Shown here one piece after another: positions 1 to 64,000 of a stretch of DNA of 64,000 nucleotides. Position 1 is the first letter of the stretch. Every line of letters starts with the position of its first letter. Origin of the DNA: Zestosphaera sp. Lineage in GTDB: Archaea > Thermoproteota > Thermoprotei_A > Sulfolobales > NBVN01. The notes beneath the pieces were generated by a model that was not told the origin of the DNA, did not search any database, and saw nothing but the letters and a program-made list of their open reading frames with translations. The stretch lies in assembly GCA_038843015.1 (NCBI GenBank), contig JAWBSH010000001.1:62001-126000 (forward strand), given 5' to 3'. A program made the translations under genes and the position numbers.

Positions 1-1655
1 TCATATATGGGTATGAGACCCGTAGGAGTCTCTACAGCTTCTACGTCGTCATGGACTCTTAACTCCATCCACTTCAACCACACTCTCTTATCTACCTTCT
101 CAGCAAGATAGTTTCCATTCTCGTCTTTCAGGAAATAATTGACGCCGTAGATTCTTGGCTTGACCTTAAGCTTCTCAGCAAATCTTAAGTGAAGCTCTGT
201 AAACTTACCTACAGAAATAGATAGGAAGTCTAAGATCGCGTAGGGGTTAAACTCTCTCTCACCCGCTCTACCTAAAACAGCGGTAGTCCTCTCTGATTCT
301 AGGGCGGCTCCCTTAGTGATTATTCCGTGCACCCAATCAAAAGATTCCTCAACAGGAGGTAACGTATCAGAGTCTCTGCCACCAAATATCATGCCGCCTA
401 TCGGGACTCCCATAGGGTCATCGATTCTTGGGTCTAAGTATTTTAAGTACCTTATTGAGGTAGTGAATCTAGAGTTCGGGTGTGATGGCACGTTATCTTT
501 GCCAGGCCACCACGCGCCAGCGTAGTTGATCCCTCTACGCGGCTCACCGACTTTACCAGTCCACCAGACCTCGCCGTCCTCTGTCAGTAAGACGTTAGAG
601 AATATGACTTCGTTTTCGGGTGAGTTCAGTATTTCGTAGATTTCAGAGTCGTCTCTGGGATTTATTCCATCAACTATCCCGAACATACCTACCTCGGGGT
701 TTGCGGCTCTCGCTATCCCGTCGAATTCTTTAATTATAGCTAGGTCATCACCAACTACCGTGTCTGACATTAGAGCTGTTGAGGTTTTGCCGCATCCTGC
801 CGGGAACGCTCCAGTAAAGTAAGTTATCCTGTCGCCAGGACCTCTAACACCAGTTATGAACATATGCTCACATAACCACCCTTCTTTAAGACCCCTATTA
901 ACGCAGAGCCTGAGTGCTAACTTCTTCAAACCCACTGTGTTGCCCGCATACTGGGTGTTAGTGCTGTATACTGTGTCGTCTTCAAGGTCTATATAGATCC
1001 TCCTCTTATCTATATTCTTGCTCCAGCCGTTCTCGTCACGTTCTCCTGCTGAGTGGAGGAATCTCATGTAATTTAGGTTGGGTCCCTGATTAACGAACTC
1101 CTCATAACATACCCTGTAGAGGATGTTCTCGCTATGAACCACATACGCAGAGTCCGTTACTTGAACCGCGTACATCGTAAAGGGAGAACTTCTCGGCCCA
1201 AAACAATAGAACGATACAAACATTTCCTTGCCACTCATTATGCCCTCAAGTATATTCTTAATTTCGTTAAGTCCTGCCGCCTTCTCGTAAGTATTTATGA
1301 GAGGTATCTTCTCCCCACTACTCAACAGTATTCTAGTATTACCTCTATCCCTAGCTAAGTCTTTCGGCCCATCAAAATGGACTGTGTGTTTAGGATATTT
1401 AGTTGGTAATTCTTCCTTATTGATGAGTGCTGCACGCCTTACATACTCGAAGTCTTCTTCACTCCCTATAGATACATAAACTGATGAAGGCTTAGTAACT
1501 TTTATTATATCAGCTATCCACTTATGAAGTTCCGGGTCGGGAATCTTCAAGAGTCTTTCAAGCATTTCCACACGCATGTGAGAACGTAAGAAGCTAAGAT
1601 AATCATAGTCTTCTTTAATCAGTCTTTCTCTACCCACACAGCTCACCACAACCAT
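1..1655 (-). CDS. pckG: Phosphoenolpyruvate carboxykinase (GTP), C-terminus beyond window
   Basis: Reading the minus strand from an ATG at 1655 gives an uninterrupted frame running off the window at base 1 (about 551 codons; the family is about 600 residues). It would interconvert oxaloacetate and PEP plus CO2 using GTP, in gluconeogenesis. The GTP-class kinase-1 P-loop appears as FPAGCGKTS at about residues 281-290 (bases near 785-810), in the Cys-containing form typical of GTP rather than ATP enzymes. The N-terminal HTVHFDGPKD and RDRGNTR stretches also fit. An A/T-rich TATA-like stretch lies about 20 bp upstream, so the message may have little leader. The C-terminal part is not visible. 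Confidence 0.93.
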   Translation of the reverse strand, partial: MVVVSCVGRERLIKEDYDYLSFLRSHMRVEMLERLLKIPDPELHKWIADIIKVTKPSSVYVSIGSEEDFEYVRRAALINKEELPTKYPKHTVHFDGPKDLARDRGNTRILLSSGEKIPLINTYEKAAGLNEIKNILEGIMSGKEMFVSFYCFGPRSSPFTMYAVQVTDSAYVVHSENILYRVCYEEFVNQGPNLNYMRFLHSAGERDENGWSKNIDKRRIYIDLEDDTVYSTNTQYAGNTVGLKKLALRLCVNRGLKEGWLCEHMFITGVRGPGDRITYFTGAFPAGCGKTSTALMSDTVVGDDLAIIKEFDGIARAANPEVGMFGIVDGINPRDDSEIYEILNSPENEVIFSNVLLTEDGEVWWTGKVGEPRRGINYAGAWWPGKDNVPSHPNSRFTTSIRYLKYLDPRIDDPMGVPIGGMIFGGRDSDTLPPVEESFDWVHGIITKGAALESERTTAVLGRAGEREFNPYAILDFLSISVGKFTELHLRFAEKLKVKPRIYGVNYFLKDENGNYLAEKVDKRVWLKWMELRVHDDVEAVETPTGLIPIY

Positions 1656-1719
1656 AATACTCAAATTCATTATTAAAGATATCTGTACTTAACAATTTTA
1701 AAACGTCTGAAGTGTCTTT

Positions 1720-2217
1720 TCAGGGACTTACGTTAAATGGTATTTCGAGCAACTTCTTAGAAGCTCTAAATCTTGGTTTTTCTAATACTATACTACCAAT
1801 AAATCTTGTTGATGGTAAGTGTTCTTTATTACAGGCGTTTATGTTCCAGATACTCCCGTCTACATCATACACTATAACGAGAGTTAACTCCTTAACGTCT
1901 GGAGGTACTGGAAACAAGTCATATATTACATTACCGTAAGTTTTCTCAGCTTCTGTCCTTAACATAGTTTTAACCTCAACACGTAGGTCTTCTAAGACTT
2001 TCTTATTCGCTAATTCTTCAATTTCCTTAACTTGCTCGTCACTAGGTTTTGTTGGGCAGGTCACAGTTAGCCTGCCGTGCTTGCCTGAAACATAAGTTGA
2101 TGCAGTCCATAAAGAACCCTCACCTAAGACTCTGACTACAGCTCCTTTAAGAACGTGGAGGGCAGTGTGAGTTCTCATTTCGTCTGAGAATACCTGGCAC
2201 TCCAGTTCTGAGGGCAC
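1720..2217 (-). CDS. alaX: AlaX-type alanyl-tRNA editing protein (trans-editing hydrolase)
   Basis: A 165-residue stand-alone second-additional-domain protein related to the AlaRS/ThrRS editing module, expected to deacylate mischarged Ser- or Gly-tRNA-Ala. The zinc ligands are recognisable: HxxxH at H17/H21 in the stretch MRTHTALHVLKG, and C129xxxH133 in ACNKEHLPST near the C-terminus. The length fits the short AlaX class, with no N-terminal tRNA-binding domain. The start could instead be the Met at residue 14, but that leaves little before the first His. The gene stands alone upstream of pckG with a 64-bp gap. Which aminoacyl-tRNA it edits cannot be read from the sequence. Confidence 0.8.
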   Translation of the reverse strand: MPSELECQVFSDEMRTHTALHVLKGAVVRVLGEGSLWTASTYVSGKHGRLTVTCPTKPSDEQVKEIEELANKKVLEDLRVEVKTMLRTEAEKTYGNVIYDLFPVPPDVKELTLVIVYDVDGSIWNINACNKEHLPSTRFIGSIVLEKPRFRASKKLLEIPFNVSP

Positions 2218-2309
2218 GACTGCATCACCATCTCTTAATTAGTCAGAGATCTTAATTTAAAACCATAAAGTAGCATACGTGTGAGAGCCCATCCCTAACA
2301 AGTCATGTT

Positions 2310-3437
2310 TTATGTGGAGCGAGTCGGTCTCATCTGGTGTTCTATGAAGCTCATTAAGAAAACTATCGCGACTATCAAGACAGATATTAAAGCAAAGACT
2401 TGAATTAAATTATACTCGTAAAGTACATCAACTATCTTATCTGCAGGATAGACAGCAATTACTTCTATTAAGTTTAAGACGTATCTCGCTAATAAAACTG
2501 TAATTAATATAGCTACTACATCTCTCCAAACCCTGATACTCTTCTTAAGGACTCTACTAATCAACCTTCCCGTAAATAGTATTGAGGCTGAGAGTGCTAT
2601 GAAAGGCACTATCACTTCAGCGTATAACCTAATAGATAGCGGGTCGTAAGAGAAGTCGCGTGAGGCTGCTGAAACTAGCGTGAGAGCAGTGCCCACGGCT
2701 AGAGAGAAGATTGCTAAGATTCCTGAAACCCTATATATTGATGACTGTCTCCACTTCCTCAATATAACTTCATGAATCTGAAAACCCCTGATCAAGAGAA
2801 ACAAACCTAAAAGACCTACTAGCACTTCCCACACGTATATCGAGAGGGGAGTTAGAGACAGTAACGCGAAAACTAGCAAGAGGATGCCTGGTATTCCAAG
2901 GATAATTTTAGAGAAACGAGGTTCTTCAATAGCCTTCCTCAAGTACCTACCTAACAAAATATACGTTTCTTCTACACCCCTAAGCTGCTCTATGACCACT
3001 CTCTCAAGAGCTACGATGTTAACTATGTTCTGAATAACCGGTATTATTAACTCGTCCTCAGCACTGTCTAAAACCAAAATAAAGTCTCTACTACCTAAAG
3101 TACTCACTAAGTATTCAGTCTGCGTTCTGAGTTTTTTGCCAGCCTCTACGTGACTCCCAGGATGTCCAGAAATTATAGCGACCTCAACTTCCTCCCCCTT
3201 ATCTTTAAGATTCGAATATACTGAGAGAGCATGAAACAAAACGTTGAGGTCTGAGTCATCAGGTCGTAACATACCAAACCTGACAGAAGCACTAACCACG
3301 TTCTCATAGCCAATAATAGGAGTCTCAAACCCACTCAACGAAATATCGTCGTCGTAATCGACAGCAACAACCACTAACTTCGACAACCTAGCCCCCATTA
3401 AGATTACTACGCATCCTAACGTAATAAATAAGAACAT
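2310..3437 (-). CDS. DUF373 family archaeal membrane protein
   Basis: A 375-residue protein with a soluble N-terminal half and about six hydrophobic spans in the C-terminal half (roughly residues 175-365). The N-terminal acidic signature VAVDYDDD, followed by a PIIG stretch, is characteristic of archaeal DUF373. The function of that family is unknown. A second start, MGARLSKL at residue 14 (base 3398), would remove a hydrophobic leader and place the acidic motif closer to the N-terminus, as in most members; I regard that start as at least as likely. It is flanked downstream by alaX and upstream by insertion-sequence debris, so the context gives no functional clue. Confidence 0.75.
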   Translation of the reverse strand: MFLFITLGCVVILMGARLSKLVVVAVDYDDDISLSGFETPIIGYENVVSASVRFGMLRPDDSDLNVLFHALSVYSNLKDKGEEVEVAIISGHPGSHVEAGKKLRTQTEYLVSTLGSRDFILVLDSAEDELIIPVIQNIVNIVALERVVIEQLRGVEETYILLGRYLRKAIEEPRFSKIILGIPGILLLVFALLSLTPLSIYVWEVLVGLLGLFLLIRGFQIHEVILRKWRQSSIYRVSGILAIFSLAVGTALTLVSAASRDFSYDPLSIRLYAEVIVPFIALSASILFTGRLISRVLKKSIRVWRDVVAILITVLLARYVLNLIEVIAVYPADKIVDVLYEYNLIQVFALISVLIVAIVFLMSFIEHQMRPTRST

Positions 3438-3519
3438 ACCCCCATAAGCACATAAACGAACAAGTCATACCTAACCGTTGTGGGATTTATAGATTTTTAT
3501 CTCTTCCCTCTCACATCTA

Positions 3520-3981
3520 TTATTTGAGGCTCATAGAGGGCTTTCGGGGAAGGGGGTAACGTTCTAAATACTTGAAGCCGAACATCGCTAGCCTATCCTT
3601 AAACCCGATGACAATGGCTCCAATTTCTTTCCTCTCAACCATGTCGAAGAGCTCGCTTAGCTATTTCCTGTTTTTATTAAGACCACTTGCTACGTCCTCC
3701 AAAATCGCAACGACTTCGTAGCCCTTTAATTTTGCGTAGTCTAACAAGGCTTACCTCTATCTCTCTAATTATTTTCTTTGTTGTTTTTGATCACAAGAAA
3801 CAAGCATATACTACAGCTCTCTTTCTTACGTTAACTTCCTTTATTCCAAGGAGCCTTTTCAGCTCACTTTCAGGTACTCTCCTCCTACCTCCCAACAATT
3901 AATGCGTCTTATCTTACCTTGCTCATTTCAAATCTAGAGTCGTCTAACGCTGACACTGAGGACCCTACTAGCCTCTTTCAT
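3520..3981 (-). pseudogene. IS607-type serine recombinase (TnpA), degraded
   Basis: Minus-strand translation in pieces recovers the IS607 recombinase plan. There is an N-terminal MerR-like start (MKEASRVLSVSVRRL, then GKIRR), then GRRRVPESELKRLLGI, then VVYA (normally followed by RVSS), then DYAKLKGYEVVAILEDVASGLNKNR. The last piece is ELFDMVERKEIGAIVIGFKDRLAMFGFKYLE. Lesions include stop codons after RRL and after the VVYACFL piece, a stop after KNRK near base 3660, and at least two frameshifts. The nucleophilic-Ser segment (ARVSS) is destroyed. No tnpB follows it downstream. The element is dead and its partner gene has been lost. Confidence 0.8.
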
Positions 3982-4070
3982 CGTATAATGCTTCTCTATG
4001 CTAGTTGAGATAAAACTATGAACGTCTATAAAAATCTATCTATTTGAGAGCTGCTGTCAACCCTAGCAAC

Positions 4071-4080
4071 ATTTATATTT
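4071..4080 (+). promoter_or_regulatory. TATA box for tRNA-Ser
   Basis: The A/T run atttatattt is centred about 39 bp before the mature tRNA-Ser 5' end. With the usual 25-27 bp to the start site this leaves a short 5' leader. No other candidate lies between the IS607 pseudogene and the tRNA. Confidence 0.5.
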
Positions 4081-4114
4081 CTGCTTAACACACTTAATGT
4101 GAGATTGCCGTGAA

Positions 4115-4198
4115 GCCGGGGTGCCCGAGCGGTTAAGGGGCTGGCCTGGAGAGCCAGTGGGCTTCGCGCCCGCGCGGGTTCGAATCCCGCCCCCGGCG
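4115..4198 (+). tRNA. tRNA-Ser(GGA)
   Basis: The acceptor stem GCCGGGG/CCCCGGC, D arm, a 5-bp anticodon stem CTGGC/GCCAG around the loop CTGGAGA (anticodon GGA), a long variable arm typical of class II serine tRNA, and a T arm with GGTTCGAATCC are all present. Discriminator is G. Only CC follows, so the terminal A of CCA is not encoded. No intron. Confidence 0.96.
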
Positions 4199-4258
4199 CC
4201 TTTCACAACTGTTTCGGGTCTCATAAAGATTTAATAAAGGTTTTAGGTTTAACACTAA

Positions 4259-4402
4259 CTCACTTATATCGTTGGAGATATTGCCCAGGATGTGGGGTTT
4301 CCACACAGCTGTGAGCCCAATGAAGGTGGGCTGTGGGTTGAGGTCACCCCGAACAGGTGGAGACTGATGACAAGACCTCTACTAAGGCCCCGCGAAGCCT
4401 GA
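4259..4402 (+). pseudogene. tnpB 3'-tail-like relic / structured RNA candidate
   Basis: A GC-rich island in AT-rich DNA downstream of tRNA-Ser. The frame open from 4259 to the TGA at 4400 reads ...AQDVGFPHSCEPNEGG..., resembling the variable tail that ends IS200/IS605-type TnpB proteins. Two other islands in the window (9859-9915 and 26043-26153) share the (D)-L/V-G-F/V-P start. The island folds well: GAGCCCA pairs with TGGGCT around 4312-4336, and GAGGTC (from 4340) pairs with GACCTC (to 4379), enclosing a CACC/GGTG helix. No upstream TnpB body or zinc motif remains. It could be an omegaRNA-type remnant or an unrelated ncRNA. Confidence 0.4.
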
Positions 4403-4539
4403 GGATTAACATCAGACAATGCGAAATCCGAGCCCCTCCTATTAGATTACCCTTCAACAATATAACACTCTCAAAACTCTTGACTGCTGAGAACTAAGAG
4501 TGTCTTAGTAGCTAATAATTAAAGCTAACGATCGCATCC

Positions 4540-4560
4540 GAAAGTCCCGCCCTAGAAGGC
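4540..4560 (+). repeat. Degenerate IS605-type right-end hairpin (copy 1)
   Basis: GAAAGTCCCGCCCTAGAAGGC resembles the start and 5' stem of the terminal sequence that follows tnpB in IS200/IS605 elements, and matches the better copy at 4700-4734 in its first half. The 3' stem is eroded. Confidence 0.4.
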
Positions 4561-4699
4561 AAAAAGCAGGAATATTTAGTAGGAACACCGTTTGACCTTA
4601 AGTATTCGTTTTGTTAATTTAATGTGTGCTTATATTCGAGGCTAGGAAACTCCTCTTTCACTTATACTCTCTACAGTTGTTTTCTTAACTTTACAATTC

Positions 4700-4734
4700 C
4701 GAAAGCCTCGCCCTTTAGGACGGGGAGGAGGTCA
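4700..4734 (+). mobile_element. IS200/IS605-type right end, adjoining the cbf5 stop codon
   Basis: This reads CGAAAGCCTCGCCC, then TTTAGGA, then CGGGGAGGAGGTCA: the widespread right-end hairpin plus GGAGG-TCA terminus of IS200/IS605-family elements, in the orientation expected for a plus-strand tnpB that is now gone. Its last three bases (tca, 4732-4734) are the complement of the TGA stop of cbf5. The insertion therefore reaches exactly to, and may have supplied, that stop codon. No transposase ORF is attached. Confidence 0.55.
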
Positions 4735-5853
4735 GTAGCGTTTCTTCCAGAGAGGTGGGTACGTACCTCTGTTCATGACTACCCTCTGGGTTTTCGCGAA
4801 TACTCCCTTCCGAGTCTGTAGTGCTTCTTCTGTATGCATTTGAGCAGTCCCTATAGCTACTAACTCTCCTTTCAATGAGAATATAGCTACAGAGTCTCCC
4901 TTTCTTATTTTTTCGTGGATTATCGAGATGCCGGGCACGGCTAAGTCTGCTCCGTAAGTGATCGCACTAACAGCTATGTCGTTTATTATTACTTTAGGCA
5001 AGTGTGAGACTATATACTCACCAGGCTTTACTGCCTTCATTAATAGAGTCGCGTCTCCCTTGTTGCGCCATAAATACACATACTCAGATAACTCATGCAT
5101 TTTGATTAAATCAACGTCTTCTTTGAAAGGTCCGGCTCTAATCCTCCTCAACTCACGCATGTGAGCGCCAATGCCCAGTATGTCTCCCATGTCATGTATT
5201 AACTTGCGTACGTAAGTCCCATGCTCGCAACTTACTCTAAGTAACACGTATGGATACTCATACTCTAAAACTTCTATGTCTAGTACTTCTCTAACTCTGA
5301 GAGTCCTCTTGACTGAAGACCTAACAGGGGGTTTCTGGTATATTTTACCCTTAAACAGACTCACTACTTCTTTTAAAGTCTCGGCGGTGACTTCCTTATG
5401 CAGTTGCATGACAGCGACGTATTCCTTACTCGACTGCATTAAGAACTTAACAAGTTTTACAGCATCTCCTAAAGCGATAGGAAGTACTCCCGTAACTTTC
5501 GGATATCCCCGCCCCCATCAAGAGTCTTAGATCAGGGGCTCTAGGGTGCCGCCATGTCCCGCCTTACTTAATCCAAGAATCTCCTTAATCCAAGCAACGA
5601 CTTCATGGCTTGTTGGTCCTGGAGGCTTGTCTAGGTTTATCACCCCAAATTTAAGTAGCTCTACTAAAGACCTCTCCTCAGGAGACTTACCGTACTCGTA
5701 GCTAGTAGAAGACTCTTTAACCAAGATATACGATCTCTTAATACCTGCAAACTCATCTAACTTCTTAACAAACTCAACCCCCTTAAGCAATCTTAAACCC
5801 CCTAACCCTATTACATTAAACAAGTTATTAACTAGATCGTGTAGAACCAGCAC
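4732..5853 (-). CDS. cbf5: tRNA/rRNA pseudouridine synthase Cbf5 (dyskerin), split by an mRNA intron
   Basis: Catalytic subunit of the H/ACA sRNP, also able to make Psi55 in tRNA. Exon 1 (5853-5541) encodes the N-terminus with KPPGPTSHEV and the catalytic loop beginning GHGGTL. Exon 2 (5504-4732) starts PKVTGVLPIALG and includes RVSCEHGTYVRKLIHD and the C-terminal PUA domain. Read unspliced, the frame ends at a TAA after GTLEPLI, and the second part would be an isolated fragment. Removing 36 nt (5505-5540) restores GTLDPKVTG and a 361-residue protein, close to the family norm. It is the last gene of the ribosomal cluster, 30 bp after rpl14e. The exact N-terminal start is uncertain, since about 40 residues precede the first strongly conserved stretch. 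Confidence 0.93.
5505..5540 (-). other. Archaeal BHB-type intron in cbf5 pre-mRNA (36 nt)
   Basis: The minus strand folds as a bulge-helix-bulge. The central helix is CCCT/GGGG, the 5' bulge AGA, the intron-side helix GCCCC/GGGGC and the 3' bulge ATA. Cutting each bulge after its second base joins ...CTAG to ATCCG..., giving T-L-D-P-K. The junction falls inside codon 105 (G|AT), the catalytic Asp of the TruB/Cbf5 family. Unspliced RNA encodes Glu there and terminates three codons later. The exon-side helix is weak, so this is a relaxed BHB. Processing would need the splicing endonuclease and a ligase such as the RtcB encoded at 18.6 kb. Confidence 0.85.
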
Positions 5854-5883
5854 TAAATACAGTGATAAAACTTCTGAAGCATG

Positions 5884-6222
5884 TTAGGCTCGTTTTGCTA
5901 TAGTTGCTTGACTTTTTACGTATAGTAATTCTTTAGTAGTTATTTTTACTCGTTCCCTCACATAATGTTCTAGGTCACTATCTTTTAATGCTTGTAGAAC
6001 CTCTTCGTCAGTAGCTCCATTCCTAATATTTATTTTCTTGTCCGTAGGTTCTATGTGATTCACGTTAACCTTTCTACGCTTAACACCTGAAACACTCTTA
6101 GGACCAGTCACTAAAACGAAGTTTTCATCAATTATATCAACTATGACACACTTCCTCCCAGCTTCCCTACCACGTAACTTCACGCATATCCTACCAACCT
6201 CAATAGCTGCCAAGCCAATCAC
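5884..6222 (-). CDS. rpl14e: 50S ribosomal protein L14e (eL14)
   Basis: A 112-residue large-subunit protein with the SH3-like KOW fold: the N-terminal EVGRICVKLRGREAGRKCVIVD and the FVLVTGPK..GVKRRKVNVNHIEPT stretch are diagnostic. It lies between cmk (78-bp gap, perhaps with an internal promoter) and cbf5, the standard archaeal order at the end of the spc cluster. Only the N-terminal KOW unit and a short helical C-terminus are present, as expected for archaea. Confidence 0.95.
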   Translation of the reverse strand: MIGLAAIEVGRICVKLRGREAGRKCVIVDIIDENFVLVTGPKSVSGVKRRKVNVNHIEPTDKKINIRNGATDEEVLQALKDSDLEHYVRERVKITTKELLYVKSQATIAKRA

Positions 6223-6300
6223 CCTTATAGGGCCTAGTAGAATTACTGAAGACCCTTTTTAAGTGTTTAATAATTAAAGCCCTCGTTCTAGATGTGGGGT

Positions 6301-6858
6301 TCAACACAGAGTCTTTAGTTTCAGTTCAATAGCTTTTTTAGAGATCTCGAAAACTTCCTCAGCGTTAAAGCTGGCTGTGTTTATCACTAAATCAAAACTT
6401 CTTAAGTCTCTGATGTCTATGTCGTAGTAGGTCTTGAATCTCCTTCTCTCAGACTCTTCTCGCATTCTCAACTCTCTTAACGCATCTTCATAGCTCTTGC
6501 CGTCTCTCTCAGCTATTCTCTTAGCTCTCACGTCCTCGGGTGCTGTAAGGTATATTCTGAAGTGAGCTACGTTTTTAAGTATCCATCCGGCTATGTGCGC
6601 GTCAATAACTACACACCCTTTGCTAGCCTCACTTAAAGACATCTCGTCAATCATCTTATCAATTGAGGGGTCTTCTTCAGCAATTCTCGACAACTCACTC
6701 AGCGTTAGTCCCTTCTGAGTAGCTAAACTCCTAAACAAGCTACCAGCTGAAACCATTCTTAAACCAAGCCACTCAGCTATTTTCTTTGCTAGCGTGGATT
6801 TCCCGCTTCCCGGCATCCCACTAACTGCTACGACTAACTTACATGAGCACTTATTCAA
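6301..6858 (-). CDS. cmk: Cytidylate kinase (archaeal type)
   Basis: A 185-residue NMP kinase making (d)CDP from (d)CMP and ATP. It has a P-loop GMPGSGKST at about residues 14-22, the switch LFRSLATQKGLTLSEL, a core strand CVVIDAHIAGW, and the lid segment RKRIAERDGKS with a run of Arg (ERRRFKTYYDIDI). The compact length and lack of the bacterial insert match the archaeal Cmk found between rpl34e and rpl14e, which is also its place here (10 bp after rpl34e). Confidence 0.93.
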   Translation of the reverse strand: MNKCSCKLVVAVSGMPGSGKSTLAKKIAEWLGLRMVSAGSLFRSLATQKGLTLSELSRIAEEDPSIDKMIDEMSLSEASKGCVVIDAHIAGWILKNVAHFRIYLTAPEDVRAKRIAERDGKSYEDALRELRMREESERRRFKTYYDIDIRDLRSFDLVINTASFNAEEVFEISKKAIELKLKTLC

Positions 6859-6868
6859 TAAAGTTCCC

Positions 6869-7144
6869 CTAAGAACTTCTTACTGACAGTCTCAACGCTA
6901 ACGATAAGCAAGAAGGACAGAGCACGCCACCAAAAAGCCTCTCAGGTCTCTTAGAAGACTTAGTAGTCTTTTTTAAGACGTTAGTAGATTCTGGAATTCC
7001 CCCTAACCTACTACCGCAAATCCCGCACACAGCTACGTGAGACTTAGACCTCCTATAATGAACTACAGTTCTACCGCCTGGCGTGCGTCTCCAGACCCTC
7101 CTGAGAGACCTAGACCTCACTGAAGCGCCCGACATACGCCTCAA
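6869..7144 (-). CDS. rpl34e: 50S ribosomal protein L34e (eL34)
   Basis: A 91-residue basic protein with the zinc ribbon C40xxC43...C76xxC79 and the N-terminal RRVWRRTPGGRTVVHYRR stretch typical of eL34. It lies upstream of cmk in the usual archaeal order and 63 bp downstream of the DUF106 gene; the gap may hold a start signal. Confidence 0.95.
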   Translation of the reverse strand: MRRMSGASVRSRSLRRVWRRTPGGRTVVHYRRSKSHVAVCGICGSRLGGIPESTNVLKKTTKSSKRPERLFGGVLCPSCLSLALRLSVRSS

Positions 7145-7207
7145 CCATAAATACGTTATTGCGTTTTGGTTAAAAAGTTTTGTAGGTATGACAGGAGCTC
7201 CACCCTT

Positions 7208-7684
7208 CTAAGAACTGGGTTGACTCCTGAGCAGGTCTATGCCTGCAATCCTATTATGGAGTGTTTGGTAGCCTACGAGAGTAGCTAAAAACACGAATAG
7301 TTCGTTTAAAGAACCTCCAGGATTCGAGACTATAGGCAAGTTAAGAGGTGACGGTATTGGCTTACCCCCACCATACGTTACCACGAAGAACACGTACATG
7401 TATTCCGAAATAAGCATTGAGATGAAAACACCTCCCCATAAAGCGAGTAAGTTGACTATAAAGAAGTTGCTGAGTTTCTTTCTAAGTCTTGAAGCTCTCT
7501 CTTCTAGAATCTTAGCCTTCTTCTCCTGAGGGTTTAGCGTTCTGTATTCTTTCTCGATGTTCCTCAACTCCCTAGCTATGTCAATTATCTTGAACCTACT
7601 TAACCCTAACCACCCGACTAAGTAAGACCAAGGAAGCATTGCAACCAAAACACTCATCACGTATAGCAACGTAATCATTCTCAC
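7208..7684 (-). CDS. EMC3/TMCO1-like membrane protein (DUF106)
   Basis: A 158-residue protein with three hydrophobic segments (about 3-25, 73-95 and 132-150) and a charged coiled-coil stretch (about 40-72) between the first two. This is the topology of archaeal DUF106, a member of the Oxa1/YidC/EMC3 insertase superfamily. A position straight after secY and adkA is conserved in archaea and supports a role in membrane protein insertion. Its start overlaps the end of adkA by 4 bp, indicating translational coupling. Substrates are unknown. Confidence 0.85.
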   Translation of the reverse strand: MRMITLLYVMSVLVAMLPWSYLVGWLGLSRFKIIDIARELRNIEKEYRTLNPQEKKAKILEERASRLRKKLSNFFIVNLLALWGGVFISMLISEYMYVFFVVTYGGGKPIPSPLNLPIVSNPGGSLNELFVFLATLVGYQTLHNRIAGIDLLRSQPSS

Positions 7685-8301
7685 AACCCCTTAACTAGCT
7701 CAGCTAAGGACCTGCCCGCCTCATCAGCTCTGCCTTCTTCATTCCTCACAATATTCACAGACGCTCCTACTAACGTGGCGCTAGCCACGGAAAACATTCT
7801 TATGAAACTCATGACCTCCTTAACTAACTCCACATCACTATAGTCTTTCCTGTACCTGCTTGAGTCTTTACTCTGCCTCTGTATTATTGATTGAGGGTCC
7901 GCCTCAACCACGACTATAGTGTCTGGTCTCAACTCTTTAATAACGTATTCTGGTAGACCAGGCCAAAAACCAGTAGCTGTCTTAATGACAGCATGGGTGT
8001 CTACAAAAACCACAACATCCCTCTCTGAATACTTGAGAGGTAGAGAGTCTATATATTCCCTCATCTCCTTAGCTACTAGAGACTGAACTCTCCTCTGCTC
8101 ACTTAAGGGGAGACTCCGTATTTCGTCTCTGCTCCTACATATACCTTTCTCAACCACGTACTTTAGCATGAAGTCTCCGTAATTTAGTGTCTCAACCGCG
8201 TACCCTTCATCTTCAAGAACCCTCCTAGCATGCGAGAGCACAGTAGATTTGCCAACTCCTGCTACCCCAACTACGACAACTACTCTTAACTTACCCGCCA
8301 C
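7681..8301 (-). CDS. adkA: Archaeal adenylate kinase AdkA
   Basis: Converts AMP plus ATP to two ADP. It has the P-loop GVAGVGKST close to the N-terminus, the NYGDFML AMP-site stretch, and VVFVDTHAVIKTATGFWPGLP, all characteristic of the archaeal AdkA family (about 190-200 aa). A longer frame starts at a TTG at 8343 inside secY. I prefer the GTG at 8301, because GGTGAG lies a few bases upstream and the resulting 206-residue product has the family's usual short lead into the P-loop. It follows secY almost directly, as in most archaea. Confidence 0.92.
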   Translation of the reverse strand: MAGKLRVVVVVGVAGVGKSTVLSHARRVLEDEGYAVETLNYGDFMLKYVVEKGICRSRDEIRSLPLSEQRRVQSLVAKEMREYIDSLPLKYSERDVVVFVDTHAVIKTATGFWPGLPEYVIKELRPDTIVVVEADPQSIIQRQSKDSSRYRKDYSDVELVKEVMSFIRMFSVASATLVGASVNIVRNEEGRADEAGRSLAELVKGL

Positions 8302-8302
8302 T

Positions 8303-9697
8303 CTACTCACCCAGCAATCTCTTAAGTAGTGGGTACGCCTCAAGAGCTCTCTCGTAAGTTATCTGAGCATAGAATTGCTGCAGTATGCCTACAGCTAGCA
8401 GAATCCCCATGCCAGAACTGTAAACTCCGAAAATGTCGGCAACCAGAGTTATTAAAGCAACTATTATTGAGCTGAGGATAGCCAGAGGATATATGTATTT
8501 CGATAAGACGACCTCAAAAGCTTTAGGATTGCTTCTGTGCCCAGGTATCAATAAGCCGGACTTAGCCAGATTTTCTGCCTGAGCAGAAGGATTAAGACCA
8601 GCTACCTCTACCCACATAAGACCAAATAGCACTGCCAGAGTCACGAGTAGAACCGCGTATATGCTGACTCTAACAGGATCAACTATTATCTCAAGCATCG
8701 TAGACGGTGGATTAAGATAATGCACTGCGGTACTGAAGGCATCTACTAACCACGGAATTCCGGCAAGATAAGATGAAGCAAGTCTATAGAAGAGTATCAT
8801 GTCTGAGAAGAGAATACCGACTAGCAGTATAGGTATGTTACTCACGTAAAGGAACTGTAGTGGCATCCCAGACTTAACGCCGGGCATCCTGTGTGAGGTT
8901 ATCGGAATATTAACTTTCATGTCTTGCAGATACACTATAACAATAACCAACACGAAAAACGCTATGAGTCCCAATAAAGACGGCGCTGTAAGGTTGCCGG
9001 AACTAGTCACTATTATACCGAATACCAACCTGTTTATGTCTAGAGCTCCTCCCTGAAGAACACTTATCATATAGGGTATTATGCCGTAATACTGATTAGT
9101 TCCTGAGATAATGACAGGCGCAAATATAGACCACAATATAGTTCTAGCGATCCCTGCTAGAATAAACAAGCTAACACCAGAGCCTATGCCATACCCCTTC
9201 TGCATAGCTTCGTCAAGAACCATCAATATTAAGGCGCCAGCCAAGAACTGAAGAAAGAGAGCTGCAGTCAAGAACATGTTCAGTCTGTAGTAGAGAGCAA
9301 ATCCAAGACCCTCTACAATAGCTATTAAGAGTGCCAAGCCCTTCTGGCTCTGAGTAAACAGCTTCCTATCCTCAGGGTCTGTTAAGTCTAAGTCAATGAG
9401 TTTAGCACCGACAAGTATCTGTATAATCAAACCAGCCGTCACTAAAGGACCTATACCTAACTGTGTTAGAGAACCGCTTTGCGACGCAAATATGACGTTT
9501 ATTAAAGTCGGTAGCTGTATACCCTGGAGATGCGGGTACGCAGACAGTGGGAATGCGTAAGTTGAAGACATTATGTAGAAAGCTAGCAGAACCAAAAAAG
9601 TATATAAGAGTCTCCTACCTAGCTCAGGCTTCCTAGCAGGCTTGGGAGTTGAAGGCACGTACTCACCAATCCTAGCTAACCAAGACAGCGCGCCCAC
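8303..9697 (-). CDS. secY: Preprotein translocase subunit SecY
   Basis: A 464-residue polytopic membrane protein forming the core of the Sec61/SecY channel. About ten hydrophobic spans alternate with cytoplasmic loops; the KGYGIGSGVSLFILAGI stretch, the NIPITSHRMPGVKSGMPLQFLY loop and the C-terminal tail are typical of archaeal SecY. It sits between rpl15 and adkA, the conserved spc order, but is separated from rpl15 by an unusual 331-bp gap containing an IS-like relic. Confidence 0.97.
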   Translation of the reverse strand: MGALSWLARIGEYVPSTPKPARKPELGRRLLYTFLVLLAFYIMSSTYAFPLSAYPHLQGIQLPTLINVIFASQSGSLTQLGIGPLVTAGLIIQILVGAKLIDLDLTDPEDRKLFTQSQKGLALLIAIVEGLGFALYYRLNMFLTAALFLQFLAGALILMVLDEAMQKGYGIGSGVSLFILAGIARTILWSIFAPVIISGTNQYYGIIPYMISVLQGGALDINRLVFGIIVTSSGNLTAPSLLGLIAFFVLVIVIVYLQDMKVNIPITSHRMPGVKSGMPLQFLYVSNIPILLVGILFSDMILFYRLASSYLAGIPWLVDAFSTAVHYLNPPSTMLEIIVDPVRVSIYAVLLVTLAVLFGLMWVEVAGLNPSAQAENLAKSGLLIPGHRSNPKAFEVVLSKYIYPLAILSSIIVALITLVADIFGVYSSGMGILLAVGILQQFYAQITYERALEAYPLLKRLLGE

Positions 9698-9858
9698 TAT
9701 CTACCCCTAATGAGTAAAAACCAGAAAGTTATAAAGCTTAAATGATCTGTGAACGGAAGTCTCTTAAGCACTTTAGATGATCTAATAAGAAAACTAAAAG
9801 GTTAGAGAGCTGTTTCTTTTTCGCATGTTTTTCTAGTGCTTGCAAAACTTATGAATGC

Positions 9859-9931
9859 CGTGATCTAGGGTTTCCGAGACCTGCGGCAGACTATGGAGAC
9901 TCGGGAAAACCGTGATGACACGCCCTAGAAA
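9859..9931 (+). pseudogene. tnpB 3'-tail-like relic inside the rpl15-secY gap
   Basis: Within the 331-bp gap between rpl15 and secY, the opposite strand reads RDLGFPRPAADYGDSGKP then stop (9859-9915). It shares the D-L-G-F-P start with the island at 4289 and D-L-G-V-P with that at 26052. The segment forms a strong hairpin, GGTTTCCGAG (9869-9878) with CTCGGGAAAACC (9900-9911), inside CTAGGG/CCCTAG (9865-9870 / 9923-9928). No protein of credible length is encoded in the gap. The rest (9698-9858 and 9932-10028) shows only AT-rich sequence plus a CTGTTTC motif near 9811. Confidence 0.35.
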
Positions 9932-10028
9932 GAACTACGAAAACCTAGAACGGGAAACAGTAACTAAGTGAGGGTAGTGATATCAGAAGCGACGATAGGC
10001 AATAAAAACTGTCTCTGGCGTAGTCACG

Positions 10029-10487
10029 TTACTTTGATGGCGTAGCAACTATTACATCTCCACCGGCTTTTTTAACCTTCTCTATAGCCGCTTTAGTAGC
10101 TCTTGGAGCTGTTATCTTCATTGGCCTTGTTAGGTTTCCTTCACCGAGAAGTTTGTTATAGCCTAGCTCTTCTAAGTTAACGACTACTAAGTTGTTTTCT
10201 AGTTTGAGCATGCCTCCTCGAATCAATTCCTCTACTTTTTCAGAGAGTTCCCTGAGATTAATGGCTCTTATCTCTTCTTTCTCTATAGTCGGGTTAGGAT
10301 TCTTGAATCCGTGCTTGCCAAACCAGTCGGGATGATATTTGACGACCCACGTCCACTTATGCTTGTGTAAGCCTGCAGCACCCCTACCTCCTCTGCTACC
10401 AGCCTTCCTGTGTTGCCCTACTCTGCCATAGCCGTGTGTTCTGCTACCCCTCATCTTTCTACTCTTCTTTTCTTTCCTCACCACCAC
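10029..10487 (-). CDS. rpl15: 50S ribosomal protein L15 (uL15)
   Basis: A 152-residue protein with a highly basic Gly/Arg-rich N-terminus (KKSRKMRGSRTHGYGRVGQHRKAGSRGGRGAAG) and the globular C-terminal half ending KAAIEKVKKAGGDVIV. The HKWTWVVKYHPDWFGKHGF insert is typical of archaeal/eukaryotic L15 (L27a). It begins 14 bp after rpl30 and is the last r-protein gene before secY. Confidence 0.97.
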   Translation of the reverse strand: MVVRKEKKSRKMRGSRTHGYGRVGQHRKAGSRGGRGAAGLHKHKWTWVVKYHPDWFGKHGFKNPNPTIEKEEIRAINLRELSEKVEELIRGGMLKLENNLVVVNLEELGYNKLLGEGNLTRPMKITAPRATKAAIEKVKKAGGDVIVATPSK

Positions 10488-10501
10488 TTAATATCACCTA
10501 A

Positions 10502-10978
10502 TTACATCATTCTCAGCAGAAGTTTATTTATTTCAGAGCCTCTATACCCTAACTCCCCGTCACTACCTAACGGCTTCCTAGTGCTCTTCTTGAAGCCTCC
10601 CTTAGGGGGGTGAAGCCTGAATACGGGCTTTATGAAGTCGTCAAGTTTATGTAGCTGTAGCTTACCCTCAATTAAAGCTTTCACGAAATTGTCTATGTTC
10701 ATACTAAATTTCTCTTTAATGAATTCTTCCGTAATCGGCTTATTACCTACCAGCCTACCACGCCTCACTAACAATTCTTTAAGCGTTTTCTCGTCTATCT
10801 CTCCCCAAGTAACCCAATCCTTCACTACAGCTAACATTCCTTCAATAGAAGGATTCTTAGGATAGATTACGGCCGTATACTTCCTAGTTAATCTAAGCTT
10901 CCTTAGAGTCTCAGCAACATCTGGAGAGACTCCGCTAAGACCTCTCAGCCTGATTATCACGTATAGCGTGCTCATCAA
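10502..10978 (-). CDS. rpl30: 50S ribosomal protein L30 (uL30), long archaeal form
   Basis: A 158-residue protein. The N-terminal [25 protein letters not shown] is the uL30 ferredoxin-like core, and the archaeal/eukaryotic (L7-like) C-terminal extension ends in [17 protein letters not shown]. Start overlaps the rps5 stop by 4 bp, so translation is probably coupled. Confidence 0.96.
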
Positions 10979-11607
10979 GAACTACCCCTAACCCAGTCAT
11001 ACGAGGTTACAAACTTGTAAGTCTTTCTTAAAGCGTCGAATGCCGCGTAAGCAAAGTTTATAGTAGTTCTTGTCTCGCCCTTAGACCAAGACCACACGTC
11101 CCTTATCCCTGCATACCTTAAGATAACCTTAGCTACATCACCCGCGACGAGTCCGGTGCCCTTTGGCGCAGGAGCTAACATTATCCTGACAGACCCACTC
11201 TTACCTTCTATCTTGAACGGCACGCTATGAGGGTCTGTACAAGAACACACCCAACTCCCACAACCTCTCCTCACAGGCGTTATGTTTAGCTTAGCTTCTC
11301 TAATAGCCTTATCTATCGCTTGTCTTATCTGTTTAGCTTTACCAACTCCTAAGCCTATGTACCCGTCGAAATTACCTAAAACTACGACAACCCTAAACTT
11401 ACTTACTTCGCCGGCGTCAGTCTGTTTCTGAACTATGGCTACGTCGAGAACTTCGTGCTTGAGGTTAGGTAGCAGATAATCAACAATCTCAGGCTCTCTG
11501 ATTGTAAGGTTCTGATCAAATATTTCTTTGATACTCGATATCCTGCCTTCCTTAACCATCTTACCTAATTTAGTCTTCGGGATCCACTCACTTAAAGCTT
11601 CGCTCAT
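10975..11607 (-). CDS. rps5: 30S ribosomal protein S5 (uS5)
   Basis: A 210-residue protein with the N-terminal double-stranded RNA-binding-like domain ([28 protein letters not shown]) and the ribosomal S5 fold 2 domain ([27 protein letters not shown]). The archaeal [19 protein letters not shown] loop is present. It overlaps rpl18 and rpl30 by 4 bp at each end. Confidence 0.97.
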
Positions 11608-12218
11608 GTCTCTTCACCTGAAGAAAGGACCTTTAGTATCTTCTCACGTACTTCTTTAAAGTGTTGAGGTAGGTTACGGGGGTCAAGACCTCTCTTAATG
11701 TATTCTCCAAAATACCTCCTGAACAAGTCTTCGTTCTCAAAAGAGAGTTTTCTAGCATACTCTGCTATGTGCTGACCTTCAATCCTTTCTTGAGAAGGCA
11801 CAACTTCCTCAGATACCGGGACTTTAACACCAGCATCTAGCAGGCCCTTTATGGCAGCAAACACGCGAGCACCTTTTGACGCTTTATGAAGTCCTATATC
11901 AGGGATTACTTCATCCACGTTCTTCTTAACAGCTAAAACCCCAGCTAGCAATCCAGTCAAGTAAGCTGCTGGCGTGTTATTCAAGTCTCCTAACCATCCA
12001 TACTTACGCAGAGACTTGCTACTCACCCCTACTATAACCTCATCCCCGTTTACAGAAAACTTCATTATCTGAACTATTATTTGTGTGTTGGTTTTCCTTA
12101 TGACTGCTCTTACTAATCTTCCTGACTTTATCATCCTGTAGCGCTTATAATAGTTTGTCTTACCTTCTCTTCTCCTCCTGTAAGGAACCTTATATGTCGG
12201 TCCGCGAGCCAACCTCAC
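11604..12218 (-). CDS. rpl18: 50S ribosomal protein L18 (uL18)
   Basis: A 204-residue archaeal L18 that binds 5S rRNA. It has a basic N-terminus ([39 protein letters not shown]), an [16 protein letters not shown] helix and [25 protein letters not shown]. It overlaps rpl19e and rps5 by 4 bp each. Confidence 0.97.
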
Positions 12219-12667
12219 CTCACCTTTATACCTAACTCAGTTAAGTGCCTCTTAAGGTCTGAGAGGTTTCTAAACATCCCTCCCTTAACTCGAGAGTATA
12301 AAACTCTGTATGTTTTTCTATCAATTACTTCCTCATCTCTTAACCACCTCAAGTACCTTCTGAGCTTCCTAGCAGTATAGACATAGATTTCTTCTGTATC
12401 GCTTCTAGACTTCCTACTACCTTTTCTCTTTCCATACCCTCTCCTATGACCCCTCTTCCTCTTTTCGTGTAGCTCCTTCCACCTACCCCTAGAATTCCCT
12501 TTGGCTTGCTCAGCCCAGATGACGCCGTTCTCTATCAACTTCCTAATATCTTCTTTAGTCAGCGCCGACTCTACGTCTTCTATTCTCGTAGGGTCTATCC
12601 TGACTCTAGACACACCGACCTTCAGAATCTCGGCTGCTAACCTCTTCTGCAAACTTAAATCACTCAT
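12215..12667 (-). CDS. rpl19e: 50S ribosomal protein L19e (eL19)
   Basis: A 150-residue, highly basic helical protein. The opening LSLQKRLAAEILKVGVSRVRIDP and the SRGRWKELHEKRKRGHRRGYGKRKG stretch are signatures of eL19. There is no bacterial homologue at this place. It overlaps rpl32e and rpl18 by 4 bp. Confidence 0.97.
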   Translation of the reverse strand: MSDLSLQKRLAAEILKVGVSRVRIDPTRIEDVESALTKEDIRKLIENGVIWAEQAKGNSRGRWKELHEKRKRGHRRGYGKRKGSRKSRSDTEEIYVYTARKLRRYLRWLRDEEVIDRKTYRVLYSRVKGGMFRNLSDLKRHLTELGIKVR

Positions 12668-13050
12668 TGCTTCACACCCTCATTTGCTACTAAGATACCT
12701 AACTCTCTTGCTTTATTGATTATTTCAGCTCTCTTACGCTTGCCTACCGTCCTGCCTACGTACACTATCACTTCTGAAGGATTTAAAGACTCAAGCTCTT
12801 TAACGTTATGCACTACTACCGGCCTCAGACCTGATGGGTGAAGTCCTCTTATCTCTCTAGGAGTGCCGAACCCGGACGAAGGCCTCGGAGGCACCCCCTT
12901 AAGTCTCAACCGCATAGGATTATCTATTCCTTTAGGTCTCCTCCACTTCAAATCATTAACGAATTTCCAGAACTTCCACCACTGATGTCTTAAGAACCTA
13001 ATCCTCCGCTTACTCTTTATTAGCCTTAACTTCCTACTAGTACTGCTCAA
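12664..13050 (-). CDS. rpl32e: 50S ribosomal protein L32e (eL32)
   Basis: A 128-residue protein recognised by FLRHQWWKFWKFVNDLKWRRPKGIDNPMRLRLKG and GFGTPREIRGLHPSGLRPVVVHNVKEL. Length and basic N-terminus fit eL32. Start and stop overlap rpl6 and rpl19e by 4 bp, part of a chain of coupled genes from rpl6 to rpl30. Confidence 0.97.
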   Translation of the reverse strand: MSSTSRKLRLIKSKRRIRFLRHQWWKFWKFVNDLKWRRPKGIDNPMRLRLKGVPPRPSSGFGTPREIRGLHPSGLRPVVVHNVKELESLNPSEVIVYVGRTVGKRKRAEIINKARELGILVANEGVKQ

Positions 13051-13607
13051 ATTTCACCACCTTCCATGAACTCTTTCCTGTATATGTATATGCCATCAGC
13101 AAACACACGCCTATCAAGCCCTCTAATTTTAGTTGCTTGCTCTATATTAGCGGCAGTCTGACTAACTTCTTCCAAGTTAATACCCTCAACTATTATGTCG
13201 CTTTTCTGAACTTTGACTTTTACATCACCGATTATTCTAGCTACTCTAGGACTTCTTTCACCTATGAAGTTCTCGATAAGCACCTTATCTTTTTCGACCT
13301 TAACGCTTATGGGGAAGTGTGAGTATACTATCCTCAACCAATACCTGAAACCCTTAGTCACTCCGAGAATCATGTTCTTTATGTGTGCTGAGATAGCGTA
13401 TACTTGAGCCACGTCCTTCCTCCTAGCGAAGAAAGTAGAGACCACTACTTTCTTATCCTCAACACTGATCCTTACGTTCTCAGCGAAACTGAAGTCTCTC
13501 GTTATCTCTCCTTTAGGACCCTTAACAACCACTTTACGTCCATCAACTACTACAGTAACGCCGTCAGGAACGTCTACATGGTCTTTAACCACAACAGCTC
13601 TAACCAC
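13047..13607 (-). CDS. rpl6: 50S ribosomal protein L6 (uL6)
   Basis: A 186-residue protein with two L6 repeats: an N-terminal VPDGVTVVVDGRKVVVKGPKGEITRDFS and a C-terminal IENFIGERSPRVARIIGDVKVKV...IVEGINLEEVSQTAANIEQATKI. It lies 12 bp after rps8 in the classic spc order. Confidence 0.97.
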   Translation of the reverse strand: MVRAVVVKDHVDVPDGVTVVVDGRKVVVKGPKGEITRDFSFAENVRISVEDKKVVVSTFFARRKDVAQVYAISAHIKNMILGVTKGFRYWLRIVYSHFPISVKVEKDKVLIENFIGERSPRVARIIGDVKVKVQKSDIIVEGINLEEVSQTAANIEQATKIRGLDRRVFADGIYIYRKEFMEGGEI

Positions 13608-13619
13608 TCGTGCTCACCC

Positions 13620-14021
13620 CTAGTAAACGTACGCCAGCAGTATACCCCCTATCCTCTTCTCTAACGCTTCCTTATGAGACATGACGCCCTGAGGAGTTGA
13701 GAGTATTAACAGACCAATATCTCTGGATGGCAGTATCTTTCTTAGCCAGTCAGGCATGCTACGCAACTCTGCGTACTTTATGGGCGTTCTAGGCTTTATC
13801 ACGCCAGCGTCGTTGATTCTACCTAGCAACTGGACCTTAATCTTACCTGATCTCCCGTCATCTATGTACTCAAACTCTCCTATGTACCCGTACCTCTGGA
13901 GAGTCCTTAAAGTCATGGCTATAAGCTTAGAAGCAGGTACTATAACAGCTTCTCTCTTACCCCTCAACTCGCAGTTCTTCAGGGTCACCAAAGCGTTAGC
14001 TAAAGTATCCATCATCACCAT
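13620..14021 (-). CDS. rps8: 30S ribosomal protein S8 (uS8)
   Basis: A 133-residue primary 16S rRNA-binding protein, starting [34 protein letters not shown] and ending [34 protein letters not shown], both typical of archaeal/eukaryotic S8 (S15a). Two neighbouring Met codons are possible starts. It follows rps14 by 12 bp. Confidence 0.97.
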
Positions 14022-14033
14022 CTAAACAACACC

Positions 14034-14198
14034 TCACATATACTTCTTGAAGCCTAACTCACTAGCTACCTCCCTAAAACACTGTCTACATAAGTACAGG
14101 TTATACTTCTGTATCACCGCGTCGCGAGACCCGCAACGCTGGCAAACCTGCACGCCCCTACCGTACTTCCTAACCTTAGGAGGTCTAAACTTCCCCAC
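14034..14198 (-). CDS. rps14: 30S ribosomal protein S14, zinc-binding (uS14)
   Basis: A 54-residue protein between rpl5 and rps8. From a GTG at 14198 it reads (M)[17 protein letters not shown], then the zinc ribbon C19QRC22 and C37RQC40, and ends ELGFKKYM. Length and metal ligands match the type Z archaeal S14 (S29). The start codon lies one base after the rpl5 stop and is preceded by AGGTGATG, a good ribosome binding site. Its position in the cluster is the conserved one. Confidence 0.96.
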
Positions 14199-14199
14199 C

Positions 14200-14778
14200 C
14201 TACATCACCTTAGTGTTTAGTTCCTTAATAAAGAAAACTATTGCCTCATCTCGAGAAACTCTCTGTCTGTAAGGAACACGTGATTTCTTGACTCTCCTCC
14301 TCATAACTCTCAGTCCGGGTCTCTCTAGAGTGATACACACGTCCATGCCGAAAATCCCCAACTCCGGGTCATACTTGACACCGGGCAACATTATATGTTC
14401 TTTAATACCTATCGAGACATTACCGTAGTCGTCAAAGCTTGAACTCTTAACTCTCCTGCCTACTGCGTCAAGAACCTTATTAAGGAAACTCACAGCTCTC
14501 TCGCCCCTCAAAGTCACGGCAACAGCTATGGGCTCTCCCTTCCTAACATTAAATTCCTTAATAGTTTTCTTAGCTCTCCTCTCTGAAGGTCTTTGACCCG
14601 TAAGCATCTCAAGAATCTTAGCAGCTTTCTTAAGCCTCTCACCAGACTCTCCAACACCAATGTTAACAGTGACTTTAGCTAGTCTAGGCTTCCTCATAGG
14701 GTTAGACTCCCACTTCTCTAGAATCTTCTTAACGACCTCCTCACCTACCTCTACTCTAGCTTTGCGAGCGACGCTCAT
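14200..14778 (-). CDS. rpl5: 50S ribosomal protein L5 (uL5)
   Basis: A 192-residue 5S rRNA-binding protein with [42 protein letters not shown] at the N-terminus and the central [18 protein letters not shown]. The [24 protein letters not shown] tail is typical of archaeal L5 (L11). It overlaps rps4e by 4 bp. Confidence 0.97.
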
Positions 14779-15533
14779 ACGGCCCCCTCAGGAATCTTTA
14801 TTACGGGTTTCTCAGAACCTAAAACGAAGACTTTATCTAGGGTTGTGAAGAACTCACTACCCTTAAAGTCGCTTAGCTGAACCTGCTTACGGTAGTGCCT
14901 CACACCCTCGTATATCTTAAGTATCTTAGCGACCCTACCGATGTTCTTGCCGCCAACGATTATAGCTACAGCTCCCTCTCTCATAGGATAATACTCTTCT
15001 ATCTTACCATCTCTCAAAGATAACTTAACAGTGCCTAAAGTCTCGTAAGTGTCTTCAGCAGGATTCCTAGGGTCAGAAACTCTCACTAAGACGTTCCTTC
15101 CATCATGGAGGTTCAGCTGTATGTGTCCTCCTTTTACCGTGGTCTTGTTCTCAATCCTGCACAACTTGAAGGAGGCTTCGTCTTCCGATATAGGTAATAG
15201 ACCTAAAACTTTCGTAGGTACTGGCAACACTCTGAAATACTCGCCTGTCTTAACTACCTCGATTACATCCATTATTCCAACAGGGAATTTATAGTCTTTC
15301 CGAATTCTGCCATCAACTTTTATGTTGCCCTCAGCTATGATCTTCCTAGCCTCACCGCTAGTCTCAGCTAATCCCATAAAGTCTCTCACGATAATCAATA
15401 AAGGTACTGACCTATTAATCGGGTGAGGTCCTGGAGATGTCTTCACAGTCCACTTATAAGCTTTTCTTAGTATAGGCCAGAAAGCAGGCGCTCCAAAACT
15501 CTTTACGTGTCTGCTACCTCCTTTCCTAGCCAC
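14775..15533 (-). CDS. rps4e: 30S ribosomal protein S4e (eS4)
   Basis: A 252-residue protein with, in order, a short basic lead, an S4-like RNA-binding domain ([49 protein letters not shown]), the central S4e domain and a C-terminal KOW-like segment ([18 protein letters not shown]). It overlaps rpl24 by 8 bp and rpl5 by 4 bp. Confidence 0.97.
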
Positions 15534-15984
15534 TCACATCACCTCCTTTCATAGCTTCTGACTCCTTATTAGCGTTACTGCTGCTAGCCTCCTCTTCATG
15601 TACTTCCTTAGCCTTACCTCCCCTCCTCTCTACTATCTTCATGCGCTTCTTATCGCTAAGGTCTAACTTAATTATAACTACCTTAGACGGGTGGATAGGA
15701 TAGTAAACAGGAGTTCCATCAGCTTTCTTTATAGTCACGCCCTCAACATATAACGCAATCTCCTCATAATCTACCTCAACAACTTTCCCTTCATGTCCTT
15801 TCCAATCTCCCCTCACTATCTTAACAGTGTCGCCGGCTCTCACGTAGATCCTCTTAATACCTAGCTTCTCTCTAAGCTCTCTAGAGAGTGGGGCAGTCAT
15901 ATACTTATGTCTTAGATGAAGAGGTGCTTCACGCATGCTTAGTCTTTGCTTGCCTGGCTTGATAGAAGGACTCACGTATACCAC
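15526..15984 (-). CDS. rpl24: 50S ribosomal protein L24 (uL24), with acidic/Ser-rich tail
   Basis: A 152-residue protein starting with [62 protein letters not shown], which contains the KOW motif. After the core (about residue 125) comes a low-complexity tail, [22 protein letters not shown], longer than in many archaea and unlike the otherwise basic protein. It lies 1 bp after rpl14. Confidence 0.96.
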
Positions 15985-15985
15985 C

Positions 15986-16405
15986 TCACACTATTATTGA
16001 AGCTAGAGTAGCTATTCTAGGCCACCTCTCCGCAGCTTCTCTAGCCATAGGGCCTCTGACTTCTGTTCCTTTAGGAGTTCCGTCAGGCGCTATTATCACG
16101 CAGGCGTTATCTTCGAAGCTAAGCCACCTACCGTCATCTCTTCTAAAAGGCTTTCTCTGCCTTATAATCACGGCTTGAAGAACCTGACCTATCAGCTCAG
16201 TACTACCCTTCTTCACGGCAACAACTACTAAGTCGCCTACCGTAGCTGAAGGACGTCTGCGTAGTCTGCTCTTAACTCCCGGAATTCCTATCACCATCAC
16301 TACCTTAGCACCGCTGTTATCAGCTACCTTAAGGTTAGTGCCTATAGTTACGCCAGCAACTCTTCCGAAACGGCTGAGAGCCGCTCCACCCTTCTTCTCA
16401 GACAT
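15986..16405 (-). CDS. rpl14: 50S ribosomal protein L14 (uL14)
   Basis: A 139-residue protein with the strongly conserved [29 protein letters not shown] and VVAVKKG...[35 protein letters not shown]. Its start shares a base with the stop of rps17, so the two are coupled. Confidence 0.97.
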
Positions 16406-16767
16406 TACTGCTCACCCTTCTTGAGAACCCCCAACACAACCCAGCTGACAGATTTAGCTAAGGGCCTAGTCTCCCCAATCAAGACATTATCTCCGAGACT
16501 CAAAGAAATACATGGAGGCACTCTAGCATGAATTCTTGACCTGCGTCTCTCATACCTCTTATACTTACGCACATAAACTAAGTACTCCTTCTCAACGACT
16601 GCTAGTTTCTTGGCTCTCAACTTAACTACCTTACCCACGGTAAGTCCTCCCCTAACCTTTAGATGCCCGTGCCACGGACACTCAACATCGTCACAAGCTT
16701 TAGTGGGTGGTTCAAGACCCTCAAACTTAACTCCTATATCGCGTGATCTAGACTCACTCACCGTCAA
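16405..16767 (-). CDS. rps17: 30S ribosomal protein S17 (uS17)
   Basis: A 120-residue archaeal S17 (S11) with an N-terminal extension before the OB-fold core. Diagnostic pieces are DVECPWHGHLKVRGGLTVGKVVKLRAKKLAVVEKEYLVYVRKYKRYERRRSRIHARVPP and GDNVLIGETRPLAKSVSWVVL. It overlaps the RNase P protein gene by 4 bp. Confidence 0.97.
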   Translation of the reverse strand: MTVSESRSRDIGVKFEGLEPPTKACDDVECPWHGHLKVRGGLTVGKVVKLRAKKLAVVEKEYLVYVRKYKRYERRRSRIHARVPPCISLSLGDNVLIGETRPLAKSVSWVVLGVLKKGEQ

Positions 16768-17042
16768 CCACCCACAATCCTCTTCATCCTGTCTTCAGGT
16801 CTACCCACTATAGCATCACCATACACTATAACATTAGTTCCGTCGTCGAGCTTAAAAGTAAAAAGGCCCCCTACCTTAGGGATCTTAATCACTCTACCAC
16901 CACTCAACACTTCCAACATATTTTTAGTCTCGCCGACTACAAGACCCCTCACGTTTACTAATGAAGAACTAGTGTGTGACTTCACAGAGACTTCAAGCCC
17001 TACTAACTCGTGATATATTAAGTTCTTGGCAGTCCTCTTCAT
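16764..17042 (-). CDS. rnp1: RNase P protein component 1 (Rpp29/Pop4 family)
   Basis: A 92-residue OB/Sm-like protein subunit of archaeal RNase P, which removes tRNA 5' leaders. It has ELVGLEVSVKSHTSSSLVNVRGLVVGETKNMLEVLSGGRVIKIPKVGGLFTF followed by a strand ending in GRPEDR. A place between rpl29 and rps17 is conserved in archaea. It overlaps both neighbours by 4 bp. Confidence 0.95.
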   Translation of the reverse strand: MKRTAKNLIYHELVGLEVSVKSHTSSSLVNVRGLVVGETKNMLEVLSGGRVIKIPKVGGLFTFKLDDGTNVIVYGDAIVGRPEDRMKRIVGG

Positions 17043-17263
17043 CCAGTACCCTCCCCACCTGCTAACTTCTTGAGCTCTTCCTCACGGTTTATCGTCAGTA
17101 TTCTGGCTATATTCTTTCTTACGATTCTTATCCTAGCAGTATCTTTTAGAGTACCCACCTGAGCCTGAGTCCTCAGCTTAATCAACTCTGTTCTCAGCTC
17201 GGCTAACAGCTTGTCTCGCTCTTCTCTAGTCTTACTTCTTAATTCTTTAGCAGAAAGACTCAC
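17039..17263 (-). CDS. rpl29: 50S ribosomal protein L29 (uL29)
   Basis: A 74-residue two-helix protein: SAKELRSKTREERDKLLAELRTELIKLRTQAQVG followed by RIRIVRKNIARILTI. It lies 12 bp after rps3, with a good ribosome binding site (GGTGATG) just upstream of its start. Confidence 0.96.
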   Translation of the reverse strand: MSLSAKELRSKTREERDKLLAELRTELIKLRTQAQVGTLKDTARIRIVRKNIARILTINREEELKKLAGGEGTG

Positions 17264-17275
17264 TACACATCACCC

Positions 17276-17944
17276 CTACGACGATTCACTACCTCCGTAC
17301 TCTGACGTGACCTGAGATTCTTTAGTCTCAGGTGCTGCGGTCTCAGCACCCGCCTTAACAACGTCATCTGGCTCTCCAGGCTTCACAATAAGTACTTCAA
17401 TTCCGTAAATGCCTGGCTTAAGTAGTAAGTGCATGACTGCCCTATCTAGGAGTCTGTCTAGGTGTTGCCCGGTCTTGTAGACCTTTCCAGCTCTCAGCTT
17501 CTCATACCTGGCTCTCTCGCTCACTATCTTACCGCTAATCACTATCTCTACTCCCTGAGCTCCAGCAGCCAAAACCCTCCTTAAGGCTACGAAAGCAGCT
17601 CTACGAAAATGATATCCTTTCTCAATAGCTAACGCGATCCTGCTAGCAACTATCCTAGCATCTAGGTCAGGATTCTCAACCTGAGTAACTACTAGCTGAG
17701 GATTCTCAATCTTGAAATACTTCTCTAAGACCTCTGTAAGTTGCTTTATCGTCTGTCCTTTTCTACCTATAATCATCGATGGTCTATCAGCATACAGAAC
17801 TACTCTAGTACCCAGCGGCGTCTTTATCAACTCAACCCTGGAATAACCAGCCCTAACAAAATTCCTCGATAGAAACTCGTCTATCTTTAGCCTGACGAGA
17901 TTTAAGCCTATAAAGTGTTCTTTTATATCAACCACACACCTCAC
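17276..17944 (-). CDS. rps3: 30S ribosomal protein S3 (uS3)
   Basis: A 222-residue protein with an N-terminal KH domain (VVLYADRPSMIIGRKGQTIKQLTEVLEKYF) and the C-terminal S3 domain (AFVALRRVLAAGAQGVEIVISGKI). The last 25 residues are a loose acidic/Ser-rich tail, a common archaeal feature. It overlaps rpl22 by 4 bp. Confidence 0.97.
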   Translation of the reverse strand: MRCVVDIKEHFIGLNLVRLKIDEFLSRNFVRAGYSRVELIKTPLGTRVVLYADRPSMIIGRKGQTIKQLTEVLEKYFKIENPQLVVTQVENPDLDARIVASRIALAIEKGYHFRRAAFVALRRVLAAGAQGVEIVISGKIVSERARYEKLRAGKVYKTGQHLDRLLDRAVMHLLLKPGIYGIEVLIVKPGEPDDVVKAGAETAAPETKESQVTSEYGGSESS

Positions 17945-18420
17945 CTCTCAGCCACTATCACTTCAATATTGGCAGTAGTCCTGATTTTAGGCGTGGCTCT
18001 AGCAAAAGCTCTAGGCATCCACCTCTTGAGATACCTGCCTTTATGAACTGCTATGTGGTGTATGTAGAGACGCTCAACATCTAAATTCTTGTTCTCAGCA
18101 TTATTTTCTACGTTCTTCAGAAGCTTAAGGATTTCTCTAGCAGCCTTGACTGGATACCTACCTATAGGTGATTTCCACCTAGGAAACATAGTGGAAAGCC
18201 CCTTCTTATGAGCTATGCTTAACTTATACCTAACGTAAGGAACTGGAGTCTCCTTCTTAATAACTTTCTCTAAGAAATTCTCAGCATCTTTCAGCCTCAT
18301 ACCTCTTATGACTTTGAGAATCTCGTAACTCTCTTTCAAAGAAATAGGTACATCTCTAACCACAGCCTTAGCTACCTTACCCTCATCCTCTACCCTAACA
18401 GAGTATCTCCAGACCGGCAC
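17941..18420 (-). CDS. rpl22: 50S ribosomal protein L22 (uL22), first gene of the cluster
   Basis: A 159-residue protein with DVPISLKESYEILKVIRGMRLKDAENFLEKV and a C-terminal HHIAVHKGRYLKRWMPRAFARATPKIRTTANIEVIVAE hairpin lining the exit tunnel. It is the most upstream r-protein gene here: the usual archaeal neighbours rpl3-rpl4-rpl23-rpl2-rps19 are absent and rtcB diverges instead. A GGGGGGTAAG stretch just upstream is the ribosome binding site and a TATA-like box lies at 18451-18460. Confidence 0.97.
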   Translation of the reverse strand: MPVWRYSVRVEDEGKVAKAVVRDVPISLKESYEILKVIRGMRLKDAENFLEKVIKKETPVPYVRYKLSIAHKKGLSTMFPRWKSPIGRYPVKAAREILKLLKNVENNAENKNLDVERLYIHHIAVHKGRYLKRWMPRAFARATPKIRTTANIEVIVAER

Positions 18421-18450
18421 TCACTTACCCCCCAAATCCTTAGCGACTAC

Positions 18451-18460
18451 TTTTTAAACT
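18451..18460 (-). promoter_or_regulatory. TATA-like box for the rpl22-cbf5 ribosomal operon
   Basis: On the minus strand AGTTTAAAAAGT lies about 35 bp upstream of the rpl22 start. With 25-27 bp to the start site this gives a leader of about 10 bp that still contains the GGGGGGTAAG ribosome binding site. It is the only good box between rpl22 and the divergent rtcB on this strand. Confidence 0.45.
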
Positions 18461-18536
18461 ATAAATAACCTTAAAAAGCTAAATTAAGAATCTAACCGCC
18501 GCAAATCTAGCTCTCACTGAGAAGCACGTGTGTAGC

Positions 18537-18545
18537 TATTTAAAA
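18537..18545 (+). promoter_or_regulatory. TATA box for rtcB
   Basis: The run tatttaaaa lies about 40 bp before the ATG at 18582. Initiation about 25 bp downstream gives a short leader containing the AGGTGGGA ribosome binding site, which supports 18582 rather than 18528 as the start. Confidence 0.45.
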
Positions 18546-18581
18546 CTGGCTAAACTTCTTAATAATAGTAGGTGGGAAATC

Positions 18582-20027
18582 ATGAAAGTACCTCTTAAGA
18601 GGGTTAACGAGTACGAGTGGGAAATACCGTCTTCCTATAAAGACTGTATGAAGGTGCCCGCGATAGTATTTGCTGACGAGTTCCTGATTTCAAAGATGAG
18701 TGAAGACTTGACGTTAGAGCAGGCGGCAAACGTGGGTTGCTTACCCGGCATCGAGATAGCCTCGTACGTTATGCCTGATGGCCATCAAGGATATGGATTC
18801 CCGATCGGGGGAGTCGCTGGCGTTAGGTCTGAAGACGGGTACGTGTCACCAGGAGGAGTAGGTTACGATATCAACTGTGGTGTCAGGTTACTGAGGACTA
18901 ATTTAAGCTTGAATGACGTGAGAGACAAGATTAAAGAGCTCGTGGACACAATCTTCAGGAATGTCCCTTCGGGTGTTGGTAGTACGGGTAAGCTTAAACT
19001 TAGCTTCACCGAATTAGATAAAGTCCTTAACGAGGGTGTTGACTGGGCTATTAGCAGGGGGTTTGGCTGGGAGGAAGACAGAGAATTTATAGAGAGTTAT
19101 GGCAGGATAGAATACGCTGACGCTAGCAAAGTCAGCAATACCGCTAAATCTAGAGGTGCTGACCAGCTAGGCACTTTAGGTGCGGGTAATCACTTCCTGG
19201 AGATCCAAGTCGTTGACAAAATCTATGATGAGAAGTTAGCTAAGGCTATGGGCATAGATCATGAAGGACAAATAACTATAATGGTTCACACAGGTTCTAG
19301 AGGGTTAGGTCATCAGGTAGCGAGTGATTACTTAGGTGTTATGGAGAGAGCTATGCGTAAGTATGGATTCGCCCCTCCCGATAGAGAACTAGCTTCAGTA
19401 CCTTTCAACTCGAGAGAAGGGCAAGACTACTTTAAAGCTATGGCGGCCGCAGCGAATTACGCGTTCACTAACAGACAAATAATAACTCACTGGGTTAGAG
19501 AATCCGTAGCTAAAGTGTTTGGAACAAAACCTGAGAATCTTGACTTAAGAGCTATCTATGACGTAGCACACAACATAGCTAAGTTAGAAGAGCATGAGGT
19601 GAGAGGCAAGAACGTTAAGTTAGTAGTGCATAGGAAGGGCGCTACAAGGGCTTTCCCGCCGGGACATCCCGAAATACCTAAAGTTTACAGAAACATAGGA
19701 CAGCCAGTCCTAATACCTGGGTCAATGGGGACAGCCAGCTACTTAATGGTGGGTATTCCAGAAGGCAAGAGAACTTTCTACTCTGCAGCTCACGGAGCAG
19801 GCAGGTGGCTCTCTAGAAACGAGGCGTTGCGAAGAAGCAGAGCTGACGCAGTACTAAGTAAACTACTTAGTTCAGGAATCTACGTCAAAGCAACTTCTAA
19901 AGAGACTGTAGTCGAGGAAATGCCAGAAGCATACAAAGATGTCGACAGAGTCGCCCTAGTCTCTCATAAAGTCGGCATAGCAGCCTTAGTGGCTAGAATG
20001 CGTCCCCTTGGGGTAGTTAAAGGGTAG
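18582..20027 (+). CDS. rtcB: RNA-splicing ligase RtcB
   Basis: A GTP- and Mn-dependent ligase joining 2',3'-cyclic phosphate (or 3'-phosphate) and 5'-OH ends, which seals tRNA exons. The frame opens at 18528, but the ATG at 18582 has a good AGGTGGGA site and a TATA box, and gives 481 residues, the usual archaeal size. Visible motifs are YVMPDGHQGYGFPIGGV, GYVSPGGVGYDINCGVRLL with the metal-binding Cys, GTLGAGNHFLEIQ, MVHTGSRGLGHQ, VHRKGATRAFPPGH and the C-terminal SAAHGAGRWLSR carrying the guanylylated His. There is no intein. Relevant substrates in this window are three tRNA introns and the cbf5 mRNA intron. Confidence 0.96.
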   Translation: MKVPLKRVNEYEWEIPSSYKDCMKVPAIVFADEFLISKMSEDLTLEQAANVGCLPGIEIASYVMPDGHQGYGFPIGGVAGVRSEDGYVSPGGVGYDINCGVRLLRTNLSLNDVRDKIKELVDTIFRNVPSGVGSTGKLKLSFTELDKVLNEGVDWAISRGFGWEEDREFIESYGRIEYADASKVSNTAKSRGADQLGTLGAGNHFLEIQVVDKIYDEKLAKAMGIDHEGQITIMVHTGSRGLGHQVASDYLGVMERAMRKYGFAPPDRELASVPFNSREGQDYFKAMAAAANYAFTNRQIITHWVRESVAKVFGTKPENLDLRAIYDVAHNIAKLEEHEVRGKNVKLVVHRKGATRAFPPGHPEIPKVYRNIGQPVLIPGSMGTASYLMVGIPEGKRTFYSAAHGAGRWLSRNEALRRSRADAVLSKLLSSGIYVKATSKETVVEEMPEAYKDVDRVALVSHKVGIAALVARMRPLGVVKG

Positions 20028-20049
20028 AAGGCCCCGAGACTGACGATAA

Positions 20050-20115
20050 CTGAAGACTCTCACTCTTTAAGACAAAGTAAAAAGATCGCTATCTCACTAT
20101 GGGTGAGAGCTTCAG
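20050..20115. repeat. Imperfect inverted repeat between convergent genes
   Basis: CTGAAGACTCTCACTC (20050-20065) and GGGTGAGAGCTTCAG (20101-20115) are near-complementary, with one bulged A and one mismatch, around a 35-nt loop. It lies in the 160-bp space between convergent rtcB and the phosphatase gene. It may act as a shared 3'-end structure. I see no gene in this gap. Confidence 0.4.
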
Positions 20116-20188
20116 AGATTCTCCCAACAAACAGCTACTACCTTAGCAATTAGAGTAGTGCGAGTCATGTTTGTCAGGAAATAGCGAC

Positions 20189-21130
20189 TCAATACCCTAT
20201 TCTATTAATGCATTGTACCGGCTCTTCGAAGCACATAGATGTAGTTGTGTCTAGAGACATATATGAAGCGTATCTGTTATAGTACGGCTCCCCCACACGG
20301 CTGAAGAGAGTAACTACCCTCTTTTTATGGTTTAGTTTAAAGCCTTCATAGGAGGGTTCATGACCTCTGACAATTAGCCTCACTCTGAACTTCCTCAAGA
20401 CCCACTGAGTAACGAGTGTTCCGAATAAGTAGCCGGCACCTCTGGGGGACGGGCTTCTTCCTATGTTAAGATCTACTGGGTCATTCCATAGTATTTCCTC
20501 AATTAATTTAGTTCTCTCATCCGCGTTATTTCCGAGGAAGTACTCTCTCAGCGTGACCTCAGAGTTATAGTTTAGTGTTGGTAATCCGCCGTGTAACGCT
20601 ATGAAGGAGTCTCTCACGTACAGCACTAAAGACATGTTATTAAACAGCTCCATAAAATCCTGGTATATTTCGGTGCCTTTGACGTAACCGTAAGTCAGCT
20701 TGAGTGTTTGGGGGAAGTCATGCGGTAGTGGTATTAGATGAGGTGGAGGTTCGTGATTCCCTCTGAGAAGAGTAACGCTATCTGGGAATTCGTTCTTAAG
20801 TAGTAGGGCTGTTAGCAGGCATTCTAACTGGTGTGAACCTCTATCAACGTAATCTCCTAAGAAAACTAGTTCTACCGAGCCTTCCTTCACTAAGTTGACG
20901 TTGAGCTTCGTCAAGATCTTTCTTAGAGTTTCTAAATCGCCGTGTATGTCGCCTATTATGAAGAAAATCTTTCCGCTTTCTTTAGTTACTATAGGTCCCT
21001 CAAACTTCTTCAACTCGCTAAGGATTACGCTACTCAATGAATTTCTAATGAAGTCTCTTATTCTAGAGTAATCGCTTAGTAAAGTGTCGAGAGAGCCTTT
21101 GATGTAATCCCAAACAGTATTCACGCTCAC
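20189..21130 (-). CDS. PPP-family serine/threonine protein phosphatase
   Basis: A 313-residue metallophosphatase of the PP1/PP2A type. The full signature is present: GDIHGD (residues 57-62), GDYVDRG (about 92), RGNHE (about 120), later LHGG and the C-terminal VRGHEPSYEGF. These supply the two-metal centre. The N-terminal 50 residues are helical and less conserved. Many thermophilic crenarchaea carry one such PP2A-like enzyme. The gene is solitary, just downstream of a tRNA on the same strand. Substrates are not predictable from sequence. Confidence 0.92.
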   Translation of the reverse strand: MSVNTVWDYIKGSLDTLLSDYSRIRDFIRNSLSSVILSELKKFEGPIVTKESGKIFFIIGDIHGDLETLRKILTKLNVNLVKEGSVELVFLGDYVDRGSHQLECLLTALLLKNEFPDSVTLLRGNHEPPPHLIPLPHDFPQTLKLTYGYVKGTEIYQDFMELFNNMSLVLYVRDSFIALHGGLPTLNYNSEVTLREYFLGNNADERTKLIEEILWNDPVDLNIGRSPSPRGAGYLFGTLVTQWVLRKFRVRLIVRGHEPSYEGFKLNHKKRVVTLFSRVGEPYYNRYASYMSLDTTTSMCFEEPVQCINRIGY

Positions 21131-21233
21131 CCCATCACCGCCTGTTAATACTTGGTCTAAGTAATATTCATCAAACAGCGTTTTTAACGTTAACTCACGA
21201 CTGCTTTGATGTTGAAATCCTTCAAGGATGAGT

Positions 21234-21334
21234 TGGTGGGCCCGCGGGGATTTGAACCCCGGACCGCCCGGTTATGAATCCCGTAGGTCTCAACGACCTA
21301 TGCCGGGCGCTCTACCTGGCTGAGCTACGGGCCC
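21234..21334 (-). tRNA. tRNA with CAU anticodon (tRNA-Ile2 more likely than elongator Met), 24-nt noncanonical intron
   Basis: Acceptor stem GGGCCCG/CGGGCCC, D arm GCTCAGCCAGGTAGAGC, T arm GGGGTTCAAATCCCC, discriminator A and an encoded CCA. The 3' half of the anticodon arm reads TCATAACCGGGC, but the 5' stem GCCCGG is followed directly by CATAGG. Removing 21278-21301 gives the loop CTCATAA on a CCCGG/CCGGG stem, so the intron lies between positions 32 and 33. A 3+3 BHB fits: bulges GCA and ATT, central helix CCCG/CGGG, intron stem TAGGTC/GACCTA. The body resembles archaeal tRNA-Ile, so this could be the Ile2 species (agmatidine-modified C34). The initiator features (three G:C pairs, A1:U72) are absent. 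Confidence 0.88.
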
Positions 21335-21361
21335 TACCTCCCACTAATTCTTATTCTCCCG

Positions 21362-21371
21362 CTTTTAAATT
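21362..21371 (-). promoter_or_regulatory. TATA box for the CAU tRNA
   Basis: AATTTAAAAGC on the minus strand ends about 27 bp upstream of the tRNA 5' end, the classical archaeal TATA position for a tRNA gene. Confidence 0.55.
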
Positions 21372-21419
21372 TTTGCTATGTCAGACCTCACGGTGTTGAA
21401 GAGAGGTCGGATATCAGCG

Positions 21420-21430
21420 TTATATTTATT
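21420..21430 (+). promoter_or_regulatory. TATA box for ferredoxin gene
   Basis: TTATATTTATT lies about 40 bp upstream of the ATG at 21467. Initiation 25 bp downstream gives a short leader. No strong ribosome binding site is visible right before the ATG. Confidence 0.45.
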
Positions 21431-21466
21431 TTGGTTTGAGGAATTACTTTATTGTGGTGAATTAGT

Positions 21467-21694
21467 ATGCCTCTAAAAGTGAAAGTTGACTGGAATCTAT
21501 GCATAGCTGACGGCGTATGTTACGCGTTATGCCCTCAAGTATTTGAGGCAGGGGCTGACGGGAAATCCCAGATAGTTAAAGAGTATAGAGGTAGCGACGT
21601 TACTGAGGGCACAGTACCTGACGACTTATCTGATTGTGTAGAGCAGGCTAAGACTGCGTGCCCCGTAGGAGCCATATTCGTTGAAAAAGCTTAA
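21467..21694 (+). CDS. [4Fe-4S] ferredoxin with Asp-containing cluster motif
   Basis: A 75-residue single-cluster ferredoxin, probably the soluble electron carrier for anaerobic oxidoreductases. The cluster motif is C12-I-A-D15-G-V-C18-Y-A-L-C22-P, with the last ligand in C-P-V-G-A-I near the C-terminus and an extra pair of Cys in the second half. Asp stands where most ferredoxins have the second Cys, as in Pyrococcus furiosus ferredoxin, where that Asp ligates the cluster and allows conversion to [3Fe-4S]. The gene is monocistronic with its own TATA box. Confidence 0.92.
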   Translation: MPLKVKVDWNLCIADGVCYALCPQVFEAGADGKSQIVKEYRGSDVTEGTVPDDLSDCVEQAKTACPVGAIFVEKA

Positions 21695-21763
21695 AACGCG
21701 GTTTTTCAGCTAAACATGTGCAGGTCTCTAACTCTATTTTTCATCGCTTGATTAAAACAATCT

Positions 21764-21773
21764 AATTTATAAG
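21764..21773 (+). promoter_or_regulatory. TATA box for ssb
   Basis: AATTTATAAG lies about 50 bp before the ssb ATG. The leader then contains GGAGAGG just ahead of the start codon as ribosome binding site. Confidence 0.45.
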
Positions 21774-21819
21774 TTCTGATAACTAGCGTTATACGTAACG
21801 TAAATCGGAGAGGAAGAAA

Positions 21820-22281
21820 ATGGGAGAAGTAAAAGTAAAAATAGGCGATTTAAAACCCGAAATGAACGGAGTTAGTCTCGTAGCACGCGTAATCAGCGTA
21901 GAACCCTCGAGAACCATAAGCACTAGGTCCGGACTCAGAACAATTACTGAGGCGGTAATAGGAGACGAGACCGGGAAAGTCAAGCTAACTATGTGGGGCA
22001 AGGCATTAACGAATAAACTCAAAGAAGGAGATTCTATAGAAGTCAGAAACGCCTGGACGACAGTATTTAAGGGAGTAGTCCAGCTCAACGTAGGAGGAGA
22101 AGAAAACATAAAGATAGGTTCTGAGGAAGCTCTGCCAGAGCCCGAGGAAATACCTGAGAAATACCCGCAGGCACCAGAGAGTTACAGACCAGAACGTAGA
22201 GGAGGTCAAAGAAGAAGGTTCCAGAGGCCTAGAAGACCTTTCAGGAGAGAAAGGTCCAGCGACTTTGGCGAGGAGGAGTAG
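21820..22281 (+). CDS. ssb: Crenarchaeal single-stranded DNA-binding protein (OB fold)
   Basis: A 153-residue SSB of the Sulfolobus type: a single OB fold (about residues 1-105; KIGDLKPEMNGVSLVARVISVEP, TEAVIGDETGKVKLTMWG, IEVRNAWTTVFKGVVQLNVG), then a Pro/Glu linker and an Arg/Gly-rich tail (RRGGQRRRFQRPRRPFRRER) ending in acidic residues. The acidic end is the usual protein-interaction tip. The Arg-rich block is longer than in Sulfolobus SSB and may add nucleic-acid affinity. It is followed within 2 bp by a PqqD-like gene. Confidence 0.93.
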   Translation: MGEVKVKIGDLKPEMNGVSLVARVISVEPSRTISTRSGLRTITEAVIGDETGKVKLTMWGKALTNKLKEGDSIEVRNAWTTVFKGVVQLNVGGEENIKIGSEEALPEPEEIPEKYPQAPESYRPERRGGQRRRFQRPRRPFRRERSSDFGEEE

Positions 22282-22282
22282 A

Positions 22283-22594
22283 TTGAGTAGTCCATTCACT
22301 TATGAGGACATCAAAAACAAAAGGCCTGTGAGACAAGGAGTTGAGCTAGGGGTTGAAGGAGACAACTATTTAGTGGGAGTCAGTGAGGAGAAAATATATT
22401 CTCTCTCGCTAAGTGCGTTCTACGTGTGGCAATTATGTGACGGGAGTAGGAACGTAGAGCAGTTAGTCGGGCACGTCATGGAAGACTTAAAAGAATCATC
22501 TCAGGAGATAAGTGAAAACGAGTTAAGAGATATTCTGACACTAATTTTAGGACAGCTCCACGAAGCCGAGCTAATCAAGTTTAGTGAGGAGTAG
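22283..22594 (+). CDS. PqqD-like small protein
   Basis: About 104 residues. The central YSLSLSAFYVWQLCDGSRNVEQLVGHV matches the PqqD fold (RRE, RiPP recognition element), in which a beta sheet and helices bind leader peptides. I start it at the TTG at 22283, two bases after the ssb stop, because GGAGGAG precedes it; an upstream in-frame TTG at 22265 would overlap ssb. No radical-SAM maturase or precursor peptide is nearby, so a RiPP role is not supported. Stand-alone PqqD-like proteins in archaea have no known function. Confidence 0.7.
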   Translation: MSSPFTYEDIKNKRPVRQGVELGVEGDNYLVGVSEEKIYSLSLSAFYVWQLCDGSRNVEQLVGHVMEDLKESSQEISENELRDILTLILGQLHEAELIKFSEE

Positions 22595-22638
22595 CTTCCT
22601 TCTTAACCATGCAAAGACTTCTTTTCTCGTGTGTGTTT

Positions 22639-23124
22639 TTAGCTTAAGAATACCTCGATTTTATCGCAGTACATTTTAAGTATTGAAGTAAGGTATTTTA
22701 TAATCTCATGCAGAGATTCTACACTAACATCAAACTTAAATAAGTGGGTTTCATGAACTCTCCTGTAGTCACTGCAGCCAAAACCTTTAATGCTTGGTGT
22801 CATGCGGTCTGAATTCATGAGGACCTCGTAGAGGGTTTTCTCGTGAACACCACTACATAGTAAGGCACTAACAGGCTCACATGCTTCAGTCAAATAATCT
22901 ACATGCCACTTAAGTTTCTTACTTCCCTTAATTAAATGTCTTAAGACTCTTAAGTAAGGACGCTTAATATTAGCAGAGCCAACATAAACGTAATAACCTT
23001 TACTCAAAAATACTCTATTACGGGTAAGTTCTACTGCCACGTCACCACACCGTACGATAAGCACATACGAAAAAATTTGTGATGACTCCCTACTAAATAG
23101 GGATTCGTGAACTCCTACCGGCAT
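22639..23124 (-). CDS. DUF123 protein (GIY-YIG-like)
   Basis: A 161-residue member of DUF123, a family related to GIY-YIG endonucleases and fused to endonuclease III in some euryarchaea. The key stretch is SKGYYVYVGSANI, resembling the GIY-YIG two-strand signature, followed by RPYLRVLRHLIKGSKKLKWHVDYL. A conserved GFGCSDYRRVHETHLF stretch lies in the C-terminal third. DNA-repair nuclease activity is an inference from the fold. It converges with the PqqD-like gene, with a 44-bp gap. Confidence 0.82.
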   Translation of the reverse strand: MPVGVHESLFSRESSQIFSYVLIVRCGDVAVELTRNRVFLSKGYYVYVGSANIKRPYLRVLRHLIKGSKKLKWHVDYLTEACEPVSALLCSGVHEKTLYEVLMNSDRMTPSIKGFGCSDYRRVHETHLFKFDVSVESLHEIIKYLTSILKMYCDKIEVFLS

Positions 23125-23222
23125 CTCCTCAGCAACCTCTCACTATATGTTACTACATTAAGAACACTTCATAGATTTAACTAATTAAAAACTAGGGTTT
23201 AGTTCGTTATTAGCTTGGTTAT

Positions 23223-23528
23223 TTAGGTAGTGACTTGTTGCGTCTCTTGCGTTTGAGGAATTGTTATTTCTATAAATGCTTTGTTGACCTCGTTTAATGC
23301 TTTAAGAAGTTTAAGGCCTAGGTCGGTCATCTTATATACTTTATAGTTGCCTTTCTCGTTTATTACTTCAATCATGTTGAGAGCTTCAAGTACGTGGAAA
23401 GCAGCTAGAACTTCGTATCTGGGTAGTCCAGACAACGCTACTACATCGCCTGGAGTTACTACCCTGCCGACCATCACCTCTAATATTTTCTTTAGTCTTT
23501 CTTTAGATTCGTTCATGCTGTACACCAA
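23223..23528 (-). CDS. Small winged-helix DNA-binding protein
   Basis: About 97-101 residues; MNESKERL (residue 5) is a likely start. It has a winged helix: GRVVTPGDVVALSGLPRYEVLAAFHVLEALNMIEVINEKGNYKVYKMTDLGLKLLKAL, with the recognition helix around residues 35-50 and the wing at NEKGNYKVY. There is no effector domain, and the C-terminus is a Gln/Thr-rich tail (TIPQTQETQQVTT). It is probably a local regulator; targets unknown. Confidence 0.72.
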   Translation of the reverse strand: MVYSMNESKERLKKILEVMVGRVVTPGDVVALSGLPRYEVLAAFHVLEALNMIEVINEKGNYKVYKMTDLGLKLLKALNEVNKAFIEITIPQTQETQQVTT

Positions 23529-23572
23529 AGATGTTCTTTAGGGTGTGAGCATGTTTTAAAAGTTGCGGGGTC

Positions 23573-24124
23573 TTAGACTTGCTTACGTATTGTTGCTTCA
23601 GCAACGCACTTGCCAGATTCTAGCTCGATGACTCTAGCTGTTGCTTCAAAGTCTGACGTGATTAATTCTGCGTAGCTCTTAAACTGGGCTAAATAGCCTG
23701 ATAGCGTGCCGGGATTGACTATGAGGCACTTACCTATAGTGTCTGTTCTAGGCACGTGAGTGTGCCCATAGAGTATTATATCGTAGAAACCTGAGGTGCA
23801 GAGAGAATAAACGATCTTCTCTGTGAGTTTCTGGTCTTTAAAGCCGTGCATTATGAATACTCTCCAACCATCTAAAACCTCTTCTAGAGGCTGGTCTGCT
23901 AGCTGTGGAGCAAGACTCTTTAACAAAGTCTTATCACCGTCGTTATTTCCGAAAACTCCGAACAACTTAGGTGTAAAGTTAAGCAGTTCTCTTAAAGTAA
24001 AAGGTGAGGTAAAGTCTCCTAAAAATATTGTTAAATCATAATTTTCTCTAAGTACTAAAGACTTTAGTTTTGTGAGAGTCTCCAAGTTGTCATGAATATC
24101 TGAAACTACTAATACTTTCGTCAC
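23573..24124 (-). CDS. YfcE/MJ0936-type metallophosphodiesterase
   Basis: A 183-residue calcineurin-like phosphoesterase with the complete motif set: VVSDIHDN near the N-terminus, LGDF (residue 36 on), FGNNDGD, MHGF and the C-terminal GHTHVPR, which together bind two metals. Length and motif spacing fit the YfcE/MJ0936 group of phosphodiesterases acting in vitro on bis-p-nitrophenyl phosphate. The physiological substrate is unknown. It is upstream of, and co-oriented with, the small winged-helix gene. Confidence 0.88.
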   Translation of the reverse strand: MTKVLVVSDIHDNLETLTKLKSLVLRENYDLTIFLGDFTSPFTLRELLNFTPKLFGVFGNNDGDKTLLKSLAPQLADQPLEEVLDGWRVFIMHGFKDQKLTEKIVYSLCTSGFYDIILYGHTHVPRTDTIGKCLIVNPGTLSGYLAQFKSYAELITSDFEATARVIELESGKCVAEATIRKQV

Positions 24125-24207
24125 TGCTACTCACTCAACACATTAATTCTCAAGCCTTATAATTAAAAAATAATAAGTTGTGAGTTATTTACGGCGTATA
24201 TAGCCTT

Positions 24208-24387
24208 TTAAGCCGGGTAGTCTTCAGGAACCTTAGCTCTGAAGTACTTTCCAGTCTCTGGACTCTTAAAGAGTCCTATCTTGACTCCTTTCCTACCCTT
24301 AGGCGCTAGAGTCCATACCTTTTCAGGAACTAACTCTACTTCCTTCCCTGTAGTTGAGTCCTTAATCTTAACGGGCTTCTTGCTCAT
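24208..24387 (-). CDS. creN7: Chromatin protein Cren7
   Basis: A 59-residue SH3-like DNA-bending protein conserved in Crenarchaeota. From [11 protein letters not shown] it shows the family's core [43 protein letters not shown], including the DNA-contacting loop between the strands. An upstream in-frame Met at 24396 would add three residues; the Met at 24387 gives the usual length. Its presence is a strong taxonomic marker for this window. Confidence 0.95.
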
Positions 24388-24472
24388 GGTTATCACTTCA
24401 TGAGTTAATGGATTAAACGCTACTTAAGCTTAACTTCAAACCTTCATCATATCATAGCTACATTTTTGATAT

Positions 24473-24517
24473 AATGCTTTAGAATGTTTAAAGCATTGCT
24501 TTAGGCAACTTATAAAT
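24473..24517. promoter_or_regulatory. Inverted repeat next to a TATA-like box, possible operator
   Basis: AATGCTTTA (24473-24481) and TAAAGCATT (24489-24497) are exact inverted repeats 7 bp apart, followed by a partial third half-site GCTTTAGG and by CTTATAAAT (24509-24517). This lies in the 248-bp divergent region between creN7 and the aminotransferase gene. The arrangement suggests a dimeric repressor or activator site overlapping a plus-strand promoter. Confidence 0.35.
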
Positions 24518-24610
24518 GATGCTCTCACGAGAACTTGATATCTATTGTCTATTTTTACATGCTTGAATAAAGATTTATCTATCAGAATTCAAGACATATT
24601 CCCTAACATT

Positions 24611-24620
24611 CTTTTATACT
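24611..24620 (+). promoter_or_regulatory. TATA box for the class V aminotransferase
   Basis: CTTTTATACT is 26-37 bp before the candidate starts at 24636-24648, so the transcript is likely leaderless or nearly so. No Shine-Dalgarno sequence precedes the ATG, which agrees. Confidence 0.45.
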
Positions 24621-24635
24621 CTCTCATATTTTATT

Positions 24636-25796
24636 ATGGTGTCTCTAATGGATGAGAGGTTTCTTTTGATGATTCCCGGACCTACGTTCTCTGAACAGAG
24701 TGTTTTGCTTAGCTTAGCTAGAGTTACTAGGTCTCACGTCTCAGTAGAGTTCGAGGACATCTTGAGAGAGTCTCTTGAGATGCTTAAGAAGATATTAAAC
24801 ACGGATGGTGAAGTGATTATAATGCCTGGAAGCGGGACTTTAGCTATGGAGTTTTCTATAGCTAACTTCGTAGAACCGGGAAGTAGAGTGCTTAACTTAG
24901 TTAGCGGGTACTTCGGCGAATACTTTATTCAAGCAACTAGAGCTAGGGGAGGAGTATCAGTAGAGATTAAGTCACAGTTAGGACGGGGGTTTAGAGGTGA
25001 CGGCATTCGAGAACTAGTAGAGAAGGAAAAGACTGATGTACTCACGGTACAGCACGTAGAGACCTCAACTGGAGTAGTTAATTATATTAGGGAGATAGGT
25101 GAGGAGTTAAAGGATTCTGATACTGTCTATATAGTTGACGCTGTCGCCTCATTAGGCGGTATGGAAATAAATATGAGAGAGTGGGGGATCGACGTAGTCT
25201 TCACAGGTTCTCAGAAGGCTCTTGCCGTGCCGCCAGGCCTAGCTATAGTAGGTTTGAGTAAGAGAGCAGTAGAATTAATAGAAGGCAAGAAGAAAGATTT
25301 ATTCTTTTTTGATGGGCGTAAGTGGCTAGCCATGATGAGGAGTGTGAGAAACTACTTCTCCACAATGCCTGTTAACATGATTTACGCACTAAACGAGTCA
25401 CTAAAGAAGATCTTGTCAGAGGGGTTAGAGAATAGGTATTTAAGACATAAAGTGATTGCTGAGGCTATTAGGGGAGGATTAGAAGCTATGGGCTTAAATA
25501 TAGTTGCGGAAAGAGAGTTCAGGTCAGACACTGTCACAGCAGTCTGGCTACCTGATAAGATAAAGTTTCAGGACCTAAGTAATGAGATGGCTAAACGTAA
25601 TATAGTGATTGCTGGAGGCTTAAGTGAATTGGCAGGCAAGATCTTCAGGATAGGACACATGGGTGTAGTGAACCCTAACGACGCCATATCAACGATAGCC
25701 GCACTAGAAAGAAGTCTGCATAAGCTAAATTATCCTGTTAAATTGGGTAGCGGTGTCGAAGCAACGCAGCAAGTCCTCAGCAAATATAATTTCTGA
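24636..25796 (+). CDS. Class V aminotransferase (serine-pyruvate/alanine-glyoxylate type)
   Basis: A 386-residue PLP enzyme of fold type I. MIPGPTFSEQSVLLSLARVTRSH, VIIMPGSGTLAMEFSIANF, the cofactor aspartate in TVYIVDAVASLGGMEI, and the Schiff-base lysine in VVFTGSQKALAVPPGLAIV match the alanine-glyoxylate/serine-pyruvate aminotransferase group. The Met at residue 5 (24648) is a likely true start with a leaderless transcript. In archaea such enzymes serve serine/glycine metabolism; the donor cannot be settled by sequence alone. Confidence 0.9.
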   Translation: MVSLMDERFLLMIPGPTFSEQSVLLSLARVTRSHVSVEFEDILRESLEMLKKILNTDGEVIIMPGSGTLAMEFSIANFVEPGSRVLNLVSGYFGEYFIQATRARGGVSVEIKSQLGRGFRGDGIRELVEKEKTDVLTVQHVETSTGVVNYIREIGEELKDSDTVYIVDAVASLGGMEINMREWGIDVVFTGSQKALAVPPGLAIVGLSKRAVELIEGKKKDLFFFDGRKWLAMMRSVRNYFSTMPVNMIYALNESLKKILSEGLENRYLRHKVIAEAIRGGLEAMGLNIVAEREFRSDTVTAVWLPDKIKFQDLSNEMAKRNIVIAGGLSELAGKIFRIGHMGVVNPNDAISTIAALERSLHKLNYPVKLGSGVEATQQVLSKYNF

Positions 25797-25830
25797 GACA
25801 CACAAGCTCTAGAAGAAGTAGGCTTACATA

Positions 25831-25840
25831 ATATTTTAAA
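25831..25840 (+). promoter_or_regulatory. TATA box for tRNA-Asn
   Basis: ATATTTTAAA lies 27-36 bp upstream of the tRNA-Asn 5' end, the expected position. Confidence 0.55.
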
Positions 25841-25866
25841 ACCCTCATAATAAAACATTATTAGAC

Positions 25867-25940
25867 GCCGGGGTAGCTCAGCCGGGTAGAGCGCCGGGCT
25901 GTTAACCCGGTGGTCGGAGGTTCAAATCCTCCCCCCGGCG
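25867..25940 (+). tRNA. tRNA-Asn(GTT)
   Basis: Acceptor stem GCCGGGG/CCCCGGC, D arm GCTCAGCCGGGTAGAGC, anticodon stem CCGGG/CCCGG with loop CTGTTAA, T arm GGAGGTTCAAATCCTCC, discriminator G; no intron. CC follows, so CCA is incomplete in the genome. Confidence 0.96.
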
Positions 25941-26042
25941 CCTCAATAAACTGTTTCGAGTTTTGGTTTGTAGTGGTTGACAAAGATGGAAATATTTAGG
26001 AGTGTTTTCTGCGTAGGTTAATGCGTGTAGGTTGCTTAATAA

Positions 26043-26153
26043 GCGCATGGTGACCTAGGAGTGCCCCTGAACGTCTCTAAGCCCGATGAAACCAACCCAC
26101 ATGAACTCATATTAGAGCTGAAACCAACCATATTATCTCTTTCTAGTTGTTAG
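26043..26153 (+). pseudogene. tnpB 3'-tail-like relic downstream of tRNA-Asn
   Basis: A 36-codon frame, AHGDLGVPLNVSKPDETNPHE..., matches the tail pattern of the islands at 4259 (DVGFP..EPNE) and 9859 (DLGFP). It even keeps the GCCCRATGAA nucleotide core of the first. No TnpB body or zinc motif is upstream. As at tRNA-Ser, the tRNA is followed by ACTGTTTCGAGT and about 100 bp of AT-rich sequence before the island. The remaining parts of the 350-bp space (25941-26042, 26154-26291) hold nothing else I can identify. Confidence 0.35.
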
Positions 26154-26291
26154 TAGCGTGCAGTATTAGAGCTTAAGACTCTCTTAAGTCTCACACGTGT
26201 TGGCTTGACTACAGCATCCCTATTTCCTTGCTTTTGCAGAATACGTAATGTTTATATGGGTTTCGCAGATGATGTCTGTGGTGTGGGTTTG

Positions 26292-26924
26292 ATGTCTTCC
26301 TGGACTACAGTAGTTGAGAGCATGTTGAGAGAGGAGAGTTCTAAGATTAATGAGGTCTTAAGTCTTCGAGACTTAACACGTGAGAGCCTGATTAAGATAG
26401 GCCGTGAGATAGTGAGGAGTTCTGGCTACGTAATAACATACATTCATTCCGGCATGTGGGAAGAAGCTGAGAAGAACTTGCGTGAGTTGAGAGAAGCTTA
26501 TTCTAAGTTACGTGAGGTGCTTAGCAAGCACCCATGTTATGAATTCACTAACATGGTAATTGATTACTTGAGTGAATATGCTGAAGCCGTAATCTTCTAT
26601 AATCTCGTTAAGCACAGGAAGTTAGTCCTTTCTGAGGAGCTAGGTATTGACTGCGTTCCCTACGTGCTAGGCTTGCTCGACGTCGTTGGTGAACTTAAGA
26701 GATTTGTTTTAACGCTACTCTCGACTAAGAGATCACTGTCTGAAGCTAACGAATTCTTTAAGTTGATGGAGATAATATACGAGCACCTCCGACACCTAGA
26801 CTACCCGGATGCAATACTACCTAATGCGAGAAGGAAAATAGATGTAGCAAGAGGAGTGATAGAGTCACTAAGGTATTTACTGGTTGAAGTGTCATTTAAA
26901 GAACATTACTCAACACAAACATGA
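26292..26924 (+). CDS. Translin family protein
   Basis: A 210-residue all-helical protein from the ATG at 26292. The frame opens earlier, at 26205, but the extra residues (Cys-rich, no homology pattern) are unlikely to be translated. WTTVVESMLREESSKINEVLSLRDLTRESLIKIGREIVRSSGYVITYIHSG and the C-terminal YPDAILPNARRKIDVARGVIESLRYLL resemble archaeal translin, a nucleic-acid-binding octamer related to the C3PO RNase. Archaeal homologues have RNase activity in some cases. The catalytic acidic residues cannot be confirmed here. Convergent with the SSF transporter. Confidence 0.78.
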   Translation: MSSWTTVVESMLREESSKINEVLSLRDLTRESLIKIGREIVRSSGYVITYIHSGMWEEAEKNLRELREAYSKLREVLSKHPCYEFTNMVIDYLSEYAEAVIFYNLVKHRKLVLSEELGIDCVPYVLGLLDVVGELKRFVLTLLSTKRSLSEANEFFKLMEIIYEHLRHLDYPDAILPNARRKIDVARGVIESLRYLLVEVSFKEHYSTQT

Positions 26925-26945
26925 AAAACTACGTATTAGACTCTA

Positions 26946-28316
26946 TTACTTCTTCAAGACCCTGCCTACTGCCAACACAATGACGAATGCTAAGAGCCCT
27001 ATTAAGGCTCCGAAAACTGAGTCGCCAACATATGGTTGCCCTATTAGCCTCCAGTAGACTCCAGCTATGCTACCACATACTATAGCTGCGAGGCCTGCCT
27101 CCTTAGTCACGTTCTTCAGTAAGATTCCTAAAACAAAAGGTGCGAAGGGCCCGGCTGATCTCAACATAAAAGCAAAAGTATTTATTGTTATTATGTCAAA
27201 TCTTGTGAGAGCCGCTAATATCGCTAGCACCCCAACCACGACTACGCCTAATCTCGTTAGAATGAGTATCTCTCTGTCAGATGCGTTCTTCTTGATATAT
27301 CTCTTCCATATATCTATTGCGAATATTGAGGAAGCACCCAGCATGTCTGAGTCAGCACTAGACATAGTTGCCGCCAGGATCGCGGCTAGAGCCACGCCTG
27401 CTATCACTTCAGGAGCATAATTTAGCATAGTCTTAGCGTATGCGTCGCTGGAGCTGATATTGGGCATAGTGCTTAAAGCAACCAAACCTATTATGGCCGG
27501 TACAAATGCGTAGAGGCCCATGAGAAGTCCTGACAGTATAGAACCCTTCAGAGCTACCTTCTCATCCTTAGAAGCTAGCGCTCTCGACACCATCTCAGCA
27601 CCTGTGATGAACGTTATTATGTACATAAAGAATAAGCTTCCTATAGTACTATAACCAGCTTTAAACAAGTCCATGCTTGAAGGAGGTAAGTTACTAACTA
27701 TTGAGCTCCAGCCACCAGCACCAGCTATTACGAAAGGCAACGCTATTAACATACCTAAACTTATCATAAGAAATTGAATGAAATCCGTTAATACGTCAGC
27801 CCATAATCCTCCCAGTATAGTGTAGAGTATAGTTATTATTCCAGCCAGCAGTACGCCAGTTTCGAAAGAAAGACCAGTTAACGCGGCAAATATGGTTCCC
27901 GAAGCAAGTACTTGCGAGGCTGTCAAGGTAGATAAGGATATCATCTGGAGTATAGCTGTGATTATATGTGATGGAGCTCCAAACCTCCCTGAGATTACCT
28001 CAGGCAGGGTCCAGGCTCTAGTTCTCCTCATTAAGTAGAAAATATAGGTTACCGGTATCATCGCAAGAGCTGCTGTCATGATATACCAACCAGCCGATAA
28101 TCCCCACCCCCCATAAGCGCGAGCAGCAACCCCTACAGTACTACCACCTCCTATATTATTCGCCGCTAAAGATGCTGCCACGAGTAGCACACCAACTCTC
28201 CTACCAGCGAGCACTAAATCCTCTGCTGTCTTAATCCTGTACTTAGCAGCGTAAAAGCCGAGACTCAGCATAAAGGCCAGATATGCTATAACCACAATTA
28301 AAGCCCAGAAGTACAA
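26946..28316 (-). CDS. Sodium:solute symporter (SSF) family transporter
   Basis: A 456-residue integral membrane protein with about 12-13 hydrophobic spans. The SSF family signature region GGSTVGVAARAYGGWGLSAGWY in TM2-3, TLPEVISGRFGAPS, and the sodium-site region ATMSSADSDMLGASSIFAIDIWKRY are clear. It would import an organic solute with Na+. Residues fixing the substrate are not recognisable, and no catabolic gene adjoins it (translin converges, tRNA-Tyr lies upstream), so proline, pantothenate, sugar or carboxylate are all possible. Confidence 0.9.
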   Translation of the reverse strand: MYFWALIVVIAYLAFMLSLGFYAAKYRIKTAEDLVLAGRRVGVLLVAASLAANNIGGGSTVGVAARAYGGWGLSAGWYIMTAALAMIPVTYIFYLMRRTRAWTLPEVISGRFGAPSHIITAILQMISLSTLTASQVLASGTIFAALTGLSFETGVLLAGIITILYTILGGLWADVLTDFIQFLMISLGMLIALPFVIAGAGGWSSIVSNLPPSSMDLFKAGYSTIGSLFFMYIITFITGAEMVSRALASKDEKVALKGSILSGLLMGLYAFVPAIIGLVALSTMPNISSSDAYAKTMLNYAPEVIAGVALAAILAATMSSADSDMLGASSIFAIDIWKRYIKKNASDREILILTRLGVVVVGVLAILAALTRFDIITINTFAFMLRSAGPFAPFVLGILLKNVTKEAGLAAIVCGSIAGVYWRLIGQPYVGDSVFGALIGLLAFVIVLAVGRVLKK

Positions 28317-28455
28317 AGTTAAGTCACCCTAGTAGTTCTAGGACTTAAAAATTATTAACATGAATTTATGTGTACGAATTAAGCATTAATGAATATTGTT
28401 CTTTACTAACACGCGCTACGTTTATTATCTTTGGTTAAAGCGTTTTAATTGTTTG

Positions 28456-28573
28456 TGGTCCCCCGGGAGGGATTCGAACCCCCGACCCCCCGGTCCCTGC
28501 CGGAGGGCTTATTTGGTTCTGTACCCTCCGGGGCTGACTACAGCCGGGTGCTCTACCGCTGAGCTACCGGGGG
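28456..28573 (-). tRNA. tRNA-Tyr(GTA) with 43-nt intron
   Basis: Acceptor stem CCCCCGG/CCGGGGG with encoded CCA, D arm GCTCAGCGGTAGAGC, and an anticodon stem CCCGG/CCGGG whose loop after splicing is CTGTAGA (anticodon GTA). The intron occupies 28495-28537 at the canonical 37/38 position. It contains a strong internal stem, CCGGAGGG with CCCTCCGG. T arm GGGGGTTCGAATCCCTC has one G.U pair. Confidence 0.93.
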
Positions 28574-28599
28574 ACCCAATATTTACAAGCTTTAGGGAG

Positions 28600-28610
28600 A
28601 TTAAAAAGGT
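28600..28610 (-). promoter_or_regulatory. TATA box for tRNA-Tyr
   Basis: CCTTTTTAATC on the minus strand lies 27-37 bp upstream of the tRNA-Tyr 5' end. Confidence 0.45.
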
Positions 28611-28714
28611 TTTCCGCGTTACTGCAATATGAGGGTGTGTTCTTAAATACTTACATGAATTCTAGTTATTATTAGGGGACTATTATATTTAGGTGGAGAT
28701 CTAGAGAACCTAAG

Positions 28715-29209
28715 TTGAATTTGAGGAATGTCGGTAAGTTTATAACTGACTTGAAGCAACTTCATAAGAAAGTATTCTTTTACAGGTCTAGAGTTCAGGA
28801 GAACATAAATAGGCTTCAGAATAGGCTTGCTCAAGTTGAAGAGCCTTTACTGAAGAATGAGATAATACGAAACATAAAGATTTACGAGAATCTTTATAGG
28901 TCGCTCGTTAAGGTTGAGGCGTTATTGGAAGTCCTCGTAATCAAGTTAGAGACTATTGGATTCATCAATGTCACGACTAACGACATCCTAGTAGTTAAGG
29001 AGGTTCTGAATAGTATGGTGGGAGACGTTAGAGAAATTCCAGATCTTTCAGTAGTTCTTGACGACCTAGTAGATAGAGCAAACGATATCCTCGATACTTT
29101 CCCAGAATCAAGGAGTGTTCTCCTCCCCAGCGTAGAAGAGACTAAGAAGATTATTTCAGAAGCTGAAGTCATAGCTAAAGAGAAACTAAAAGAGCTTACT
29201 ACGTATTAA
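28715..29209 (+). CDS. ESCRT-III-like (Snf7/CdvB family) protein
   Basis: At least 164 residues, largely helical and charged: KQLHKKVFFYRSRVQENINRLQNRLAQVEEPLLKNEIIRNIKIYENLYRSLVKVEALLEVLVIKLETIG..., then a shorter acidic segment with predicted helices. This is the layout of archaeal CdvB paralogues, filament-forming membrane-remodelling proteins of cell division and vesicle budding. No broken-winged-helix (CdvA-binding) tail is seen, so it is closer to CdvB1/B2 than to CdvB. The TTG at 28715 has no ribosome binding site. Upstream in frame IFRWRSREPK continues to an ATA (28685) behind AGGGGAC, a possible unusual start giving 174 residues. CdvA and CdvC are not nearby. The 3' end overlaps the convergent PRTase by 4 bp. 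Confidence 0.72.
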   Translation: MNLRNVGKFITDLKQLHKKVFFYRSRVQENINRLQNRLAQVEEPLLKNEIIRNIKIYENLYRSLVKVEALLEVLVIKLETIGFINVTTNDILVVKEVLNSMVGDVREIPDLSVVLDDLVDRANDILDTFPESRSVLLPSVEETKKIISEAEVIAKEKLKELTTY

Positions 29210-29889
29210 GTAGTTAGTACGTAGTATCCTCCCTCAACCCTCAGAACTTTATTCTTAAGGAACCACTCAATAGCGTCTCTGTAGTACTCCTCCCCCACAT
29301 CTATCTCATACCACTCCCTAAACTTACTTACTAGTTCTTGGAAAGTCCAAGACTTCTTGTACTTCCCTTCCTCGTTTAAAATCCTCTTAAGGAACTGGTA
29401 AGTGTCTTCTAGTCTAGTCCAGGGGTACTGGAACCATATCCACTCACGAACCTCTATGCTGTAGTAATCTGGCTTGAATTTGGCGACAGGAGATATCCAC
29501 TGAAGTACTGCAACCCTCACATCACTTACGTTCCAGTTCTTACGTATGAATTCTTTAGCTAATAGTACTGAGTCGCCAGTATCCACAATATCATCGACTA
29601 TCAAAACCTTACTGTTGCTTAAGTCTAGCTTGTAGGGGTACTTAATGACTGCTTTCTCCTCAGCTTTAGCTGCTTCAGTCCAGTGCTGTGACTGAATAGA
29701 AATGAGATTTTCAATCATTAAGAAATCGCAGACGAGCCTTGCCGGGACGAAACCTCCCCTAGCTATAGCTACTACAACGTCAGGTCTATAATTAGATTCC
29801 TCAATTCTCTTTGATAAGTCACGCGCCCAACTTACTATCTCCTCCCACGAGACTAGCTTAGTCTTGACTTTAGGCATTAAACACCCCAA
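29206..29889 (-). CDS. Purine-type phosphoribosyltransferase with C-terminal winged-helix-like extension
   Basis: About 223-227 residues (MPKVKTKL at residue 5 is the better start). The N-terminal 155 residues form a type I PRTase: VVAIARGGFVPARLVCDFL and the PRPP-binding loop KVLIVDDIVDTGDSVLLAK, with the acidic pair DD. The aromatic REWIWFQYPW stretch is typical of archaeal Gpt-like xanthine/hypoxanthine PRTases. The last 60 residues (WTFQELVSKFREWYEIDVGEEYYRDAIEWFLKNKVLRVEGGYYVL) look like a small winged helix. The base specificity is not certain. Confidence 0.83.
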   Translation of the reverse strand: MGCLMPKVKTKLVSWEEIVSWARDLSKRIEESNYRPDVVVAIARGGFVPARLVCDFLMIENLISIQSQHWTEAAKAEEKAVIKYPYKLDLSNSKVLIVDDIVDTGDSVLLAKEFIRKNWNVSDVRVAVLQWISPVAKFKPDYYSIEVREWIWFQYPWTRLEDTYQFLKRILNEEGKYKKSWTFQELVSKFREWYEIDVGEEYYRDAIEWFLKNKVLRVEGGYYVLTT

Positions 29890-30089
29890 TACTATATCTT
29901 ATAGTAAGCAGTATTAAAACCTGAATGACCTGCTTACTTCGTAGAAGTTAACATAAACGTGTGTAATAGGATTATGCACGTGAGAACGTATTTTATGTAG
30001 TACGTGCAATATCTTCCTCGCTTGCTAGCGAAGCACGAAAACTCAGCTATTCGCTTAAAATATTAAGACTTATTAAGACCTAGAGTAAG

Positions 30090-33083
30090 GTGATATTGGT
30101 GTCTAGTATTGATTTGGGGCGTCTGAAGTTAAGTGAAGTAGAAAAAGAAGCGAAGAAATTCTGGGAAGTAAATAACATACCTGCTAAGTGGAGGTCTTGG
30201 AGAGAAGGAAGACCCGTATTCTCGTTCTTGGAGGGACCGCCTACAGCGAACGGAGTCCCTCATATAGGGCATCTGAGGGGCAGAATATATAAAGACTTCG
30301 TCCTCAAATTCATGAGGTTACAAGGCTATAACGTGTGGGCTCAAGGAGGGTGGGACGAGCAAGGACTACCTGTCGAGGTAGAGACAGAGAAAAAACTAGG
30401 AATAAAACATAAGAAAGAGATAGGAGAGAAGATATCACCTGAAGAATTTATAAGAAAATGTAACGAGCTAGTAGATTACTACCTGAAGTTCTGGGAAAAG
30501 CAAGCTACTACAGATATAGCGCTGTGGCTAGACCTGGAAAACGCGTACGAGACTAGAAAACCAGAATACATAGAGCACGTATGGCACCTGATAAAGAGAG
30601 CTCACCAGGAAAACATGCTGTATGAAGGCTTCAGAGTACTCCCCTTCTGCCCTAGATGCGAGACTGTCTTAAGTGACGCGGAAGTAGACATGGGTTACGA
30701 AGAAAAGACGTCTCCCTCTATCATAGTGAAGTTTAGAGTCAAGGATGATGAGAACACTTATCTCTTAGTGTGGACTACGACGCCGTGGACGTTAATAGAT
30801 AACGAGGCTGTTGCCGTAAGCCCTAAAGGCAGGTACTGCAAACTTAGCGTCAATGACGAGTTCTGGTGGGTTGCTGAGTCGAGAGTAGAGGAGGTCCTGA
30901 AGTTAGCTAAAGCTGAAGGTGAATGCGTTGAGGTAGTTTTAGGCGAGAAACTCGCCGGGCTCGAGTACGAGCACCCTCTAATTGAGGAGGTCCCCCTACA
31001 TAAATCACATGACAACGCACATAAAGTATTCACCGGAGAATTCGTGTCGTTAGATGAAGGTACTGGATTAGTACACATAGCCCCTGGTCACGGTCCCGAA
31101 GACTTCGAGCTAGGTTCTAAACACGACCTGCCAATAACTAGCAACGTAGAAATTAACGGTGTGTTTAATAGTAGTGCCGGGGTCTTTCAAGGTCTCTACG
31201 TTGATGAAGCTTCAAAGAAGGTAACTCAGGTCTTAAGGAGTAAAGGGTTGCTAATTTATTCAGGTACTATAACTCACGCATACCCACATTGCTGGAGATG
31301 CCACACACCACTAATATACAGGGCTGATAGGCAGTGGTTCATAGACATAAGCAGGATAAAGAGTAACCTAGTAGATCAGCTAGAGAAAGTAAACATATTC
31401 CCGCCAAAACTTAAAGAAAGATTTACTAATTGGGTAGCTAACGCTAAAGACTGGACTCTCTCTAGGTCACGTGTTTGGGGGACCCCCCTACCTATATGGA
31501 GGTGCAGAAGTAATCAAAATAAACTCTTGGTTATTGGTAGCCTGAAAGAACTAAAAAGCTTAGCAATTAACGCAGACCAGTTTAGCGACTTTGAATTAAC
31601 GCATAAGCCCTGGATAGATAAAGTCGAGATACGCACGAACGATTGTGATGAATGGGTTAGGGAACCCTTCGTAATTGATGTGTGGATTGATAGCGGAATC
31701 GCCTGGTACGCCAGCGTAGACGGTCTCAGAAACAAGGACTTATTCAGTAAGTTATTCCCCTACGACTTCATAACAGAAGGAGTAGACCAAACTAGAGGCT
31801 GGTTCTACTCACTACTAGTGACTTCTGTCATGCTCACTGGGAAAGCCCCGTACAAGAACATCTTAATTCAAGGTTTAATACTAGACAAGTACGGTCGTAA
31901 GATGTCTAAACACTTAGGTAACGTCGTTTACGCAGAGGAGGCTCTTAAGAAACATGGTGCAGACGCCTTAAGACTCTACATACTGAGTACGTATCCGCCG
32001 GGCGACCCATTCATATATAACGAGGACGAAATCAAGAACGTCATAACCTCACTAAACATAGTATGGAATGTCTTCAGGTTTGCACACACATACATGACCT
32101 TAGATAAGTTTGACCCAGAAGTCCATAAGCTGAGCGAGCTACTACAGAATGCGAGAGTAGAAGACAGGTGGATTCTCTCTAGAGTAAACACAGTAATGAG
32201 TCAGTACCTGAGTGAGTTGAAGACATATAATATACACATAGCTGTTAAGAACCTTATCTCGTTCTTCGTTGAGGACTTGAGTCACAGGTACCTCAGACTT
32301 ATAAGGAGGAGAGTATGGGAAGAAGAGAGTAGCGACAGGTTCGTAGCTTATTCCGTCCTCTACTACGTCTTAAAGAGAGCTCTCAAGATGTTAGCACCTG
32401 TAACTCCACACCTAGCTGAAATACTTTGGCAGAGATTCTTCAGGTATTATGAGAAAACGTTAGAGGAAAGCATACATCTAAGCAGTCTTGAAGAAGTAGA
32501 CGAAGAGTTCGTAAGTCCCGAATTAGAAGAAGCTTTCGACAAGGTTTTCAGAGCTTTTAGCACTGTTGCTGCTTTAAGGAACTCTCTAGGCCTGAAGCTG
32601 AGATGGCCTGTGAGGACAGTCTACATATCCGCTATGCAAGAAACTCTTGAAAAACTCGCGAAGCTTAATGAGATACTCAAGTTCTTAAGCAATGCTAAAG
32701 AAGTCTCTCTCGTAGAGAGCTTGCCTCCCGCATGCCAAGAAAACGAGTTCTCCACGCTGGCGTCAGACGAGTTCACGGTTTGTATGCCTAAGAAACTTGA
32801 TAAAACACTGCTTAACGAAGCACTCTCACGAGAAGTAATTAGGAGGATTCAAGTAATGCGTAATAAGGCTAACCTCTACGTGGATGAGTTCATAGAAGTA
32901 GGTATAGAGACTGAAGAGACAGAACTTAAAGAAGCGTTGAACACGTTGAGAGACTACATAGCTAAAGAAGTTAGAGCCGCACACATCTATGACGAGATAA
33001 CGAGCGACATGTTAATAGAAGATTGGGATATTGAAGGCATGAAAGTCAAGATAGGCATAAAGAGACTAAAAGAACTTAATTAA
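30090..33083 (+). CDS. ileS: Isoleucyl-tRNA synthetase
   Basis: A 997-residue class Ia enzyme charging tRNA-Ile. Visible: the HIGH motif in PHIGHLRG (about residue 60), GWDEQGLPVEVETEKKLGIK (most IleRS have GWDTHG or GWDCHG, so Asp-Glu-Gln is a slight variant), and the CP1 editing domain around residues 200-390 with TTTPWTL and GTGLVHIAPGHGPEDF. Then come CxxC pairs, GVDQTRGWFYSLL, the KMSKS equivalent GRKMSKHLGNVV (about residue 605) and an anticodon-binding helical region to the end. The 200-bp upstream space holds a small hairpin and a repeated TTAAGAC but no recognisable riboswitch. The start may be the Met at 30090 or slightly later (SSIDLGRLKL). Confidence 0.95.
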   Translation: MILVSSIDLGRLKLSEVEKEAKKFWEVNNIPAKWRSWREGRPVFSFLEGPPTANGVPHIGHLRGRIYKDFVLKFMRLQGYNVWAQGGWDEQGLPVEVETEKKLGIKHKKEIGEKISPEEFIRKCNELVDYYLKFWEKQATTDIALWLDLENAYETRKPEYIEHVWHLIKRAHQENMLYEGFRVLPFCPRCETVLSDAEVDMGYEEKTSPSIIVKFRVKDDENTYLLVWTTTPWTLIDNEAVAVSPKGRYCKLSVNDEFWWVAESRVEEVLKLAKAEGECVEVVLGEKLAGLEYEHPLIEEVPLHKSHDNAHKVFTGEFVSLDEGTGLVHIAPGHGPEDFELGSKHDLPITSNVEINGVFNSSAGVFQGLYVDEASKKVTQVLRSKGLLIYSGTITHAYPHCWRCHTPLIYRADRQWFIDISRIKSNLVDQLEKVNIFPPKLKERFTNWVANAKDWTLSRSRVWGTPLPIWRCRSNQNKLLVIGSLKELKSLAINADQFSDFELTHKPWIDKVEIRTNDCDEWVREPFVIDVWIDSGIAWYASVDGLRNKDLFSKLFPYDFITEGVDQTRGWFYSLLVTSVMLTGKAPYKNILIQGLILDKYGRKMSKHLGNVVYAEEALKKHGADALRLYILSTYPPGDPFIYNEDEIKNVITSLNIVWNVFRFAHTYMTLDKFDPEVHKLSELLQNARVEDRWILSRVNTVMSQYLSELKTYNIHIAVKNLISFFVEDLSHRYLRLIRRRVWEEESSDRFVAYSVLYYVLKRALKMLAPVTPHLAEILWQRFFRYYEKTLEESIHLSSLEEVDEEFVSPELEEAFDKVFRAFSTVAALRNSLGLKLRWPVRTVYISAMQETLEKLAKLNEILKFLSNAKEVSLVESLPPACQENEFSTLASDEFTVCMPKKLDKTLLNEALSREVIRRIQVMRNKANLYVDEFIEVGIETEETELKEALNTLRDYIAKEVRAAHIYDEITSDMLIEDWDIEGMKVKIGIKRLKELN

Positions 33084-33192
33084 AGAACTAATTTCTCAGA
33101 GCACGATAAGGAGGCCTCTCTACTTAAATCACGTTTCTTCACTTGAGATGAGTGAACTTTCTCAGAGCTAATATATTACTCGTGTAAGCTAG

Positions 33193-34209
33193 GTGTATGT
33201 TGGGTGTGGGTGGGTGACTCGCGCAGTTTGCGAAGACCTCCGACATAGAGCGTATAAATTTATTCAAGACGTCAGCAGAGGTGTTGTGTTAGGCTCTACA
33301 GAAGTCGCTACTGGTTCATTAGAAATCATAAAAGATGCGTCGATTTTATGCAAGAACACATTTAGAGAGTTTCTAGTTGACTTTATCCCCTCAATAGTTG
33401 CTTCTAGACCGCCTTCCCAGGTAGTAGAGAATATACTTCGCAAATACCTTGAAGAATTCACTAAGCTGAAAACCGAAAAAGGGTTTGAGGAGGCTGTGGA
33501 TGAGACACAAAATATCGTAGACTCTCTTATTAAAGAACTTAATCTAGTTAGGGACTTGATAGCAGAGATAGGTTCTAGGCGAATCGAGAATGGCGATACT
33601 ATCTTAACACACTCTTACAGCACTACAGTGTTAAGAACTCTTGAGAAGGCTATTAAGAAAGGCCTCACTTTCAGAGTTTACGTAACTGAGTCTAGGCCTA
33701 TAGGGGAGGGCAGAGTAACTGCTAGTAGCCTGAGCAAGCTAGGGATCGAGACTACGCTGATCGTAGACTCAGCTGTTAGGTATGTAATGAAACACGTGAA
33801 TAAGGTGTTGGTCGGAGCGGACGCTATAGCTGTGAATGGCGCTATAGTGAATAAAGTAGGTACTTCAACAATAGCATTAGTAGCTAAGGAAGCTAGATCT
33901 CGTTTATTTGTTTTAGCTGGGATCTACAAGCTGTCTTTTGAGACAGTCTTTGGCGAATTAATAGAGCAGGTATTTCTCGAAGATATAAACCTGATTATAC
34001 CTAAAGAAAAAATTCGGGAGCTCCCGAATAAGGTAAGAGTTAGCGCGCCACTATTTGATGTCACGCCTCCGGAATATATAGACGCGATAATCACAGAGAG
34101 AGGAGTCTTAGCTCCTCAAGCAATACCAGTCCTGGTTGCGAGTCTTTACGGGTGGCCTCCCAAGATCAAGTCTTTAAAAGAGTTGCTAGATGAGGTGAGC
34201 AAGAATTGA
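33193..34209 (+). CDS. eIF2B/ribose-1,5-bisphosphate isomerase-like protein, copy 1
   Basis: A 338-residue member of the eIF2B-alpha/MtnA/R15P-isomerase superfamily. It has GSRRIENGDTILTHSYSTTVLRTLEKA, then RVYVTESRPIGEGRVTASSLSKLGIETTLIVDSAVRYVM, VLVGADAIAVNGAIVNKVGTSTIA and DVTPPEYIDAIITERGVLAPQA. The His-rich GDxIxTHxxST loop and the GADA(I/V)xxNGAxxNKxGT motif are intact. The N-terminus (GTG at 33214 is a good start) departs from copy 2: it lacks the IRGAGKIA stretch seen in bona fide R15P isomerases. It may act as a partner subunit or a divergent isomerase. Overlaps copy 2 by 4 bp. Confidence 0.82.
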   Translation: MYVGCGWVTRAVCEDLRHRAYKFIQDVSRGVVLGSTEVATGSLEIIKDASILCKNTFREFLVDFIPSIVASRPPSQVVENILRKYLEEFTKLKTEKGFEEAVDETQNIVDSLIKELNLVRDLIAEIGSRRIENGDTILTHSYSTTVLRTLEKAIKKGLTFRVYVTESRPIGEGRVTASSLSKLGIETTLIVDSAVRYVMKHVNKVLVGADAIAVNGAIVNKVGTSTIALVAKEARSRLFVLAGIYKLSFETVFGELIEQVFLEDINLIIPKEKIRELPNKVRVSAPLFDVTPPEYIDAIITERGVLAPQAIPVLVASLYGWPPKIKSLKELLDEVSKN

Positions 34210-35192
34210 GTCCTGAGTATAAGCTTCCTAAAGAAGTAGTAGAGATTTACGAGGGCATCAAAAACATGAGTATAAGAGGGGCTGGGAAAATAGCTAAGTA
34301 CGCGGTTCTTGCGTTAATGAAAGCTGCGGAAGACTTCAAGAGCGATGAAACACGTGATTTCCTTAGATACATGGAGTACGTGGGTTCTTACTTGAGGAGC
34401 TCTAGACCTACAGCAGTCTCTCTACCTAACGCTATAACGTACGTCCTAACGAGGCTAAGGAAACAAAGTATTACCTCAGTAGAAGAAGGTAAGCAAATAG
34501 TTATTAGCTCAGCCCAAGAATTCATGAGGAGAGCTGATGAAGCTCTTAAAATAATAGGTGAGTTAGGTTCTAGGCGAATCGAGAACGGCGACATCATAAT
34601 GACTCACTGCCACAGCACTGCAGCCACGTCAGTAATAGCTACCGCATATAAGAAAGGAAAAATAAATGTTGTTTATGTTAAAGAGACACGCCCGGCTTTC
34701 CAAGGCTTAATCACGGCTAAAGCTCTAGCAGAGGAAGGTCTCGAAGTAGTCGTAATACCTGACTCTTCTGTAAGGTACTTCATGAAGAAGGTAGATAAGG
34801 TCGTAGTAGGAGCTGACACCGTAGCAGCCAACGGAGCAGTAGTCAATAAGATAGGGACGTCTCTGGTGGCCCTAGCAGCCAAAGAAGCAAGAGTTCGTTT
34901 TTACGTTGCGACAGAAACCTTCAAGTTTAGCCCCTACACACTACTAGGAGAGTTAGTCCCCATAGAGGTTAGAGACCCTAGAGAAGTAGTTGATGATGAG
35001 TGGATGAAAGAAAATAAGAATGTGAAGATATTTAACCCAGTCTTCGACGTCACGCCCCCAGAATATATAGACGCGATAATCACAGAGAGAGGAGTAATAC
35101 CCCCGCAAGCCGCACTACTACTGCTAATCGAAGACTACGGTACTGAGTTGAGAGAAGTAGGAGTAAATATTCCGACGGCGTGGGAAGAATAA
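34206..35192 (+). CDS. Ribose-1,5-bisphosphate isomerase (e2b2 type), copy 2
   Basis: A 328-residue protein with the N-terminal IYEGIKNMSIRGAGKIAKYAVLAL stretch characteristic of archaeal R15P isomerase, and all superfamily motifs (GSRRIENGDIIMTHCHST, TRPAFQGLITAKAL, VVVGADTVAANGAVVNKIGTSLVA). It would convert ribose-1,5-bisphosphate to ribulose-1,5-bisphosphate in the archaeal AMP/NMP pathway, feeding type III RuBisCO. Neither AMP phosphorylase nor RuBisCO lies in this window. The Cys in the THCHST loop corresponds to the catalytic Cys in the family and is Tyr (THSYST) in copy 1, further separating the two. Confidence 0.87.
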   Translation: MSPEYKLPKEVVEIYEGIKNMSIRGAGKIAKYAVLALMKAAEDFKSDETRDFLRYMEYVGSYLRSSRPTAVSLPNAITYVLTRLRKQSITSVEEGKQIVISSAQEFMRRADEALKIIGELGSRRIENGDIIMTHCHSTAATSVIATAYKKGKINVVYVKETRPAFQGLITAKALAEEGLEVVVIPDSSVRYFMKKVDKVVVGADTVAANGAVVNKIGTSLVALAAKEARVRFYVATETFKFSPYTLLGELVPIEVRDPREVVDDEWMKENKNVKIFNPVFDVTPPEYIDAIITERGVIPPQAALLLLIEDYGTELREVGVNIPTAWEE

Positions 35193-35215
35193 CCGCACTT
35201 AACAATGCTTTAAAT

Positions 35216-36229
35216 TCAGAGCACTATCGTTCTTATGTTCAGCTTGTTTGTAACGTAGTCTGCAAACACTTTACTCTGAGAGCTTCTCGCGTTATTAACT
35301 ACAAGCAACTTGGGTCTCGAGCGATCCACGTACTCAATTAAGCCTTTAAAATCGGAATGGTCGCTGAAAGCTACTAAGTAGCTGTTGCTCCCGACCCTCC
35401 TGTAGGGCTTCTTGAATTCCCAGCCACTAAGCGTCACGTGACTCACTCTACTATTTTCTTTGAGTCTAGGATAGCTAGTTGAGTGAGTTAAGTAGACATA
35501 CCAACCGTCTCTTACAACTTCCATGCCCTCACGTGAATTTATATGGAAGTACTCACCGAACCTCATCCCGTATTTTTCAGCGATCTTAGACAGTGAGTAC
35601 TGTTTATGGCTGAGGACGAAAGGAGCTATAACACCGCGTTCACGCAGAACCTGCATCACTTCCTGAACTTTACCGTAGTAAGCGTATAAGTGTACAGGAC
35701 CCTTGCTAAGCAACTCATTAATCAGGTCTGCTAAGATAGTCTCAATAAAATCATCGAATTCCCTAATGTATGAGGGATGACCATACACAGCATCTATGAC
35801 TAACACGTCAGGTTGGATGACTTCAGTACCCCTACCAACCTTCTTAAAGTCGCTCGTGTACCCTATAGTTGTGTTGTCTTCATACTCGACTAGCACCTGC
35901 GCTGTTCCAGGTATGTGGACAGCCTTCTTAAAAACTAGTCTAAGACCTCCTACTTCGTAAGGTTGGTCATAATTAAGCGGAACAAACAATGATGAGTCGT
36001 TAAATTCTGTCACTACAGAGAGCCACTCGAGAGTAAGCGGTGTACCAACTATCTTCTGTCTGCGTCTCACTGATTCAGTAAGTCTTACTATATGATCTCT
36101 ATGAACGTGAGTCACTATTCTCTCGTGAGAATCCTCGTGCCCGTCAATAACTACAGACTCATTAACTGATATGCCTCCGTGGTCGTTCACTCTGATCAAA
36201 GCTTTCTCCAGAAGTGACTCGACACTCAC
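35216..36229 (-). CDS. Metallo-beta-lactamase fold hydrolase (RNase/nuclease-like)
   Basis: A 337-residue MBL protein with the metal motif THVHRDHI (H-x-H-x-D-H, residues 40-47), a later VHIPGTAQVLVEY (third motif His), the YTSDFKK strand with Asp, and a C-terminal VAFSDHSDFKGLIEYVDRSRPKLLVV, which resembles the motif A-B-C arrangement of beta-CASP/SNM1-type nucleases though it is shorter. The CASP segment sits in the middle (residues 170-265). It is probably a DNA or RNA processing nuclease; the substrate is not evident. It converges with the isomerase pair. Confidence 0.78.
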   Translation of the reverse strand: MSVESLLEKALIRVNDHGGISVNESVVIDGHEDSHERIVTHVHRDHIVRLTESVRRRQKIVGTPLTLEWLSVVTEFNDSSLFVPLNYDQPYEVGGLRLVFKKAVHIPGTAQVLVEYEDNTTIGYTSDFKKVGRGTEVIQPDVLVIDAVYGHPSYIREFDDFIETILADLINELLSKGPVHLYAYYGKVQEVMQVLRERGVIAPFVLSHKQYSLSKIAEKYGMRFGEYFHINSREGMEVVRDGWYVYLTHSTSYPRLKENSRVSHVTLSGWEFKKPYRRVGSNSYLVAFSDHSDFKGLIEYVDRSRPKLLVVNNARSSQSKVFADYVTNKLNIRTIVL

Positions 36230-36324
36230 TGAGTATCCCTGCCAAGATTATTAGAGAAGAGCAAAATTAATAAAAGCAAATCTGCTGGAAAATTCTTGAG
36301 ACCTGATTAAGTCATTATGTAGCC

Positions 36325-37599
36325 TCAGATTACTGTCTCGTAGTAAGTGGCTAATACCTTTCTTAACTCTTCAATGTCTGGATTTATTGTTGGTGCGTCA
36401 CCAACTACTTCTCTCACCACGTCTGGGTCTTTTAGCCCGTGCCCCGTTATCAACACTACTACCTCCTCATCCTTGTCTATAAGCTTGTCCTGAAGAGCCT
36501 TCATAAGTCCGGCTAAAGACGCTGCCCCAGATGGCTCAGCAAATACTCCCTCAGTACTAGCCAGAGCCTTCATAGCTTCAACAATCAGAGAATCTTCAAC
36601 TTCTTCTGCCTTGCCTCTAGTGACTTGAAGAGCTGCTAGTCCTGCGTCACCATCCCAGGGGTATGGGTCTTCAAGACCCCAGGCTATAGTGTGTGGGTGG
36701 TCCCAGGGGCGTATATTGAAGGGGTCTTGTTTTTCTTTGAAAGCTCTGACGAACGGCGGGTTACCTGTTGACTGCACAGCAAACAACTTAGGATACTCAT
36801 TAATTAGACCTAATTCTATGTAGTCTCTGAATCCCTTCCAAACACCAGTCAACAGTGAAGCAGCACCTACTGGGACAAAAACCCAGTCTGGCGTCACCCA
36901 ATTCATTTGCTCTACTATCTCGTAAGAGATTGTTTTAGAGCCCTCTATCTGGTACGGGTTGAAGGGACCGAAGCTAGGTGACGGGAAGAATCCGAATTTC
37001 TCGTAAGCTAGCTTCATCATCTTGACTGTAGGGTCTTCTCTGCCGAGACCCCGCACCTTAACTACCTTAGCTCCGTAGAAAAGTAGCTGGGCTATCTTAC
37101 TATAACTAGCTTGCTCTATGACGAAAGCATAGACCTCCATTCCAGTCCTGGCAGCGTAAGCTGATAAAGCAACTGCCGCGTTTCCTGATGAGGCGGTAAC
37201 TAACTTGCTATAGCCGAATTCTTTAGCAACGCTGACAGCAACTGACATGCCGCGATCTTTATAGGATGCTGTCGGGTTTCTAGTCTCGTCTTTAATCCAT
37301 AAAGACTTAACGCCGAGCTTCTCAGCAAGTCTTCGAGCTTTAATTAACGGGGTAGCTCCCTCATTAAGTGTGACGATGTTTTCACTGTTTTGGGGCGGTA
37401 GCAAGTCAAAGTATTTCCATTGACTAGTTAGAGGCTTCTTGCTGACGTAATCTCTAGTATAGAAATTCTTGAGTGCTTCATAATCGTAGTTTATGTCTAG
37501 CCGACCTAAGTCGTTCTTTAAGCACAGGGATGGCTTGTCCTCATACTTGTAGGTAGTGCCGCAACGAGAACAAGTGAGGTTCTTTATGTATTTTGACAT
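36325..37599 (-). CDS. thrC: Threonine synthase
   Basis: A 424-residue PLP enzyme of fold type II converting O-phosphohomoserine to threonine. It has an N-terminal CSRCGTTYKYEDKPSLC (remnant zinc ribbon), EGATPLIKARRLAEKLGVKSLWIKDE, the cofactor lysine in NPTASYKDRGMSVAVS, SSGNAAVALSAYAARTG, the phosphate loop PVGAASLLTGVWKGF and the C-terminal LITGHGLKDPDVV. It is transcribed downstream of preA with a 131-bp gap, so it may or may not share that unit. No other threonine genes are near. Confidence 0.93.
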   Translation of the reverse strand: MSKYIKNLTCSRCGTTYKYEDKPSLCLKNDLGRLDINYDYEALKNFYTRDYVSKKPLTSQWKYFDLLPPQNSENIVTLNEGATPLIKARRLAEKLGVKSLWIKDETRNPTASYKDRGMSVAVSVAKEFGYSKLVTASSGNAAVALSAYAARTGMEVYAFVIEQASYSKIAQLLFYGAKVVKVRGLGREDPTVKMMKLAYEKFGFFPSPSFGPFNPYQIEGSKTISYEIVEQMNWVTPDWVFVPVGAASLLTGVWKGFRDYIELGLINEYPKLFAVQSTGNPPFVRAFKEKQDPFNIRPWDHPHTIAWGLEDPYPWDGDAGLAALQVTRGKAEEVEDSLIVEAMKALASTEGVFAEPSGAASLAGLMKALQDKLIDKDEEVVVLITGHGLKDPDVVREVVGDAPTINPDIEELRKVLATYYETVI

Positions 37600-37730
37600 A
37601 CTGTTCTAGCCTCCACACAAGTAGTTACTGAAGGCTTTTTAGTATGACTTAAACTAAGCAAGATATACTGCTTGATTTGCTCTTCCATATTTTAAAGAAA
37701 AACTTACTTAATCTAAATTAAATGTTCTCG

Positions 37731-38948
37731 CTATACCCAGTAATTTGCTGGGAAGTGAATAGCTCTTGTGGGGCACACAGTAGTGCAGACGCCGCAACCG
37801 TAACACTTACTAGTATCGACGACAGCCACTCTAGTGTTGCCTTTAGGAAGCACGTGTACGGCGTCGTAAGTGCATGACTGCTCGCAGAGACCGCAAGCAA
37901 TACATTTTTCTTCTGAAACTACGGGATTCTTAACTTCATACCACCCGGCTAGCTCGGGCTTGAGGTGCTTTAACGCAATACCTCTTATATCTTCTATGCT
38001 TGAGTAGCCATGCTCCTTCAACCACTTAGCAACACCCTCAGCTAATCTCCTGAATACTTGAGGACCTTCTAGTATGGCTTGAGTACAGACTTGAACGGCT
38101 GTAGCGCCTGCCATAACGTACTCAATCACGTCTTCAGGCTGAGAAATCCCTCCAACCCCAATTACAGGCAACTTACTTATTTTTGCTATCTCAGCTACTA
38201 CGGCGACTCCTAGAGGTTTTATAGCAGGTCCCGAGAGCCACCCGTGTCCGTTAGGCCCTCCCATAATAGGTCTTCCGCTCTCTACGTCTATGTGTAGTGT
38301 GGGGCCTATAGTGTTTATCGCTACGACACCGTCAACACCTACCTTCTCAAGCTCTCTTATCATTTCTTTAAGACCTATTAGATGAGGGCTTAACTTAGGG
38401 AATACCGGGACTTCCACAACTTCTTTCAGTGCTTTAGCTGACTCAACGACAGGCTTATACTCAAAGCCCACATAATGTGTTGAGAACTCAATACCTTGAG
38501 CACCTGCCTTCACAGCTTTAGGACCTAACTCTCTGAGTTCGTGCGCCCAGTACCCTAAGCTAGCTATAAGTGGTATTCCGTGCTTCTCGGCAACTCTCCT
38601 AGCGTAAGGTAACTCCACGTTAAACCACTGCTCGGGCGGCAAGTCAGACCAGAGCTCAGCGTTTAAGAATCCATAGTATGCTCCTCTAACATTTACTATC
38701 TTAGTTACTAGTTTTCCGTTCTCGTATTTAGGCGACATTAACCCTAAATACCCTCTATTAATGACGCCCATGTGAGGTCTCGGGACTTTAGCCGGCTTAA
38801 TACCTATAGTCTTAGCTACTAAGCCTCCAGCACCACCCTCAGCAAGCAACTCCATAGCTTTGCCATCTCTTGATATAGGACATGCGGAGTTCAGTATCGG
38901 GTTCCTGAATTTTAGACCAGCTATCTCAACAGATATTTCTACACTCAT
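37731..38948 (-). CDS. preA: Dihydropyrimidine dehydrogenase-like protein PreA with C-terminal 2[4Fe-4S] ferredoxin domain
   Basis: A 405-residue FMN oxidoreductase. It has an N-terminal TIM barrel like dihydroorotate dehydrogenase (FRNPILNSACPISRDGKAMELLAEGGAGGLVAKTIG; INTIGPTLHID; IGVGGISQPEDVIEYVMAGATAVQVCT), then two cluster motifs, CIACGLCEQSCTYDAVH and CYGCGVCTTVCPTRAIHF. This domain plan is PreA, the catalytic half of bacterial NAD-dependent dihydropyrimidine dehydrogenase. No PreT flavoprotein partner is beside it. The 2[4Fe-4S] domain could take electrons from ferredoxin instead. It follows ssnA by 20 bp and ends the carbamoyl cluster. The reduced base is not predictable. Confidence 0.9.
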   Translation of the reverse strand: MSVEISVEIAGLKFRNPILNSACPISRDGKAMELLAEGGAGGLVAKTIGIKPAKVPRPHMGVINRGYLGLMSPKYENGKLVTKIVNVRGAYYGFLNAELWSDLPPEQWFNVELPYARRVAEKHGIPLIASLGYWAHELRELGPKAVKAGAQGIEFSTHYVGFEYKPVVESAKALKEVVEVPVFPKLSPHLIGLKEMIRELEKVGVDGVVAINTIGPTLHIDVESGRPIMGGPNGHGWLSGPAIKPLGVAVVAEIAKISKLPVIGVGGISQPEDVIEYVMAGATAVQVCTQAILEGPQVFRRLAEGVAKWLKEHGYSSIEDIRGIALKHLKPELAGWYEVKNPVVSEEKCIACGLCEQSCTYDAVHVLPKGNTRVAVVDTSKCYGCGVCTTVCPTRAIHFPANYWV

Positions 38949-38967
38949 GTGACATCACCTAATAAAC

Positions 38968-40362
38968 TCAGGGCTTGAGCCACTCAATCTTGTATTTAAT
39001 TTCCATAGATAGCATCCTGTCCCAAAGTCTGTTTATGACTTTCTCAGAATAGTCAATAACTTTATCTAAGTCAACAGTTACTAGACGCCTCTCTTTAGTG
39101 ACCCACTTACCCCTAACTAAGACTCCCCACACATCCTTACCACTAAATGTGTTGACTAAGTGTCCATACACAGTCCTCTCGTCAAGAGGAGTATGCGTGA
39201 ATTCAGGCACTAATATGGTTATGTCAGCGTCTTTACCTACTTCTATAGAACCTATCTTATCGTGAACATTAAGAGCTCTGGCAGCATCGATAGTAGCCAT
39301 CTCAACAACCTTGAGGGGGCTCATCAACCTAGGGTCTTTATTCACTACCTTATGAACTAAGTAAGTTGACCTCATGTTCTCGAAAACATCCATTACATAC
39401 CCATCGTTACCTATACCTACAGTCATTCCTAGCGACAACATCTTAGGTATTGGAGGGACTCCAACCCCGTTTATCATGTTACTCATAGCGTTGTGCGCTA
39501 TCTTAACGTCATGTTGTTTCAGTATCATTAATTCGTCCTCAGTAACCTGAACACCGTGAATAGCGAGAAACCTTGGCGACAAGAATCCTATGTCTCTCAA
39601 CCTCTCTACAGGTCTCTTACCGTACCGTTCAATACTGTGGTAGACGTCAATGAGTCCTTCCTCTAAGTGCATAGCGTATATAGTCCCATACTTATCAGCC
39701 AATTCTCTAGTCTTAATCAAGACATCATCAGTGACTGTGAAAGACGCATGTAGGGTGAAAACACCCTTAACGTTACTGTCAGGACTGCCGTGAGTTTTCC
39801 TGACGAACCTCTCGTTCTCTGCTATACCATCATAGCCTTCACTCAAACTCCTCCTCTGAGTTACTGAGAAGCCTGCAAAGCCTCTTAAACCAACTTCAAC
39901 AACCCCCTTCTCTACATAGTCTAATGAATTCTGGATTATGTTGGGAGCATCTAGCAAGTCCTTAAAGAAAGTTGTTCCAGTCCTGGCGAAAAGTATAGAC
40001 CCTAACAAAGCACTAACGTAAACGTCATCATACGTGAGAGACTCGTCAAGTGCCCACCAAATCCTTTGTAAATTCTGCTGGAAATCTGACGGCGCCTCAA
40101 TCACGCCAAACCAGGGCGAGCCAGTCAGGAGGAGTCCATAGAAATGTGTGTGAGCACACACGAAACCCGGAGTCACGACACTCCTCTTCAGCTCTACATA
40201 CTCTTCGGCGGCATACTTACTCCTGCCGTCACCTAAACCAACATCAACTATCTTGCCATCCCTAACAGCAATAAAGCCTCGCGGAATAACGTCTCTCGTG
40301 GAATTCATTGTGACTATCAAAGCATTATTTATTAGTAAATCTACCTTTTCCAAGCAAAACAC
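38968..40362 (-). CDS. ssnA: SsnA-type amidohydrolase / aminohydrolase
   Basis: A 464-residue metal-dependent hydrolase of the amidohydrolase superfamily. It shows the N-terminal beta sandwich (LLINNALIVTMN...IAVRDGKIVDVG), metal ligands in TPGFVCAHTHFYGLLL, the YAMHLEEGL His, AIHGVQVTEDEL His, and the catalytic Asp in GIGNDGYVMDVFENMR. The C-terminal GKDADITIL belongs to the sandwich. The stretch around MDVFENMR and the overall order match bacterial SsnA, a gene tied to ygeW, ygfK and arcC in purine-catabolic clusters. Here it lies with preA and, after a 122-bp AT-rich gap, arcC. Substrate is unknown, probably a cyclic amidine or ureide. Confidence 0.85.
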   Translation of the reverse strand: MFCLEKVDLLINNALIVTMNSTRDVIPRGFIAVRDGKIVDVGLGDGRSKYAAEEYVELKRSVVTPGFVCAHTHFYGLLLTGSPWFGVIEAPSDFQQNLQRIWWALDESLTYDDVYVSALLGSILFARTGTTFFKDLLDAPNIIQNSLDYVEKGVVEVGLRGFAGFSVTQRRSLSEGYDGIAENERFVRKTHGSPDSNVKGVFTLHASFTVTDDVLIKTRELADKYGTIYAMHLEEGLIDVYHSIERYGKRPVERLRDIGFLSPRFLAIHGVQVTEDELMILKQHDVKIAHNAMSNMINGVGVPPIPKMLSLGMTVGIGNDGYVMDVFENMRSTYLVHKVVNKDPRLMSPLKVVEMATIDAARALNVHDKIGSIEVGKDADITILVPEFTHTPLDERTVYGHLVNTFSGKDVWGVLVRGKWVTKERRLVTVDLDKVIDYSEKVINRLWDRMLSMEIKYKIEWLKP

Positions 40363-40484
40363 ACCAATGAGTAGTTTATTAAGGCAGTTTTAAACAAGTA
40401 TTTATATATTTCAGAGAAAACTCTTAAGAATTTAAAAAACGCTTAAGTTAAGTGTTTAGATTATTTACGAAAATCATTAAGCTA

Positions 40485-41447
40485 CTAGATAGGCAGTATT
40501 GTAGTTCCTGAGAGACCCTTTATTACTTCGTAGCCTTTATATAGGTGACCTATCATAGCTTTCTTACCGCCGTTCTTTATGAACCTTATCGCAGCTAGTA
40601 CTTTGGGCCCCATAGAACCTGGAGCAAAGTGTCCTTCCTTATAGTATTTCTCTAACTCAGACACCATTACTACATCTAACTTCTTCTGGTCTGGCTTGCC
40701 GAAGTTCAGGTATACACCGTCTACGTCTGTCAATATCGCTAGGGTTCCTACCCCGAGAGACGTGGCTAAAACCTCACCAGCTAAATCCTTGTCGATTACT
40801 GCCTCAACGCCTTGCAGAGTGTTGTCATCGTTCCTAACTATAGGTATTCCGCCACCACCAGAAGCTACGACTATCCACCCATCATCAACTAACCTCTTTA
40901 TAGCGGCTACTTCCACGTTATTGAACGGATTCGGTGATGGGACTACTCTCCTGTACCCGCCTCTAGGGTCAGGTTTAAAGACCCAGCCTTTCTCAGCAGC
41001 TAACTTCTTAGCTTCCTCCTCAGTATACCAGCTCCCCACATACTTAGTAGGATTACTCCATGCCGGGTCGTCTCTCCGCACTTCAACTTGATTAACTACA
41101 GCTACAACTCCCTTAACGGAGTCTCTAACACCCTCCCTGATTAGCACGTTGCTTATTGACTGAGCTAGTAAGTAACCTAACCACCCTTGAGTCATAGCAC
41201 CTGCTATATCCATAGTTAAAGGAGGTATCCTGTCTTTAGACCTCTCCATCCACTCCATTATAATACCTACTTGAGGGCCGTTCCCGTGAGTGACGACAAC
41301 TCTATACCCCTCCTTAACTATCCTCACAATAGTTTCTGCAGCTCTATAAGCGTTTCTCCAATAGTCTTCAGGAGTTCCTTTATCTCCCTTGCTCTGGAAC
41401 GCGTTACCACCTAACGCGATTAGTATGTATCTCTCGTCCCTAGTCAA
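40485..41447 (-). CDS. arcC: Carbamate kinase
   Basis: A 320-residue enzyme making ATP from carbamoyl phosphate and ADP. It has ILIALGGNAF near the N-terminus, VVTHGNGPQVG, GWLGYLLAQSI, the conserved VVPSPNP, VVASGGGGIPIV and KDLAGEVLATSLG, and the C-terminal GHFAPGSMGPKVLAAIRFI. Length is standard. The start lies 14 bp after the stop of the first carbamoyltransferase gene, so the two are surely cotranscribed. This points to energy conservation through carbamoyl phosphate. Confidence 0.95.
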   Translation of the reverse strand: MTRDERYILIALGGNAFQSKGDKGTPEDYWRNAYRAAETIVRIVKEGYRVVVTHGNGPQVGIIMEWMERSKDRIPPLTMDIAGAMTQGWLGYLLAQSISNVLIREGVRDSVKGVVAVVNQVEVRRDDPAWSNPTKYVGSWYTEEEAKKLAAEKGWVFKPDPRGGYRRVVPSPNPFNNVEVAAIKRLVDDGWIVVASGGGGIPIVRNDDNTLQGVEAVIDKDLAGEVLATSLGVGTLAILTDVDGVYLNFGKPDQKKLDVVMVSELEKYYKEGHFAPGSMGPKVLAAIRFIKNGGKKAMIGHLYKGYEVIKGLSGTTILPI

Positions 41448-41461
41448 CTACCTATAACACC

Positions 41462-42544
41462 TCACTCGTACTTGCTTCCCATGACCATAGCCATTACGGC
41501 TTTCTGCACGTGTAGTCTGTTCTCAGCTTCTTCGAAGTATAGTGACTTCTCGTAGGTGTCTAGTACTTCGTCTGTTACTTCTTGCCCTCTGTCTGCTGGA
41601 CCGCAGTGCATGTAGTATGGTTTCCCTGCTTCTTCTAGGAGGTCCATCGTCACTATCCAGTTCTTGAATTTGTTTTGGTACTCCATAGCTTCTTCTTTAT
41701 GTACTTTGCCGTCAGCACTGAAGGGTGGGAAGAATCCTTTAGGACTCCATGCCTTCGGGTATACGAAGGTCGCGCCCTCGAAAGCTTCTCTCATGTCGTA
41801 AGTTACCTTAACAGAACCGCCGTAACGGTCAGCTAATTCCCTAACTTTCTGCATTATGTTATCCATTAACTCAAACCCCGGTGGGTGAGCGATCCAGACT
41901 TCAGCACCCATCATAGCAGCCATGATTGCCACGTCTTGAGGAACAGCTAGAGGCTTAAGGCCGCCGGAGTAAGCGTAAGAAACCACGAACTTCTTACCTC
42001 TCAGGTTAGGCACTACGTCTAGAGCAGCCTTAATATCAGCTAAAGACTGGAACGGGTGGAATATGTCGTCTTCCATGTTGAGGACGGGTATAGTAGCCCA
42101 CTTAGCGAATTCCTCAATTACTCTATGACCCCTCCCTATAATCCACTTAGCTGCGTCAGCATAGATCCTTATAGCAATCCCGTTCCCATACCTACTTAAA
42201 ACCCTAGCAACATCGCTTATAGCTTCAGTCTTGTAGGGCTCCATATCTTCTGGGAGCGTCGGCGTGTAGACGTCTTGAGGACTGAGGAAGTGTGCATGAC
42301 CACCCAACTGAGACATGCCTGCCTCAAAACTATTCCTAGTCCTTAAAGACCTATTATAGAAGAACATAAAGAGTGTCTGTCCCTTCAGGTAGGGTGTAGG
42401 AACTTTAGCCTTAAACTTCCTTTCTAGGTCTCTAGCAGCCTCAATAATCAACTTTATGTCTTCCTGAGTCCTCTCCAGGTTTGAGAGGTAGTCCTGACCC
42501 TCCCAAATACCTACATACCAGGGCTTACCCAAACACGTCACCAC
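41462..42544 (-). CDS. ygeW: Knotted carbamoyltransferase, YgeW type (copy 1)
   Basis: A 360-residue transcarbamylase-fold protein. The carbamoyl-phosphate loop is SLRTRNSFEAGM (about residues 70-81), followed by the knot-type insertion QDVYTPTLPEDMEPYKTEAISDVARVLSRYG. It also has HPFQSLADIKAAL and the C-terminal MHCGPADRGQEV, where the catalytic Cys is kept. The long EAISDVARVLSRYGNGIAIRI segment resembles YgeW/AOTCase-like enzymes rather than arginine-pathway OTCase, as do the extended N-terminus and the partner genes. In the catabolic direction it would release carbamoyl phosphate for the adjacent kinase. Acceptor unknown. Confidence 0.85.
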   Translation of the reverse strand: MVTCLGKPWYVGIWEGQDYLSNLERTQEDIKLIIEAARDLERKFKAKVPTPYLKGQTLFMFFYNRSLRTRNSFEAGMSQLGGHAHFLSPQDVYTPTLPEDMEPYKTEAISDVARVLSRYGNGIAIRIYADAAKWIIGRGHRVIEEFAKWATIPVLNMEDDIFHPFQSLADIKAALDVVPNLRGKKFVVSYAYSGGLKPLAVPQDVAIMAAMMGAEVWIAHPPGFELMDNIMQKVRELADRYGGSVKVTYDMREAFEGATFVYPKAWSPKGFFPPFSADGKVHKEEAMEYQNKFKNWIVTMDLLEEAGKPYYMHCGPADRGQEVTDEVLDTYEKSLYFEEAENRLHVQKAVMAMVMGSKYE

Positions 42545-42657
42545 ATTAACTCATTAATAATACCATCTTTTAAACTTAGCTACATTAGTTTCAGTAAAAC
42601 GTTATTTTCGTTAAATAGATAAAGTTGATATATTTTTATACGAATTCTAATTAAACA

Positions 42658-43719
42658 TTATTTGAGTCCAGCCATTGTTAGGGCTAGGACAGCCATCTTA
42701 GTCCATAAGCCGTTCTCTGCTTGTTCGTAGAGAACTGATCTCGGGCTGTCAACTACTTCATCATCTGCTTCAGCGTTTCTGAAGATAGGCATCACATGCA
42801 TTAAGACTCCAGACTTATCCATGAGTTCCATCAACTCTTTAGTGACTCTCCAATCTTTGAATTTCTCGTAGTTCTTTAGTTCTTCTTGTCCGTATTTGCT
42901 GTAACCTAACTCTTGAAGAGTTCTTGACGCCCAGTTCCTTGGGAATACGGCGTTAGCCCCTCTTAAAGCCTCCCTATAATCATTACTGAACTCTACAACA
43001 GAGCCTGAATTCTTAGCGTTCTCCTTAGCCCACTCAACGACGTCAGGGAATAACTCGTAGCCCGGTGGATACACTACGGTGACGTCAACACCCATTCTAG
43101 TAAACATTAGGAGGTCTTCGTTAATACTGCAAGGACCTCTGACGACTGGAGAGTAAGCCCACATTATGACGTACTTCTTACCTCTAGGATTAGGAAATAT
43201 TTCCTCGAATGTCATGTAGTCGGCTAAGGCCTGCGTCGGGTGAAACTGGTCGTCAGCCATGTTAATCACAGGTATTTTAACGTTTTTAGCAACTTCACGT
43301 ATTAACTGATTTCCTGCGCCGTGTTTGTAGTCTATAGCCTTATCAAGTATTCTTATACCTAAGCCGTGACCATACCTCTCATACATCGCAGCCACGTCCT
43401 TGACTGCTTCACCCTCCCCAATACGCGTTTCCTGAGCTCCTATGTACTGTGCATGACCGCCTAAGTAAGTCATGCCTGCCTCGAAAGCTGCTCTAGTTCT
43501 TGTCGAGCCGGCAAAGAACAACATAAAGAAAGTTTTTCTCTCGAGGATAGGCGGTATCTTGCTTACGCCATAGTAGTGAGCAACCCACTTAAACTCTTTA
43601 GCAAGGTTTAGTGCTATTCTTAACTCGTCAACACTCCACTCCTGAGTTGTTATTAAGTCCTTACCTGTTAACTCATAAACCAGGTTCCTCAAGCTAGGTA
43701 CCTCATATACTGCACTCAC
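42658..43719 (-). CDS. Knotted carbamoyltransferase, YgeW-like (copy 2, divergent)
   Basis: A 353-residue paralogue of the preceding gene. The phosphate loop is STRTRAAFEAGM, the middle GEAVKDVAAMYERYGHGLGIRI, then HPTQALADYMTFEE. The C-terminal catalytic segment reads LMHVMPIFRNAEADDEVVD, so the Cys of the usual HC-L-P motif is Val here. Loss of that residue and a different substrate loop (WAYSPVVRGPCSINEDL) suggest a different second substrate or a non-catalytic role. It is first in the cluster, 113 bp upstream of copy 1, in an AT-rich space that may carry its own promoter. Confidence 0.82.
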   Translation of the reverse strand: MSAVYEVPSLRNLVYELTGKDLITTQEWSVDELRIALNLAKEFKWVAHYYGVSKIPPILERKTFFMLFFAGSTRTRAAFEAGMTYLGGHAQYIGAQETRIGEGEAVKDVAAMYERYGHGLGIRILDKAIDYKHGAGNQLIREVAKNVKIPVINMADDQFHPTQALADYMTFEEIFPNPRGKKYVIMWAYSPVVRGPCSINEDLLMFTRMGVDVTVVYPPGYELFPDVVEWAKENAKNSGSVVEFSNDYREALRGANAVFPRNWASRTLQELGYSKYGQEELKNYEKFKDWRVTKELMELMDKSGVLMHVMPIFRNAEADDEVVDSPRSVLYEQAENGLWTKMAVLALTMAGLK

Positions 43720-43816
43720 ACAAATATTAAAACAATTATTTCATTAGAGTGATGTTATATGTTGAAATACCTACTCAGAAAAACTGAGGAGCCTATGATA
43801 CTAAGCAAATTAATCG

Positions 43817-44326
43817 TTAACGTATAGAGTCTTGAGAGACTACTCTGTTTCTCAGTCTTGCGTACGTGCTACGCAGGTCTTCAGGCATTACTTTAGTCCC
43901 AGCGATTACCGGCATGAAGTTAGTATCTCCTAACCATCTCGGAACTACGTGAACGTGGACGTGTGACTCAACACCTGCTCCAGCAACCCTCCCCACGTTT
44001 ACCCCTATGTTGTAGCCTTGCGGGCTGTATTCCTGATCGATAGCCTTAATAACCCTAGAGAGAACTTCAAACAAGTCTAAAACCTCCTCACGTGTCAGCT
44101 GCTCTAACCTAGCAACATGTCTGACTGGCGCTATCATGACGTGCGCGGTGTTGTACGGGAATATATTGAGCATGGCGATGCTGTGCTCAGACCTCATCAC
44201 GACGTAATTCTCTTCGTCACCCCCCTTAACTGCCTTACAGAATATACACTCTTCTGACGAGCCCCTAACTATGTAACTCATCCTCCAAGGAGCCCACAAG
44301 ACTTTCAAGGCGTGCCCACACATCAA
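43817..44326 (-). CDS. HIT-family nucleotide hydrolase/transferase
   Basis: A 169-residue protein with the histidine triad SHVHVHVVPRW (H-x-H-x-H-x-x) and the zinc-binding pair CIFC in EECIFCKAVKGG. The AVVMRSEHSIAMLNIFPYNTAHVMIAPVRHVARLEQL part is typical of the Fhit/Ap4A-like archaeal branch. It would cleave dinucleoside polyphosphates or nucleoside phosphoramidates. The gene is 97 bp upstream of the carbamoyl cluster on the same strand; a functional link is not evident. Confidence 0.88.
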   Translation of the reverse strand: MMCGHALKVLWAPWRMSYIVRGSSEECIFCKAVKGGDEENYVVMRSEHSIAMLNIFPYNTAHVMIAPVRHVARLEQLTREEVLDLFEVLSRVIKAIDQEYSPQGYNIGVNVGRVAGAGVESHVHVHVVPRWLGDTNFMPVIAGTKVMPEDLRSTYARLRNRVVSQDSIR

Positions 44327-44347
44327 TACTCACTACCAAAGAATAAC

Positions 44348-45076
44348 TCACGTTAAAGGAATTATAAGACGAAGAAGAGACTCAGGAGTCATTAATGCCG
44401 CCACATAACCGAGCAAGTAAAATACTATCTGGGGTAGTCCGGGAGTAACCCATACTAGGTCATCAGCTTTGAGAATTCCTTTCTCCAGCAACTCTCTCAC
44501 ACTACTCTTTATTTTCTCCTCGTAAGTCTCATCCATAGAAAACGACGCGCGACACTCAAATAGAGTCTCTTGCTGTTCTACCGGGATCGTGAGTAAATAC
44601 GTGAACTTTGAGTTAAGGAAAGAACTCACCTTCTTAGGACGCCCCAACAATAGTAGCATAGTCTTACTACCCCTAACGCACTTAAGCTCCTTATAATGCC
44701 TGAGGTTCCTTAAGCCGTAAATCAAGTTACTCAGCACCAATACTACGGGAATGACTAGCGAATACACGAGAGTCAAGTAAGTCAGTGGCTTGGGGAAAAT
44801 CCTCGGGTGTGCTAGGGTCACTACTAACAAGGCTAGGAAGTCAGCCCCACCCATCATATCAAGTAACGCGAAAACTAAAACTAGTAGGGCAGGTATAGAA
44901 GCAAGCACTAGCTGTAGTAAGTCGTAATTACCTAACAACAAATTAATCGCGACTGAGAGGAGTGCCGCAGGAACCCATACATACTCTTTCACTTCTCTAG
45001 TTCTGAGGTCTGATATAGACGCGTACGAAAGAGTAGCTAAGACAGCGAAAACTAACACTAGTTCTTCAAGACTCAA
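44348..45076 (-). CDS. pibD: Archaeal prepilin/preflagellin peptidase (A24 family)
   Basis: A 242-residue integral membrane aspartic protease. The two catalytic aspartates are seen in YASISDLRTREV (first cytoplasmic loop, about D23) and in MMGGADFLALL (GxGD-type, here G-G-A-D, about D78). There are six hydrophobic spans with a soluble insert of about 85 residues between the fourth and the last. It removes class III signal peptides from pilins, and pilin-like substrates are encoded at 62.5-64 kb. It lies 3 bp after radA. Confidence 0.87.
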   Translation of the reverse strand: MSLEELVLVFAVLATLSYASISDLRTREVKEYVWVPAALLSVAINLLLGNYDLLQLVLASIPALLVLVFALLDMMGGADFLALLVVTLAHPRIFPKPLTYLTLVYSLVIPVVLVLSNLIYGLRNLRHYKELKCVRGSKTMLLLLGRPKKVSSFLNSKFTYLLTIPVEQQETLFECRASFSMDETYEEKIKSSVRELLEKGILKADDLVWVTPGLPQIVFYLLGYVAALMTPESLLRLIIPLT

Positions 45077-45079
45077 TAC

Positions 45080-46057
45080 TTACTCCTCAGCGTCTCTGAT
45101 TCCTTCCTCAGTAATTACGAAGACCGCCTCACCTTCCGGTAAGTGAGGAGCGTCAACAACTCTAGCTATCCTCTTATTGCCTCTACCTTTCCTTAACTGA
45201 ACCCTGACTCCCGGTGCGTGAGCTAGCACGTGACCTCCTACAGCCTGTGTGGGGTCACCGTAATAAAGGTCTGGCCTAGCCATGACTTGATTAGTCACGA
45301 CTACAGCTATGTCGAAAGCCTCAGCTATCCTAGCTAAGTCATGTAAGTGTTTGTTAAGCTTCTGTTGTCTGACGGCTAGAGTCTCTCTACCGGTATACTC
45401 TGCTCTGAAGTGACTTATGACCGAATCTATCACGAGCAACTTTATGTTCTCATTAGGCAGCAGCTCGTTAGTAGCTTCCTCAACTAACGATATCTGGTGA
45501 TCACTGTTTATCGCTCTAGCCCATATGATGTTCCTCATAGCGACTTCAGGGTCTAGCCCGACCCCCTTAGCCATAGCTTCTATCCTCTCCCACCTGAACG
45601 TGCCTTCAGTATCTATATACAGCGCTTTCCCGTTTAGCCCGCCACGTTCTTCAGGTAACTGGACGTTGACTGCTAACTGATGACATATGTTTGTCTTGCC
45701 GGTCCCGTACTCGCCGAAGAGTTCAGTAATAGACTTAGTCTCAATACCTCCCCCTAACAGAGCGTCTAAGCTCCTTGAGCCAGTAGTAATCCTCCCTATC
45801 TTAGCTCTCTCTATCCTCAGCTCAAGGGCTGTCTTAAACTTAAGTCCTAGCAAGTCTCTCGCTTTAACAACTATTCTCTGAGCTGTCGGTAACGGTATAC
45901 CAGCTATGCTAGCGAGTTCGGCCGAGTTAGCAGCAGCTATAGATTCAAGAGTCTTGAAACCAGCTTCCATCAACTTCGAAAGAACTGTTGGAGTGAGCTC
46001 TAAGTCTTCTATTGAAGCTATCTTCTTGTTTGAAGGTCTAGACTCGCCCAACCTCAC
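45080..46057 (-). CDS. radA: DNA recombinase RadA
   Basis: A 325-residue RecA/Rad51 homologue. It has an N-terminal helix-hairpin-helix domain ([34 protein letters not shown]), the Walker [28 protein letters not shown], Walker [16 protein letters not shown] and the loop region [28 protein letters not shown]. Start is a GTG at 46057, or the TTG six bases later. A TATA box (CTTATAAAAAG) about 10-20 bp upstream suggests a leaderless transcript. It is next to pibD. Confidence 0.96.
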
Positions 46058-46174
46058 CCACCACTTTTTATAAGTTATTAACTACCTATTAAATTCAATC
46101 ATACGCTAAAGTTGCGTGACCTAATTCACAACACCTATTTTAGACTATCAACTAAAATACTTAGGGTGAGTATT

Positions 46175-47920
46175 TTGAAGACTCTGCTAATACACGCTGA
46201 GTCGTTCGCGACTAAGACGACAGAAAAAGCACTTGAAGAAGCTGAGGAAATACCTGGCGAGTACTCAGTCGAGCTCAGGAATGTCTTAGTAGTCTTCACT
46301 ACAGTTGAGGACGGGGACTCAAGAAACTTAGTTAAGCTAGCGTCAGATTTTGTGAGAGACCTTAAAGAACTAGTGCTTAAGCTGAAGCCCGCCACCATAA
46401 TTTTATACCCCTACGCTCACCTCTCAAGAAATCTTGCAAAACCTCGTGAAGCTCTAGAAGTGCTTAAGTTTCTTGAGAAAACCTTGCAAGAAGAGGTTAA
46501 AGAGATACCCGTGTATCGAGCTCCTTTCGGGTGGTATAAGCAGTTCTCTATCAACTGTTACGGACACCCCCTCTCAGAACTTTCAAGAGAGTATAGGGTT
46601 AGAGAAGAATTCATAACTACAGGATATAATGAGTGTTTAGTATCTAGTAAGACTGTCGGCACATACGAGCTAACGCCAGACTCAAGGTACGTGAAGACTA
46701 TGAAATGGGTTCTGAGTAAGCATAAGTGTTTAGACGTGGTTGCAGCGCGGTGGAGACCTAGCGAAAGAATCAATGAAATACTAAGTAAATTCCGGTTTAA
46801 GCTAGTAGAAGATATTGGGTTAAGACTTCATAGACTGGACCCAGCCCTAATAATTGAAGACAAGCTACTTGAGTTGAGTGAGTCAATCATCAACGAGCTT
46901 AAGCAAACACACGACCTACACGGAGAAAAAATAGTAACTCAAGGTTACTCGAAAGACTCGGGAAAAAGCGAAGAGTTTCTGTGTTTCACTACAGTCGAAG
47001 ACCTTAAACACTGCGTTAGTAGTGAAGCTACTTCAGACCATATTAAGACACTGATAGAGTTAGACGTTCTTAGAGAGAGGAATAGCTACTACTTCTATGA
47101 GGTAGTGAGTGTCTTGAAAGAGCCTAAGCCAACCGACTTCAGAAACTACCTAACATGTTTAAGGAAACCTCAGTTGACTGTGTTGCTGAATAGCGAGAGA
47201 GAAGCTCTCAACTTATTAAGAGACCTCTTAAGTCATGTGCTGAGAAAATTAAAGAAAATCGAGTTACTAGATAGCTTAGTGCCTGTCTTTATAGTCAGTC
47301 AAAAAATATTTGAGGAAGGCATACAGAACTCCCTAAATGAAGTCTTTAATGAGTTCTATGAGGAGTTGCTAGTAGTAGTTAAGAAAGACAAGACGCCGTG
47401 GGAACTAGCAGTAGAGGTCTATTACATAGACTCAACCGAAACACCAACACTACTGACTAAGACTTCCTTATGGGCATCTACTCACGAACTTTCAGAGCCT
47501 AGCCATAAGCACGTAGTCACTCTAGCGTCAGAATTACTGGGTCCTCTTGAAGTCCTTGTGTATGCTTTAATAGATAAGGCTCATAAAACAGAGTTAGCTG
47601 GCAAAACACCTTACATACCAGCATTCTTAATGCCTACGCAAGTTAGGATAATACCTGTAAGTAAAGACCACGCAGGATATGCAGAGCTCATTGCAAGTAG
47701 ATTGCGTGACGCGGGAGTTAAAGCAGACATAGACTATAGGGAGGTTGGGTTAGGTAAGAAGATACGAGACGCAGGAATTAATTGGATACCATACATAGTA
47801 GTAGTTGGTGATAGAGAAAAAGAAAGTGAGACTGTTAATGTGAGGATACGCAGTACAGGCTTACAGAAATCAATGAGAATCGATGAATTCGTAGAATTCG
47901 TGAAAGCGGCTCTTTCGTGA
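46175..47920 (+). CDS. thrS2: Threonyl-tRNA synthetase-related editing protein (ThrRS-ed)
   Basis: A 581-residue protein from a TTG at 46175, directly behind GGGTGAG; a longer frame from 46112 lacks a ribosome binding site. It has the archaeal N2 editing domain (TLLIHAESFATKTTEKALEEAEEI... VFTTVEDGD...APFGWYKQFSINCYGHPLSELSREYR) and a C-terminal anticodon-binding domain (VRIIPVSKDHAGYAELIASRLRDAGVKADIDYRE...). Between them, class II motifs 1-3 and the zinc ligands are unrecognisable. In several crenarchaea ThrRS is split into a catalytic and an editing protein, and this fits the latter: it removes Ser from tRNA-Thr. A catalytic ThrRS must be elsewhere. Divergent from radA. Confidence 0.87.
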   Translation: MKTLLIHAESFATKTTEKALEEAEEIPGEYSVELRNVLVVFTTVEDGDSRNLVKLASDFVRDLKELVLKLKPATIILYPYAHLSRNLAKPREALEVLKFLEKTLQEEVKEIPVYRAPFGWYKQFSINCYGHPLSELSREYRVREEFITTGYNECLVSSKTVGTYELTPDSRYVKTMKWVLSKHKCLDVVAARWRPSERINEILSKFRFKLVEDIGLRLHRLDPALIIEDKLLELSESIINELKQTHDLHGEKIVTQGYSKDSGKSEEFLCFTTVEDLKHCVSSEATSDHIKTLIELDVLRERNSYYFYEVVSVLKEPKPTDFRNYLTCLRKPQLTVLLNSEREALNLLRDLLSHVLRKLKKIELLDSLVPVFIVSQKIFEEGIQNSLNEVFNEFYEELLVVVKKDKTPWELAVEVYYIDSTETPTLLTKTSLWASTHELSEPSHKHVVTLASELLGPLEVLVYALIDKAHKTELAGKTPYIPAFLMPTQVRIIPVSKDHAGYAELIASRLRDAGVKADIDYREVGLGKKIRDAGINWIPYIVVVGDREKESETVNVRIRSTGLQKSMRIDEFVEFVKAALS

Positions 47921-47964
47921 GGCAAGATTTAAATACCTTTCCATTGCTGAAGCCGTGAGGGCGT

Positions 47965-47975
47965 GATTTATAATT
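47965..47975 (+). promoter_or_regulatory. TATA box for the C/D-box sRNA
   Basis: GATTTATAATT ends 22 bp before box C at 47998, so initiation would fall right at the start of the sRNA. A second A/T box lies at about 47930-47938. Confidence 0.5.
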
Positions 47976-47996
47976 GCTGAAGAAATAGAAATTGTT

Positions 47997-48050
47997 AGTG
48001 ATGAGTGTCGCCCGACTGATTAAATGATGCAAATGAACCTCCACTGAACT
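47997..48050 (+). ncRNA. C/D-box sRNA (2'-O-methylation guide)
   Basis: All four boxes are present with archaeal spacing: C GTGATGA (47998-48004), 11-nt D' guide GTGTCGCCCGA, D' CTGA (48016-48019), 4-nt spacer, C' ATGATGC (48024-48030, one departure from consensus), 13-nt D guide AAATGAACCTCCA, D CTGA (48044-48047). By the N+5 rule each guide would direct methylation of a G in its target (complements TCGGGCGACAC and TGGAGGTTCATTT). I cannot identify targets; the second shares GGAGGTTCA with the T arm of tRNA-Asn here, which may be chance. A TATA box is correctly placed. Confidence 0.82.
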
Positions 48051-48066
48051 TGTAGATGCTACAGTG

Positions 48067-48216
48067 TTATTCGGAAGGTTCTATGATCTCGTGATATGTA
48101 TTCTTACCGCATACTCTACAGTAATGATATAACTGGGTGAATTCGCTTAAATCGTAACTCACATTAAGAATCCACACATTACCGCATTCCTTGCACTTAA
48201 TTCTCCAAGGACTCAC
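48067..48216 (-). CDS. Small zinc-ribbon protein (49 aa)
   Basis: From a GTG at 48216, behind GGGGTGAC, the minus strand encodes a 49-residue protein. It has one zinc ribbon, KCKECGNVW near the N-terminus and YCRVCGKNTYHEI near the C-terminus (CxxC-x24-CxxC). It resembles small archaeal nucleic-acid-binding or RNA-polymerase-associated ribbons, but I do not recognise a family. It lies between the C/D sRNA and tRNA-Trp, on the opposite strand to both. The clean CxxC pairs, ribosome binding site and uninterrupted frame make it credible. Confidence 0.65.
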   Translation of the reverse strand: MSPWRIKCKECGNVWILNVSYDLSEFTQLYHYCRVCGKNTYHEIIEPSE

Positions 48217-48247
48217 TAAGTCACCCCACAAGGAGAATGCGAGAAAG

Positions 48248-48257
48248 TATTTAAAAA
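48248..48257 (+). promoter_or_regulatory. TATA box for tRNA-Trp
   Basis: TATTTAAAAA lies 35-44 bp upstream of the tRNA-Trp 5' end, giving a leader of roughly 10-15 nt. Confidence 0.5.
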
Positions 48258-48291
48258 CTCTGGTGTTATTCAGTAAGTGATGAGCTAAGGT

Positions 48292-48419
48292 GGGCCCGTA
48301 GCTCAGCTAGGCAGAGCGGCGGGCTCCAGTCCTCTACGGGTCTGCAGACCGAAAGGGATGATAGGAAAGCTTGAGGTGAGACCCGTAGGTCGGGGGTTCA
48401 AGTCCCCCCGGGCCCACCA
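48292..48419 (+). tRNA. tRNA-Trp(CCA) with 51-nt intron
   Basis: Acceptor stem GGGCCCG/CGGGCCC with encoded CCA, D arm GCTCAGCTAGGCAGAGC, and an anticodon stem GCGGG/CCCGT around the spliced loop CTCCAGA (anticodon CCA). T arm is GGGGGTTCAAGTCCCCC. The intron is 48330-48380 at 37/38. In other archaea the tRNA-Trp intron carries a C/D guide; here only an imperfect box C (ATGATAG) and no proper CTGA are seen. Intron bases 48334-48343 are exactly complementary to 48379-48388 across the 3' splice site. Confidence 0.92.
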
Positions 48420-48463
48420 CATAACGGGGGACAGGGCTCCTAACAAACCAGAATCGTTTCCTG

Positions 48464-49081
48464 TTAACTCTTTACTTCCTTAGTACTGAAGTCTTTTCTC
48501 CAGTACTCTGTGAGTCTCTTACGCTTTAGTTCTCTTACTTTCTTGTTAAGAAATCTGTACACTGTTGAGTGTTCTCTTCCTTGAATAAGCATTTCTATCG
48601 CTTCTCTGGCTAGATACGCTCCCTCGTAATCCCCGATAATAGCTACTAAATCATCATAAACACTTATGTAAGTTCCCGTCAGCTGCTCTATGTTTGTTCT
48701 TACTTTTCCCTCCTCACCTATGACTCTTGCTTTAACTCTGTAGAGATGACTCTGTGAATCTCCTATAACTTCTTTTAAGTTTATGATTATTAGTACCATG
48801 TCTTCATCTAATAACCTCAACGCCCTCTCAGGACTGAAGCCTGCGTCAATAGCTTTAATAAAGTCTGAAGCTCTCAATACCATCTCAATAGGTGTCTCAG
48901 GAGTCGCCGCCTCAATTACTACGCTACTGTTTAAACTGTCGACACTCACGATCGTTTGAGTCCTATTCTCAAGATCTCTTAATGTCTTACCACCCTCACC
49001 TATCAACACGCCGAGCCTCTCAGGTCTCACATTTAAATACACTCTCCTCAAACCTTGAGGTACCCTGCCCGCACTACTCAT
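48464..49081 (-). CDS. KH-domain rRNA-processing protein (Dim2/Pno1 homologue)
   Basis: A 205-residue protein with two KH-type domains: VRPERLGVLIGEGGKTLRDLENRTQTIVSVD with GEGG in place of the usual GxxG loop, and a second, YRVKARVIGEEGKVRTNIEQLTGTYISVYDDLVAIIGDYEGAYLAREAIEMLIQGREHSTVYRFL, ending in a basic tail. This is archaeal Dim2/Pno1, a 16S rRNA 3'-end maturation factor. It lies just upstream of rio1-aIF1A-nmd3, which are also ribosome genes, supporting the assignment. Confidence 0.92.
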   Translation of the reverse strand: MSSAGRVPQGLRRVYLNVRPERLGVLIGEGGKTLRDLENRTQTIVSVDSLNSSVVIEAATPETPIEMVLRASDFIKAIDAGFSPERALRLLDEDMVLIIINLKEVIGDSQSHLYRVKARVIGEEGKVRTNIEQLTGTYISVYDDLVAIIGDYEGAYLAREAIEMLIQGREHSTVYRFLNKKVRELKRKRLTEYWRKDFSTKEVKS

Positions 49082-49250
49082 CCACTAAACACCAGCCCAC
49101 TACTAAGTACCTAATATTATATTTTGCTGGGTTCATAAGCCTTCAAGACCATCTACTAGGTCTTGACTTTCTTTCTGTCCTGAAGAATAGGGCCCCGCGT
49201 GTAAACCTTACGTGAAACTTGAAGCATTGCTTAAGACTAGCTCAGTATTC

Positions 49251-49979
49251 TTATTCTAATTCTAGCTTGCTTGTTTTTCCGGTGATGTACTCAAGGACAT
49301 TACTTAGTGTGGGGGTATTGACTCCCACGTACTCGAAGAACCTGATTATGTTTCTTAAGTCTCTCTGTAGCAGATTCGTGGCGTTAGGGTGTGTGATGGG
49401 TACTGCCTGACTAACGTCTATTATGTAGTGTCTCTTGTTCCATATCATTACGTTATACTCGCTCAGATCTCCGTGTACTAACTTAGCTTTTAAGTAAGCT
49501 TTTCTAACGTCCTCGATGATTTGCTGAAAGATTGTTGAGTACTCCTCCGCAGTTAGGTTAGTTTCTTTTAGTAGGGGTGCTCTTACGCCGTCATCTCCTA
49601 TGAATTCCATAACCAACACATTCTCGTACTGGTCTATGGGTTCAGGCACGGAAACTCCCGCCTTAAAAAGCTCAGTAAAGTTGTTGAATTCTTTCTTAGC
49701 CCACAAAATGACTAGCTTCCTAGTAGACTTAGGTATGCTTTTGTCAAATCTGTAATCACCTATTATGTACCTCATCATGCCTTTCCTGAATTCCGCTGAT
49801 GACGTCAAGTATATCTTGACTGCTAAATCACGTCCCTCAGGTCCTTTACCCCAGTAAACTCTTGATTCCTTACCAGCGCTGACGACTCCCTTAAGGTCAC
49901 GTATCACTCCCTTCCTCATCAGCTTAAGAACTGCTTGAACAGTTGCTCTATCAAAAACTTCTTCTACAGTCTCGAACAA
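49251..49979 (-). CDS. rio1: RIO1-type atypical protein kinase
   Basis: At least 242 residues. It has the ATP loop VSAGKESRVYWGKGPEGRDLAVKIYLTS, the catalytic loop VHGDLSEYNVMIWN and the metal-binding YIIDVSQAV, all typical of Rio1, which acts in late 40S/30S subunit maturation. The TTG at 49979 yields a short N-terminus. The same frame continues upstream for 28 codons of RIO1-like sequence (AFFRVRDKERKIIDEDLFETVEEVFD) to an ATA at 50063 that overlaps the aIF1A stop as TAATA and follows GGGTGAG at the right distance. A start at ATA would give 270 residues. Upstream of that is an in-frame TGA. Confidence 0.93.
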   Translation of the reverse strand: MFETVEEVFDRATVQAVLKLMRKGVIRDLKGVVSAGKESRVYWGKGPEGRDLAVKIYLTSSAEFRKGMMRYIIGDYRFDKSIPKSTRKLVILWAKKEFNNFTELFKAGVSVPEPIDQYENVLVMEFIGDDGVRAPLLKETNLTAEEYSTIFQQIIEDVRKAYLKAKLVHGDLSEYNVMIWNKRHYIIDVSQAVPITHPNATNLLQRDLRNIIRFFEYVGVNTPTLSNVLEYITGKTSKLELE

Positions 49980-50062
49980 GTCCTCATCTATTATCTTACG
50001 TTCTTTATCTCTGACTCTAAAAAACGCGTCGATTGCTGAGTCTTCAGGCTCTCCACGCGATA

Positions 50063-50392
50063 TTAAAGCTCACCCACACCCTCAGTTAGTGAAGGGTCTA
50101 AGAACCCCATCTCAATAAGCTTCTTCTTCTCATCTCTCCCGTACTTGTATAGGATGTCTCCCCTACCCTCGTCAAACTCCCACTTACCGACTAAGACTAC
50201 ATCTTTAACGTTTATCCAAACTTTATGCCTGAGTTTCCCAGGTATTCTCAGCTTCCGCTCTTTCCCGTCCATACATATGGCTTTCACGTAGTTGCCTCCC
50301 ATAGGCTCGGTAACTACGCAAACTACAGTACCTTCATCAGGGTTAGGGTAAGGAGTTTCCGAGACTGCGTCAACCTTCTTCTTGCCCAACAC
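50063..50392 (-). CDS. eif1A: Translation initiation factor aIF1A
   Basis: A 109-residue OB-fold initiation factor: PNPDEGTVVCVVTEPMGGNYVKAICMDGKERKLRIPGKLRHKVWINVKDVVLVGKWEFDEGRGDILYKY is an almost textbook aIF1A. It stimulates 30S initiation with aIF1. It lies between nmd3 and rio1, one base overlapping the proposed rio1 start. Confidence 0.97.
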   Translation of the reverse strand: MLGKKKVDAVSETPYPNPDEGTVVCVVTEPMGGNYVKAICMDGKERKLRIPGKLRHKVWINVKDVVLVGKWEFDEGRGDILYKYGRDEKKKLIEMGFLDPSLTEGVGEL

Positions 50393-50453
50393 ACCACCTC
50401 TATATTAATAAGTAAGAAACTATTTAAGAAGAATGAAACCCAACGTAAGTCTA

Positions 50454-51503
50454 TTATCTCCCTGCTAGCCGCTTAACATAATTTGAGCCCCTATACGTTA
50501 TTATCTGGATCCTCTCTCCAACACTCAAGTACTTAGGGAAGCTAGTCTTGACTGTCGCTCCCTCCTCACATCTAGCAATGACTTCATAGTTTTTGAAGTC
50601 TGTCACCACACACTCGCTGACCGCGTAATCTTCAGAACTTAACAGTCTGAACTCGTCTCTGGTTAAGGATTTCACGCCTATCTTCAAGACTTCATCCCTA
50701 GCTAGGTCTCTTAGAACTAGCTTGTCTTTCTGGATGCTGAGGACCTCCATTAGTGAATCCCTAAAATCTATTAAGTCTCCGGGAACTAACTGAGGAATTC
50801 TCAACACTATGGATAACTTGCCGTGTCTCTTACCTCTTACTATCCCGTGGAGTTTCCACGATTCCTTGACATACCCTCCAAGCATGCCTTGCAAGTAGCT
50901 TGCTGCTTGCCGAGCTACCGATACGTTACTAAACTTTACGTTTATTCCTTCACGTAATTCCTCATAGTCTGTTATGTTGCTACTAATGCTCCTCACGCTA
51001 CCTATCAACTTAGCTATCCTCTTCTTCACCCCTTCCGTAGGTTCTCCCACAAATCTTATCTGTAGTACAGCTTCGTAGTCTCTAGTCTTAACACTCAAGC
51101 ACTTAGGACATAACCTAGCGTCTATCTTGTAACTAACTATGAATGCTTGCTCTACAGATTTGCCAGCAAATGAAGACTTTATGAGCAACTCCGCACGATT
51201 GTTGCCAGTACTCAAAACCGCTACCTGAATATCTTTGAATGCCGGGTGAGTCTTCCCCTTCTTTATCACAGCCTCATCAATATAGTATCGTATTAGTTCT
51301 TCGTCATTTCCCGTGGAAGGTATCCATGAACCACTCATGTAGAGAGACCCGCAAACAGGACATCTTACTAAAGCTATCTTATCAGGGACACTTACTATAG
51401 GTCTCTCTCTAACGAAGCAATCTACGCATAAGCCATCGATTAACGGTTCATTACTGGTCTCCCTCTTCCCACACCTCAAGCAAAACCTGCCAGCAAAACT
51501 CAT
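50454..51503 (-). CDS. nmd3: NMD3 family ribosome export/assembly protein
   Basis: A 349-residue homologue of the eukaryotic 60S export adaptor NMD3. The N-terminal zinc region has repeated CxxC pairs: CLRCGKRE, GLCVDCF, RCPVCGSLYMSGSW and ARLCPKCLSVKTRDYEAVLQIRF. These precede the mixed alpha/beta domain and a C-terminal OB-like part (RDLARDEVLKIGVKSLTRDEFRLL). The archaeal role is presumed to be in large-subunit biogenesis. It overlaps the DUF424 gene by 4 bp. Confidence 0.9.
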   Translation of the reverse strand: MSFAGRFCLRCGKRETSNEPLIDGLCVDCFVRERPIVSVPDKIALVRCPVCGSLYMSGSWIPSTGNDEELIRYYIDEAVIKKGKTHPAFKDIQVAVLSTGNNRAELLIKSSFAGKSVEQAFIVSYKIDARLCPKCLSVKTRDYEAVLQIRFVGEPTEGVKKRIAKLIGSVRSISSNITDYEELREGINVKFSNVSVARQAASYLQGMLGGYVKESWKLHGIVRGKRHGKLSIVLRIPQLVPGDLIDFRDSLMEVLSIQKDKLVLRDLARDEVLKIGVKSLTRDEFRLLSSEDYAVSECVVTDFKNYEVIARCEEGATVKTSFPKYLSVGERIQIITYRGSNYVKRLAGR

Positions 51504-51868
51504 AACCTAACCACCTGAGCGTAAGGCACGCCACTCACCCTAAGTATAGCGTCGGGATGCACTAACCCTTCTTCAACGGCTCTGCTTACGGAGGCCTCAC
51601 CCGCGAGAACAACTATGGAAGCATTCCTTGCGTGATGCATAGCTTCGTTTAGGGTAGTTAAAAACCCCTTAAAAAACTCTTCATTCACGTGCAACACGAC
51701 ATTACCTTCCTGAAATTTTTTCCCTAGAAGTTCTTCATCACATATAGCTACTATCTCCCTAAAGTCTTGAGATATGTCGGTAGTAGCGTGTATCTTCACA
51801 TAAACCATTACTTGAGACTCAGAACCTCCTTCAAGACTTGAAGACTCGTCTTTACTCAAGACGCTCAA
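51500..51868 (-). CDS. DUF424 family protein
   Basis: A 122-residue protein. From MVYVKIHATTD (residue 21, base 51808) it matches DUF424: VYVKIHATTDISQDFREIVAICDEELLGKKFQEGNVVLHVNEEFFKG..., then ARNASIVVLAGEASVSRAVEEGLVHPDAILRVSGVPYAQVV. The first 20 residues (Ser/Glu-rich) may not be translated, although GGAGG sits just within them rather than before the ATG at 51808. DUF424 is widespread in archaea beside nmd3 and aIF2beta, and suspected of a translation role; function unknown. Confidence 0.82.
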   Translation of the reverse strand: MSVLSKDESSSLEGGSESQVMVYVKIHATTDISQDFREIVAICDEELLGKKFQEGNVVLHVNEEFFKGFLTTLNEAMHHARNASIVVLAGEASVSRAVEEGLVHPDAILRVSGVPYAQVVRL

Positions 51869-51939
51869 ACCTCGTGATTCTTAGAAAGCTTCCCAATATC
51901 GGGACTAGATGAGGGTGGGGAACTCAGGAACTACACCCC

Positions 51940-52359
51940 TCACACAGGCTTTACAGGAGCTTCAGCGCCACAAGCTAAGCACCTTATTACCCATATCTTG
52001 CCTTGCTTCCTCAACTCAGTCTGGTAAGAACCGCAAGTCTTGCAGATGACGTAGCTGTCCAGAAATCTCTTAAACAGCGCGTTAATAGTTTGTGATGAAA
52101 CACGCGAGTATATAGTGAATACTCCGGACTCGTCTATAGTCCCTCTAGCAGCTAACTCTTTAAGGAGGTACCTAGCACACACCTTAGGCTCTCTCAAGAT
52201 AACGTCGCAAACAGTCTTGAAATTCTTAATTTGTGTTTGGAGTCCTACATGAACTATCTCTAAATCTGGTATATCAAGAGTTACTGTTTGACTCCTCTTC
52301 TCAGGGAGCTTCTCATATAATTCCCTAAGTAGCTCCTCGTAAGACGGTAACCCACTCAC
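51940..52359 (-). CDS. eif2B: Translation initiation factor aIF2 subunit beta
   Basis: A 139-residue aIF2beta: the N-terminal SYEELLRELYEKLP, the core domain (KNFKTVCDVILREPKVCARYLLKELAARGTIDESGVFTIYSRVSSQTINALFKRFL) and the zinc ribbon C-KTCGSYQTELRKQGKIWVIRCLACGAEAPV. It forms part of the heterotrimer delivering initiator tRNA. It heads the unit aIF2beta-DUF424-nmd3-aIF1A-rio1-dim2, all translation or ribosome biogenesis genes in one direction, with a 71-bp gap to DUF424. Confidence 0.95.
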   Translation of the reverse strand: MSGLPSYEELLRELYEKLPEKRSQTVTLDIPDLEIVHVGLQTQIKNFKTVCDVILREPKVCARYLLKELAARGTIDESGVFTIYSRVSSQTINALFKRFLDSYVICKTCGSYQTELRKQGKIWVIRCLACGAEAPVKPV

Positions 52360-52437
52360 TCAGCTCCACCTCTACTTAATAAACCAACAAAACTTTTAAG
52401 TTAAGTAAAGAACCGTGTTAACGGCTGATATGCTGAG

Positions 52438-53733
52438 ATGAAGATATACATAGAAACATATGGGTGTGCGCTGAATAACGCTGACACAGCCCTAATGAAG
52501 AAAATCTTAGTTAGCAGAGGTCATGAGATAGTGTCTCGCCCTGACGACGCTGAAGTAATCATAGTCAACACCTGCACTGTAAGACTAGACACTGAACAAA
52601 GAATCTTGAAAAGACTACATCAACTTAAGAAATTCTTGAGCAACAACGGTAGAGTTAAGTTAATAGTTGCCGGGTGTATGGCGGCTGCACAACCCTACAC
52701 AATCACCAAGACAGTCTCTGAAGCCTCACTAGTGTCACCGCAAAACATTACTAGAATTCATGAAGTTGTTGAAAATTCTGGGAAGTCTGTCATGATCAGT
52801 GGTGAGAGAGACACTACCTTACTATGCCCGCTAGTAGAGGGTTTCACGGCAGCTATACCTATAGCCGAGGGTTGCTTAGGTAACTGCTCTTTCTGCATAA
52901 CTAAGATAGCTAGACGTAAGTTAAGGTCTTACAAGCCTGACCTAATTGTTAAGGCTGTAAAAGAAGCTGTCAGTAGAGGAGCTATCGAGATAGACCTCAC
53001 AGCTCAGGATACTGCAGCGTACGGTATAGACTTAGGTAGTGTCAGACTCCACAACCTCCTCAAAGCTATAGTAGAGGAGGTGAGAGGCAACTACATGCTT
53101 AGGGTTGGGATGGCCAACCCAGACAGCATGCTCCCAATACTTGACGAGTTTTTAGATATTATGAAACACCCTAACGTATTCAAGTACGTACACATACCCC
53201 TACAATCAGGCAGCGATAAGGTCTTGAAACTTATGAGGAGGAAGTATACGTACGATGACTACAAGTCTTTAGTAATAGAAATAAGGAAGAAAATACCTGA
53301 AGTTCAGCTAGCAACAGACATAATAGTCGGGCATCCGGGCGAAGACGAAGAAGATTTCGATTTGACTGTTAAAGCTCTTAAGGAAGTAATTCCCGACAAA
53401 GTACACATAGCTCAGTACACGATACGCCCCAGGACAGAGGCCGCGTCAATGAAGCAAGTCTCAGACTCGATCAAGAAGTATCGAAGCACGGAATTAGGTA
53501 AAGTTGTAGAAGAAATAGGCTCTACTCTGAATTCCGCATACGTAGGTACGAGAGCCTGGGTCATCGTGTCAAGAAGGTCTTTCAGGGGGACTCCTGTAGG
53601 CAGAACGATAAACTATAAGCCTGTAGTGATTAATGGCTTAGAAGACGTGGGCGTTAGCGGGTATGTTGAGATAACGCAACACACGTTTTACGACTTAAGA
53701 GGTTATTGGAGTCCCCTTAATACTGACTCTTAA
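52438..53733 (+). CDS. tRNA N6-threonylcarbamoyladenosine methylthiotransferase (e-MtaB/CDKAL1 type)
   Basis: A 431-residue radical SAM protein with the full MiaB-family plan: N-terminal UPF0004 domain (IYIETYGCALNNADTALMKKIL..., CTVR, VAGCMAAAQP supplying three Cys), radical SAM domain with CLGNCSFC (C-x3-C-x2-C), FKYVHIPLQSGSDKVLKLMRRKYTYDDY and a C-terminal TRAM domain. It converts t6A37 to ms2t6A37 in ANN-decoding tRNAs. Divergent from the aIF2beta operon, with a 78-bp space. Confidence 0.93.
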   Translation: MKIYIETYGCALNNADTALMKKILVSRGHEIVSRPDDAEVIIVNTCTVRLDTEQRILKRLHQLKKFLSNNGRVKLIVAGCMAAAQPYTITKTVSEASLVSPQNITRIHEVVENSGKSVMISGERDTTLLCPLVEGFTAAIPIAEGCLGNCSFCITKIARRKLRSYKPDLIVKAVKEAVSRGAIEIDLTAQDTAAYGIDLGSVRLHNLLKAIVEEVRGNYMLRVGMANPDSMLPILDEFLDIMKHPNVFKYVHIPLQSGSDKVLKLMRRKYTYDDYKSLVIEIRKKIPEVQLATDIIVGHPGEDEEDFDLTVKALKEVIPDKVHIAQYTIRPRTEAASMKQVSDSIKKYRSTELGKVVEEIGSTLNSAYVGTRAWVIVSRRSFRGTPVGRTINYKPVVINGLEDVGVSGYVEITQHTFYDLRGYWSPLNTDS

Positions 53734-53753
53734 TCCCTCGAATAATCTCGTCT

Positions 53754-54122
53754 TCAGTGCTTTCTCCTCTCTTCATCTACTCGCTTCTTGAAGTATTCCT
53801 CTAATTCTGAATCACTCATTCTAGCGTACTCTTCAGCAAGTATTCTCCTAGCGTCCTTGTTTTTTAAGAAGTAGTAGATAGAGTAGCTACATACAGGAAC
53901 TATTTTGAGACCCCTCATCTCAGCATCTCTAATCGCTGCTTCAACTAATTTAGCGCCGTAACCTTTTCCCCTGTGTTGTTCTGGAGTAAAGGTCTCGAGG
54001 AGATATAGCTTGCCATTCTCTTCCTTGAAAGAAAGCCAGGCTTTAGAACCGTCATCAAATCTAATCATGTAAACACTACCTCTCTTCTCAACACGAACTT
54101 CTTCCAACACACTCCCCCACAT
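53754..54122 (-). CDS. GNAT-type N-acetyltransferase (YjdJ/GTNAT-like)
   Basis: A 122-residue short GNAT: KAWLSFKEENGKLYLLETFTPEQHRGKGYGAKLVEAAIRDAEMRGLKIVPVCSYSIYYFLKNKD. The acetyl-CoA loop is Q-H-R-G-K-G-Y-G. The VPVCSYSIYYF segment with Cys and Tyr is typical of the small Gcn5-related type (DUF4442/YidJ-like) that includes plant GTNAT-like proteins. Acceptor unknown. The 25-residue charged C-terminal tail is an unusual extension. It converges with the methylthiotransferase. Confidence 0.8.
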   Translation of the reverse strand: MWGSVLEEVRVEKRGSVYMIRFDDGSKAWLSFKEENGKLYLLETFTPEQHRGKGYGAKLVEAAIRDAEMRGLKIVPVCSYSIYYFLKNKDARRILAEEYARMSDSELEEYFKKRVDEERRKH

Positions 54123-54199
54123 ATTACTTGCTGACCCTAATAAATAATTCTGTTATATGCTAACCAACCTCAACAACTTGATTCCGTTACAGTGAGGAA

Positions 54200-54273
54200 A
54201 GCCGCCGCCGGGATTTGAACCCGGGACCTCTGCCTTACCAGGGCAGCGCTCCACCAGGCTGAGCTACGGCGGC
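54200..54273 (-). tRNA. tRNA-Thr(GGT)
   Basis: Acceptor GCCGCCG/CGGCGGC, D arm GCTCAGCCTGGTGGAGC, anticodon stem CTGCC/GGCAG with loop CTGGTAA (anticodon GGT), T arm CCGGGTTCAAATCCCGG, discriminator T as in many archaeal tRNA-Thr. No intron and no encoded CCA. Confidence 0.96.
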
Positions 54274-54301
54274 ACCTTAACCCATTATCTGTTTAATACT
54301 A

Positions 54302-54313
54302 AAATATTTAAAG
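54302..54313 (-). promoter_or_regulatory. TATA box for tRNA-Thr
   Basis: CTTTAAATATTT on the minus strand begins 29-40 bp upstream of the tRNA-Thr 5' end. Confidence 0.5.
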
Positions 54314-54473
54314 CTTTGTAATGTCTGGTCTCCTCCATATCCCCACCTCTTGCCCTGCATTTCGTGTTCTTCATAATACAAAAATAAGAGCGAAAGTCTT
54401 TATGATTGTTTTCTAATTTAGGATCTTACTTCTGTATTTTAGTTTCTCTTAGTTTAAGTCGTTTTATCTTTAT

Positions 54474-55763
54474 GTGTTAATGGTTTATAGTTGTTTCATC
54501 TTTAATACTTATATTCCTAGTCTTTTCCAAGGCTTGGTGTATTGCTTGAGTGTTGTGGTTGGGAGGGTTGTTGGTTTTGTGGATGGTTGTTTAGTTAAGG
54601 TTAGTGTAGGCGGTTTCTTAGTAGATGTTGAGTTGAGTAGTTCTTTATGTAGTGACGGCTTGTTAAGGATTATTAAATCTGGTCGTGAGGTATTTCTTAA
54701 GCTACTCGTAGAGGGAGCTACTCCTAAGGTTTTAGGAGTTGTTGGGGCGGGCGATATTCCTCTTAAAAACTTTGATGTAGATGCTTCAAAACCTGATGTT
54801 TTCGCTAGGTATTCTTGGTTGTGGTTGAGGACTCCTAAATACTCTAAAATTATTAGGTTTCAGCACATCCTCCTGAAGAGTTTAAGAAGAATACTAGATT
54901 CTGAGGGTTTTGTTGAGTTATTACCTCCTGTCTTAAACTTAGCAAGTGATCCTGGGTTGAGGGGTGCTAAGAAGGTTGCGGTGAGTGTTTACGGGTCTAC
55001 TTACGAGTTGTGCTCAAGCACCATAATGTATAAGCAACTAGCCGCGACAGCCTTAGGTAAGATGTACTTCGTAGCTAGAAATGTTAGGGAAGAACCAGTA
55101 GAGAATGTTAAGACTGGAAGACACTTGATAGAGTTTACTCAGCTAGACTTGGAGTGGGCTGGAGCTTCAATGAATGAGATCATGAGTCTCGGCGAGAAGC
55201 TAGTTTATGAGTCTTGTCTAGAAGTATCTGAGAGAGCTGGAGACATAATCGAAGAATTCAATCCGAGACTCAAGTGTTTTAAGCCCCCCTACGAGAAGAT
55301 AACGTTTAGTGAAGCCCTAAACATAGTTAGGGAGGCGGGGATGAGAGTTAGTGATTCTAGAGAGTTACCTCAAGAAGCTGAGGAATTGCTGAGCGTTAAG
55401 GTAGGGAAGCCTATCTGGCTAATTAAATTCCCTACTTCTGGGAGAGGCTTCTACTACATGCCTGATGAGATAGAGCCAGACAAGAACCAAGACTTCAACT
55501 TGATAATGCCTGAAGGTTACGGAGAGTTGATTGATGGTGGTGTGAGAGAGTTCAGGTATGAACGCATAATGCAGAGACTTAAAGAACTGGGTGAAGACTT
55601 AAGTAAGTATTCGTGGTTCTTAGAAGCAGCAAGATTTGGGATAGCCCCCACAGCAGGGTTTGGGCTGGGAGTAGAGAGGTATACTAGATATTTACTCAAT
55701 CTAAAATATATATGGGAGGCAGTACCGTTCCCTAAACCTCCTGGGGTAGTTAACGCACCATGA
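54474..55763 (+). CDS. Asparagine synthetase related to AsnRS/AspRS (AS-AR type)
   Basis: A class II synthetase core of about 340 residues without a complete anticodon-binding domain: RFQHILLKSLRRILDSEGFVELLPPVL (motif 1), KMYFVARNVREEPVENVKTGRHLIEFTQLDLEWAGAS (motif 2) and PTAGFGLGVERYTRYLL (motif 3). The first 100 residues (VVVGRVVGFVDGCLVKVSVGGFLVDVEL...) form a short beta-rich region of uncertain origin. Archaeal proteins of this type make asparagine from aspartate. The true start is unclear: a GTG at 54474, an ATG at 54480, or a later GTG/TTG near 54534-54546 with GGTG behind. It overlaps an Lrp/AsnC gene by 4 bp. Confidence 0.75.
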   Translation: MLMVYSCFIFNTYIPSLFQGLVYCLSVVVGRVVGFVDGCLVKVSVGGFLVDVELSSSLCSDGLLRIIKSGREVFLKLLVEGATPKVLGVVGAGDIPLKNFDVDASKPDVFARYSWLWLRTPKYSKIIRFQHILLKSLRRILDSEGFVELLPPVLNLASDPGLRGAKKVAVSVYGSTYELCSSTIMYKQLAATALGKMYFVARNVREEPVENVKTGRHLIEFTQLDLEWAGASMNEIMSLGEKLVYESCLEVSERAGDIIEEFNPRLKCFKPPYEKITFSEALNIVREAGMRVSDSRELPQEAEELLSVKVGKPIWLIKFPTSGRGFYYMPDEIEPDKNQDFNLIMPEGYGELIDGGVREFRYERIMQRLKELGEDLSKYSWFLEAARFGIAPTAGFGLGVERYTRYLLNLKYIWEAVPFPKPPGVVNAP

Positions 55764-56254
55764 GAGGCAGGAAAAGTAGAGTAAGTTTAGATTACTTAGA
55801 CATACAGATAATAGACCTCCTAAGAAAAAACGCTAGATTAAAGTCTAGTGAGATAGCTAAGAAGCTCGGAAGACCTAGAACCACGGTAGTTCAGAGGATT
55901 AAGAAGCTTGAGGAAACAGGCATCATAAGGTCTTACACGATTTCAGTAAAGCCTGACGTTCTAGGCTACAACTACTACGCATACATAGCCGTAAAAGTTA
56001 GGAAGGGCCTTACAGGCAAGCTAGACCAGTACGAGCTAGCTAAAAAACTAGTTAGTGAGTCAAGAAACAAAGACGAACTCCCCATGATAGAAGAAGCAGC
56101 CATAGTTACTGGAGCATACGACATAATACTTAGAGTATGGATAAGAAACTGGGAAGAACTCTCAAGATACCTACTAAAATACCTTCCATCAATCGAGGAG
56201 ATAGAATCTACAGAGACTTTCATGGTGTTAAGAAGAGTCCCCGACGACGGATAA
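55760..56254 (+). CDS. Lrp/AsnC family transcriptional regulator
   Basis: A 164-residue regulator. The N-terminal helix-turn-helix is LDYLDIQIIDLLRKNARLKSSEIAKKLGRPRTTVVQRIKKLEETGIIRSYTISV, and the C-terminal ligand-binding RAM domain starts YYAYIAVKV and ends TFMVLRRV. An unusual insert (GLTGKLDQYELAKKLVSESRNKDELP) lies between strand and helix. Its ATG overlaps the stop of the asparagine synthetase gene (ATGA), so it is probably the local regulator sensing asparagine or a related amino acid, an inference from linkage. Confidence 0.9.
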   Translation: MRGRKSRVSLDYLDIQIIDLLRKNARLKSSEIAKKLGRPRTTVVQRIKKLEETGIIRSYTISVKPDVLGYNYYAYIAVKVRKGLTGKLDQYELAKKLVSESRNKDELPMIEEAAIVTGAYDIILRVWIRNWEELSRYLLKYLPSIEEIESTETFMVLRRVPDDG

Positions 56255-56377
56255 CCATAATTATACAAAACTAAACACACAAAAACCTTTATAAACTTTA
56301 CTACCAAACACTAAGCAAACTCACTAGCAGTAACTTACAATAGAATAAAAAACAAAGTTATATTCGGGGGATCAGGT

Positions 56378-56599
56378 GTGGTAGGGCATAAAATAAACTT
56401 GAGAGAATTAAGGAGGGTAGCTCCAGGACTACTACCAGTACTCAACATAATGTCCAGAATGACGTACGGCAAAGACTTAGAAGCAATAGTTCTAGAATCA
56501 AATAATGGAACCGCAGAAGAGGTCATAACGTCTCTCTTATTTAAGATCTTCCAGAACGAAGAAATACCAAAACTATTACTAAATAAAATCAAAAACTAA
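56378..56599 (+). CDS. Small unknown protein, related to the one at 58.5 kb
   Basis: A 73-residue protein starting at a GTG. I do not recognise a family. LRRVAPGLLPVLNIMSRMTYGKDLEAIVLESNNG followed by two helices resembles PGLLNILNRIFITRYNSDIVSLFLSDP in the 126-residue protein at 58516. A TATA-like ACCTTTATAAACT lies 80-90 bp upstream and a GGGGG just ahead of the start, so expression is plausible. Predicted to be all-helical, with no transmembrane segment or metal motif. Confidence 0.55.
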   Translation: MVGHKINLRELRRVAPGLLPVLNIMSRMTYGKDLEAIVLESNNGTAEEVITSLLFKIFQNEEIPKLLLNKIKN

Positions 56600-56608
56600 T
56601 CTCTAACC

Positions 56609-56767
56609 TTACAAAACAGACCAGTCATCAGGGTTCTCGTCGCCAAGTATGCCGAAGTCAAACTTAGCTAGAGCTACAGTTAGTACTGCAGCTACTACTA
56701 ACAACTTCTTATTCTTGTTGAGAGTTTCAAGAACCTCAACCAACTTAACAGCTGTTTCGGGCTTCAT
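56609..56767 (-). CDS. Small single-helix membrane or signal-anchored protein (52 aa)
   Basis: From the ATG at 56767, preceded by GGTGA nine bases upstream, a 52-residue protein reads MKPETAVKLVEVLETLNKNKKLLVVAAVLTVALAKFDFG..., then an acidic tail ending DDWSVL. One hydrophobic helix (about residues 22-34) is followed by Asp/Glu-rich residues. A longer frame to 56821 adds 18 residues without a ribosome binding site. It has no recognised family and converges with the 56378 gene. It may be a real small protein or a chance frame. Confidence 0.5.
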   Translation of the reverse strand: MKPETAVKLVEVLETLNKNKKLLVVAAVLTVALAKFDFGILGDENPDDWSVL

Positions 56768-56903
56768 GTACTTATTCACCAAGTTTATTTTCTTAAAAGG
56801 AGATATCAATTTTACTGACAATTATACAAAATAATTTATGTAGCAGATATCTTATTAGAAATTCTGGAGATAAGAGAATTAGAGGTAGTGGAAGGTTAGA
56901 AAT

Positions 56904-58001
56904 ATGAAGAAGTTAATAGATCCTGAATTCCTTGAAGCAGTCTATAAGATAAGGACTGTTGGTAAGTATCAGATAGTTAAGGAGCTAGCTAAGATATTAG
57001 GTGAGGACGTTAGGTCAGTACTTCACAGAATAAACACATTACTAAAAGGTAAATACTTTAGGTTTTCAGTTGACTACTCATTAAGTGAGTTAGGTCTTAA
57101 GTTAATAGTTATAGTGACTAACAAGAATCTCTTGATGGAAGAGACCTCAACCAAGTTTATGAAATTCGTTAAAGCGATAGCCTATGTCTTTCCTAATAAG
57201 CATTTCTACTCCCTCTACATGCCTGCCAACGCACAGGAGTTGCCTCAACCGCTAAAGATAGATAGCGGGACTACCATAATAGAGCTTCACGAGAGATTAA
57301 GGAATAAAACCTCGTTTGCGACGTATGGGATAGAGTCTGTGTTTTCTCCTGAGAAGGGGTTTAGTAAAGAATCTTTTAACGTATTAGGAGAGACTATAGA
57401 GAAAGCATTTAATAGTCTAGACAAGAAGAGGTTCTGTGCTGAGGATAAGAGAAAGGTTGTATTTGACGCTGTAGACCTAGGTATTATAAAAGAGCTAGAG
57501 AAAAACGCTTTTGTTAGGCAAACTGAAATCGCTAGGACTTTAGGAATCTCAGTAGGTAAGCTTAGAAGGCATGCTAAATCACACGTGCCTTACTTAATCA
57601 AGGGTATTAGATTGATGAGCATGCCCTTATACCCTGAAGCATTAGGAACTTCCTTACTAATCTTAATTAAGTCTAATGACGTTGATGTTATTAAGTGTTT
57701 ATGCGAGGCTTTAGTGACTCACCCTACAGTAGTTTCTTGTGCTTACAGGAACGACGTTGGTTTAGGTATGGCTCAGTTTGTCGTTCCTTTCTCTATGGTT
57801 AGGTTTGTTGTTGAGTTTCTTGAAAAGATAGGTGTTGAATACGGTTTCGAGGTTTCTAGAGATATGTTGTGGCTCCTCAACATTGAATTTGGTAAGAGGT
57901 TTACTTTGCCTTATAAGCGGTGGGAAGAGTATGTTCCTAAGATGTCTTGGAATATTGATGAGTTAAGGAGGATCTTCAGTGGTTTTGGAGAGACGAGTTA
58001 A
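56904..58001 (+). CDS. DNA-binding protein with two helix-turn-helix segments
   Basis: A 365-residue protein. HTH 1 (residues 20-45) reads YQIVKELAKILGEDVRSVLHRINTLL. A beta-rich segment follows, then HTH 2 (about residues 203-225), FVRQTEIARTLGISVGKLRRHAKSHV, and a second beta-alpha domain. The layout looks like an internally duplicated Lrp-like or winged-helix regulator; each half has a helix-turn-helix followed by a mixed domain of about 110 residues. No enzymatic motif is visible. The PTPS gene overlaps its end by 23 bp, so the two may be cotranscribed. Confidence 0.65.
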   Translation: MKKLIDPEFLEAVYKIRTVGKYQIVKELAKILGEDVRSVLHRINTLLKGKYFRFSVDYSLSELGLKLIVIVTNKNLLMEETSTKFMKFVKAIAYVFPNKHFYSLYMPANAQELPQPLKIDSGTTIIELHERLRNKTSFATYGIESVFSPEKGFSKESFNVLGETIEKAFNSLDKKRFCAEDKRKVVFDAVDLGIIKELEKNAFVRQTEIARTLGISVGKLRRHAKSHVPYLIKGIRLMSMPLYPEALGTSLLILIKSNDVDVIKCLCEALVTHPTVVSCAYRNDVGLGMAQFVVPFSMVRFVVEFLEKIGVEYGFEVSRDMLWLLNIEFGKRFTLPYKRWEEYVPKMSWNIDELRRIFSGFGETS

Positions 58002-58398
58002 GGACTGTGTTTCCGGGTTTAGTTTTGATGCTGCTCACTATAGTTTAGTTGAGGGAGAGTTACTACTGCATGGGCATACATTCAGTATTGATGTTTGTGT
58101 TGAGGGTTTTTTGAGGGGTTCTTGGGTTGTAGACTTCATTGAGTTGAGGAAGCTTGTTGAGGGGTTAGTTAAAGACCTTAATTACTCTTTCTTGATTACC
58201 GCGAGAGATGCTGGCAGCATTCATTTTGAGGCTCCTTTCAAGCACAAGCAGAAGGTCTTTGACTGTGCTATGGTTACTGCTGAGTGTTTGGGCGACTACT
58301 TATGTAGTGAGTTGAGGAAAACTTATAGCGAGAAGGATTTAAAGATTCTAGTTAGTGTTAGGGAGGGTGTTGGGAATAAGGCTATTGTAGAGTGTTGA
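57979..58398 (+). CDS. 6-pyruvoyl-tetrahydropterin synthase family protein (PTPS-III-like)
   Basis: A 139-residue T-fold enzyme. Zinc His residues are in SFDAAHYS and LLHGHTFSI, and the C-terminal catalytic SVREG with Glu is present. The position of the catalytic Cys (C-x3-HGH in QueD) is Glu here (EGELLLHGH, E-x3-HGH), as in the PTPS-III subfamily used in folate synthesis. Function could therefore be folate/pterin-type rather than queuosine/archaeosine; archaeosine routes also use variants. Start may be a GTG at 57979 or a TTG just downstream; both overlap the preceding gene. Confidence 0.83.
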   Translation: MVLERRVKDCVSGFSFDAAHYSLVEGELLLHGHTFSIDVCVEGFLRGSWVVDFIELRKLVEGLVKDLNYSFLITARDAGSIHFEAPFKHKQKVFDCAMVTAECLGDYLCSELRKTYSEKDLKILVSVREGVGNKAIVEC

Positions 58399-58515
58399 TT
58401 ATGACTCAAGAACCTTACATGATTAAAGAGTGTCTGACTAAACTTACTGCACTACTTATTTGCATAGATATGTTAAGTTCTACATATATTCCAATACCTA
58501 TAATTATTTTAAGTA

Positions 58516-58896
58516 ATGAGCATAATATTTAGGAGTGTGATTTCAGTGCCGCCGCAATCTATAAGAGTTAGCAGAGACGAGCTAATTTCTTACATAAGGT
58601 CTTACTCGTCTAGAGTCATGCCAGGGCTTCTCAACATCTTAAACAGAATTTTCATAACGCGATACAACAGCGATATAGTGTCTTTATTTTTGAGTGACCC
58701 GAGGAAGGTTTATGAGACTCTGCTTAGCCTGTACGACAACGAAGACACTGTTACTCTAATAATGAATTACTTGTTAATCAAGCCTATGCTAATAAGACTT
58801 GGGAGGCTAGACTTGACAGACAGAGCTACTATGCTAGCCATGAAAAATCCTGAAGGATTTAAGGAATTGCTGAGGTCTCTTGATGTAGACTTGTGA
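58516..58896 (+). CDS. Small unknown helical protein, related to 56378
   Basis: A 126-residue helical protein: SRDELISYIRSYSSRVMPGLLNILNRIFITRYNSDIVSLFLSDPRKVYETLLSLYDNEDTVTLIMNYLLIKPMLIRLGRLDLTDRATMLAMKNPEGFKELL. The first half aligns by eye with the 73-residue protein at 56378 (PGLL..LN..........D........). No known family. It lies between the PTPS gene and the pilus locus and is probably expressed from a promoter in the 117-bp upstream gap. Confidence 0.55.
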   Translation: MSIIFRSVISVPPQSIRVSRDELISYIRSYSSRVMPGLLNILNRIFITRYNSDIVSLFLSDPRKVYETLLSLYDNEDTVTLIMNYLLIKPMLIRLGRLDLTDRATMLAMKNPEGFKELLRSLDVDL

Positions 58897-58985
58897 TACT
58901 GTTTGACTCGATTCTTGATGCTCGTTTTTCGTACTTGAGTAAGTGTTGAGGTGACTCAAGTATTTTAGTGCTTATTTGACTCAGC

Positions 58986-59876
58986 TCATATGAGTTCTGA
59001 CACCAAGAACATAGCTGTCACTACTAGAGTGAGTATAGATATGTACTTAAGCGACTTAATAGCGTATCCTTCTATAGCTTTACTCATTATTACTGAGGTG
59101 ATTCCTGTTAAGATGAGTGCTGAGACGTAGTAAGCTGACTTAAGTAAGTTGATGTTTACCTGACCTACAAAGATAGGTACGCCCCTAACACTAGCACTCA
59201 TAGAAACAACGAGCTTTAAGGTGACTATTGCTGAGAAAGCGTACGCTATTACTGAAAGCACTAAAACCAGCTTATACTCAGACAACCTGCTCTTTCTGAG
59301 ATCAGTCAACTTAATTAACTGCCTCAAATACTTCTCGCCCTGACTTAAAACCTCCAAGTACCTACCGCCAGACTTCATAGCTTGCGAGATTGAAGCAAAG
59401 ACTAACCTAATCTCCTTAGGTAGTCCGCGAGTCACTATAGTCTCAGCTTTAAGAGGGTCCTCACCACTAGATACTAGGTGCGCGTAAGTCTCAAGATATT
59501 CAGAAGCCGGCGGACCCACAAAATCAGCAGTCCTCTTAAGCGCGTCAATTATCGGGACACCTGCCATAGCGTGAGACATGAAAACACTTACTAAATCACC
59601 TAACTGACTCCTAAACTTCTCTATCTCTCTCGACCTAGGACTAAACCACGAGTAAGCTGATAAAGCGATACCACTAATGCTAAGACCAATCAGTAAGTAC
59701 GTAGTGTTACCGGACAGCATGAGGAGCGGGATAGTATTAGAAATAGTGAAATCCACCTTAACTTCCTCAAACACGAAACCTAATGAACTAAAGAGAGTTA
59801 ATGTAACTAAAGGCAATAAAACTAAAAATACCGTAAGAACAAGAAAAACTATAATGCTCCTCTTCAGGTAGTTCAT
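58986..59876 (-). CDS. tadC2: Type IV pilus inner-membrane protein TadC/GspF-like (second copy)
   Basis: A 296-residue membrane protein with one T2SSF domain (SQLGDLVSVFMSHAMAGVPIIDALKRTADFVGPPASEYLETYAHLVSSGEDPLKAETIVTRGLP). Hydrophobic spans precede and follow it (residues 8-30, 50-70, 200-225, 240-260, 275-295). With its neighbour at 59873 it would form the platform of an archaeal type IV pilus/archaellum-like machine. It overlaps that gene by 4 bp. Confidence 0.85.
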   Translation of the reverse strand: MNYLKRSIIVFLVLTVFLVLLPLVTLTLFSSLGFVFEEVKVDFTISNTIPLLMLSGNTTYLLIGLSISGIALSAYSWFSPRSREIEKFRSQLGDLVSVFMSHAMAGVPIIDALKRTADFVGPPASEYLETYAHLVSSGEDPLKAETIVTRGLPKEIRLVFASISQAMKSGGRYLEVLSQGEKYLRQLIKLTDLRKSRLSEYKLVLVLSVIAYAFSAIVTLKLVVSMSASVRGVPIFVGQVNINLLKSAYYVSALILTGITSVIMSKAIEGYAIKSLKYISILTLVVTAMFLVSELI

Positions 59877-60769
59877 ATCATCACCTTAGACACCGTAGCA
59901 TCTATCAAGACCATCGAAGCTATAGAAGAAGCCGGCACTATCAGATATGAGAGTATGAAAACTACTAACTCGAAAGAAATACCTCCTACAGGATTCAAGA
60001 CTAACAGAGTGCCTAGAGACCCTACTACGACCGGTGTTAAGAGTGCTATCGCGAGATATATCTCAAGCATGACACCCAACTCATTAACTGCTCTCTCTAC
60101 CTTAAGCGAGTACCTCTCTAAATACTTGTTAGTGACTGTACTCATCAATTCCAGCGGCTCAGCACCTATGACTACCGAAGCTGAAAGACCTAATAACACC
60201 TCTCTGAGAGTTGGTGAAGGAGTTATTTTAGCAACTCTCGCGAGAGCTTCGTTGGTAGGATAGTTTAGCTTAATTAATGAAGTTATCATTTCTAGCTCTA
60301 CTCGGAAATCTTTTAATACTTCACTATAACTCTGATTAAGAACCTCGAAAACTCTTGAGAGGTCTTTTTCAGACGTAGCTACTAAAGACATAAGAGATGC
60401 TAGTAGAGGGAATCTAGCCTCCATAACTTCCCTCCTGCTCTTGTATTTAAGGAAGACAACACCTAACGAGATCACGTAACATAGGGGAAAAACAACACCT
60501 AACGAGACTACGACTCCTGAAAGTAGTGAGAGGAGAATTGAGTTACTCGAGTAGTACGTGAACACACAGAACGATAGGAAAGCCGCTAATATGGCTGTTA
60601 GTGAAGCTCCAGAAGATATTGAGACGTATCTGTCAAAACTGCTTATCCCTGAACCTATGACGTAATCTTCGAGTTTCGGATACCTAGAATATAGTGTGGT
60701 GAACGAGTAAGTAAGTAGTTTAGGTAGTAGGGATAAGTAATTAAAGACTCTTCTTCTCTTCAAGCTCAT
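59873..60769 (-). CDS. tadC1: Type IV pilus inner-membrane protein TadC/GspF-like (first copy)
   Basis: A 298-residue membrane protein. The T2SSF segment is MEARFPLLASLMSLVATSEKDLSRVFEVLNQSYSEVLKDFRVELEMITSLIKLNYPTNEALARVAKITPSPTLREVLLGLSASVV, with hydrophobic spans before and after. It and the following gene resemble the two halves of FlaJ/TadB-TadC proteins, split into two polypeptides. It starts within the last 29 bp of the ATPase gene. Confidence 0.85.
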   Translation of the reverse strand: MSLKRRRVFNYLSLLPKLLTYSFTTLYSRYPKLEDYVIGSGISSFDRYVSISSGASLTAILAAFLSFCVFTYYSSNSILLSLLSGVVVSLGVVFPLCYVISLGVVFLKYKSRREVMEARFPLLASLMSLVATSEKDLSRVFEVLNQSYSEVLKDFRVELEMITSLIKLNYPTNEALARVAKITPSPTLREVLLGLSASVVIGAEPLELMSTVTNKYLERYSLKVERAVNELGVMLEIYLAIALLTPVVVGSLGTLLVLNPVGGISFELVVFILSYLIVPASSIASMVLIDATVSKVMI

Positions 60770-62336
60770 GGATGACCAACCTGTAGGAGTCTCTTAAGAA
60801 TTCCTTAGCCTCGTTAAACGTTTTTATTGGGTCTCTCCTGTAACGTCTTAGCGTCGCGTGAAACTCAAATATGTCTACGTTCCTGGCTGCTGCATAACTT
60901 AACACAGTAGCTCTCCTCACCAGGTCTGTGAGGAGGTCCTCATACTTCATGAGCGCTAGCTCAGCTATGGATTTTAGTATGTTACTATCTTTTAAGTCGA
61001 TAAGCCACACGTCCTCGTCTCTAACCCACTTGGAGATTAGCTTGAAACTTATCAAGTCTCTTAACGTGTCGTATTCTCTTACTTCATAGACGTACGTAAC
61101 TTTCCTGACTATGTTACCCGACATCGGAATTCTAAGTATGTTGACGTAGAGTTTAGCAGCTGCTATGCTAGATTTAGGTACGTTCATGGGCGGGGACGTG
61201 AGCCTCCTTATTAAAGCTTCTATATTCTCTGCATGGACTGTTGTAAGTCCTCCATGTCCTGTAGAAACACCCTGGAAGAAGACGTAAGCTTCTCTAGACC
61301 TCACCTCACCCAAGATTAAGACGTCTGGTCTCTGCCTCATAGCAGACTCTATCTGTGTCTGCAGCGTGACACTCTGAACTTTAGGGTCGTTACTCAGTCT
61401 AGTAGTCATTGAGTCCCAGTTGTCATGGAAGGGGAGGAAGATCTCTGGAGTATCCTCGACACTCACGATCTTCATTTCCGGCGGTAGGAACATAGCTAGA
61501 GCGTTGAGAAGTGTTGTCTTACCAGATCCTGTAGGACCGTAAATAACTATCCCTTGCTTATTCTCTACTGCCATCCAGAATAAGGCTGCTAAACCTGGGT
61601 CTAGAACACCCCTCCTCAACAACTCAACTATCGTGAAGGGTGTTTCTCTAAATCTCCTAATAGAGAATGAGTGACCCCTCCTAGATACGGTGTCTAAAAC
61701 TATGTGAACTCTGTAGCCTTCAGGTCTTAACACACCTTCAACAATGGGGTTAGCTACTGAAGGCTCTTGACCAGACTTCACAGCAAGAACTCTAATAACT
61801 CTCTCTAGCAAGTCTGAGTTAGGGAAAACGACGTTAGTTTCAAGCCATTCAAACTCTCTATGAAACACGTAAACAGGCAACTCAACACCATTACAGGTTA
61901 TGTCCTCAACCTGCTGATCTCTTATCAGAGGATCTATAGGGCCGTAACCTACTAGGTCGCGAACAACATAGTAAGCTATGTAGTGGATCTCAGCTTCATT
62001 AATCTTGCCTATGTTAGGTGAGCTTCTAAACAAACCACCTAACCTCAAGGAAAAACCTCTCTTCAGATAGTCTCTAACTAAACCAACTACCGTTTCGTAT
62101 GCTTCACGTGAAAAACCGTAATTAGATAAGCGCTTCATTAAGTTTAAGTCATGATAGACCTTATAGATAAACGCGTTCAGAAGAGTTCTGCCTGTATCGC
62201 TGAGCACGGGTTCGTGAACACGATACCTAAGCTTCTTGTCAACTCCTTCAATAATATCTACTCTAATCTCAATTATTGATGGAATCGTATAGCTAATCCT
62301 TAAAGACTCATCATTAAATTTCGTCACGTACGTCAT
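60741..62336 (-). CDS. tadA: Type IV pilus assembly ATPase TadA/GspE
   Basis: A 531-residue secretion ATPase of the VirB11/PulE type: Walker A GIVIYGPTGSGKTTLLNAL (about residue 265), the Asp box (KIVSVEDTPEIFL), Walker B/His box VLILGEVRSREAYVFFQGVSTGHGGLTTVHAENIEALIRRL, and an N-terminal domain with YVVRDLVGYGPIDPLIRDQQVEDITCNG. It powers pilus assembly. The gene is followed by the two TadC genes and preceded by a pilin gene, forming a minimal archaeal pilus operon. Confidence 0.93.
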   Translation of the reverse strand: MTYVTKFNDESLRISYTIPSIIEIRVDIIEGVDKKLRYRVHEPVLSDTGRTLLNAFIYKVYHDLNLMKRLSNYGFSREAYETVVGLVRDYLKRGFSLRLGGLFRSSPNIGKINEAEIHYIAYYVVRDLVGYGPIDPLIRDQQVEDITCNGVELPVYVFHREFEWLETNVVFPNSDLLERVIRVLAVKSGQEPSVANPIVEGVLRPEGYRVHIVLDTVSRRGHSFSIRRFRETPFTIVELLRRGVLDPGLAALFWMAVENKQGIVIYGPTGSGKTTLLNALAMFLPPEMKIVSVEDTPEIFLPFHDNWDSMTTRLSNDPKVQSVTLQTQIESAMRQRPDVLILGEVRSREAYVFFQGVSTGHGGLTTVHAENIEALIRRLTSPPMNVPKSSIAAAKLYVNILRIPMSGNIVRKVTYVYEVREYDTLRDLISFKLISKWVRDEDVWLIDLKDSNILKSIAELALMKYEDLLTDLVRRATVLSYAAARNVDIFEFHATLRRYRRDPIKTFNEAKEFLRDSYRLVIHELEEKKSL

Positions 62337-62450
62337 GCACCACTGACTTAATACTTAAAAACAGGTATATATTTTTAAACTTAATTCTTATGAGAAAAGT
62401 CGTATCTTCTACCTAACATTGATTTTCTTGAAGTGAGTTGGTAGTAGAAG

Positions 62451-62885
62451 TTAAGACGGAACAACGAAAGAATACAGCGCTTCTGTACCTCTTTGAGTAA
62501 CTATCTTAGCTATATACACGTTTCCTTTAATTAAGGTCGTGTCTGAAACTATGGTGATGTACCTCACTTCACCAGGCCTTATTAGAGCACCAGAGACTGG
62601 GCCGCCCATCATCAAGTTGCCGTTCACGTCAAGTACGTACCCAGAGCTTACGTTTACTGTTATACTACCTATGTTTCTCACGTATATCGTTACAGTAGCG
62701 CTACTATCCCCCATATCTACTCTCACAGCCTCAATCTTCACTCTCTCATCTAGCGCGGAGTGTGTGGCTGGGTTGCCTGACACGTAACCGCTAACCCAGA
62801 CCCAGAGTAAAACTCCTGCTGCCGTGGCTATAAGTATTAGAATCATAGTTGCTATAATGGGTGAAACACCTGAACGAGTTTTCAT
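62451..62885 (-). CDS. Archaeal type IV pilin
   Basis: A 144-residue pilin: the short basic leader MKTRSG, then the hydrophobic helix VSPIIATMILILIATAAGVLLWVWVSGYV, and a C-terminal beta-rich domain with VRNIGSITVNVSSGYVLDVNGN... typical of archaeal flagellin/pilin-N domain (DUF1628) proteins. Cleavage by PibD (gene at 44.3 kb) would fall just after the Arg-Ser-Gly. It lies 114 bp upstream of tadA. Confidence 0.9.
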   Translation of the reverse strand: MKTRSGVSPIIATMILILIATAAGVLLWVWVSGYVSGNPATHSALDERVKIEAVRVDMGDSSATVTIYVRNIGSITVNVSSGYVLDVNGNLMMGGPVSGALIRPGEVRYITIVSDTTLIKGNVYIAKIVTQRGTEALYSFVVPS

Positions 62886-63084
62886 TTTAGTCCCCCAATA
62901 TAATAACTATGCGGGAAGAGATTATATCCTTTACTACAAAATTTATGAGGTAGTAAGCAGTAAGTTTTTAAACAAGGGTGTTCTCTCACGTCTTGAAAAC
63001 TTAAACTTCACGACATTGGTTTAGAGACTAATAGAGTGTTAATTTATTTAAGAGAGTATGGGAACATATGTATAGATTAGGAAG

Positions 63085-63525
63085 ATGAGTATGTTATGTT
63101 TGAGGAGTAAGTTGGGGGTTAGCGAGTATATATCTGCTATAATACTAGTTGTTATAGTCTTAGGAGCCCTCACTCTAGTCTACGCTCATTTCAATGCAGT
63201 AATGTCTCTGAGTGAAGCACTCTTCTCTAGAAGTTTAACTGAATATAGCGTTAATCTACACTCACTTCTAGTAGTCACCGCGACTTACGTGAGTAGTGAG
63301 GACGTTCTTCACGTGGTTGTAGCTACTGGTGAGTACCCGGTAGAAATATACGGAGTCTACGTTGATGAGGTCTTACTTGAGGATTGCCCGACACATGAGT
63401 TTAAGATTTTAAGACCTTATGACGTAGTCGAGATCGCTTGCAGGCTTCCTGAGGCGTCAGAAGTGATTAGGGTTAAGATATCCTATAACGGTGGTTTAAT
63501 TGAAGTCTTGTCGTCGAAGGTGTAG
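63085..63525 (+). CDS. Pilin-like secreted protein
   Basis: A 146-residue protein with a class III-type signal: CLRSKLGVSEYISAIILVVIVLGALTLVYAHFN, a basic segment ending in G before the hydrophobic helix, as in archaeal pilins. The rest is a small beta-rich domain (HVVVATGEYPVEIYGVYVDEVLL...). It has its own promoter opposite the pilin operon. It is the first of at least two divergent pilin-like genes and may be a minor pilin or adhesive tip component. Confidence 0.75.
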   Translation: MSMLCLRSKLGVSEYISAIILVVIVLGALTLVYAHFNAVMSLSEALFSRSLTEYSVNLHSLLVVTATYVSSEDVLHVVVATGEYPVEIYGVYVDEVLLEDCPTHEFKILRPYDVVEIACRLPEASEVIRVKISYNGGLIEVLSSKV

Positions 63526-64000
63526 GGGTGGTATTAGCTCTATAGTGGGGATTGCAGCACTAATACTCATCTTCATCGCTATAGTAGCTTTCCTCCTAAC
63601 ACTACTCTACAGACTAACAGACTTTACTCAATCAATAAGTAAGATTTTAGAAGATAGAGTCGAGAGTGAGTCTATAGTTAAGACAGTAAGTGGGGTGTGG
63701 ACTCACAGAAACTCTATCTTAACAATAAACATAACTAGTCAGTATCCCCAAGCAATACTGTTAACGGGACTCACGGTAGTCTTCACAGACGGCACTAAAC
63801 TAACCTTCTCTAAATACAATACAACACTAGACGACGAATCATACGTAATCGTAGTTAAACCCGGTAATGAGCTGGTCAAGATAGACCTCCAACTACCTAT
63901 AACACTAAGCCCTGGACACACAGTCATGATCCTGATATCTAACAATTACCTTGAAAGTAAGAGAATACTAACAGTAACTGCAACTCTAGCAAACCCTTCA
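63500..64000 (+). CDS. Pilin-like protein, C-terminus beyond window
   Basis: From a TTG at 63500, behind GGTGG, the frame stays open for 167 codons to the window edge. It begins KSCRRRCRGGISSIVGIAALILIFIAIVAFLLTLLYRLTDFT: basic leader, Gly-Gly, then a hydrophobic helix, the pattern of class III signal peptides. The following region is beta-rich (ILLTGLTVVFTDGTKLTFSKYNTTLDDESYVIVVKPG...). It overlaps the preceding pilin-like gene by 26 bp and is probably cotranscribed. The remaining length and function cannot be seen. Confidence 0.7.
   Translation, partial: MKSCRRRCRGGISSIVGIAALILIFIAIVAFLLTLLYRLTDFTQSISKILEDRVESESIVKTVSGVWTHRNSILTINITSQYPQAILLTGLTVVFTDGTKLTFSKYNTTLDDESYVIVVKPGNELVKIDLQLPITLSPGHTVMILISNNYLESKRILTVTATLANPS

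Follow-up and report, generated by a model that had tools for sequence, protein, structure and literature searches.

Reports exist on bacterial genes that begin at codons other than ATG, GTG or TTG. The gene infC, which encodes initiation factor IF3, starts at AUU or, in Staphylococcus aureus, at AUA (PMC13009471), and reporters for three bacterial non-canonical starts besides S. aureus infC, tested in poor medium, reached about 10% of AUG; for AUA starts in bacteria the yield is put at roughly a tenth (PMC13009471). The archaeal gene rio1, as described here, resembles infC in having a near-cognate start conserved within a lineage, a good Shine-Dalgarno (SD) element and a function in the translation machinery. 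It differs from infC in being archaeal, in encoding a 30S-maturation kinase rather than an initiation factor, in the absence of any demonstrated autoregulation, in the use of several different codons across families, and in having a neighbour, aIF1A, that sometimes shares the trait. Of two criteria that can be drawn from infC, rio1 meets one, a conserved start other than ATG, GTG or TTG with an SD at normal spacing (inferred from sequence, without a peptide), and fails the other, since its product does not discriminate against its own start; it may work alike but is not a member of the class. In Firmicutes, cvfC1 (AUU) and ccpN (AUA) also combine a non-canonical start with a strong SD conserved across species (PMC13009471), although they encode unrelated proteins and do not overlap an initiation-factor gene. 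Gene overlaps are known to favour re-initiation (PMC10666635), and rio1 has the geometry of the termination-reinitiation pairs (−1 nt TAATG, −4 nt ATGA), except that most members of the present organism's family have ATA instead of ATG. The same study takes all start codons to end in G, whereas that of rio1 ends in A and the trait outlasts the overlap. In eukaryotes, eIF1 autoregulation likewise rests on a weak start in the gene of a start-selection factor, which is read more when stringency falls. There, however, the weakness lies in context and not in the codon, ribosomes scan and the gene is the factor's own, whereas in archaea it is most often the neighbour, rio1, that bears the weak start. 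Archaeal aIF1 has been shown to disfavour and destabilise non-AUG complexes (PMC6237735, PMC8211752). For the terms tried, nothing in the literature searched describes archaeal rio1 or aIF1A as starting at AUA or CUG. AUA starts are thus already known in bacteria, and what appears new, within that literature, is an archaeal AUA start that is family-wide and has repeatedly been exchanged for other weak codons.

The locus lies in a stretch of 64,000 nucleotides of Zestosphaera sp., referred to below as the window. The features concerned are as follows.

49251–50063, minus strand: rio1 coding sequence read from ATA, 270 residues plus stop (TAA, 49253–49251)
50061–50063, minus strand: ATA, the proposed rio1 start, with no canonical start in frame and conserved SD spacing
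50070–50074, minus strand: GGTGA, SD element, complementary to TCACC at the 16S 3' end
49980–50060, minus strand: stretch of 27 codons from ATA to the first standard start, coding and under purifying selection
49977–49979, minus strand: TTG, the sole standard start near the head of rio1, judged an ordinary Leu codon
50063–50392, minus strand: aIF1A, the upstream cistron (PF01176, NF003082)
48464–49081, minus strand: KH-domain protein, the next gene downstream of rio1, used as a control gene
50454–51503, minus strand: NMD3-like gene upstream of aIF1A, used as a control gene

The KH-domain gene is one that we take to be Pno1/Dim2-like, by resemblance, and the gene at 50454–51503 is taken to be NMD3-like from its sequence. 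The identity of aIF-1A rests on a match to NF003082 (123.1 bits; cut-off 108), with PF01176 matching also. In the rio1 frame the RIO domain PF01163 is found at residues 69–250 (E 1.7e-60), and the closest solved structures are human and archaeal RIO1. The P-loop and catalytic motifs of RIO1 are known to be S.GKE, HxDLSEYN and IDxSQ. In the RIO1 alignment the corresponding GKE, HGDLSEYN-type and IDVSQ motifs are invariant (G64, K65, E66; D199, S201, E202, N204; I215, D216, S218, Q219), and the N-terminus is conserved. By both domain and motifs the product belongs to the RIO1 protein kinase/ATPase family.

On the minus strand the head of rio1 reads TGA (50072–50070) GCT TTA ATA (50063–50061) TCG CGT, and the in-frame stop TGA is itself part of the GGTGA element. 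The first-pass annotation had claimed that no ATG, GTG or TTG precedes the TTG at 49979–49977, 28 codons past ATA, back to this stop, and the claim held letter for letter. It had also described the ATA as overlapping the aIF1A stop in the form TAATA; this held, the stop TAA at 50065–50063 having one base in common with ATA. Its third claim, of a properly spaced GGGTGAG, held as well: GGTGA (50074–50070) lies 6 nt from ATA, the modal spacing of the control genes, and complements the TCACC in GGATCACCTCC, with which the 16S of this genome ends. Among 316 ribosomal-protein genes with canonical starts, spacing peaked at 6 nt (114 genes) and fell at 5–7 nt in 191, and no SD was found in 23. The emphasis on TAATA as an analogue of TAATG held in part. 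The overlap is real, yet it is not essential, because relatives with ATAA or ATAG, and two genomes with a different upstream gene, L042 and L123, keep both ATA and SD. Alignment of the 28 residues with relatives, which had been named as a check, has been carried out and places the N-terminal residues under purifying selection. Over the 24 codons between ATA and a conserved anchor, pN/pS was 0.27, 0.23 and 0.26 against the congeners L002, L003 and L004, and six other pairs gave 0.00–0.22 for the N-terminal codons. The codons after ATA evolve as protein. The central claim, that ATA is the rio1 start, is supported and is strongly strengthened by the comparison below; it is by far the best reading, without an N-terminal peptide or a ribosome footprint.

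The family of the window (f1) was searched in 31 genomes, of which 30 contained rio1, and every aIF1A–rio1 junction was compared. A start was called non-canonical where no ATG, GTG or TTG occurred up to the conserved D-x-D-L anchor. By this definition rio1 lacked a canonical start in 18 of the 30 genomes, with 16 ATA in six genera, one ATT (L011) and one GTA (L027). By SD position, ATA stood at a spacing of exactly 6 in 19 genomes, 7 in L013 and 5 in L006, and the same GGTGA or GGTGG was found at the same distance from ATA in most f1 genera. In L006 the only canonical codon, a GTG, falls inside the SD. Canonical starts were ATG in L005, TTG or GTG in L019–L021 and GTG in L029–L030, and L016 was ambiguous; nine of the 30 genomes are listed as a real or possible exception to ATA, including L006, L016 and L027, the only one with GTA. 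A tree of RIO1 protein bodies, on which L006 and L016 were entered as ATA, needs no more than six start-codon changes, at least two of them to non-canonical codons. The first canonical codon lies past the kinase P-loop in L013, L014, L023 and L028, so internal initiation cannot yield an active enzyme there; in L017 and L027 it lies 3–4 codons before the P-loop. A separate observation concerns L027, where GTA occupies SD spacing 6 and overlaps the aIF1A stop as GTAA; initiation at GTA would be very unusual.

Control genes of the same family gave low counts. Eleven ribosomal-protein genes across the family lacked a canonical start in 1 of 325 cases (one row dropped), and comparison with the 18 of 30 for rio1 by Fisher's test gave p 2e-21, a value that is overstated because the test treats kin genomes as independent. 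The counts were 0/22 for the KH gene, 1/21 for NMD3 (one row dropped) and 3/30 for aIF1A. A second set of loci gave NMD3 1/28, an aIF2beta-like gene 0/28 and the small gene at 51500–51868 0/25 (three rows dropped), and aIF1 gave 0/28 (one row dropped). Ribosomal controls in two families that use CTG for rio1 gave 0/66 (f7) and 0/75 (f2), with L413 left out as no anchor was found. The sole ribosomal exception, in L285, is a homologue of the window gene at 11604–12218 and has CTG 6 nt after GGTGA. NMD3 without a canonical start was seen with ACG 6 nt after GGTGA in L103 and with CTG similarly spaced after AGGTG in L376.

The order was represented by 214 genomes, 196 of them with rio1; 177 were judged, the others being not fetched or dropped. 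L214 (no anchor) and L089 and L090 (duplicates of L231 and L232) were left out of the count. Selecting starts by SD alone outside f1, f2, f7 and f10 also picks chance GAGG motifs in proper-ATG genes, as in f9, and therefore only genes without any canonical codon were counted as non-canonical. Such genes made up 38 of 177 and occurred in 8 of 11 families: f1 18/30, f2 4/18, f3 0/2, f4 2/6, f5 3/39, f6 0/2, f7 6/10, f8 1/4, f9 0/33 (canonical in all 33), f10 2/3 and f11 2/30. The SD-positioned codon was CTG in f2, f7, f8 and f10, ATA in f4, f5 and f11, and ATT once in f5. Four f7 genomes (L210, L219, L228, L412) contain an incidental GTG or TTG, yet have CTG at the SD too. Among 35 non-canonical loci with a GGTG-type SD, a near-cognate codon followed at 5–7 nt in the rio1 frame in 28 and in each of the other frames in none, which shows that its presence in the rio1 frame is not chance. 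Five of the 38 (L027, L180, L183, L186, L196) had no near-cognate codon 4–8 nt from the SD. Among 28 further named loci, L120, L132 and L143 have ATA and L145 has ATC, each 7 nt after the SD and without a canonical codon, and 23 hold a canonical codon; L133 has none, and was not counted as its head looks disrupted. In the Sulfolobaceae-like family f11, where rio1 mostly starts with TTG, L253 and L260 lack a canonical start and have ATA 7 nt from GAGG.

For the neighbouring aIF1A, 8 of 167 genomes had no canonical start, the codon in its place following a GGTG-type SD. Read from the heads, it was CTG in L010, L011, L025, L180 and L186 and ATA in L031, L038 and L045, and six of the eight genomes also lack a canonical rio1 start. 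The aIF1A stop and the rio1 start overlap by 1 or 4 nt in 26 of 30 f1 genomes (not in L005, L006, L020 and L021). Offset +2 (TAATA, TGATA, TAATT, TAGTG) was seen in 16 of 30, 14 of these with ATA or ATT, and offset −1 (ATAA, ATAG and alike) in 10 of 30. Translational coupling of aIF1A and rio1 is likely where the overlap exists, with dependence on upstream translation an inference. The f4 genomes L042 and L123 keep ATA and SD with a different gene upstream, and therefore the weak start goes with rio1 itself.

Several other explanations can be offered for these heads. The most serious accepts the AUA start and denies it a regulatory role, regarding it as a by-product of tight overlap and slightly lax initiation, in which the stop of an ATGA overlap changes from TGA to TAA or TAG and ATG thereby becomes ATA. 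In its favour are the offset −1 genomes, nine of which have ATAA, ATAG or GTAA-type heads with the third base fixed by the stop, and the rare non-canonical starts elsewhere (aIF1A, the NMD3 genes of L103 and L376, one ribosomal gene). In the offset −1 class the stop does partly dictate the third base, and this may be the origin of ATA there. In the 14 TAATA/TGATA genomes, however, the stop does not set that base, and ATA persists where one transition would restore ATG. The by-product view also leaves unexplained the recurrence with CTG in families without that overlap, and ribosomal genes, whose operons are just as tight, do not show non-canonical starts; we consider it less likely than not. 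Looser initiation in the whole family, through an altered initiator tRNA or factor, would make rio1 one of many affected genes. Isolated non-canonical starts of aIF1A, NMD3 and a single ribosomal protein point that way, but the control counts (ribosomal, aIF1, aIF2beta-like and KH) and the ordinary use of ATA for Ile within rio1 make this improbable. Reassignment of the codon had been considered and was set aside: 262 of 464 Ile codons (56%) in rio1 bodies are ATA, and ATA is therefore not reassigned.

The remaining alternatives deny the ATA start altogether. Translation from TTG 49979, the first standard start, would give a Rio1 shorter by 28 residues that retains most of the winged-helix region and the whole kinase domain. 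Against this, the position is not TTG in the ATA congeners L002, L003 and L004, the preceding GAGG is not at start-codon distance and leaves the TTG without a properly placed SD, the upstream residues are under purifying selection, and four relatives have no canonical codon before the P-loop; we regard this reading as most improbable. Ribosomes might instead shift into the −1 frame as they complete aIF1A and make an aIF1A–Rio1 fusion, in which rio1 needs no start of its own; this is suggested by the −1 frame of rio1 relative to aIF1A in the 26 overlapping f1 pairs. But the frames differ in L005 (offset 9), L006 (4) and L021 (25), ATA and SD remain in L042 and L123 behind a different gene, and no slippery heptamer is common to the junctions, so that a fusion can hardly be entertained. 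Finally, the assembly of this genome comprises 20 contigs, and the true base might give ATG, a worry that the first-pass annotation had raised. In L002, L003, L004 and further genera, all separate assemblies, ATA has an unchanged position and SD spacing, which excludes a lone base error and makes any assembly error all but untenable.

The reading preferred here is that rio1 starts at AUA by SD-dependent near-cognate initiation, with the weakness kept to hold Rio1 scarce. It is likely, at a probability of roughly 0.82, without protein, footprint or reporter data. Its parts are not equally firm. The AUA start, though inferred from sequence alone, is very probable; a dosage role that keeps Rio1 low is also inferred, and the balance tips only modestly in its favour. 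In the proposed mechanism GGUGA would pair with the 16S rRNA 3' end and so bring AUA into the P site; the usual Met initiator tRNA, whose anticodon is CAU, would start there with a third-base mismatch, so that Rio1 is predicted to begin with Met. The exact usual anticodon-arm pattern of the initiator tRNA had no match in the genome itself (G000); the cause is probably an intron or a different loop, perhaps a missing contig, and no claim is made on the initiator. Ribosomes that end aIF1A on the overlapping UAA would re-start at once on AUA. AUA initiates poorly, and Rio1 output is accordingly proposed to be only a small fraction of that of aIF1A. That selection holds the weak start is inferred from its persistence across the family and from CUG and AUU at the same place in other families. 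The purpose is probably to keep Rio1, the licenser of new small subunits, scarce. In yeast with excess Rio1, miscleaved 18S rRNA accumulates and quality control of the rRNA 3' end is spoiled (PMC11045238). As a further step, Rio1 output may rise when start selection is lax (aIF1 or aIF1A low), in the manner of bacterial infC; such feedback on initiation stringency is a possibility only, by inference, as no regulation has been shown.

Three points stand against the preferred reading. The weak start is dispensable, as f9 throughout and several members of f1 have canonical starts, and where the overlap is ATAA or ATAG, the stop codon in part determines the ATA. In addition, Sulfolobus acidocaldarius and Haloferax volcanii survive without Rio1 (PMC7897474), and tight dosage control is therefore not obviously vital. 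A bolder reading is conceivable, in which Thermoproteota have their own infC-like circuit built on near-cognate rio1 starts (AUA, CUG, AUU, AUC). With aIF1A and NMD3 added in some lineages, the supply of maturation factors might even be tied to stringency and to a correct 16S 3' end. Yeast Rio1 is known to check the 3' end of the small-subunit rRNA, and the proposed loop would close on itself because in archaea this end is the anti-SD, on which the pairing of the rio1 SD depends.

For archaea, gene finders and reviews work on the assumption that starts are ATG, GTG or TTG, and Rio1 N-termini are, by inference, probably mis-annotated in genomes of this kind. With rio1, start-codon fidelity in archaea becomes testable on a natural mRNA. 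The gene governs how new small subunits enter translation, and its neighbour encodes a start-selection factor, aIF1A. An AUA start kept through the family, with CUG or AUU elsewhere, would mean that archaea make deliberate use of near-cognate initiation, and do so on a specific gene.
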